Shown here one piece after another: positions 1 through 35,670 of a stretch of 35,670 nt of DNA (its first letter is position 1; each line of letters begins with the position of its first letter). The notes under the pieces were generated by a model. That model ran no database searches, had not been told where the DNA came from, and saw nothing but the letters and a program-made list of their open reading frames with translations. The stretch is from contig DXCD01000232.1 of the NCBI GenBank assembly GCA_019116185.1, positions 1-35,670 on the forward strand, given 5' to 3'. Origin of the DNA: Candidatus Mediterraneibacter stercorigallinarum (GTDB lineage Bacteria; Bacillota; Clostridia; Lachnospirales; Lachnospiraceae). The position numbers were made by a program, and so were the translations under genes.

Positions 1-1
1 G

Positions 2-79
2 ACGACCGCCATGGAATGTGTACGCTACGGCTTAAGTCCCGGCGAGACGCTGGCATACGTTGGAGGTAAGACCCAATGA
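2..79 (+). CDS. C-terminal end of an upstream V-ATPase operon CDS (possibly subunit C/AC39 family), partial
   Basis: Open frame from base 2 reads TTAMECVRYGLSPGETLAYVGGKTQ*, and its TGA overlaps the ATG of subunit I (ATGA). The subunit identity is only inferred from operon position. Confidence 0.5.
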   Translation, partial: TTAMECVRYGLSPGETLAYVGGKTQ

Positions 80-2022
80 TCGTAAAAATGAAATTCATCA
101 ATATCTCCGGTCCGAGGAATGACATTGACCGTGTTACCGACCTGTATCTCTCCCGTTATGAGATCCAGCTCGAATCCGCGTTGTCCGAACTGAAGACCGT
201 GGACAATTTAAGGCCTTTCGTAGAGATTAACCCTTACCGCGACGCGCTTGCAAAAGCGGTCCAGTTTGTGGGATATCTGCCGAATGCAGACGACGTGGTC
301 CCGGATACCAGACTGGGGCTGGACGATATGTTTGAGGTCGTACGCAAGGCAAATGAAGACTATCAGGAGCTTCAGGAAAAGAAAGATAAACTGAAAAAGA
401 AGATCGAGGAGCTTCGCGCGAAGCAGCAGGTGATCGCGCCCTTCCGTCCGGTGGACTGCGATCTCCACAAGGTATTAAATTATCGGTACATCACATACCG
501 ATTTGGCCGCATTGCGGTGGAATTTTACCACAAAATGCAGAAATACCTTATGGATGATCTGAAGGCAATTTTTGTGGAAGGCGAGCGGGATGAGAGTTTC
601 GTGTACGGGGCTTATTTTGTTTCTCCTGCCGAGGCACAGAAAGTGGATGCGGTGTTCCGCTCACTCCACTTTGAACGGATCGAATTGAAGGACGAATTTG
701 AAGGAACTCCTTCTTACGCCTACCAATCTCTGGAACGGGAGATCGCCCGGGTCAACCTGGAAGTTGAAGACCTGGATAAGCAGGCAGGCGAAATGCTTTC
801 CGACCGCGCGCCGCAGCTGGTCGCGGCACGGAACCGGCTGGAGGAGCTTTCCAACAACTTCGACGTCCGCAAGCTCGCCGCCCGTATGGAAGATAATCAG
901 GAAGACTACTACATCCTCTGCGGATGGATGGCTGAAGAGGATGTAGAAAAATTCGTAGAAGAAGTCAAGGACGACGAGAAGGTATTTGTCGTCGTGGAGG
1001 ACGACCATGACGCCTACTTCGGCGAGCCACCTACCAAACTGGAAAACCCGAAGATCTTTAAACCTTTTGAAATGTTTATTCAGATGTACGGGCTTCCGGC
1101 ACATAACGAGATGGATCCCACGGTCTTCGTGGGGCTGACCTACTCCTTTATCTTTGGAGTCATGTTCGGAGATGTGGGGCAGGGACTTCTCTTATTGATC
1201 GGCGGCGCGCTGATCTATCACTTTAAAAAAGCTCCTCTTGCAGGGATCATTGCCTCAGCCGGAGTATTTTCCACGATCTTCGGATTTCTGTTCGGCAGTA
1301 TCTTTGGATTCGAAGATGTGATCCCGGCGTTGTGGATCAGGCCCATAGACCACATGACCACGCTTCCCTTCCTCGGGAAACTGAACACCGTGTTCATCGT
1401 GGCAGTCGCCTTTGGCATGTTCCTCATCATGGTGGCAATGGTGCTCCACATTATCAATGCTGTCAAAAGCAAAGATATCGAGGGGACCTGGTTCGATCCA
1501 AACGGAGCCGCGGGGCTGATTTTTTACATCGCGGTCGTAATAACGATCGTCCTCTTCATGACAGGAAGACCGCTCCCGGGCGGTATTGTGATGGGCGTTA
1601 TGTTCGGAGTGCCGCTGCTTCTGATCCTCTTCCGGGAGCCGATCACAAGGGTGCTCCAGAAGAGGGCTGATAAAATGGAGACAGGCAAGGCAATGTTCCT
1701 TGTACAGGGATTCTTTGAAATGTTCGAGACACTGCTGAGCTACTTCTCCAACACGATCTCTTTCATCCGTATCGGAGCGTTCGCGGTCAGCCACGCAGCG
1801 ATCATGGAAGTGGTCCTTCAGCTGGCAGGCGCTGAGAGCGGGAACCCGAACTGGATCGGAGTGATCTTCGGCAACCTCTTCGTATGCGGATTTGAAGGAT
1901 TGATCGTGGGCATTCAGGTGCTCCGTCTGGAATACTATGAAATGTTCAGCCGTTTCTATAAAGGCAGCGGCCATGCATTTGATCCATATACAAAGAAGAA
2001 CACAAAGAAAAATAAAAAATAG
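76..2022 (+). CDS. ntpI: V-type ATP synthase subunit I (a-subunit homologue)
   Basis: 648 aa; cytosolic coiled-coil N-terminal half followed by a multi-TM C-terminal half with FGVMFGDVGQGLLLL and SFIRIGAFAVSHAA motifs typical of the V-ATPase I/a family. Confidence 0.95.
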   Translation: MIVKMKFINISGPRNDIDRVTDLYLSRYEIQLESALSELKTVDNLRPFVEINPYRDALAKAVQFVGYLPNADDVVPDTRLGLDDMFEVVRKANEDYQELQEKKDKLKKKIEELRAKQQVIAPFRPVDCDLHKVLNYRYITYRFGRIAVEFYHKMQKYLMDDLKAIFVEGERDESFVYGAYFVSPAEAQKVDAVFRSLHFERIELKDEFEGTPSYAYQSLEREIARVNLEVEDLDKQAGEMLSDRAPQLVAARNRLEELSNNFDVRKLAARMEDNQEDYYILCGWMAEEDVEKFVEEVKDDEKVFVVVEDDHDAYFGEPPTKLENPKIFKPFEMFIQMYGLPAHNEMDPTVFVGLTYSFIFGVMFGDVGQGLLLLIGGALIYHFKKAPLAGIIASAGVFSTIFGFLFGSIFGFEDVIPALWIRPIDHMTTLPFLGKLNTVFIVAVAFGMFLIMVAMVLHIINAVKSKDIEGTWFDPNGAAGLIFYIAVVITIVLFMTGRPLPGGIVMGVMFGVPLLLILFREPITRVLQKRADKMETGKAMFLVQGFFEMFETLLSYFSNTISFIRIGAFAVSHAAIMEVVLQLAGAESGNPNWIGVIFGNLFVCGFEGLIVGIQVLRLEYYEMFSRFYKGSGHAFDPYTKKNTKKNKK

Positions 2023-2103
2023 ACGCAGACTTTTATCCGCTGCGCCAGTCTTACACAAAAGCCCGCGGTCATGCGGAAAAATAAAAATCAGGAGGATTTT
2101 ACC

Positions 2104-2541
2104 ATGACTTTAGCAACAAAAATCGTATTCATCGCAGCACTGATCTTAAGCATCATCATTCCGTTCGGCTACTATCTGCTCGGCAGGGAGAAGACGCGGA
2201 AACGCTACAAACGCGCCATCGGAACGAATGCATTTTTCTTCTTCGGCGCATTTGCCATCGCATCCATCATGCTCCTTGGCGGACCGGATGTACAGGCTGC
2301 TGAGTCCGTGGCTTCCGATACCGGATTCGCCACAGGTCTCGGATACCTGGCTGCAGCGCTTGTTACCGGACTTTCCTGTATCGGCGGCGGTATTGCCGTT
2401 GCAAGCGCGGCAAGCGCAGCGCTCGGCGCCATCAGCGAGGACTCCAGCGTACTCGGTAAGTCACTTATCTTCGTAGGCCTTGCAGAAGGTGTCTGCCTGT
2501 ACGGACTGATCATCTCCTTTATGATATTAGGAAATCTCTAA
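2104..2541 (+). CDS. ntpK: V-type ATP synthase subunit K (proteolipid)
   Basis: Start trimmed to the ATG after AGGAGG; TM segments with GLSCIGGGIAVASAASAALGAISED and the ion-binding Glu in FVGLAEGVCLYGL. Confidence 0.93.
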   Translation: MTLATKIVFIAALILSIIIPFGYYLLGREKTRKRYKRAIGTNAFFFFGAFAIASIMLLGGPDVQAAESVASDTGFATGLGYLAAALVTGLSCIGGGIAVASAASAALGAISEDSSVLGKSLIFVGLAEGVCLYGLIISFMILGNL

Positions 2542-2557
2542 GGAGGACATAACGAAT

Positions 2558-2866
2558 ATGAAAATGTATCTCATCAGTGATAACGTAGATACCTATACAG
2601 GCATGCGCCTGGCGGGAGTCGACGGCGTAGTCGTCCATGAGCGGGATGAACTGAAAAAAGCTCTGGAAGACGTGCTCGCTGACAAGACCGTGGGTATCGT
2701 GCTCCTGACCGAGAAATTCGGGCGGGAATTTCCCGACATTATTGACACCTTCCGCCTGGAGCGGAAGATGCCCCTTCTCGTGGAGATCCCTGACCGCCAC
2801 GGAACCGGGCGGAAAAAGGACTTTATCACCTCATATATCACTGAGGCGATCGGATTAAAATTATAA
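2558..2866 (+). CDS. ntpF: V-type ATP synthase subunit F
   Basis: 102 aa, small Rossmann-like protein (GIVLLTEKFGREFPDIID...PLLVEIPDRHG), located between K and E; RBS AGGAGG. Confidence 0.9.
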   Translation: MKMYLISDNVDTYTGMRLAGVDGVVVHERDELKKALEDVLADKTVGIVLLTEKFGREFPDIIDTFRLERKMPLLVEIPDRHGTGRKKDFITSYITEAIGLKL

Positions 2867-2881
2867 AAGGAGGGATTCCTT

Positions 2882-3469
2882 TTGACATTAGAAGAAAAGA
2901 TTGCTGATCTGCGGACCGCATCCATGGAGCAGGCGCGCGCAGAAGGAAATGCTATTATTGACTCCCACAGGGAGGCACTTGAGAAGGTCTTTGAAGACCA
3001 CAAGGCCGAGGCGCTGCGCCAGTCTGAGACCCGCATCAAGGCAGAGACCACCAACGCGCGTCTCTCGCTCAACCAGGCTGCCGCCAAATCTCAGCTTGAG
3101 ATTAAGCGCCGGCAGGGAAAGGTCCAGCAGGAGCTGAAGGATAAAATATTTGAAGAAGTCATGGGACTTGTAAAAGATTACATGAAGACAGAGGCATATG
3201 ATGATTTCCTTATCAAGTGCATCCGCCAGGCGGAAGAATTCGCCGGGCAGGATCCGGTAGTCATCTATATCAACCCCTCTGACGAGCAGAAACGCTCTGA
3301 CCTGGCGGATGCCACGGGCGTCCACCTGACCGTCAGCGCGGAGGATTTCATCGGCGGCGTGCGCGCAGTCATCCGCAGCCGGAATATCCTGATCGACAAT
3401 TCCTTCAAGACACAGCTGCGCAATGAATATGACAAATTTATCTTCCTGGGAGGTGACGGCAATGCTTAA
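2882..3469 (+). CDS. ntpE: V-type ATP synthase subunit E (TTG start)
   Basis: 195 aa, N-terminal coiled coil, conserved C-terminal GGVRAVIRSRNILIDNSFKTQL; RBS AGGAGGG upstream of TTG. Confidence 0.92.
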   Translation: MTLEEKIADLRTASMEQARAEGNAIIDSHREALEKVFEDHKAEALRQSETRIKAETTNARLSLNQAAAKSQLEIKRRQGKVQQELKDKIFEEVMGLVKDYMKTEAYDDFLIKCIRQAEEFAGQDPVVIYINPSDEQKRSDLADATGVHLTVSAEDFIGGVRAVIRSRNILIDNSFKTQLRNEYDKFIFLGGDGNA

Positions 3470-5231
3470 AACTGCTGCAATCTATGGGATCAACGGACCT
3501 GTCATCTACCTGAAGGGCAATACCGGCTTCTCTATGTCTGAAATGGTCTATGTAGGCAGCCAGAAGCTTGTCGGCGAGGTCATTGCCCTTGATAAAGACA
3601 TGACGACTGTCCAGGTATACGAGGAAACAACAGGCCTGCGCCCCGGCGAGGAGGTTGTGGCAAGCGGAAACGCTGTGTCCGTGACACTTGCCCCTGGCAT
3701 CCTGAACAATATTTTCGACGGTATCGAGCGCCCTCTGGAGCGGATCGCGGATTCTTCCGGCGGCGCTTTCATCACAAGGGGCGTCAGCGTAGACTCCCTT
3801 GACAGACAAAAAAAATGGCAGACACATATCACGGTGGAGAAAGGACAGTACCTCCACGGAGGGGACATCATCGCAGAAGTGCCGGAGACCCATGCCATTG
3901 TACACAAATGCATGGTTCCCCCGGATATAGAAGGAACCGTTGTGGAAGTCGTAACTGACGGTGAATATACGATTGACGAGACGCTGGTCACATTGGAGCT
4001 CTCCAATGGTTCAACAAAAAAGGTGACCATGACACAGCACTGGCCGATCCGCGTGCCGCGGCCGACCCATCACCGTTTTCCGGCTTCTGTACCCCTGATC
4101 ACCGGCCAGCGTATCATTGATACCATGTTCCCCATCGCTAAAGGCGGTACTGCTGCCATTCCCGGAGGATTCGGGACCGGCAAGACCATGACGCAGCACC
4201 AGATCGCGAAATGGGCGGACGCTGACATCATCATTTACATCGGATGCGGAGAGCGCGGCAATGAGATGACGCAGGTTCTGGAAGAGTTCGGCGAACTGAC
4301 CGACCCGCGCACCGGCAATCCTCTGATGGACCGGACCACACTGATCGCGAATACATCCAACATGCCTGTCGCCGCCCGCGAGGCAAGTATTTACACCGGG
4401 CTTACACTGGCAGAGTATTACCGGGATATGGGATATGATGTTGCTATCATGGCTGACTCCACGTCCAGATGGGCAGAGGCATTGCGAGAGCTTTCCGGAC
4501 GTCTGGAAGAGATGCCCGCGGAGGAAGGCTTCCCGGCCTACCTGGCTTCCCGCCTTTCTGCATTTTACGAGAGGGCGGGCATGATGCACAATCTGAACGG
4601 AACGGACGGCTCTGTAACCATCATCGGGGCTGTATCCCCGCAGGGCGGAGATTTCTCCGAGCCGGTCACACAGAACACAAAGCGTTTCGTGCGCTGCTTC
4701 TGGGGACTGGACAAGAGCCTTGCTTATTCCAGGCATTTCCCTGCCATCCACTGGCTGACCAGTTACAGCGAGTATTTAAACGACTTAAGCCACTGGTATC
4801 AGGATAATGTCTCACAGCAGTTCGTGGACTACCGCAACCGGCTGATGGCGCTTTTAAATCAGGAGAGCAGCCTTCTTGAGATCGTCAAGCTGATCGGAAG
4901 CGACGTGCTGCCGGACGACCAGAAACTGGTGCTGGAAATCGCCCGCGTCATCCGCCTTGGATTCCTTCAGCAGAATGCATTTCACAAGGATGACACCTGT
5001 GTATCCATGGAAAAGCAGTTCCTTATGATGGATACCATACTGTACCTGTACAAACAGGCTCGGACACTCGTGACCATGGGACATCCCATGTCCGTACTAA
5101 AGGCCGAGAACATTTTTGACCGTGTCATTTCCATCAAATATGACGTGCCGAATGACCGCCTGGAAATGTTCGCCCAGTATCACAGAGACATTGACGCATT
5201 CTACCAGAGAGTGCTTGAGAAAAACGCGTAA
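3462..5231 (+). CDS. ntpA: V-type ATP synthase subunit A (catalytic)
   Basis: Start trimmed to ATGCTTAAAACTGC after GGGAGGTG; Walker A GGFGTGKT, long non-homologous region, [27 protein letters not shown]. Confidence 0.97.
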
Positions 5232-5246
5232 GGAGGACCGGGAATC

Positions 5247-6638
5247 ATGTCAATTGAATATTTAGGCTTAAGCAGCATCAACGGACCTCTCATCGCTCTG
5301 GAAGGCGTACAGGGCGCGTTCTACGACGAGATCGTGGAATTCGTCGTCAATGGCACAGAGCGCAAGATCGGGCGTATCGTGGAGATCTACGAAGACCGGG
5401 CCGTGATCCAGGTATTTGAAGGCTCGGAAAGCATGTCCCTGAAAAACACGCACACAAAGCTTACCGGGCATCCCATGGAGATTGCCCTCTCGCCGGACAT
5501 GCTGGGACGTACGTTCAATGGGATCGGACAGCCCATCGATGACCTGGGTCCCATTGTTTCTACACTAAAAAGAGATGTCAACGGCCTGCCGTTAAACCCG
5601 GTGCGCCGTGAGTATCCCAGAAACTATATCCACACAGGGATCTCAGCCATTGACGGCCTGACGACTCTGATCCGCGGGCAGAAGCTGCCGATCTTCTCGG
5701 GGAACGGTCTTCCCCATGACCAGCTTGCCGCGCAGATCGTTAAGCAGGCGTCCCTTGGAGAAGATTCTGATGAGAAATTTGCTATCGTGTTTGCCGCGAT
5801 GGGCGTCAAGCACGATGTGGCGGACTTCTTCCGCAATACTTTCGAAGAAAGCGGCGTGGCGGACCATGTCGCCATGTTCCTGAACCTTGCGAATGACCCG
5901 GTGGTGGAGCGTCTGATCACTCCCAAGGTAGCGCTGACCGTGGCGGAATATCTTGCCTTTGAGCAGAACATGCATATCCTTGTCATCCTGACAGATATGA
6001 CTTCTTTTGCAGAGGCTATGCGAGAGGTCTCCTCCTCCAAGGGCGAGATCCCCAGCCGTAAAGGTTATCCGGGATATCTGTACAGCGAGCTTGCAACGAT
6101 TTACGAGCGCGCGGGCATCGTGCAGGGTGTAAACGGATCCGTGACTCAGCTTCCGATCCTGACCATGCCGAACGATGATATCACACACCCGATCCCTGAC
6201 CTGACCGGTTATATCACAGAAGGGCAGGTCGTGCTCGACCGCCCGCTCCACGGGCAGTCTATCTACCCGCCGATCAATATCCTGCCCTCCCTGTCCCGTC
6301 TGATGAAGGACGGCATCGGCGAGGGCTACACAAGAGAAGACCATCAGGATCTGGCGAACCAGCTCTTCTCCGCGTACGCTAAGGTAGGCGACGCGCGCAA
6401 CCTGGCTTCTGTCATCGGCGAGGACGAGCTGTCCCCCATTGACAAGAAATACCTGGAATTCGGAAAAGAATTCGAGGAACGCTATATCGGACAGGGACAG
6501 AACGAAAACCGCAGCATGGAAGAGACTCTGGACCTGGGCTGGGAACTCCTTGGACGTCTTCCGAAAGAAGAACTCGACAGGGTAGATACAAAGATCCTCG
6601 AGAAATATTATAAGCCCATGGATGAGGATGAAAGATAA
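5247..6638 (+). CDS. ntpB: V-type ATP synthase subunit B
   Basis: 463 aa; [67 protein letters not shown]. Confidence 0.97.
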
Positions 6639-6663
6639 CGACTACAACGAGAGGACAGCTGAA

Positions 6664-7008
6664 ATGAAAAAAGTTAAGATCACCATATTAAAGACCATGC
6701 TTGATGAAGAACTGGCGGAAGAATACGGGATTGAAGGTCTGACGGCATGTCCCATGATGAAAAAAGGACAGGTATTTTACGCAGACTACGCAAAACCGGA
6801 GGGATTCTGCGACGAAGCCTGGAAAGCCATCTATCAGTATGTGTTCGCCCTCGCCCACGGCGCGGGGGATGGCTTGTTCTATTACGGGGACTGGATCCGC
6901 AAGCCGGGCGTCGCAATCTGCAGCTGTAACGACGGGCTGAGGCCTGTCATTATGAAGCTGGAGGCAACGGACGAAGAATCCGTGATTGATTACGAGCCAG
7001 TACGGTAA
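6664..7008 (+). CDS. TIGR04076 family small protein
   Basis: Start trimmed to ATGAAAAAAGTTAAG; recalled family hallmarks CPM..GQVFYADYAKPEGFCDEAWKAIYQYVFALAHGAG and YGDW..PGVAICSCNDGLRPV. Confidence 0.8.
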   Translation: MKKVKITILKTMLDEELAEEYGIEGLTACPMMKKGQVFYADYAKPEGFCDEAWKAIYQYVFALAHGAGDGLFYYGDWIRKPGVAICSCNDGLRPVIMKLEATDEESVIDYEPVR

Positions 7009-7071
7009 TCGCAAATTGAATAAAAGACGGCAGAATAACAACTGTATAAATTTATCAGAGACCGGGTATAC

Positions 7072-7100
7072 TTGACTTCGCCCAGGGCATATGCTATATT
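7072..7100 (+). promoter_or_regulatory. Promoter of candidate antitoxin RNA: TTGACT-N17-TATATT
   Basis: -35 at 7072-7077, -10 at 7095-7100, spacer exactly 17 nt. No downstream protein-coding gene is obvious on this strand before a terminator. Confidence 0.7.
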
Positions 7101-7106
7101 ATGCGT

Positions 7107-7180
7107 AGGCTAAAAGATAAGAATTGTCCGCTGGAAGCGACAGCGAAAATCCCGGAGTGTGCAGACTCCGGGATTTTCTA
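7107..7180 (+). ncRNA. Candidate cis-encoded antitoxin RNA of a par/Fst-like type I TA module
   Basis: Near-consensus promoter, single-stranded 5' segment TAAAAGATAAGAAT (7111-7124), stem CGCTG/CAGCG (7129-7133/7141-7145) and a perfect 13-bp terminator hairpin (7146-7158/7165-7177). Confidence 0.7.
7146..7177. terminator. Bidirectional intrinsic terminator shared by the convergent toxin and antitoxin RNAs
   Basis: AAAATCCCGGAGT-gtgcag-ACTCCGGGATTTT, perfect 13-bp stem; U-rich on both strands. Confidence 0.85.
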
Positions 7181-7224
7181 TTCCTTTTTATTTATGGCGG
7201 CTTAAACCACAGGCTCGTTACCGA

Positions 7225-7311
7225 CTATTTATCGCCATCGAGCCATTTACTGATGCAGTGGCTAACTACACCAGCCATGACAGCGACAATAAAAGATAAG
7301 AATACATCCAA
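7225..7311 (-). CDS. 28-aa hydrophobic peptide, candidate Fst/holin-like type I toxin
   Basis: Minus-strand TTG ORF: MDVFLSFIVAVMAGVVSHCISKWLDGDK*. SD AAAGGGGGG lies 7 nt upstream. One TM helix followed by a charged KWLDGDK tail. Missed by the ORF track because it is under 60 aa. Confidence 0.75.
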   Translation of the reverse strand: MDVFLSFIVAVMAGVVSHCISKWLDGDK

Positions 7312-7358
7312 CCAGAAGCCCCCCTTTCTGTCACCAGTTTAGGGGCGGTAACAAAAAG

Positions 7359-7364
7359 ATTATA
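7359..7364 (-). promoter_or_regulatory. Extended -10 promoter (TGATATAAT) for the candidate toxin mRNA
   Basis: Minus strand reads GCATATGATATAATCTTTTTG; the predicted TSS near 7352 gives a leader of about 40 nt before the TTG. Confidence 0.6.
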
Positions 7365-7483
7365 TCATATGCACTCCATGAATACTGTCTTTATGTTTAT
7401 ATTGGATTCAGGTATACCTGTATTTGATGTACCATGCTGATTTTCTGTAACCCCTAATACTACGCAGCAAAAGTTATAATACA

Positions 7484-7861
7484 ATGAACACAAATATATT
7501 ATTATTCTTTGACAAACACATGGATGCCCTTCCGCTTTACGAAGCGCTTGAAAAAAGGATCCTGAATGAAATAGAAGACGTACGGATAAAAGTACAGAAA
7601 ACACAGATCTCATTTTACAATAAGCATCTGTTTGCCTGTGTTTCTTTTGCACGGGTGCGGAAAAAGAGCGGGTGCCCGCCGGTTTATATTGTGGTTACTT
7701 TTGGGCTGCAGCATCAGTTGGAATCGCCGCGCATTGAGATCGCGACAGAGCCGTACCCCAGCCGCTGGACACACCACCTTCTCATCTCTGAGCCAGAGGA
7801 AGTCAATGACGAACTGATGGGATGGATAAAAGAAGCGGCAGCTTTCTCAGCCGCAAAATAG
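7484..7861 (+). CDS. DUF5655 domain-containing protein
   Basis: 125 aa; ALPLYEALEKRIL.EI.DVRIKVQKTQISFYNKHLFACVSFAR and SPRIEIATEPYPSRWTHHLLIS...DDELMGWIKEAA-type pattern recalled for DUF5655. Confidence 0.8.
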   Translation: MNTNILLFFDKHMDALPLYEALEKRILNEIEDVRIKVQKTQISFYNKHLFACVSFARVRKKSGCPPVYIVVTFGLQHQLESPRIEIATEPYPSRWTHHLLISEPEEVNDELMGWIKEAAAFSAAK

Positions 7862-7914
7862 TATGTTCGTGCATCTGTATTTGTTTGAGATTTGTTTTCT
7901 GGAGGTTTCTGGAA

Positions 7915-8277
7915 ATGAAATTAAAAAATGTACTCATTGTAGTGAATGATATTGAGAGGTCCAGACAATTCTATCGATCCCTCTTCGGGCTGGATGTGAT
8001 CCTTGACAGCGGGGGAAATGTCGTCCTGACCGAAGGGCTGGTGCTTCAGGATGCCTCTGTATGGCAGAAGGAAACTGGTCAGGAAATTCTGTTCCAAAAC
8101 CATGCCTCAGAACTTTATTTTGAAGAGTCGGATATTGATGGATTTATTAAGAAACTGGAAAATTTCCCTGACGCGATCGAATATGTAACCCGGCCCACAA
8201 AGCTGCCCTGGGGGCAGACACTCATCCGCCTCTATGATCCGGATAAAAACCTGATCGAGGTCAGGACGCCCTCATAA
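7915..8277 (+). CDS. VOC/glyoxalase family protein
   Basis: Start trimmed to ATGAAATTAAAAAATG after CTGGAGG; NVLIVVNDIERSRQFYRSLFGLDVILDSGGNVVLTEGL...LIRLYDPDKNLIEV. Confidence 0.9.
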   Translation: MKLKNVLIVVNDIERSRQFYRSLFGLDVILDSGGNVVLTEGLVLQDASVWQKETGQEILFQNHASELYFEESDIDGFIKKLENFPDAIEYVTRPTKLPWGQTLIRLYDPDKNLIEVRTPS

Positions 8278-8317
8278 GCAGCCCCGTAAAATGATGATCC
8301 GAAAGGAGTGTACTGCC

Positions 8318-8785
8318 ATGAAGATCCGGCGCCACAGAGTCAAAGACCCTCGCGGCAGTCGCCAAATGGACATGCCGGCATGTCCGCTTGGCTCGTTGCC
8401 CGCGGGAATAAAAATATTCTTTCTTCTCACTTGTATTACTATTTTTTCCGCATTCAGCGCCGCAGGATGCAGCCGTTCGTCATCCACAGCCGAAAATGCC
8501 TCGCCGGAAACACTCTATGCTTCAGATAATGAAATTGACATGTTCATCTATGAAGGCACTGCATATGTCAATGCGTCAGATTTGGACTGGGTCGGCGAAC
8601 TCTCGCTCGCGAAAGGTGAAAAGCTTGGGACGATCAGCCGCTCGGATGTGACAGATGATTTTCAGGACTGGGATGCAACCATCCTTCCGGAAGGGACTGC
8701 TGTTTATAAATCGGGGGAATCTCAAGTACTGCTCGCCGAGACAGAAGACGCCCTGATCCCTTATCTCAAATATGCAGAAGGTTAG
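8318..8785 (+). CDS. Putative lipoprotein of unknown function
   Basis: Hydrophobic segment ending in the lipobox-like FSAAGC; acidic soluble domain; RBS AAAGGAG. Confidence 0.6.
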   Translation: MKIRRHRVKDPRGSRQMDMPACPLGSLPAGIKIFFLLTCITIFSAFSAAGCSRSSSTAENASPETLYASDNEIDMFIYEGTAYVNASDLDWVGELSLAKGEKLGTISRSDVTDDFQDWDATILPEGTAVYKSGESQVLLAETEDALIPYLKYAEG

Positions 8786-8844
8786 AAATCCGGCATGGCT
8801 GAAGGGATCATACATTTGACTGAAATATTTTAAGGAGGGATTCT

Positions 8845-9468
8845 ATGGATCCGCGTACATTTCCTACCAAAGGGAATCTGATGCTGGCAAAGAATTCGCT
8901 GGCACTTGCCAAACAGGGCTATGACCTGATGGACAAAAAACGAAATATCCTGATCCGGGAGCTGATGGACCTGATCGACGAGGCACGCAGCATTCAGGAA
9001 GAGATCGACACGACCTTCACCTATGCATATCAGTGTCTCCAGCGCGCCAATATCGAGAACGGGATCAGCAATGTAGAACTCCTCGCATACACTGTGCCTA
9101 TCGAGAATTCTATCACGATTCAGACCCGGAGCATCATGGGGACAGAGATCCCTCATGTAAAATATGTGCCGGATGCAGGCCGGCCGACCTATTCGTTCAG
9201 CACTACCCGGGAGTCCATTGACAAGGCAAGAGAAGCCTTCCGCAAGGTAAAGGATCTCACTGTGAAGCTGTCTATGGTAGAGAACGCCGCATACCGGCTG
9301 GCAAGCAATATCAAAAAGACACAGAAGCGCGCGAACGCGCTCCAGAATATCACGATCCCCATGTACTCTTCTCTTGTGTACACGATCACAAACGCACTGG
9401 AGGAAAAGGACCGCGAAGAGTTCACACGCTTAAAGGTCATAAAGCGGATGAAGGCGAAAAAAGGTTAG
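8845..9468 (+). CDS. ntpD: V-type ATP synthase subunit D
   Basis: 207 aa; PTKGNLMLAKNSLALAKQGYDLMDKKRNILIRELM, long helical C-terminus with KKTQKRANALQNITIPMY. Confidence 0.95.
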   Translation: MDPRTFPTKGNLMLAKNSLALAKQGYDLMDKKRNILIRELMDLIDEARSIQEEIDTTFTYAYQCLQRANIENGISNVELLAYTVPIENSITIQTRSIMGTEIPHVKYVPDAGRPTYSFSTTRESIDKAREAFRKVKDLTVKLSMVENAAYRLASNIKKTQKRANALQNITIPMYSSLVYTITNALEEKDREEFTRLKVIKRMKAKKG

Positions 9469-10687
9469 GCTTTGTCTGCCGCACATATTCATCCATTGCA
9501 TCTGCAATCATTTTTGAACATTTTACAGCTTCGACCACGGTCTTTGCGCCCGTGACGACATCCCCTGAGGCGAAGATCCCCTTCATGGTGGTCTCGCCTT
9601 TTTCATCGGTCTTTAAAAGCCCTTTCTCATCTACTTTCAGTTCTTTATCTCTGTTGACAATCCTGTCCTGGGGGCCCTGGGATATCGAGATAATGATACT
9701 GTCCGCGGAAACGAATCTTGCGGTTTCTTCATGTTTTATCATTTGTCCTTTTTCATCCCATTCCACATCACAGATCATAACACCGTCATCTTTGATCTCT
9801 ACCGCTGTCTGCAGAAACTCAAACTGAACCCCATCTATCTTTGCATACTCGACCTCTTTTGGAGATGCCGCCGGCACCTCTGTAACAGAATAAACCGTGA
9901 CATGCTGTGATCCTTTGCGGATCGCTGTCCTCGCCACATCCATCGCCGCGTTCCCTGCTCCGATAACCGCCACTCGTTCCCCCAGGTCATAGACGTCCGG
10001 ATTGTTCAGATAGTTGATGCCATAGTGGACATTACCGAACGTTTCTCCCGGAATGTTCAGACGATACGGCCGCCACGTACCGGTTCCGATAAATACCGCG
10101 TCATATCCGTCTTTCAACAGGTCCTGGACACCTGTAGATCCGCCCAGAGCGAAATTCGGCCGGAAACGGATTCCCAGTTCTTTCATCTTTACATAATACC
10201 GGTCCAGTATGGTCTTCGGAAGACGGAATTCCGGGATACCGTATCTGAGGATTCCTCCGATCTTCTCCCGGATCTCAAAGACCGTGACTCTGTATCCCCG
10301 GCAGGCCATCAGGATTGCAATGGTAATCCCGGCCGGACCTGCGCCGACCACGCCGATCCTGCCGCCGTTCCACGGCTTCTTCTCCAGTTTCATCTTATCA
10401 AAACACGTATCCGAAATATAATTCTCAATCGAAGAAATATGCACTGGCTCTCCCTTGATCCCCTTTATGCAGTGCCCTTCACACTGCTTTTCATGGTCGC
10501 ATACAAGGGAGCAGATAACTGACAGCGGATTATTGGCGAACACCATTTCTGCCGCTTCTGTCATCTGCCCGCCCAGAAACATCTGAATCATTTCCGGGAT
10601 CGGCGTATTGATCGGACACCCCTCCCTGCATTTTGGTTTTTTACAGTTCAGACACCTCTTTGCTTCATCAATCGCATGCAGTCCCAT
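9437..10687 (-). CDS. NAD(P)-dependent oxidoreductase, glutamate synthase small-subunit (GltD)-like
   Basis: N-terminal Cys-rich motifs (CLNCKKPKCREGCPINTPIPEMI), two dinucleotide-binding motifs GVVGAGPAGIT and AVIGAGNAAMD, C-terminal IFASGDVVTGAKTVVEAV. Confidence 0.9.
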   Translation of the reverse strand: MGLHAIDEAKRCLNCKKPKCREGCPINTPIPEMIQMFLGGQMTEAAEMVFANNPLSVICSLVCDHEKQCEGHCIKGIKGEPVHISSIENYISDTCFDKMKLEKKPWNGGRIGVVGAGPAGITIAILMACRGYRVTVFEIREKIGGILRYGIPEFRLPKTILDRYYVKMKELGIRFRPNFALGGSTGVQDLLKDGYDAVFIGTGTWRPYRLNIPGETFGNVHYGINYLNNPDVYDLGERVAVIGAGNAAMDVARTAIRKGSQHVTVYSVTEVPAASPKEVEYAKIDGVQFEFLQTAVEIKDDGVMICDVEWDEKGQMIKHEETARFVSADSIIISISQGPQDRIVNRDKELKVDEKGLLKTDEKGETTMKGIFASGDVVTGAKTVVEAVKCSKMIADAMDEYVRQTKPNLFSPSSAL

Positions 10688-10905
10688 CTGCGCTACCTCC
10701 TGTTATTAGTCATTGTACTTCCTTCTTTTCCAGCTTCAGCACCGTACGCGCTGTCTATGCTTTTAGTCTGCCATGAAATTAAAAAAAGTCAACGATCGTT
10801 ATTTTATTAACCGCGGCTTTAGTGTCTCCCCTGTATTTACTGTCAGAGTATTCCTTTGTACCCGTATGTAAGTTTATCGTTCCTGTTTAAAGCTTATCGC
10901 CTTTT

Positions 10906-11262
10906 TTATTCCTCCGGATCCCGGAACTCATCCGTCTCGATCTCTTCCCCGAGATAAAACACCCGGAAAAACAGCTCCAGAGACTCGAACAGTTCCCTTT
11001 TTTTCTGCTGAAGTTCTTTGATCTTCAGCACACTTCCGATCTCATCAAAAGCGAAATCATTCTCCGCGTGATCCACCTTCAGCTCCAGATTTCCATCCTC
11101 GTCAAACACAAGCATCAAAATGCCGCCCACATCTTCCGTATATAGTACGCACATGATCTTGAGTTCCTCTTTGATACTCTCCGGAAGCGCGTCGAACTCC
11201 GGATTCAAATAAAATTTCTGTTCATATGCACTTGCTGCGCATAATACAAATTCTTCGTCCAT
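10906..11262 (-). CDS. Conserved hypothetical protein (DUF6145-like)
   Basis: 118 aa; MDEEFVLCAASAYEQKFYLNPEFDALPESIKEELKI.CVLYTEDVGGI resembles a clostridial family; the DUF number is recalled, not searched. Confidence 0.6.
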   Translation of the reverse strand: MDEEFVLCAASAYEQKFYLNPEFDALPESIKEELKIMCVLYTEDVGGILMLVFDEDGNLELKVDHAENDFAFDEIGSVLKIKELQQKKRELFESLELFFRVFYLGEEIETDEFRDPEE

Positions 11263-11275
11263 ACTTATCCTTTCT

Positions 11276-11358
11276 GTCAGAATTTTCTGATTATTTCTCT
11301 CAAAGGGGTCAGACCCCTCCCAGGAGGGGTCTGACCCCTTTTGACAGCGTTTTCTGAC
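11276..11358. repeat. Compound palindrome (REP/REPIN-like) in the birA downstream intergenic region
   Basis: 19-bp arms AAAGGGGTCAGACCCCTCC (11302-11320) and GGAGGGGTCTGACCCCTTT (11323-11341); each arm contains the palindrome GGGGTCnGACCCC; outer inverted repeat GTCAGAA/TTCTGAC (11276-11282/11352-11358). Confidence 0.8.
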
Positions 11359-11368
11359 AATTCATATT

Positions 11369-12355
11369 TTACACATATCCATACACACCGCGCACGGATA
11401 CTTCTCCTGCGTACACGGTTTCTTCTGTCCCGTCCCCCCGCCGCACGATCAGCTCGCCGGTGGGCGTAATGCCCAGCGCATGCGCCTGATACTGCTCTTT
11501 TGCGCCGATTATGCGTACATCTTTGTCTTTGTTGACAAGAAGTGCACTGTACTTCTCCATCAGCCCTGTCAGGTCTTCTGTCTGCAAAAACGTCTCATAA
11601 TTCTTCTCCATGTGCTTCATGACCGCCGCGATAATGGGGGCCCGTCTGACTGTGTGCCCGCATTCTATTCGAAGAGAAGTTGCAGTATTGCGGATCTCAT
11701 CCGGAAATTCCTGTAAATTTACGTTAATTCCGATTCCCACAGTAACATGGTTAATGTAGTCAATCTGCGTACTCAGTTCCGTCAGAATACCCACCAGCTT
11801 CCTGCCCTCTATAATAATGTCATTTGGCCACTTGATCTGAACATTCACATCCTCGCAGTCCATGATCCCCTCAGCCACGCTGCAAGCAGCCACCAAAGTC
11901 AGCATAGAAGCCTTATCCGGGCGGAACTTCGGACGGAGCAGCAAAGACATGTAAATACTTCCGCCTGCGGGCGATTCCCATGCACGTCCTCTTCTTCCTC
12001 TTCCGGCTGTCTGCCTGTCCGCCACTGCCAGAGTGCCGTGGGGCGCGCCTTCATCTCCAAGCTGCTTGATCCTTAAGTTTGTGGAATCAGTCGCATCATA
12101 ATATACGATGTTCTTCCCCGCCCAGCGGGTATCCATAAGACTGTCCAGTTCTTCCTTTGTCATCACATCCGGGCTGTCCACAATGTGATACCCCTTATTC
12201 CGCACTGCTTCTACCCGATAGCCCTCATCCTGGAGCTGGCGGATCACCTTCCACACCGCGGTCCTTGAGACGCCGAATCTGTCGCTGATCTGCTGCCCGG
12301 AAATATATCCGTCTGTCTCCCGGAGCAGTTTTAAAATTTCTGTTTTCATACCCAT
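11369..12355 (-). CDS. birA: Biotin-[acetyl-CoA-carboxylase] ligase / biotin operon repressor
   Basis: N-terminal HTH (ISGQQISDRFGVSRTAVWKVIRQLQDEGY), catalytic QTAGRGRRGRAWESPAGGSIYMSLLLRP, KWPNDI. Confidence 0.95.
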   Translation of the reverse strand: MGMKTEILKLLRETDGYISGQQISDRFGVSRTAVWKVIRQLQDEGYRVEAVRNKGYHIVDSPDVMTKEELDSLMDTRWAGKNIVYYDATDSTNLRIKQLGDEGAPHGTLAVADRQTAGRGRRGRAWESPAGGSIYMSLLLRPKFRPDKASMLTLVAACSVAEGIMDCEDVNVQIKWPNDIIIEGRKLVGILTELSTQIDYINHVTVGIGINVNLQEFPDEIRNTATSLRIECGHTVRRAPIIAAVMKHMEKNYETFLQTEDLTGLMEKYSALLVNKDKDVRIIGAKEQYQAHALGITPTGELIVRRGDGTEETVYAGEVSVRGVYGYV

Positions 12356-12362
12356 TTGAATC

Positions 12363-12674
12363 CTATCTTATCCTATCTATAATATCTTGTACCTCTTTTT
12401 CGGTCATTTCCAGAGCTTCCGCTATTTCTGAGACAGTTCTGCCTTTTTCCATTTTCTTTCTTATCATATCAGCAAGAAGCTGTGCTCGTCCTTCTTCTCT
12501 CCCCTCTTCTTTTGCCTCAGCTCTTTCCATGCGTATATGCTTTTCAGCATCATATTCATAAATACTCACTTTTTTCGCCTCCGCCCTGTTTTTCTCCAAA
12601 AAATCTGACAGAATCCCTTCTTTAAATCCATAAAATCTCTCTGCTGATATAGTGGAATAAAAGCATTGAGATTT
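12363..12674 (-). pseudogene. C-terminal remnant of an Rpn-type PD-(D/E)XK nuclease family transposase/recombination protein
   Basis: FKEGILSDFLEKNRAEAKKVSIYEYDAEKHIRMERAEAKEEGREEGRAQLL...KEVQDIIDRIR matches the C-terminal linker region of the family. The nuclease domain is missing and an in-frame stop lies upstream at 12675-12677. Confidence 0.65.
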
Positions 12675-12917
12675 CTATTCTGTCTTAAAACGGACCATTC
12701 AGATATGATATAGATACAGATATCAGATTAACAAGAAATAATAATGCTTTGGGAGTATTTTAACATAATCCGCTTTTAAATTCCATCTTCATTTTTCGAT
12801 CTGCCCAGAAGGAAATTATTATGTTCCGGCTGAATGGAAATGCCGTCCTCGATCGTATTAATAGTAAAACACATAAAAATTTACATTTCCCATATTTAGG
12901 GATAAACTGAAGGAGAA

Positions 12918-13262
12918 ATGAAAATGAAAAAAGTTACAACTGCAATCGTCATTTCAGCTTTTGTCATTGTCCTGGGAGGCACTGCCGCATTTGCCGCAGG
13001 GTACGGCAGACAGGAGACGCGTGGCACAGCGGGAAACAGGCAGTATTCCACGGACTCAGCCTGCCAGGGCACAGGATATCATTTCACGGACGCGGACGGC
13101 GACGGCATATGCGATTACCGGGATACAGCCGAGAGCACAGGAGTCTGTCCCTATCATGAAGACCATATGTCAGAACGCCCGCATCACGCAGACAACGCAG
13201 GCAATGGTGCAGGCAGCGGCACCTGCTTTGGGCACCACAGCCGCCACGGCGCTCTCAGGTAA
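12918..13262 (+). CDS. Small secreted protein with a DxDGDGxCD-type acidic motif and His-rich C-terminus
   Basis: Signal peptide MKMKKVTTAIVISAFVIVLGGTAAFAAG; YHFTDADGDGICDYRD; tail CPYHEDHMSERPHHADN...CFGHHSRHG. Confidence 0.7.
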   Translation: MKMKKVTTAIVISAFVIVLGGTAAFAAGYGRQETRGTAGNRQYSTDSACQGTGYHFTDADGDGICDYRDTAESTGVCPYHEDHMSERPHHADNAGNGAGSGTCFGHHSRHGALR

Positions 13263-13348
13263 GCTGTCCGCATAAGCCATAAGACCGGCAGCAATTCAGG
13301 CAGACAGGATCTTTACCGTCAAAAACACTCGAGGAATGGAGAAAAAAC

Positions 13349-13834
13349 ATGCGCAGTGAGGAAGACGCAAACCGTGCAGTAGATTTCTATGGGGACACAG
13401 TCCGCAGGATCTGCATGATCCATCTGAAAAACATGACTGACACAGAAGACATATTTCAGACTGTATTCCTGAAATACGTCCTCCACACTGCGCCCTTTGA
13501 CAGCCCGGAGCATGAAAAGGCATGGATCATCCGGGTCACTGTCAACGCCTGCAAAGATCTGCTGAAGAGCTTTTTCCATACCCGCACCGTGCCCCTGGAC
13601 GCCCTGACCGAAACATCTCAGGAGATTCCGGAAGACTACTCTGAAGTATTGGAAGCAGTCCTGGCACTGCCGGAAAAATACAAAGATCCGATCTACCTCC
13701 ACTACTATGAAGGATACACGGCAGAAGAGATCGGACGGATCCTGCACAAAAACACAAACACGGTTTACACACTTCTGACCCGCGCAAGGCAGATGCTGAA
13801 AACCAGGCTGAAAGGGATGGCAGAAGATGGATAA
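13349..13834 (+). CDS. ECF-type RNA polymerase sigma factor
   Basis: Region 2 (DTEDIFQTVFLKYV) and region 4 HTH (LPEKYKDPIYLHYYEGYTAEEIGRILHKNTNTVYTLLTRARQMLKTRL). Confidence 0.92.
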   Translation: MRSEEDANRAVDFYGDTVRRICMIHLKNMTDTEDIFQTVFLKYVLHTAPFDSPEHEKAWIIRVTVNACKDLLKSFFHTRTVPLDALTETSQEIPEDYSEVLEAVLALPEKYKDPIYLHYYEGYTAEEIGRILHKNTNTVYTLLTRARQMLKTRLKGMAEDG

Positions 13835-14630
13835 GAATTTCGAAAAGTTATTAAAAGAATCCTTAGATGAGATCCGGGCAGAAGATAAACTGACCGCACA
13901 GACAAAAGCATATCTCGCACAGCAGATCGTTCAGAAAAAGCGGCGTCCCCGTCCGGCTCTGCGGGCAGCCGCCGCTGCTGCCTGCCTGCTCCTGCTCACC
14001 ACAGTTTCTGCCGGCGGAGCCTGGGTGTATCTGACACCTGACGCATATATCAGCATAGACATCAACCCGTCACTGGAATTCGGAATCAACAGATTCGGCA
14101 GGATCGTCTCTGTGGAAAGTTTCAATGATGACGGGCAGGATCTTGCGGAACAGCTGGATATCCGATATATGGATTACAACGATGCCCTGGAAGAGTTTCT
14201 ATCCGAAGAGGCTGTGCAGGCCTATCTGTCGGACGGCGCTTTTATGTCCGTCACCGTGGCTTGCAGCGATGATGAAAAAAGCAGCCGGATCCTTGCAAAC
14301 GTGGAGTCCTGCACAGCGGGCCATTCCAATATCAGCTGCCACTCCGCCAATATAGAGGAAATGGACGAAGCCCACAGCGCGGGACTCTCCTTAGGCAAAT
14401 ACCGGGCATACCTTGAACTTAAAGAGCTGGATCCTTCCGTCACCACAGATGAGATCCGCGATCTGTCCATGCGTGAGATACGGGATCTCATCGACTCATA
14501 TGACGCCGAAAATAACGAACAGTCTGACAGCAGCGGCAATTCAGCCTCAGAGAACCCAGACTCCGGGGGACCAAAAAACCAGGGATATCATCATGGGACC
14601 GGACACGGGCGCCACGAGGATGAGAACTGA
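13827..14630 (+). CDS. RsgI-like anti-sigma factor, single TM
   Basis: Overlaps the sigma gene; single TM (ALRAAAAAACLLLLTTVSAGGAW) followed by AYISIDINPSLEFGINRFGRIVSVESFNDDG, an RsgI periplasmic-domain signature. Confidence 0.85.
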   Translation: MDKNFEKLLKESLDEIRAEDKLTAQTKAYLAQQIVQKKRRPRPALRAAAAAACLLLLTTVSAGGAWVYLTPDAYISIDINPSLEFGINRFGRIVSVESFNDDGQDLAEQLDIRYMDYNDALEEFLSEEAVQAYLSDGAFMSVTVACSDDEKSSRILANVESCTAGHSNISCHSANIEEMDEAHSAGLSLGKYRAYLELKELDPSVTTDEIRDLSMREIRDLIDSYDAENNEQSDSSGNSASENPDSGGPKNQGYHHGTGHGRHEDEN

Positions 14631-14657
14631 CATCTCCGTGACGCGCTGCCGGCGCCT

Positions 14658-16532
14658 TTACGCCGCGAAATTTCCTGTATAAAGCTGATAATATTTTCCT
14701 TTCGCCGCGATCAGCTCATCATGGCTGCCTCGCTCGATGATCCGCCCCTGCTCCATGACCATGATACAGTCTGAATTCTTGATCGTTGACAGCCTGTGGG
14801 CTATGACAAATGTTGTCCTTCCCTTCATGAGGGCATCCATGCCGGCCTGCACGAGCCCTTCTGTCCTGGTGTCAATGGAGGAAGTCGCCTCGTCAAGGAT
14901 CAGCACCGGCGGATCGGCAACCGCGGCCCTTGCGATCGCAAGAAGCTGTCTCTGTCCCTGGCTTAAGTTGCTCCCGTCGCCGGTGAGAACCGTCTGGTAA
15001 CCGTCCGGAAGCCTGCGTATGAAACTGTCTGCATTGGCAAGTTTTGCCGCCGCGATACAGTCCTCATCCGTGGCGTCCAGCTTGCCGTAGCGGATATTAT
15101 CCATGACCGTGCCCGTAAACAGGTGCGTGTCCTGGAGCACCATCCCAAGGGAACGGCGAAGGTCTGGTTTCTTGATCTTATTGATATTAATCCCGTCGTA
15201 ACGGATCTTTCCGTCCTGAATATCGTAGAACCGGTTGATCAGGTTTGTGATCGTTGTCTTCCCGGCTCCGGTAGATCCCACAAGGGCAATCTTCTGCCCG
15301 GGCTCTGCATACATCCGGATATCATGGAGCACCATCTTGTCATCGTCATAGCCAAAGTCCACGCCGTCAAACACAATACCGCCCTCCATCTTCTGATAAG
15401 TCACAGTCCCTTCTGCCTTATGCGGATGCTTCCACGCCCACATTCCTGTACGTACCGGGGACTCTGTCACCGTGCCGTCCGGATTCTCTTTTGCATTGAC
15501 CAGCTCTACATATCCGTGGTCCTCTTCCGGCTTCTCGTCCAGAAGCTCGAACACTCTCTCAGCTCCGGCTGCTGCCATGACGATGGAGTTCATCTGCTGG
15601 CTGATCTGTGTGATCGGCTGTGTAAAGTTCTTGTTCAGCCCTACAAATGCGATGACCGTTCCCACTGTCATTCCGCTCACTCCGTTCAGCGCCAGAAGCG
15701 CTCCGATCACCGCGCAGAGCACGTAGCTTAAATTTCCGATATTAGCATTGATCGGCATGAGCAGGTTGGCATAACGGTTTGCCTTATCCGCGCTGTCCCT
15801 TAACTGATCGTTCAGCTTTTTAAAATCAGCGACTGCCTGTTCCTCGTGGCAGAATACTTTGACAACCTTCTGCCCGTCCATCATTTCCTCGATAAATCCG
15901 TCCACATTCCCCAGATCTTTCTGCTGCTTCTGGAAATATTTCCCGGACAGTCCCGAGAACACGGTGGTCACCTTCAGCATAACGAGCGACATGGCAAGCG
16001 TAATGATTGTCAGCGGGATATTCAGCACCAGCATGGAAATCAGCGTCGCCGCAAGCGTTGCCGCGGAGTTAATGATCTGAGGGATACTCTGGCTGAAGAG
16101 CTGGCGCAGTGTATCCACGTCATTTGTATACACTGACATAATATCGCCGTGGGCATGTGTGTCAAAATATTTGATGGGCAGGGATTCCATGTTTGCAAAA
16201 AGCTCGTCACGGAATTTCCGCATCGTTCCCTGGCTTACATTTACCATGATCCTGTTGTATGCATATGACGCGGCAATCCCCACGATATAGAATACGACGA
16301 TCCCCATAAGCGCCTGTGCCAGCGGGGCGAAATCAGGATTCGCCGTATCCAGCAGAGGCATGATGTAATCATCCACCAGAGACTGGACAAACAGCATTCC
16401 CTGCATGGTGGCAAACGCGCCGATGATAATACAGATCACAACGACAAGGAACGAAAATTTGTAGTTTTTCACCATGTATGTCAGCAGACGTTTCAGGACA
16501 TACAATGAGGATATTTTTTTCTTATCTTTCAT
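14658..16532 (-). CDS. ABC transporter, fused permease/ATP-binding (exporter)
   Basis: Start trimmed to MKDKKKISSL after AGGAGAG; six-TM domain, Walker A GSTGAGKTT, signature NLSQGQRQLLAIARA, Walker B VLILDEATSSID. Confidence 0.95.
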   Translation of the reverse strand: MKDKKKISSLYVLKRLLTYMVKNYKFSFLVVVICIIIGAFATMQGMLFVQSLVDDYIMPLLDTANPDFAPLAQALMGIVVFYIVGIAASYAYNRIMVNVSQGTMRKFRDELFANMESLPIKYFDTHAHGDIMSVYTNDVDTLRQLFSQSIPQIINSAATLAATLISMLVLNIPLTIITLAMSLVMLKVTTVFSGLSGKYFQKQQKDLGNVDGFIEEMMDGQKVVKVFCHEEQAVADFKKLNDQLRDSADKANRYANLLMPINANIGNLSYVLCAVIGALLALNGVSGMTVGTVIAFVGLNKNFTQPITQISQQMNSIVMAAAGAERVFELLDEKPEEDHGYVELVNAKENPDGTVTESPVRTGMWAWKHPHKAEGTVTYQKMEGGIVFDGVDFGYDDDKMVLHDIRMYAEPGQKIALVGSTGAGKTTITNLINRFYDIQDGKIRYDGININKIKKPDLRRSLGMVLQDTHLFTGTVMDNIRYGKLDATDEDCIAAAKLANADSFIRRLPDGYQTVLTGDGSNLSQGQRQLLAIARAAVADPPVLILDEATSSIDTRTEGLVQAGMDALMKGRTTFVIAHRLSTIKNSDCIMVMEQGRIIERGSHDELIAAKGKYYQLYTGNFAA

Positions 16533-16582
16533 TTCTGCACTCTCCTTTCCGCAAATACGATGCAAAAAGCATCATCCTGTCA

Positions 16583-18322
16583 TCAGGCCGCATTGTCGAA
16601 ATCTCCGCCGCCCTGAGTCTGCGACTCATAGATATCCCGGTAGATCTCGTTGTTTTCAAGCAGATGTTCATGCGTGTCAAATCCATTGATCTTCCCATCG
16701 TCCAGGACAAGGATCCGGTCCGCATCCTGCACGCTGGAAACTCTCTGTGCAATAATGATCTTCGTTGTCCCCGGGATGTAAGTCTGGAAAGCGTTCCGGA
16801 TCTTCGCATCCGTCGCCGTATCCACGGCGCTGGTAGAATCATCAAGGATCAGCACTTTCGGCTTCTTAAGCAGGGCCCTTGCAATACACAGCCTCTGCTT
16901 CTGCCCGCCGGAGACATTCGTGCCGCCCCGCTCGATCCAAGTATCATATCCTTTCGGCAGCCGGTCAATAAACTCAGACGCGCATGCAGCCTCGCACGCG
17001 GTCCTGCATTCTTCTTCTGAAGCGTCTTCATTCCCCCAGCGCAGATTGTCCAGGATCGTGCCTGAGAAGAGCACATTCTTCTGAAGCACCACGGAGACTT
17101 CATGTCTCAGCACTTCCATATCATATTGCCGGACATCCCGTCCGCCGACCTTCACCGTGCCCTCCGACGCGTCATAAAGACGGCTGATCAGATTGACCAG
17201 GCTGGACTTTCCGCATCCGGTGCCGCCGATAATGCCGATCGTTTCACCGGATTTGATATGCAGGTCAATATCCTCCAGAGTATCCTCACCGGTCCCATGT
17301 TTATAGGCAAAGCTCACATGGTCAAAATCAATGCTTCCGTCCGGCACTTCCATGACCGGATTCTCCGGATTGTGGAGTTCAGGCTTCTCATTGAGCACTT
17401 CTGAGATACGCCGGATGCTGGCAGAGCTCATGGTTACCATGACAAAGACCATGGACAGCATCATCAGAGACATCATAACAGACATAATATAACTGAACAG
17501 AGACGTAATGTCTCCTGTGCTCATGCTGCCCGCGACGATAAACTGCGCCCCGAACCATGAAACCGCGGTGATGCACCCGTAGACAACCAGCATCATCACC
17601 GGATTGTTCAGCGCCAGCAGTGCTTCTGCCTTCACGAACAGACGGTAAAGATGGTCCGCTGCTTTCCGGAATTTGTCGTTTTCATAATCTTCTCTTACAT
17701 ACGCCTTTACTACGCGGATCGCTGTTACATTTTCCTGCACGCTTGCATTGAGGTCGTCATACCGGTCAAACACTTCCCGGAATACAGAAGAAGACCTTTT
17801 CATGATCACTGCAAGTACCACCGCAAGGAAACACAGCGCCGCCAGAAATACAAGGCTTAAATTCCGGTTGATCAGGAAACACATGACCATACTGCTGACC
17901 AGCATCAGCGGCGCCCTCACCGCGATGCGGATGATCATCTGAAATGCATTCTGCAGATTGGTCACATCCGTTGTCATCCTTGTGACCAGTCCCGCTGTAC
18001 TGAATTTGTCGATATTGGAAAAAGAATAGTCCTGCACGCGGATGTACATGCTCTCTCTTAAATTGCAGGCAAATCCCGACGACGCGCTGGCTGCGAATTT
18101 TCCTGCCATGGCTCCCGAGAAGAGGCTTACCACCGCCATCACCAGCATCAGAACGCCGTACTTTAATATTGCCGGCATATCGGACCGTTCCAGTCCGTTG
18201 TCAATGATCAGCGCAGTAATAAAAGGAAGCAGCACTTCCATGATCACTTCCAAGATTGTGAATCCCATCGTAAGAAACGTGTCCCTTTTATACTGCCTCA
18301 GCTGCTTAAGAACAGTTTTCAT
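16583..18322 (-). CDS. ABC transporter, fused permease/ATP-binding (exporter)
   Basis: Walker A GGTGCGKSS, signature NVSGGQKQRLCIARA, Walker B VLILDDSTSAVD. The non-canonical D at the catalytic-Glu position is typical of one half of heterodimeric exporters. Confidence 0.95.
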   Translation of the reverse strand: MKTVLKQLRQYKRDTFLTMGFTILEVIMEVLLPFITALIIDNGLERSDMPAILKYGVLMLVMAVVSLFSGAMAGKFAASASSGFACNLRESMYIRVQDYSFSNIDKFSTAGLVTRMTTDVTNLQNAFQMIIRIAVRAPLMLVSSMVMCFLINRNLSLVFLAALCFLAVVLAVIMKRSSSVFREVFDRYDDLNASVQENVTAIRVVKAYVREDYENDKFRKAADHLYRLFVKAEALLALNNPVMMLVVYGCITAVSWFGAQFIVAGSMSTGDITSLFSYIMSVMMSLMMLSMVFVMVTMSSASIRRISEVLNEKPELHNPENPVMEVPDGSIDFDHVSFAYKHGTGEDTLEDIDLHIKSGETIGIIGGTGCGKSSLVNLISRLYDASEGTVKVGGRDVRQYDMEVLRHEVSVVLQKNVLFSGTILDNLRWGNEDASEEECRTACEAACASEFIDRLPKGYDTWIERGGTNVSGGQKQRLCIARALLKKPKVLILDDSTSAVDTATDAKIRNAFQTYIPGTTKIIIAQRVSSVQDADRILVLDDGKINGFDTHEHLLENNEIYRDIYESQTQGGGDFDNAA

Positions 18323-18783
18323 ACCATAACCTCCTGTCTGTCTTCTATTTTGCTTAATCTTTTCAGGATCTTATGCTCCAGTTCCCACAATCGCTGCTTC
18401 TCCACTCTGTCCAGCCCGCTGCAGATCTCAGATTCCATCCGCTCTGCCTGTCGGAGCAGTTCGCCGCTTTCTGCCGAGAGCTTCTCAGTGGGGAGTACCT
18501 TTTTCCTCCTGACATCCCCTGGGTTTTCCCGGAAGCACAAATATCCTTTTTCCCTGAGTTTTTTCACAAGGACGGACAGTGTTGCCTTGGAGATCCCGAT
18601 CTCATGACACAGTTCTGTGATATAGGTCCCCCCGGGATGATGCCGCAGGATATATATCAGAAAATAGACCTGCGTGCCGCTCATATCCTGTTTTCTCAGA
18701 TCTTTTTCCAGCCGCGCTTCAAGATCAATGTTAATCTTCTTCATCAAAAAGAGCAGTTCTTCTTCCCGAAATTCTTCTGTCAT
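18319..18783 (-). CDS. MarR family transcriptional regulator
   Basis: winged HTH PGGTYITELCHEIGISKATLSVLVKKLREKGYLCFRENPGDVRRKKVLPTEK; stop overlaps the ABC gene start. Start choice (M of MTEEFREE) is probable. Confidence 0.85.
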   Translation of the reverse strand: MTEEFREEELLFLMKKINIDLEARLEKDLRKQDMSGTQVYFLIYILRHHPGGTYITELCHEIGISKATLSVLVKKLREKGYLCFRENPGDVRRKKVLPTEKLSAESGELLRQAERMESEICSGLDRVEKQRLWELEHKILKRLSKIEDRQEVMV

Positions 18784-18842
18784 CTTCTCTTTCGCACCTC
18801 CTGTCGCAATGTTCACAGATGCAGGACAGGGAAAAGTCACGC

Positions 18843-18879
18843 ACTGTTTACGTCCGAACAGTTTGTTTGCTTACTGTTC
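18843..18879. promoter_or_regulatory. Candidate MarR operator: three ACTGTT half-sites in alternating orientation
   Basis: ACTGTT (18843-18848), GAACAGT (18856-18862), ACTGTTC (18873-18879), directly upstream of the MarR gene. Confidence 0.4.
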
Positions 18880-18909
18880 CGTCCAGTAATGATTCTACTG
18901 CGGTTCCTA

Positions 18910-18968
18910 TTGAATGTGAAATTCAAAGATGTTATAATCTATAAATAACTTTTATAGATCTCTATAAA
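18910..18968 (+). promoter_or_regulatory. Promoter TTGAAT-N17-TATAAT with overlapping TCTATAAA/TTTATAGA operator-like array
   Basis: -35 18910-18915, -10 18933-18938; TCTATAAA (18938-18945), TTTATAGA (18951-18958), TCTATAAA (18961-18968). Confidence 0.5.
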
Positions 18969-19023
18969 TATTCTGTTATATGCACTTTTCTGAAAAATTA
19001 TCAACATAAAAAAGAGGGATATT

Positions 19024-19905
19024 ATGAATACAATACAGCTTGAATGCTTTATCGCTGTTGCGCAGCACCTGAATTTTTCAAGAGCATCAGAAGAACTTAA
19101 GATCACGCAGCCGGCCGTCAGCCATCAGATCCGGACACTTGAAGAAGAACTGGATGTCAAATTATTTAAACGCACGAGCAAGGAAGTCTCCCTCACTCCC
19201 GAGGGCATCCAGTTCCTGCCCGATGCAGAACTCATTCTCAAGACCGCGCTTTCAGCCAAAGAACGGCTGGGAAGGCATGAGGTCATGATCCCCTTTGAAG
19301 TGGGCTGCCATAACCACATGGAACTGCGCCTGCTCCCGGACATATTCAGAGCGCTCGCCGCAGAGTTCCCGCCGCTGCGCCCCTCGGTCCGCATCGATCC
19401 CTTTCCGTCCCTTCTCGGACTGGTAGAAAACAAGAAACTTCACGCGGCTTTTGGCACAAAAGAAGGACAGAAAAAGTCCTCTCTTTATTTCAAAGAACTT
19501 TGTTCTGTCCCCATCGCCTGCGTCTGCTCCCCGGAACATCCGCTGGCCCGATATGAAACCCTTACCAAAAATCAGCTGACCGGCAGCTTTATCGCCTGCT
19601 CTCCCCGGCAGGTCACAGCCCCGGTCTTTGCCATCCAGAGCAGGGTCTTGTCCCACCTTGCTCCCGAGCAGCAGTACTTCACCGAAAACATTGAGAGCGC
19701 TTTTACCCTCGCCAAGGCACAGCTCGGATACACTCTGTACACAGACGTGCCTCAGATCAGAGAACCCGGGCTCTGCTATATTCCGGTCACAGATCTGCCC
19801 TGCCTTTCCTTTGGGGTGTATTACCGGTATGACAATGACCATCCCGTGCTCCGGCGGTTTCTGAATCTGTGCGGGGAATCTGGATTTCACCTTCGGTTTT
19901 TCTGA
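19024..19905 (+). CDS. LysR family transcriptional regulator
   Basis: N-terminal HTH MNTIQLECFIAVAQHLNFSRASEELKITQPAVSHQIRTLEEELDVKLFKRTSKEVSLTPEG. Confidence 0.93.
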   Translation: MNTIQLECFIAVAQHLNFSRASEELKITQPAVSHQIRTLEEELDVKLFKRTSKEVSLTPEGIQFLPDAELILKTALSAKERLGRHEVMIPFEVGCHNHMELRLLPDIFRALAAEFPPLRPSVRIDPFPSLLGLVENKKLHAAFGTKEGQKKSSLYFKELCSVPIACVCSPEHPLARYETLTKNQLTGSFIACSPRQVTAPVFAIQSRVLSHLAPEQQYFTENIESAFTLAKAQLGYTLYTDVPQIREPGLCYIPVTDLPCLSFGVYYRYDNDHPVLRRFLNLCGESGFHLRFF

Positions 19906-20654
19906 TAGATCACTGCCAATCCTTTGAGCAGCAGATCTTCATCCAGCGTGATCTCCCGCCGGCAGTGCGGCACGATCTTCCCCGCAAGCCCTCCGGTCGC
20001 CACCACAGTGACGTCTCCGTCCAGCTCTTCCGAGAGCCGGTCGATAATGCCGTCCATCGCGGCCGCGGCGCTGTATATGGTCCCGCTCTTCATGCACTCT
20101 GCCGTATTTTTCCCGATGATATGCTCCGGCGCTTCCAGGCTGATGCCGCCGAGCTGGGATGTATTTGCGGTAAGAGAGTCCAGGGATACTCCGATCCCAG
20201 GATAGATCATGCCTCCAATATAATTTTTATTTTTATCGATCACGCAGACTGTATTCGCCGTCCCCATGTCAAAGATAAGCAGGGGAACCGGATACTCTGC
20301 AATCGCTGCCACGGAATCCACGACCAGGTCGCTCCCGAGCTGTGCCGGGTTGTCGATCCGGATATTCAGCCCGGTCTTAATGCCGGCTCCTACGACCAGC
20401 GGTTCTTTCTTCAGGATCTTCTCAACCGCAAGCTTTACCACCGTAGTGATCTGTGGCACCACGGATGAGATAATCCCTCCCTCAAGATCTGTTCTTTTTA
20501 TATGATAGATATCCAGCACATTTTTAATATCGATCGCATACTCCAGTTCTGTCTTTGTCCGCACCGTGGAAAGCCGCTCAACGAAAATACATTCTTTCCC
20601 GTCAATGCATCCGATGACAATGTTCGTATTTCCGATATCAATAGCCAAGATCAT
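19887..20654 (-). CDS. coaX: Type III pantothenate kinase
   Basis: MILAIDIGNTNIVIGCIDG, LGSDLVVDSVAAIAEY, IFDMGTANTVCVID, GGMIYPGIGVSLDSLTANTSQL. Confidence 0.95.
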   Translation of the reverse strand: MILAIDIGNTNIVIGCIDGKECIFVERLSTVRTKTELEYAIDIKNVLDIYHIKRTDLEGGIISSVVPQITTVVKLAVEKILKKEPLVVGAGIKTGLNIRIDNPAQLGSDLVVDSVAAIAEYPVPLLIFDMGTANTVCVIDKNKNYIGGMIYPGIGVSLDSLTANTSQLGGISLEAPEHIIGKNTAECMKSGTIYSAAAAMDGIIDRLSEELDGDVTVVATGGLAGKIVPHCRREITLDEDLLLKGLAVIYQKNRR

Positions 20655-21399
20655 TTCTTAAGCCCAGCCTTTCTCTGACATTTTTCTTCAGAAGCACCCG
20701 TCCGATGAGCAGGGTCAGCACCCCTGCCACGATAGCTTCCGGCACGCCGTTAATGCCGATCACTGACAGGATAAACGTGTACACCGCTGATACCGCAACT
20801 TCATTTGCCGCGGCATAAGCTTCTCTGAAAAATACGAAGATCAGGTTCATGACCAGAAGGGTGTTGACCAGCGCGCCGCTCACGCCTGCCAGAACAAGCC
20901 CCACGCTGGAGATGCCGCTCTTTCTCTTTACCAGATCCTTTGTAAGCCACATCACGAATTTATACACATAATACGGCACGATTCCGACCAGGATTCGTGG
21001 TACAAAGCATATAATGATGCTTCCCAGCCCTCCGCTCACGTCTCCGATGCTGTAAAAGGGCGTAAATACAAACGACGTCGGCGTAGGGTTCATCGTGTTG
21101 TTGATAAAGCTTGTCAGCCCGAAGAGAAATCCCAGCGCCGCGCCTTTCTTCGGTCCCATCAGAAGCGAAGCTATGATGACCGGCACATGGATGATCGTTG
21201 CCCTTGTGAATCCAAGCGGGATATAGCCGAGAAAGGGGGTAAACGCCATGATGCATATCACTGCACCGAATATCGCCACCTGGACCATGCTCATCGTGCT
21301 GAATCTGCTCCCTGACTGTACACTGCCGGACTGATTCCGGCTGTTGTCAGTCTGTTCCACTGCTGCATTTTCTGAATTATAATTTCCTGAATGATTCAT
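20638..21399 (-). CDS. ECF transporter S component, probably pantothenate-specific (PanT-like)
   Basis: Multi-TM, GYIPLGFTRATIIHVPVIIASLLMGPKKGAALGFLFGLTSFINNTMNPTPTSFVFTPF; sits between coaBC and coaX, overlapping the coaX start. Confidence 0.8.
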   Translation of the reverse strand: MNHSGNYNSENAAVEQTDNSRNQSGSVQSGSRFSTMSMVQVAIFGAVICIMAFTPFLGYIPLGFTRATIIHVPVIIASLLMGPKKGAALGFLFGLTSFINNTMNPTPTSFVFTPFYSIGDVSGGLGSIIICFVPRILVGIVPYYVYKFVMWLTKDLVKRKSGISSVGLVLAGVSGALVNTLLVMNLIFVFFREAYAAANEVAVSAVYTFILSVIGINGVPEAIVAGVLTLLIGRVLLKKNVRERLGLRNDLGY

Positions 21400-21500
21400 A
21401 ATTGCCTCCTTGTTATCATTCCCATAAGGGATACAATACATTTGGCACAGTAAAGAATTCTGTCCCTTTGTTCAATTGTTCCGTTCGTGATCCGTCGCCC

Positions 21501-22697
21501 TTACAGCGCCCGCGCCGCAAGGATCTTGTCAATGATCTGTGAGGCTGTCTCCTCCTTTGACATTTTCCCGAGTGAGATCTCCTCATCTTCCGTGATCATG
21601 GTCACCACGTTCGTATCACCGCCAAATCCCGCGCCTTCCACTCTCAGGCTGTTTGCCACGATCATGTCCACATGCTTTTTCTTCAGCTTCTGCCGCGCGT
21701 TCTTGATCAGATCCTCTGTCTCCATGGCAAAGCCGCACAGGAACTGCCCCGGTCTTTTATTCTGTCCCAGATACGCCAGGATATCGTCTGTCCGCTCCAG
21801 TTCCAGCGTCAGTTCTCCGTCCTTTTTCTTCATCTTCTCGCTGCTCACGGTCTTTGGGCGGTAATCCGCCACTGCGGCCGCTTTGATGATGATGTCCTGT
21901 TCTGCGGCATGTCCGGTCACTGCCTCATACATTTCTTTTGCGGATTTTACATCCACCGTGTTGACAAACCACGGTTTCTCCAGTGCGGTCGGCCCGCTCA
22001 CGAGCGTAACGTCCGCGCCGCGCCGCGCGCACACCTTGGCGATGGCATATCCCATCTTTCCTGTTGAGTGGTTTGTGATATAGCGCACCGGGTCCACTGC
22101 TTCCTGTGTCGGTCCCGCTGTCACAAGGACTTTGAGTCCTTTCATATCCTTCTCGCAGGCGATCTCCTGAAGGATATATTCAAGCAGCAGCTCCGGTTCC
22201 GGCATCTTCCCAGCCCCGGTATCTCCGCACGCCAGATATCCCACAGCCGGACTGATGACTTCATATCCGTACTTTTCAAGAATCTTCATGTTGTCCTGCA
22301 CAATCGGATTCTCGAACATGTTCGTGTTCATTGCCGGCGCGATAATCTTCCGGCATCTGCACGCCATGACAGTGGTCGTCAGCATATCGTCCGCAATTCC
22401 GTGGGCGATCTTGCCGATCACATTGGCGCTTGCCGGTGCGACCATCACCACGTCCGCCTTCTTCGCCAGAGACACATGCTCCACACTGTACTCAAAGTTC
22501 CGGTCAAATGTGTCTACCAGACATTTATTGCCGGTCAGAGTCTCAAAAGTAATGGGATTGATAAAATTCACCGCATTCTGCGTCATCAGCACATGCACAT
22601 CTGCATTCAGTTTCTTCAGGGCGCTCGCCAGAGATGCTGTCTTGTACGCCGCGATACTGCCCGTGACTCCAAGCAGAACTGTCTTTCCGGTCAGCAT
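21501..22697 (-). CDS. coaBC: Bifunctional phosphopantothenoylcysteine decarboxylase / phosphopantothenate-cysteine ligase
   Basis: Start trimmed to MLTGKTVLLGVTGSIAAYKTASLAS; APAMNTNMFENP, ACGDTGAGKMPEP, VTAGPTQEAVDPVRYITNHSTGKMGYA. Confidence 0.95.
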   Translation of the reverse strand: MLTGKTVLLGVTGSIAAYKTASLASALKKLNADVHVLMTQNAVNFINPITFETLTGNKCLVDTFDRNFEYSVEHVSLAKKADVVMVAPASANVIGKIAHGIADDMLTTTVMACRCRKIIAPAMNTNMFENPIVQDNMKILEKYGYEVISPAVGYLACGDTGAGKMPEPELLLEYILQEIACEKDMKGLKVLVTAGPTQEAVDPVRYITNHSTGKMGYAIAKVCARRGADVTLVSGPTALEKPWFVNTVDVKSAKEMYEAVTGHAAEQDIIIKAAAVADYRPKTVSSEKMKKKDGELTLELERTDDILAYLGQNKRPGQFLCGFAMETEDLIKNARQKLKKKHVDMIVANSLRVEGAGFGGDTNVVTMITEDEEISLGKMSKEETASQIIDKILAARAL

Positions 22698-22973
22698 AGA
22701 CTTCCCCCTTTCTATGAAATTTGACAGAACCGTATGCGCCCGCCGCCCGGACGCTGTCTTTCGTTTTTGTGTGAACATCCCGCACACAGGTCGGGATTGC
22801 TCCGGTTCCGCTTTATTATATGGCATGGTTCCTGAAAAATCAATCAAATGCCCGGCAAATCATGTATATTCCGGCATACACCAGGCACACCAGAGACCGC
22901 CGCGCCTGCATGCATAATTCTCCGGCTGTGCGGACAGAATATGTTTATTATTTCAGAAAGGATGCAGAGAGTT

Positions 22974-23405
22974 ATGGATGAACAGACAAGAAAACTTCTG
23001 GAAGAATGTACGATCGGATGCCAGATGGCCGCGGACAGCCTTCAGCAAATACGCGGTTACATTAAAGATTCCGGTCTTCAGGAGCTGACAGACCAGTATA
23101 CAAAACGCCACGAGAAACTGAGACAGGAAGCAGATGAATGCCTGGCAAAGAGCGGGTACGAACCCAAAGAACCGGGAACGGTTTCCAGCACATTCGCGTG
23201 GTTCACCACGGAGATGAAGCTCACCTTCAACGACGACAACACACAGATCGCCAAACTTCTCATCGACGGATGCAGCATGGGGATCAAGACACTCGGCGAA
23301 CGCAGAAACACGCTGAACCGCGCGGACAAAAAAGCGCTGGACCTGGCAGAAAAAATCATCAAGACAGAAGAAGAACTCATGAAAGAGCTTCAGAAATACC
23401 TGTAA
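22974..23405 (+). CDS. Conserved hypothetical all-helical protein
   Basis: MDEQTRKLLEECTIGCQMAADSLQQIRGYIKDSGLQELTDQYTKRHEKL...; start codon choice uncertain (22962 also possible). Confidence 0.6.
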   Translation: MDEQTRKLLEECTIGCQMAADSLQQIRGYIKDSGLQELTDQYTKRHEKLRQEADECLAKSGYEPKEPGTVSSTFAWFTTEMKLTFNDDNTQIAKLLIDGCSMGIKTLGERRNTLNRADKKALDLAEKIIKTEEELMKELQKYL

Positions 23406-23504
23406 AAAATTTATTTTTCCTTCCAAGCCTTTCTGTCTGCTAAATATGATTGGATTTTCTTGTCCTTATCCTTTATAATAGCAGACAGAAAAGGAGCAGA
23501 CATT

Positions 23505-24200
23505 ATGCTGAAATCATATATTGCATTTGATATTGAAACAACCGGGCTTAATCCTATGGAAAATGAGATCATAGAGATTGGGGCGCTGAAAGTGCGGGAC
23601 GGCAGAGTGGCGGAACGGTTCATGGAATTCATCCATCCCCTTTCCCCCATCTCTCCGATGATCACAGGGCTTACCGGGATCACGAACGAGATGGTGACAG
23701 ACGCAAGATCCCGCAGCCAGGTCGTATCGGACTTTCTCGACTTCTGCGGAGATGATGTCCTGATCGGACATAACGTGATCTTTGATTACAGTTTTGTGAA
23801 ATGCAGCGCCGTACAGGATGGGCTTGCGTTTGAAAAGATGGGCATTGATACCCTGAAGATCGCCAAAAAGGTACATGCGGATCTGGAGTCAAAGAGCCTG
23901 GGCAGACTGTGCGACTACTATCACATTGAGAATAAGTCCGCACACCGCGCCTATCATGACGCTCTCGCCACGGCAAAGCTCTACCAGACGCTGGCACACT
24001 ATTTTGAAGAGACCGATCCAAAGCTCTTCAAACCCGTACAGCTTACATATAAAGTAAAAAAGCCTCAGCCAGCCACGCCGAAACAGATCTCGTTCCTCAA
24101 CAGCCTGATACAGAAACGGGGCGTAAAAATGGACTGGGATCCCGAGGCCCTCACCCGGAGCGAAGCGTCACGGATGATCGATGGGCTGCTGAAAGGATAA
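23505..24200 (+). CDS. DnaQ-like 3'-5' exonuclease (DEDDh)
   Basis: Start after AAGGAG; YIAFDIETTGLNPMENEIIEIGALKV, LIGHNVIFDYSFV, HRAYHDALATAKLY. Confidence 0.93.
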   Translation: MLKSYIAFDIETTGLNPMENEIIEIGALKVRDGRVAERFMEFIHPLSPISPMITGLTGITNEMVTDARSRSQVVSDFLDFCGDDVLIGHNVIFDYSFVKCSAVQDGLAFEKMGIDTLKIAKKVHADLESKSLGRLCDYYHIENKSAHRAYHDALATAKLYQTLAHYFEETDPKLFKPVQLTYKVKKPQPATPKQISFLNSLIQKRGVKMDWDPEALTRSEASRMIDGLLKG

Positions 24201-24254
24201 TCCCGGGATTTGCTTTTAATCTTTGTCCTTTGTCATCTTTTCGGGGCGCTCCCA

Positions 24255-24401
24255 GTGAAAGATTTACGCAAAAGATATCAGCTCAAAAACAGTCTCGAAG
24301 TCTGCGAGGCTTTTCCAAATGGAATTCCTGAAGATGTAATAGGGGAGTCTTTCGAAAAGGAATGTAATAACGGCATTTTCTTTGAAGAAGCCGAAGAATA
24401 G
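24255..24401 (+). CDS. Short hypothetical protein with a C-x-AFP-x-GIP motif (GTG start proposed), possibly degenerate
   Basis: KNSLEVCEAFPNGIPEDVIGESFEKECNNGIFFEEAEE. Confidence 0.35.
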   Translation: MKDLRKRYQLKNSLEVCEAFPNGIPEDVIGESFEKECNNGIFFEEAEE

Positions 24402-24447
24402 TTCTCATACAACTGTCAACACTCTCACCATGAAAGGATGTGTTACC

Positions 24448-24993
24448 ATGTCATTACTGCAGCAGAACAAAGAGTATACCATTGATGATATCTATGCCCT
24501 GCCGGACGGACAACGGGCGGAACTGATCGACGGCCAGATGTATATAATGGCGCCGCCTACACGTAGACATCAGCAAGTACTTCTATCTCTCAGCCGCAAG
24601 ATTGCCGACTACATTGACAAAAAAGCCGGCTCCTGCGAGGTCGATATTGCCCCATTTGCCGTATTTCTCAACGCGGATGATAAAAACTATGTTGAGCCGG
24701 ATATAAGCGTTATATGCAATCCCGACAAGCTCACAGACAAAGGCTGCACAGGTGCGCCGGACTGGATCATTGAGATCGTTTCCCCAGGCAGCAGGCGAAC
24801 AGACTACTATACCAAATTGTTCAAATACCGTACTGCCGGAGTTCGTGAATACTGGATTGTTGATCCGGAGAAAAACAGGATCATGGTTTATTCGTTTGAG
24901 TCCGACGATACCGCAGAATATACTTTCTCTGAGGCTGTCAAAGCCGGGATCTATGATGATCTGGAGATTGATTTCAGTTCAATAGATATCTAA
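24448..24993 (+). CDS. Uma2 family (DUF820, PD-(D/E)XK-like) protein
   Basis: YTIDDIYALPDGQRAELIDGQMYIMAPPTRRHQ, PFAVFLNADDKNYVEPDISVICNPDKL, GAPDWIIEIVSPGSRRTDYYTKLFKYRTAGVREYWIVDP. Confidence 0.93.
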   Translation: MSLLQQNKEYTIDDIYALPDGQRAELIDGQMYIMAPPTRRHQQVLLSLSRKIADYIDKKAGSCEVDIAPFAVFLNADDKNYVEPDISVICNPDKLTDKGCTGAPDWIIEIVSPGSRRTDYYTKLFKYRTAGVREYWIVDPEKNRIMVYSFESDDTAEYTFSEAVKAGIYDDLEIDFSSIDI

Positions 24994-25066
24994 GAAAACA
25001 GTTGCCGCTTCACTTCATCACTGGTGGAGCGGCTTAATTCCATTTGGTACTTTTTTGGTACTTTTC

Positions 25067-25095
25067 TTGATTTCCTGCTGCCGTCATGTTATACT
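25067..25095 (+). promoter_or_regulatory. Promoter TTGATT-N17-TATACT for the queT transcript
   Basis: -35 25067-25072, -10 25090-25095, 17-nt spacer; implies a leader of about 204 nt. Confidence 0.65.
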
Positions 25096-25253
25096 ACTCC
25101 ACGTTGCAAAGCCCAATACAAGCAGGCTGTCACCGGCAGCCTGCTTTGCACGCTAAGGCGAAAACCAAGGTCTATCGGGCTTGCCGCCGATTCCCGGCGT
25201 AAAGGGAAGACAGAAAAGCCTTCCACCGGAAGCCTTTCCTGTCCGCTCAGGCG

Positions 25254-25296
25254 CGTGTGTTCGAGACCTTCCACACGTAAAACAAAACTAAAGGAG
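25254..25296 (+). promoter_or_regulatory. preQ1-I riboswitch overlapping the queT Shine-Dalgarno
   Basis: P1 CGTGTG (25254-25259)/CACACG (25272-25277), loop TTCGAGACCTTC with the UUCnAG-type motif, A-rich tail TAAAACAAAACTAAAGGAG; located directly before a QueT-family gene. Confidence 0.85.
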
Positions 25297-25305
25297 AACT
25301 GAAAA

Positions 25306-25809
25306 ATGAAAGTATTCAAACACATCAATGTGCATTTCATGGCACAGGCGGCGATGATCGCCGCGATCTATGTAGTGGTAACACTGCTTGGCGCATCTTT
25401 TTCATACGGAGAGGTTCAGGTACGTTTATCAGAGGCGCTGACCATTCTTCCGGTATTTACCCCTGCCGCGATCCCAGGATTATTTATAGGATGCCTTCTC
25501 AGCAATATCCTCGGCGGCTGCATCCTTCCGGATATTATCTTCGGAAGCCTCGCCACCCTGATCGGCGCGGTATTTACATGGACGCTGCGCAATAAAAGCA
25601 AATATCTGGCGCCACTTCCACCGATCATCGCAAATGTGCTCATTGTACCTTTTATATTGAAATATGGCTATATGTTGCCGCTTCCCATCCCGTTCATGAT
25701 GCTGACCGTAGGGATCGGAGAAGTGATTTCCTGCGGAGTGCTGGGGCTGATCCTGCATACAGCGCTTAGCAGATATAAAGGGCTGCTGTTTATAAAAAAC
25801 GCTCGGTAA
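25306..25809 (+). CDS. queT: QueT transporter family protein (queuosine precursor ECF S component)
   Basis: AAMIAAIYVVVTLLGASFSYGEVQVRLSEALTILPVFTPAAIPGLFIGCLLSNILGG; preQ1 riboswitch upstream. Confidence 0.93.
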   Translation: MKVFKHINVHFMAQAAMIAAIYVVVTLLGASFSYGEVQVRLSEALTILPVFTPAAIPGLFIGCLLSNILGGCILPDIIFGSLATLIGAVFTWTLRNKSKYLAPLPPIIANVLIVPFILKYGYMLPLPIPFMMLTVGIGEVISCGVLGLILHTALSRYKGLLFIKNAR

Positions 25810-25861
25810 ACGCAGCTGCAGTAACGGTCAGAAAACAATAAATGATTAAAAACGCTTCATA

Positions 25862-25913
25862 AAAAATCCATCTGCCGGATAGGAATACTTCCTGTTCCCG
25901 CAGATGGATTTTT
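25862..25913. terminator. Bidirectional intrinsic terminator after queT
   Basis: AAAAATCCATCTGC ... GCAGATGGATTTTT with an internal AGGAA/TTCCT stem; lies between queT and the convergent gene at 25983. Confidence 0.8.
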
Positions 25914-25982
25914 GTATTATCAACATTTCACTTCTGTTTTCTTTTCATTCGCTCCTGATCCTTTATTCCGGTCTCTATGGCA

Positions 25983-28457
25983 TTACCGCACATATCCGAT
26001 CAAAATATTTCCGCCGCCCTGGATCATGCTCTCCATTTCACTTATTCCTACGGTATATGCGGACCCGCTGTCAGGATCAATATAGGTGATATCTGTCGTA
26101 CTGTATCCGGTCAGAAGCACCGCATGATCCGCTGATGTAAGGGCGATCAGCGGACATCCTCTGTTGATCACATACAGCACCTGGTCCAGGGTGCAGCCTG
26201 TCAGGTCAATCCGCTGTGCCTCATAGGACTCCATATACCGCTCGCACGCCTCAAGGGAGGTCTCTTCCCCTTCCTTTGCAAAGGCTGCTGCTTCTGTGGA
26301 ATATACCAGATCCCGGTTTCCTCGTTCCCATACATATGCCTGGCCGGAGGTAACGACCACGCCGGACACTTCCTCTGCCTTCTGAACAGCATCTGCCGCA
26401 CTGTCACACACAGCGGCCAGGCTGCCCATGCCGTACACATAGAATTTCTCCGCCCCGCTTTCCACGCCAAGGTCGATCTCCACAGGATCTTTCTGAGCCA
26501 CCTGATCTGTCTTTGACACGGACGGCTCTGTACCTTCTATACTATCTTCGAATGTCAGCCGTACCTGCCTGCCGTCAGAGTCCGCGCTGTACGTCTCCAG
26601 CGTAAGCTTCGTATCCCTGCGCTCCTCATTATTCGTGACATACTCCTGAGATGCCGCGGCATACCGGTCGCCATCCCGCTGCAGCCGGTCCAGTGTGAGA
26701 AGATTATTCTCGATCGTGACACCTGTAATATAGATTCCCTGATCCTCAAAAGAGTAGCTTGCCTCTTCCTTATTTCCGGAACTGCGGATCTCCACCTCGT
26801 ACATCGGAGAGATCCCGCCGCCTGTCGGGGAAATGCCCTCATCCTCTGATCTTGCCTTCCCATATACAAAATCACCGTTTATAAATCCTAATGGCCGTAC
26901 AGATTCTCCGTCCGCGGCTTCCACTGTATAGCCTTCTCCGCTCTGCAGATTCAGCACCTGTATTCCTGCGCCTGTACCAGACGTTTCTTCTGCATTCTCT
27001 CCGTCTGGCTGTGATCCGTCAGTCTGATATGCCAGCATACCGCCGTCATCCGAGAGCGCATACTGCCCCTCTTCCAGCCCTTCTGCCAGCACAGTCTGCT
27101 CTCCCTGTTCCAGATCGATCTGATACAGTGTTCCACCGGTAAGGACATAGAGCATATCCTGTCCCTGTGAATAGTACACCATCTTGCCCAGCTCTTCTTC
27201 CGCGATGGGGGCAGACTTTGTGCTGGAAATAAATGCCTTTTCTTCAACTGTCAGATCTTGTCTGTCAAAATAATAGATGGCCGCGCCTACTTCACCCTCA
27301 TGGATGCCGCGGTTCATATATCCATAGACTGCAAACGCTATACTGCCGTTGTTATCCATGCTTATGATGCGGACGGTATGATCCCGGTTCCGGCTCCGCA
27401 CGTCCGCTCCTTCCTGGTCGGAAAAGCTGAACACTTTGACCAGCTTAGCATCTTCTGTCTCATAGAGCCAGAGATTACGCCCCTGTACAAAGGCAGCGAT
27501 CGTGCCCTCTTCATTCGTCTCATACTGCATCTCGTCAGGAACGATCCCGAACTGGATGCCGTTTCTGCCAAATGCCTGGCTGCTTCCGTCAAAGACTTTT
27601 TCCAGTTCCCGGTTGTAATCCAGCATATAGACCGTTCCTTCCACATACCTGATGCGGAAAAATTCACTTACATTATATACTCCGGTTTCCCCGCTGTCGT
27701 CCGTGCACGCGGTCTGATATTCTGCCAGCAGAGAGGTATATACAGAATTACTCTCTTTAATCTCCCACACTACATCCCCAAGCACCTGGGGCTGCAGATC
27801 CCCCCACAGGATATGGGTGATATCTGAATGAATATTCACCGTCTGGTAAGTTGTATTATCGCTTTCTTCTCCGGGCTCCAGATAAACACCGAGCTCCGCG
27901 GATTCATCGCCTGCCAGGGCCTTTGCCTGGAAATCCTGCGCAAAAGCAAGACACTCTGTCACCGCCAGATCATCTGGCCTTATGATCCTCGTGTAATAAC
28001 TGACCGAACGGTCATCATTTGTTTCAAGTATCACTTTGAGCACCGCCTCCTGAAGCGGCTCGGTAAGTATATTTCCCAGCTGAAGTACTGCCGCCTCCCC
28101 CTCTGCCGGCAGTTCCGCCTCACCTTCTTTATACTTCTCTTCGCCGTCCAAAGAGTATACTTCATACCGGATTCCGCTGACCGTGCTGCTGCCTTCTTCC
28201 AGGTTCATGGACAGAGTTCCGTCCTCGCCCAGCGGAGTAATGGTATCCCGCATTGCCGGGATCTCCATATCCTTCACGTATCCGGAGAGCGGATTAACCT
28301 GGTTCCCGTTCACAAGGAATGATATCCTTGGAATTGTCGGAGCCCCCATATCTACAATCTCGTCTTCTGTTCCCCTGTTTATGACCAGGCTGCTGATCAC
28401 AAGCGCCGCGGCAAATATGATCACCAGCACCCCTGCTTTGATTAGCCTTCTTTTCAT
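25983..28457 (-). CDS. Membrane-anchored extracytoplasmic protein with repeat-rich (propeller-like) middle and C39-peptidase-like C-terminus
   Basis: N-terminal TM MKRRLIKAGVLVIIFAAALVISSLVI; C-terminal YVINRGCPLIALTSADHAVLLTGYSTTDITYIDPDSG resembles the His/Asp half of C39-like folds. Confidence 0.6.
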   Translation of the reverse strand: MKRRLIKAGVLVIIFAAALVISSLVINRGTEDEIVDMGAPTIPRISFLVNGNQVNPLSGYVKDMEIPAMRDTITPLGEDGTLSMNLEEGSSTVSGIRYEVYSLDGEEKYKEGEAELPAEGEAAVLQLGNILTEPLQEAVLKVILETNDDRSVSYYTRIIRPDDLAVTECLAFAQDFQAKALAGDESAELGVYLEPGEESDNTTYQTVNIHSDITHILWGDLQPQVLGDVVWEIKESNSVYTSLLAEYQTACTDDSGETGVYNVSEFFRIRYVEGTVYMLDYNRELEKVFDGSSQAFGRNGIQFGIVPDEMQYETNEEGTIAAFVQGRNLWLYETEDAKLVKVFSFSDQEGADVRSRNRDHTVRIISMDNNGSIAFAVYGYMNRGIHEGEVGAAIYYFDRQDLTVEEKAFISSTKSAPIAEEELGKMVYYSQGQDMLYVLTGGTLYQIDLEQGEQTVLAEGLEEGQYALSDDGGMLAYQTDGSQPDGENAEETSGTGAGIQVLNLQSGEGYTVEAADGESVRPLGFINGDFVYGKARSEDEGISPTGGGISPMYEVEIRSSGNKEEASYSFEDQGIYITGVTIENNLLTLDRLQRDGDRYAAASQEYVTNNEERRDTKLTLETYSADSDGRQVRLTFEDSIEGTEPSVSKTDQVAQKDPVEIDLGVESGAEKFYVYGMGSLAAVCDSAADAVQKAEEVSGVVVTSGQAYVWERGNRDLVYSTEAAAFAKEGEETSLEACERYMESYEAQRIDLTGCTLDQVLYVINRGCPLIALTSADHAVLLTGYSTTDITYIDPDSGSAYTVGISEMESMIQGGGNILIGYVR

Positions 28458-28459
28458 TC

Positions 28460-29653
28460 TTAGCTGTTCTCCCCTTTATTTCCGAGCAGCCGCCCCAGTG
28501 TAGGGCTGACTCCCAGAAATTGTATACATTTTTTTATTTCTTCAGCTGCTTTTTCATTTTCTTTTCCACTTTTAACCGCCCTGATCAAAATATTCTTCGG
28601 CGTGTGCTCCATGTCAATAAACTCAAGCACCTGCGTCTCATACCCCACGCTCTCCAGATATTTTGCCCGGAGGCCGTCAGTGGCAAGAGCAGCAAACCGC
28701 TCCCGCAAAAGCCCGTAATCCATAACCGGCGCCAGACAGGATTCACGTTCTGTCTGCTCCTTCGTCTGTTCCCGGTCTTCTGCAAACTGGGCATTCAGCT
28801 CATGCTGGCAGCACGGGACAGAAAGGATCACCTCCGCGCCCCAGCCCACTGCCTTTGCCAGCGCATAGTCTGTCGCCGTATCGCAGGCATGAAGCGTGAC
28901 CACCATGTCTACCTGATCCACACCGTCATAATCCGCGATATCACCTTCCAGGAAGGTCAGCTTCTCATAGCCATACTTCTTCGCCAGCTTCCCGCAGTGC
29001 GCGATGACCTCACTCTTCAGGTCCAGTCCGATAATACGTATGTCATATCCCTTAAGATCATGCAGATAATAGTACATGGCGAATGTGAGATATGATTTCC
29101 CGCATCCAAAGTCAAGGATCGTAAGCTCCCGGCCTTTATCAAGCCTGGGCAGGATATCTTCGACAAATTCCAGGAAACGGTTGATCTGGCGGAACTTGTC
29201 TGTCTTTGTCCGCACGATCTTCCCCTCTTCCGTCATGACCCCCAGGTCCTGCAGAAACGGAACCGGTATCCCTTCTTCCAGAATATAATGCTTCTTCCTG
29301 TTGTGGGAGCGGTCCGCGGGCGCCGCCGCTTTCTGTCTCCGTTTCCGTTTAATTGTCACCTTCCCTTTTTTGCTCACCAGCACCGTACACTCCTCCTGTA
29401 CGGTCTCGATCTGCATCTGTCCGAACTGCCCCATGTATTCCGTGAGCCTCCGGCATGCATCTGTCCCTGACAGGTTCTCATGGAACGCCTGCGTCCTGGT
29501 AAAGGATTCCAGTTGAAAGAACAGCTCCCCTTTCTTTTCAAGGGGACGTGCCTTTATCTTTATTATGCCCGTCTTGTCCCGCGGATTACTAATGACCGCG
29601 CGGATGAAATCTATATTCAGGATTTCCGTCAATAACCGTGAAATCTCCTCCAT
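28460..29653 (-). CDS. Class I SAM-dependent methyltransferase (Methyltransf_32-like)
   Basis: LTILDFGCGKSYLTFAMYYYLHDLKGYDIRIIGLDLKSEVI, VVTLHACDTATDYALAKAV. Confidence 0.88.
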   Translation of the reverse strand: MEEISRLLTEILNIDFIRAVISNPRDKTGIIKIKARPLEKKGELFFQLESFTRTQAFHENLSGTDACRRLTEYMGQFGQMQIETVQEECTVLVSKKGKVTIKRKRRQKAAAPADRSHNRKKHYILEEGIPVPFLQDLGVMTEEGKIVRTKTDKFRQINRFLEFVEDILPRLDKGRELTILDFGCGKSYLTFAMYYYLHDLKGYDIRIIGLDLKSEVIAHCGKLAKKYGYEKLTFLEGDIADYDGVDQVDMVVTLHACDTATDYALAKAVGWGAEVILSVPCCQHELNAQFAEDREQTKEQTERESCLAPVMDYGLLRERFAALATDGLRAKYLESVGYETQVLEFIDMEHTPKNILIRAVKSGKENEKAAEEIKKCIQFLGVSPTLGRLLGNKGENS

Positions 29654-29804
29654 AAAAATCAAACTCCATTCCGGCTGTATACTGACCAGCCTGTATTTTT
29701 ACACCATTGTAAAACAAAAGTATTCCCGGTGCAAGAAAAAGACACCATCCCCGGCTTATATATCTGCCGCTGACAGTGTCTCATTCCTTTAGATACTCAA
29801 ACCC

Positions 29805-30329
29805 CTATGCTCTTTCTCTGTTCTCCTCTACGAGAAATCCTTTCTCCTCCAGCATTTCCCCGATCATATCCAGCGTCTCCTCGCTGTCCGCCTCCACGGT
29901 ATGATAATGGTATCCTGAAGTAATGTTTTTAAGCGGGCTGGATTTCCCGCTCTCCAGATCCCTGAGAAATTCCGTCACCCTGCGCCTGGAGCTGATGTTT
30001 AATTCTGCCTCCAGATGTCCGTACACTCTGTGGCTGACCATCACATTGCGCACACGGCCTCCCAGATCTACGATGGAGTTCAGCTCTTCCTCCACCTGCT
30101 CGTCTGTGTGTTTCACCTTAAAGACCCGCGCCACAGAGTGAGGCTCATTGATAATATATCCTCTGTTGGTGGAGAGGATGTCATGCCCTGCCGCGCGGAT
30201 CAGCGCAATATCCTGCACGATCACCTGGCGGCTCACATCATACGACTCTGCCAGCTTCTTCCCTGACACAGGGACCGCGCTCTCCCTGATCTGCTCTATG
30301 ATCGCTTCTCTTCTCTCAGCGCCTGTCAT
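29805..30329 (-). CDS. niaR: Transcriptional repressor NiaR (HTH plus 3H domain)
   Basis: HTH VSGKKLAESYDVSRQVIVQDIALIRAAGHDILSTNRGYII; three conserved His regions (VKHTDEQ, VSHRVYGHLEAEL, GYHYHTVE); located after nadABC. Confidence 0.88.
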   Translation of the reverse strand: MTGAERREAIIEQIRESAVPVSGKKLAESYDVSRQVIVQDIALIRAAGHDILSTNRGYIINEPHSVARVFKVKHTDEQVEEELNSIVDLGGRVRNVMVSHRVYGHLEAELNISSRRRVTEFLRDLESGKSSPLKNITSGYHYHTVEADSEETLDMIGEMLEEKGFLVEENRERA

Positions 30330-30393
30330 CCGTCTTCCTCCTTCTAATATACAAATGCATAGGCCGCTTACTTCCGCCTCATGTCTCATTCTG

Positions 30394-31245
30394 TTATACA
30401 GCATGAAGGTTTTTCATGGAAATGTCAAGTATCGGAGCAGAATGTGTCAGCGCCCCGCTTGAAATATAATCCACCCCGATCTCTGCCAGCCCGGCGATAT
30501 TCTCTTTCGTCACATTACCCGAGCACTCGGTCTGCGCGCGCCCGTCAATGATGCGGGCTGCTTCTCTCATCTCTTCCGGGGACATATTGTCAAGCATAAT
30601 GATATCCGCTCCTGCCTCCACAGCCTCCCGGACCATGTCAAGATTCTCGACCTCGATCTCAATCTTCCTCACAAAAGGAGCATACTCTTTTGCCATCCTG
30701 ACCGCCCGGGCGACTCCGCCTGCTGCCCCGATATGATTATCTTTCAGCAGGACACCGTCGGACAGATTATATCTGTGATTATACCCGCCGCCCACACGCA
30801 CTGCATACTTCTCGAAGATCCGCATATTGGGCGTTGTCTTTCTGGTATCCAGAAGCTTTGTGCCGGTTCCTTCCAAAAGCTTTGCCACAGAGCGGGTATA
30901 GGTCGCGATCCCGCTCATTCTCTGAAGATAGTTCAGCGCCACTCTCTCTCCAGAAAGAAGGATCCGGATATCGCCCATAACCCTGCCCATGAGCTGGCCC
31001 TTTTTCACTTCATCTCCATCTTTGCAATAGAACTCTGCCTCCGTCTCCCCGTCAAGAAGCTGAAATACTCTTTGGAACACATCAAGCCCGGCAATCACGC
31101 CGTCTTCCTTGCAGATCAGATCCACCTGTCCTCTGACCGCCTCCTTCATCACTGCGTTCGTGCTTACATCCTCGCTTGAAATATCTTCCTTCAGCGCCTC
31201 CAGGATCAGATGATCCGCCTGGAGCGTCATTGTAATCTGATTCAT
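30394..31245 (-). CDS. nadC: Nicotinate-nucleotide pyrophosphorylase (carboxylating)
   Basis: ERVALNYLQRMSGIATYT, LLDTRKTTPNMRIFEKYAVRVGGGYNHRYNLSDGVLLKDNHI. Confidence 0.96.
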   Translation of the reverse strand: MNQITMTLQADHLILEALKEDISSEDVSTNAVMKEAVRGQVDLICKEDGVIAGLDVFQRVFQLLDGETEAEFYCKDGDEVKKGQLMGRVMGDIRILLSGERVALNYLQRMSGIATYTRSVAKLLEGTGTKLLDTRKTTPNMRIFEKYAVRVGGGYNHRYNLSDGVLLKDNHIGAAGGVARAVRMAKEYAPFVRKIEIEVENLDMVREAVEAGADIIMLDNMSPEEMREAARIIDGRAQTECSGNVTKENIAGLAEIGVDYISSGALTHSAPILDISMKNLHAV

Positions 31246-32732
31246 GCTATATCCTCCCTTTCCCGTGTATCATCCGATGTTTCCATATATTCTGTGTCCG
31301 TTTTTCCCTGTCTCCGGAACTGTTTCCCCGACTGTCCGCGCGTATCCTCACTTATCCATCCTCTGTCTTTGCAGATCTTATCAGCCGCCCGTCCCGCGAA
31401 CACAAGGCTCTCCAGGAGTGAATTGCTTGCCAGCCGGTTCGCCCCGTGCACGCCGTTGCAGCTCGTCTCTCCTGCCGCGTACAGATGCTCCATGGAGGTC
31501 CTGCTGTCGCTGTCCACCCAGATGCCGCCCATGAAATAATGCTGAGCGGGCACTACGGGGATCGCCTCTTTTGTGACGTCGAACCCTTCTTCCAGACAGT
31601 GCTGATAGATATTCGGGAAATGCTTCAGGATCTTTTCTTTCTCTATATCCTTCATGGACAGCCACACATGGTCTGTTCCGTCTTTTTCCATCTGTTCCCG
31701 GATCGCCGCGGTCACCACGTCGCGGGGGAGCAGTTCGTTGACAAACCGCTCTCCGTTCTTATTGAGAAGGACCGCGCCCTCTCCCCGGACAGACTCCGAG
31801 ATCAGGAATCTCCGTCCCGGCTTCCTGGAATACAATGTAGTAGGATGAATCTGCACATAGTCCAGATGTTCCAGACGGACGCCGTGCTTCTTCGCGATCA
31901 CCAGCGCGTCCCCCGTCAGATGCGGGAAATTGGTAGAATGCTTATATCTGCCGCCGATCCCGCCGCTGGCAAGAATGGTATCCTTCGCATAGATCTTGAT
32001 CGTCCCGCCTGCCTGTACAGCGCTGTCTCTGTCCGCTGTAGTGCCGGCCGCTGCCCTTCCGTCTGTCGGCTGACCGTCTTTTCCGACTTTTTGGGCAATG
32101 ATCCCCGTGCATTTTCCATCCCTGACAATGATGTCTGTCATTGCAGTGTACTCCCAGATCTCCACGTGATCAAGCTCACGCACCCGTGCAAGGAGCCTGC
32201 TGGTGATTTCTTTTCCTGTAATGTCCTCGTGGAAAAGTATTCTCGGCCTGGAATGGGCGCCTTCCCTTGTAAACGCATATCCCTTCAGCAGCCCTTCTTT
32301 TTCCGTATCCTGATCTGTATCCCCGGATACCTGCTGACCCGCCGGATGTCCGGCAGCCTCATCCGGATGCACGGCGGCCGCGGCCGGATTTCCTTCTGCC
32401 GGCTGCTCCGCCGCCCTCTGAAACTCCACGCCGTATCCGATCAGATCCCCTATTACCGCCTGGGAGCTGCGGATCATAATATCCACGGATTCCTTCCGGT
32501 TCTCATAATGCCCGGCCCGCATCGTGTCTTCAAAATAGCTGTCATAATCCGCTTCATTTCTGAGGACACAGATACCGCCCTGGGCGAGAAATGAATCACT
32601 GCTCTCCACATCTGATTTTGTGATCATGATGATCCTTTTGTCCCGGGGCAGATTCAGGGCGCTGTAAAGCCCTGCCACCCCGGTGCCCACGATCACCACG
32701 TCTGCATATTCTTCTCTTTCTGCTGTTCCCAT
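31242..32732 (-). CDS. nadB: L-aspartate oxidase
   Basis: VVIVGTGVAGLYSALNLP, DSFLAQGGICV, REGAHSRPRILFHEDITG, AQHYFMGGIWVDSDSRTSMEHLYAAGETSCNGVHGANRLASNSLLE. Confidence 0.95.
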   Translation of the reverse strand: MGTAEREEYADVVIVGTGVAGLYSALNLPRDKRIIMITKSDVESSDSFLAQGGICVLRNEADYDSYFEDTMRAGHYENRKESVDIMIRSSQAVIGDLIGYGVEFQRAAEQPAEGNPAAAAVHPDEAAGHPAGQQVSGDTDQDTEKEGLLKGYAFTREGAHSRPRILFHEDITGKEITSRLLARVRELDHVEIWEYTAMTDIIVRDGKCTGIIAQKVGKDGQPTDGRAAAGTTADRDSAVQAGGTIKIYAKDTILASGGIGGRYKHSTNFPHLTGDALVIAKKHGVRLEHLDYVQIHPTTLYSRKPGRRFLISESVRGEGAVLLNKNGERFVNELLPRDVVTAAIREQMEKDGTDHVWLSMKDIEKEKILKHFPNIYQHCLEEGFDVTKEAIPVVPAQHYFMGGIWVDSDSRTSMEHLYAAGETSCNGVHGANRLASNSLLESLVFAGRAADKICKDRGWISEDTRGQSGKQFRRQGKTDTEYMETSDDTREREDIA

Positions 32733-32771
32733 TTCTGTTCTGCCTCTTTTCTTCTATACCTGCCGGCTTGT

Positions 32772-33677
32772 TTACCTGGCCAGCTCAAGCATCCGTTCCA
32801 GAGCCTTCTTTGCCTCTTTGCGGACAAGATCGCTCACCGTCACTTCATTCTCTCCGGTCTTCAGCACATGAAGCACCTTCTCAAGAGTGACCGTCTTCAT
32901 ATCCCGGCACACAGGTTCTGTATCCGTAAAATAAAACCGCTTCTCCGGATACCTTTTTTCCAGTTCATATCTTACGCCGTTTTCTGTGCAGACGATAAAT
33001 TCACGCGCGCTGCTCCTGCCTGCATACTGAATAATGCCCGAGGTGCTCCCCACATAATCTGACATCCGGCAGAGTTTTTCCGGACATTCCGGGTGGGTAA
33101 GTACTTCTGCGTCAGGATGCGCGGCTTTTGCGTTCTCGACCTCAACCAGGGACATCTGCTCATGGACCGGACAGAATCCTTCATTAAAGATAACATGCTT
33201 CTCCGGCACCTGCTCTGCCACGAACCGCGCCAGATTCCTGTCCGGGATAAAGAAAATATTCCTGTTCGGCAGCGCTTTCACAATGCCCACTGCATTGGCA
33301 GAAGTAACACATACATCCGAATGCCGTTTCAGCTCCGCAGTGGAATTAATATAGCAGACAACAGCCAGATCCTCATACTCTTCCCTCATACGCCGGATCG
33401 TCTCCGCATCCGCCATGTGCGCCATAGCGCAGTCCGCCCGCGCGTCCGGCATGAGCACCTTCTTCTCCGGATTCAGGATCTTCGCGCTCTCTCCCATGAA
33501 GGACACGCCGCAGAACACGATGGTCTGCTGCCCAAGCCCTGCCGCGGCTTTGCTCAGATAAAAAGAATCCCCTATATAATCTGCGATTTCCTGCACTTCC
33601 GGGGGCACGTAATAATGCGCAAGGATCACTGCATTTTTCTCCTGTTTCAACTGTTCGATCTCATCTCTGACTGTCAT
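32772..33677 (-). CDS. nadA: Quinolinate synthase
   Basis: NAVILAHYYVPPEVQEIADYIGDSFYLSKAAA, VVCYINSTAELKRHSDVCVTSANA, HPECPEKLCRMSDYVGSTSGII; start trimmed after AGAGGTG. Confidence 0.96.
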   Translation of the reverse strand: MTVRDEIEQLKQEKNAVILAHYYVPPEVQEIADYIGDSFYLSKAAAGLGQQTIVFCGVSFMGESAKILNPEKKVLMPDARADCAMAHMADAETIRRMREEYEDLAVVCYINSTAELKRHSDVCVTSANAVGIVKALPNRNIFFIPDRNLARFVAEQVPEKHVIFNEGFCPVHEQMSLVEVENAKAAHPDAEVLTHPECPEKLCRMSDYVGSTSGIIQYAGRSSAREFIVCTENGVRYELEKRYPEKRFYFTDTEPVCRDMKTVTLEKVLHVLKTGENEVTVSDLVRKEAKKALERMLELAR

Positions 33678-33765
33678 ATGTACACCTCTTTTTCTCACTG
33701 TTCTCCCGGAGTTTTCCGAACTCGCAGTTCCATTTCCTGTTCTCCGGTCTCAGCCCATGGTGCTC

Positions 33766-33803
33766 ATTATAGCACCTGTATTTACATGTGACAAGACACC
33801 TGA
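33766..33803 (-). promoter_or_regulatory. nadA promoter (TTGTCA-N17-TATAAT) overlapped by CAGGTG repeats, candidate NiaR operator
   Basis: Minus strand CAGGTGTCTTGTCACATGTAAATACAGGTGCTATAAT; -10 at 33766-33771, -35 at 33789-33794. Confidence 0.6.
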
Positions 33804-33852
33804 ATTTACAAAAACTTTACTATTGGATCCCTCTCTTTTGTCACTATTGCGC

Positions 33853-33912
33853 AAAAAGACAGCCGCACCGGCTGTGCTCCCTTCCGGAAGCAGAGCGCCG
33901 ATGCAGCTGTCT
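33853..33912 (-). terminator. Intrinsic terminator after the NYN/LOTUS gene
   Basis: Minus strand AGACAGC...GCTGTCTTTTT with internal paired segments. Confidence 0.65.
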
Positions 33913-33935
33913 CGCATTTCCAATATTTGTTCTTC

Positions 33936-34904
33936 TTATTCTTCGCTCATATACACGGCTCTTGTCCTCTCACCGTCTTCCACGATCTCCACATTCGGGA
34001 AACTCTGGATATACTGCTTGAACTGTGAAAATCCATAGTCCCGGACCTTAAAGTTCCCGAACCTTGCCCTGATCCGGTTCCCCAGCGACCCGAGCGAGAT
34101 CCCGTATCTCCCGTTCGCCTTTATCTGCCGGAGAATGTATTCCTCAACCATCTCCTGCCTGCTCTTATCCTCATAGAGAGTGACAGAAACCTTCGTTCCC
34201 TCCTGAATAAGTTTTAATTTCGGCAGTGTCTCAAGGAACTTTGACAGCAGGCTGTAACCATAACGCCGCACGTCAAAGTCAGGGTACAGCTTGACCAGGC
34301 GGCTGCCGACTTCACCCAATCCGGTCTCGCGGTCATTATTCTGATTTTCTGTAATGATCTTGACCACTGCCTCTTCAATCTGCTCCTTGGACGCGGCAAT
34401 CTCTTTCTTCCGTTCTTTTGCATGATGCTGATGGGCTGTGCCCTTTTCTTCCTTCTCATCCTTATCCGTATTATCTTCCAACAGGAGCTCCAGCACGGTA
34501 AAAATGTCGCACGCCTTGCGGAACGGAGACGGAGTCTTATCTTCCCCCATACCGATCACTGTCTTCCCGCTCTCCCTCAGCCGGCTCGCCAGCTTCGTAA
34601 AATCACTGTCACTGGATACCAGGCAGAAGCCTTCCAGCTCGCTCGTATAAAGCATGTCCATAGCGTCGATGATCATCGCCGAATCCGTGGCATTTTTCCC
34701 CGTAGTGTAGCTGAACTGCTGGATCGGTGTAATAGAATTCTGCAGAAGCTCTTCCTTCCAGCTCGCGTTGTTCGTCTTCGTCCAGTCCCCGTAGATCCTC
34801 TTATATGTCACATTACCGTACTTGGACAGCTCATCCAGTATGGGCTTGATATATTTTGCCGACACATTGTCCGCATCGATCAGCAGCGCGAATCTGTCTT
34901 CCAT
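33936..34904 (-). CDS. NYN domain protein with C-terminal OST-HTH/LOTUS domains
   Basis: NYN PIN-like motifs (ALLIDADNVSAKYIKPIL, DSAMIIDAMDMLY, FCLVSSDSDFTKLASRLRESGKTVIGMG); two repeats resembling LOTUS (GLGEVGSRLVKLYPDFDVRRYGYSLLSKFLETLP; SLGSLGNRIRARFGNFKVRDYGFSQFKQYIQSFP). Confidence 0.88.
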   Translation of the reverse strand: MEDRFALLIDADNVSAKYIKPILDELSKYGNVTYKRIYGDWTKTNNASWKEELLQNSITPIQQFSYTTGKNATDSAMIIDAMDMLYTSELEGFCLVSSDSDFTKLASRLRESGKTVIGMGEDKTPSPFRKACDIFTVLELLLEDNTDKDEKEEKGTAHQHHAKERKKEIAASKEQIEEAVVKIITENQNNDRETGLGEVGSRLVKLYPDFDVRRYGYSLLSKFLETLPKLKLIQEGTKVSVTLYEDKSRQEMVEEYILRQIKANGRYGISLGSLGNRIRARFGNFKVRDYGFSQFKQYIQSFPNVEIVEDGERTRAVYMSEE

Positions 34905-35452
34905 GTCATGTAGTCCTCCCCCTCAAGATTTTTCCAGGTAAACGCTCCGTCCTCCCAGATCATATAGCTGTGAGCTGAACCTTCTTTCGGTATGGATACA
35001 GAACCCGGGTTCAGATACCGGTATGTCCTTCCCTCCATATCCATGATCTCCTCGCAGGCAGGGACGTGGGTATGTCCGTTCAAAAGGATGTCCCCCTGTT
35101 TCAGCGGCGGGAGCTGATGCGGATTGTAAACATGCCCATGGGTAACAAATACTGTGCCCGTGCGCGGCAGCTCCAGAAGGCAGTATTCCGCCATAACCGG
35201 AAAGTCCAGCACCATCTGGTCCACCTCTGTATCGCAGTTGCCCCTCACGCAGAGCAGATGTTCTTTCATGGGATTCAGCATTGCAATGACCTCTTTGGGC
35301 GCATAGCCTCCCGGCAGGTCATTCCTCGGGCCATGATACAGGATATCCCCCAGAAGCAGAAGCCTGTCCGCCCCTTCTCTCCTATATGCCTCAAGCATCT
35401 GTCTGCAGTACAATGCAGAGCCGTGTATATCAGATGCGATCATAAGTTTCAT
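34880..35452 (-). CDS. YfcE/MJ0936-type metallophosphodiesterase
   Basis: MKLMIASDIHGSALYCRQML, LLLGDILYHGPRNDLP, VRGNCDTEVDQM, VTHGHVYNP, NGHTHVP. Confidence 0.92.
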   Translation of the reverse strand: MKLMIASDIHGSALYCRQMLEAYRREGADRLLLLGDILYHGPRNDLPGGYAPKEVIAMLNPMKEHLLCVRGNCDTEVDQMVLDFPVMAEYCLLELPRTGTVFVTHGHVYNPHQLPPLKQGDILLNGHTHVPACEEIMDMEGRTYRYLNPGSVSIPKEGSAHSYMIWEDGAFTWKNLEGEDYMTWKTDSRC

Positions 35453-35657
35453 ATATAAAAAGCCCTCCTTAAATTTCCTTTTTCCATTATATCTTTCATG
35501 AGAAAACGCGTCAACCACGGTTCTTCGCACTTTTTCTCCCCCTCTTGACAACGGTGCTATAGTATAGGTGTAGCAAGAAAATACACTTAACAAAACCTCT
35601 TTGTTATACAAAGTTGAAGGCTGCTAAGCGTGATTCAGTGATTGGAGGAAAAGATAA

Positions 35658-35670
35658 ATGAATACTTTAA
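35658..35670 (+). CDS. Start of a CDS running off the window
   Basis: ATGAATACTTTAA preceded by GGAGG at about 12 nt; only 13 bases visible. Confidence 0.35.

Follow-up and report, generated by a model that had tools for sequence, protein, structure and literature searches.

A conserved upstream domain with a putative anti-aptamer loop in preQ1-I/queT leaders of the Lachnospiraceae

The preQ1-I riboswitch is the textbook example of a minimal riboswitch and has mostly been studied as an isolated aptamer of ~35 nt. The queT leader of Candidatus Mediterraneibacter stercorigallinarum raises the question of what a much longer leader adds to such an aptamer. The locus was analyzed within a stretch of 35,670 nucleotides (contig DXCD01000232.1, hereafter the window), on which the promoter, the leader elements, and queT are all on the forward (+) strand. 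A promoter (TTGATT-17-TATACT) can be read from the sequence at 25067–25095, the coordinates given for it in a preliminary description of the sequence, and places the start of the leader RNA at ~25102. The aptamer occupies positions 25254–25296 and is followed by queT, encoding a preQ1 transporter component (25306–25809; PF06177, E = 8.4e-49). The leader of 211 nt has a folding energy of −70.7 kcal/mol compared with a mean of −57.5 kcal/mol for dinucleotide shuffles (z = −2.71) and is present as a single copy in the source genome examined. A gene of the Uma2 family (PF05685, 24382–24993) is located just upstream of the queT promoter. The preliminary description had proposed an extra structured RNA domain between the promoter and the aptamer that might represent a second sensor or a duplicated domain.

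The type I aptamer and its genomic context

Judged by its sequence, the downstream RNA is a type I preQ1-I aptamer even though its Rfam score is below threshold (RF00522, 24.2 bits, E = 0.0084 in 421 nt, gathering score 39). The aptamer P1 stem (25254–25259/25272–25277) is supported by covariation and encloses the aptamer loop (25260–25271), and the Shine-Dalgarno sequence AAAGGAG (25290–25296) is located in the aptamer tail. The UU, UC, and CUA signatures of the type I consensus (PMC11625349, PMC8752633) are all present: UU follows the 5' strand of P1, UC precedes the 3' strand of P1, and the A-rich tail ends with CUA..AGG. These signatures are kept across 53 aligned leaders and the window aptamer agrees with type I at the positions that define the pocket for two preQ1 molecules. 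Furthermore, the start of a queuosine transport gene (queT, PF06177) is the genomic context expected of preQ1-I. The Lachnospiraceae queT aptamers that were checked (window 25249–25297, L014, L061, and L077) score 23–25 bits, below the RF00522 cut-off, and would therefore be missed by standard Rfam annotation.

Overall, the window leader shares the aptamer core, the UU and UC signatures, the A-rich loop L3, the CUA tail adjoining the Shine-Dalgarno sequence, and the regulated gene queT with the type I riboswitch of known structure from Carnobacterium antarcticus (RF00522; PMC8752633), but differs from it in the low score and in a conserved 5' domain whose loop is the complement of the loop in the aptamer. 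The type I structure shows A12 as the ceiling of the binding pocket and U16 and C17 as parts of the pocket, with the start of the Shine-Dalgarno sequence on the tail strand (PMC8752633). The preQ1-II and preQ1-III riboswitches likewise regulate queT and resemble the leader as larger RNAs with pseudoknots; the leader matched neither of their Rfam families at E values up to 10.

Aptamer copies without queT that are cut exactly after ...AAAACAAAACT (window position 25289) were observed in L260, L262, L008, and L270; the first three include the leader and the copy in L270 (position 2030) consists of the aptamer only. Integrase genes (PF00589) are located near the cut copies in L260, L270, and L268 (L268 and L008 denote one and the same place); in L064 and L087, an integrase gene immediately precedes the queT aptamer. 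In L268, a cut and a full aptamer copy (303 and 12220) are ~12 kb apart, and the stretch between these two copies encodes an integrase and a sigma factor as well as a D5_N-type protein and, at 4748–5311, a protein similar to the Uma2-family protein of the window. These observations suggest that integrative elements use the preQ1-I/queT leader (aptamer, window 25260–25289) as an attachment site.

The conserved 5' domain and its optional modules

A total of 222 distinct leaders were compiled from 80 queT loci, a class scan, a family scan, and 80 further leaders. A blastn search with the leader against 397 genomes of the family returned two separate conserved blocks, the aptamer (25254–25298) and a block upstream of it (25161–25203). 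The typical Lachnospiraceae leader begins right after the promoter with CGUUGCAAAGCCC...AAAACCAAGGUCU...GGGCUUGC, which makes up hairpin P1, and continues with CGCCG-AUUCC-CGGCG (the S1 hairpin), AAAUGAAUC, and the aptamer. Short forms that lack the S1 hairpin also occur, and the non-Lachnospiraceae leaders examined contain no 5' element and have their promoter close upstream of the aptamer. Weak matches to the leader model in five genomes (L263–L267 in G025, G071, G118, G139, and G067) consist of long hairpins such as AAAAGCCCGGAAAAUCAAGGUUUUCCGGGCUUUU and are probably terminators or repeats that resemble hairpin P1 by chance.

Within the window, hairpin P1 is formed by GCAAAGCCC (25106–25114) and GGGCUUGC (25177–25184), and the S1 hairpin (25185–25199) by CGCCG (25185–25189) and CGGCG (25195–25199). 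Across 36 aligned leaders, 93% of the cells in these two hairpins are paired and both sides of the pair change at six pairs; the score was matched by none of 500 shuffles, and slid controls were 31–48% paired. Changes in the loop of the S1 hairpin are accompanied by changes in the downstream linker (GAUUC/GAAUC, GGUCAC/GUGCC with a bulged U, GGUUC/GAACC, and UUCCC/GGGAA), and in the window the loop sequence UUCC (25191–25194) can pair with GGAA (25205–25208) to form a second stem, S2. The observed S2 score was reached in only 2 of 5,000 trials in which linkers were re-dealt among leader types, and the outer pair of the S1 hairpin is A-U in 29 leaders and G-C in 12. As read from the concerted changes in loop and linker, the S1 hairpin is part of an H-type pseudoknot. 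Approximately 12 leaders keep hairpin P1 only, without the pseudoknot. S2 directly adjoins aptamer P1 in compact leaders, and the two helices could therefore stack. The proposed extra domain of structured RNA ahead of the aptamer is thus borne out among relatives, where the 25161–25203 block is conserved and P1, S1, and S2 covary.

The elements that the preliminary description had highlighted within this domain (25121–25160 and 25209–25253) are real: the hairpins AGCAGGCTG/CAGCCTGCT (25121–25129/25137–25145) and GACAG/CTGTC (25209–25243) as well as the mini-hairpins CGCTAAGGCG (25151–25160) and CGCTCAGGCG (25244–25253) are present in the sequence. However, they belong to dispensable insertions and the conserved part of the domain lies between them. 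Similarly, GCAAAGCCC was correctly located but had been given two alternative partners, of which GGGCTTGC (hairpin P1) is conserved whereas CTTTGC lies in a lineage-specific insertion. The first insertion, module H1 (25117–25160), consists of a hairpin and the mini-hairpin CGCUAAGGCG, is inserted in the loop of hairpin P1, and was found in just a few relatives (L002, L005, L033, L034, L044, and L108). The second, module H2 (25209–25253), consists of a hairpin and the mini-hairpin CGCUCAGGCG and is located between the pseudoknot and the aptamer in about a dozen relatives, among which its outer stem is formed by varied yet complementary sequences (row L251 was left out of this alignment). In both modules the hairpin is followed by CGCUNAGGCG, and their likeness was equalled by 3 of 5,000 mononucleotide shuffles, which agrees with the suggestion of a duplicated module. 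H1 and H2 are confined to the queT leaders of some relatives, and a blast search of 21 genomes with H2 as the query returned three strong matches, the window and two relatives of the same genus. The possibility that the modules are mobile hairpins was rejected because they were found in queT leaders only; they are probably spacers or scaffolds. A different, structured-looking insertion of ~100 nt occupies the H2 site, downstream of the S1 hairpin and ahead of the aptamer, in six other leaders (L014, L061, L075, L077, L175, and L236), and its 3' end again matches the loop of S1.

Complementarity between the P1 loop and the aptamer loop

The loop of hairpin P1 contains AAGGUCU (25167–25173), a key element that is absent from the features listed in the preliminary description. 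It is the exact reverse complement of AGACCUU in the aptamer loop (25264–25270), which corresponds to positions 10–16 in the Carnobacterium riboswitch numbering. Among 74 leaders chosen solely by their S1 hairpin, AAGGUC is present in all 74 (the seventh U in ~95%) and no other 6-mer is as constant; the corresponding numbers are 41–51 for the strands of hairpin P1 and 53 for TATACT. When all 6-mers of the aptamer were considered, an enriched upstream complement was found for AGACCU (60/153, compared with 2.2 in shuffles) and GACCUU (83/153, compared with 4.2) alone, such that AGACCUU is the sole aptamer segment with this property. The tie to this one type of aptamer loop is exclusive: in 69 leaders with other loops (AACC.. 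or ACCAU) neither the complement of their own loop (0/69) nor AAGGUC (0/69) was found.

The case for a pairing of AAGGUCU with AGACCUU is made by this co-occurrence and invariance and not by compensatory change. Both strands of the putative 6-bp core are invariant and no compensatory change was found in the loop–loop helix; the seventh pair shows no covariation with loop position 10, as leaders with UGACC mostly retain AAGGUCU. Some 64 leaders whose aptamer loop contains GACCUU, mostly from the same family, lack AAGGUC, which indicates that the element is not required, and common ancestry explains part of the co-occurrence of the two sequences. The best nested fold of the window (−70.0 kcal/mol) leaves both loops unpaired, so that a loop–loop helix can form, and a nested alternative with the 7-bp helix comes close to it in energy (−68.9 kcal/mol; the stacks of the helix total −12.9 kcal/mol). 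The helix has a low probability in nested folding (mean 0.06) because it crosses hairpin P1, and the loop–loop contact must therefore be assumed. RNAalifold proposed instead that AAGGUC pairs with the 3' strand of hairpin P1. This pairing was rejected; it displays no covariation and fails by inspection where the 3' strand is GGGUUU (L070, L146, and L106).

AAGGUC is separated from the aptamer by anything between 26 and 133 nt but from the −10 box by mostly 32–35 nt, as expected of base pairing and not of a compact DNA site. These distances bear on the possibility that AAGGTC and AGACCTT form an inverted repeat that acts at the DNA level, for example as the site of a transcription factor or of an integrase that uses the region for attachment. 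The cut aptamer copies, which end at one point beside tyrosine-recombinase genes, would fit such a repeat, but an arm distance this variable combined with a nearly fixed promoter distance, the fact that AAGGTC is part of an RNA hairpin loop with a covarying stem, and the absence of an integrase at the queT gene of the window make it very improbable.

A second possibility is that the 5' domain is a conserved leader that stabilizes the mRNA or provides a ribosome standby site, in which AAGG is structural or resembles a Shine-Dalgarno sequence and matches the aptamer loop by coincidence. Pairing of AAGG with the tail of the 16S rRNA is possible, and many queT leaders without AAGGUC also have a 5' hairpin directly after the promoter. 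However, the conserved string is AAGGUCU, of which AAGG alone fits the 16S tail, and it accompanies GACCUU aptamers only, with no other part of the aptamer having an enriched complement; this explanation is considered unlikely.

It is less likely still that hairpin P1 and the pseudoknot form an independent sensor and the leader a tandem riboswitch. The domain is compact, pseudoknotted, and conserved, and an unpaired AAAA is kept before AAGGUC. However, no Rfam family matches the upstream domain (a second copy of a known aptamer was rejected on the same grounds), the pseudoknot is dispensable, being absent in the ~12 leaders noted above, and its paired bases vary, and the most conserved unpaired string is already accounted for by its complementarity to the aptamer loop. 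In addition, a survey places preQ1-I among the riboswitch classes that are not found in tandem (PMC9481103). The second sensor suggested in the preliminary description is thus not supported.

A possible switching mechanism

The reading that is favored, with somewhat better than even confidence, is that the loop of hairpin P1 is a 5' anti-aptamer that kisses the ligand pocket, leaves the Shine-Dalgarno sequence free, and is displaced by preQ1. The leader would then be a two-domain translational riboswitch, in which the 5' domain (hairpin P1, usually with the H-type pseudoknot and here with two extra hairpin modules) displays the loop AAGGUCU for pairing with AGACCUU of the downstream type I aptamer in a loop–loop (kissing) helix of 6–7 bp. 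Such a helix would cover positions 10–16, including A12 at the ceiling of the pocket and U16 within it, as well as the CCUU that could otherwise hold the AAGG of the Shine-Dalgarno sequence. As positions 10–16 include parts of the pocket (PMC8752633), the pairing should be incompatible with the bound pseudoknot and leave the Shine-Dalgarno sequence free, hence the proposal that the anti-aptamer favors the ON state until preQ1 displaces it. At low preQ1 the kissing complex would keep the aptamer unfolded and queT would be translated; at high preQ1 (type I aptamers bind two molecules), formation of the aptamer pseudoknot would oust the 5' loop, the start of the Shine-Dalgarno sequence would be buried, and import would be shut off.

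Kissing loops are known from other riboswitches. The cobalamin riboswitch controls its ribosome-binding site by means of a loop–loop helix that is linked to ligand occupancy. The queT leader likewise has two loops whose complementarity to each other is conserved, but the partner loop of the cobalamin platform lies 3' of the aptamer and kissing accompanies the bound state, whereas here the loop is on the 5' side and kissing, as proposed, would rule out the bound state. In the guanidine-II riboswitch, two neighboring hairpins kiss by their loops, the ligand stabilizes the kissing, and both hairpins bind. The proposed contact resembles it in joining two neighboring hairpins of one leader and differs in that the second hairpin alone is the aptamer. 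No description of this leader or of a complementary 5' domain was found in the open-access papers searched, and the novelty is therefore provisional.

A broader proposal is put forward tentatively, at slightly less than even confidence: that a switching strand 5' of the aptamer is an architecture of the whole family, in which the kissing anti-aptamer is the first to form as the RNA is transcribed and determines the preQ1 threshold of the dual-ligand aptamer, and that lineages tune it by pseudoknot and hairpin spacer modules. For many gut Lachnospiraceae, the 5' anti-aptamer is probably a built-in competitor that keeps the preQ1 importer on until preQ1 is plentiful. If true, affinities and switching determined with isolated aptamers would not describe these cells, whose natural leader would contain a conserved competitor for the pocket, and a large family of gut bacteria would possess a riboswitch whose control strand lies 5' of its aptamer.
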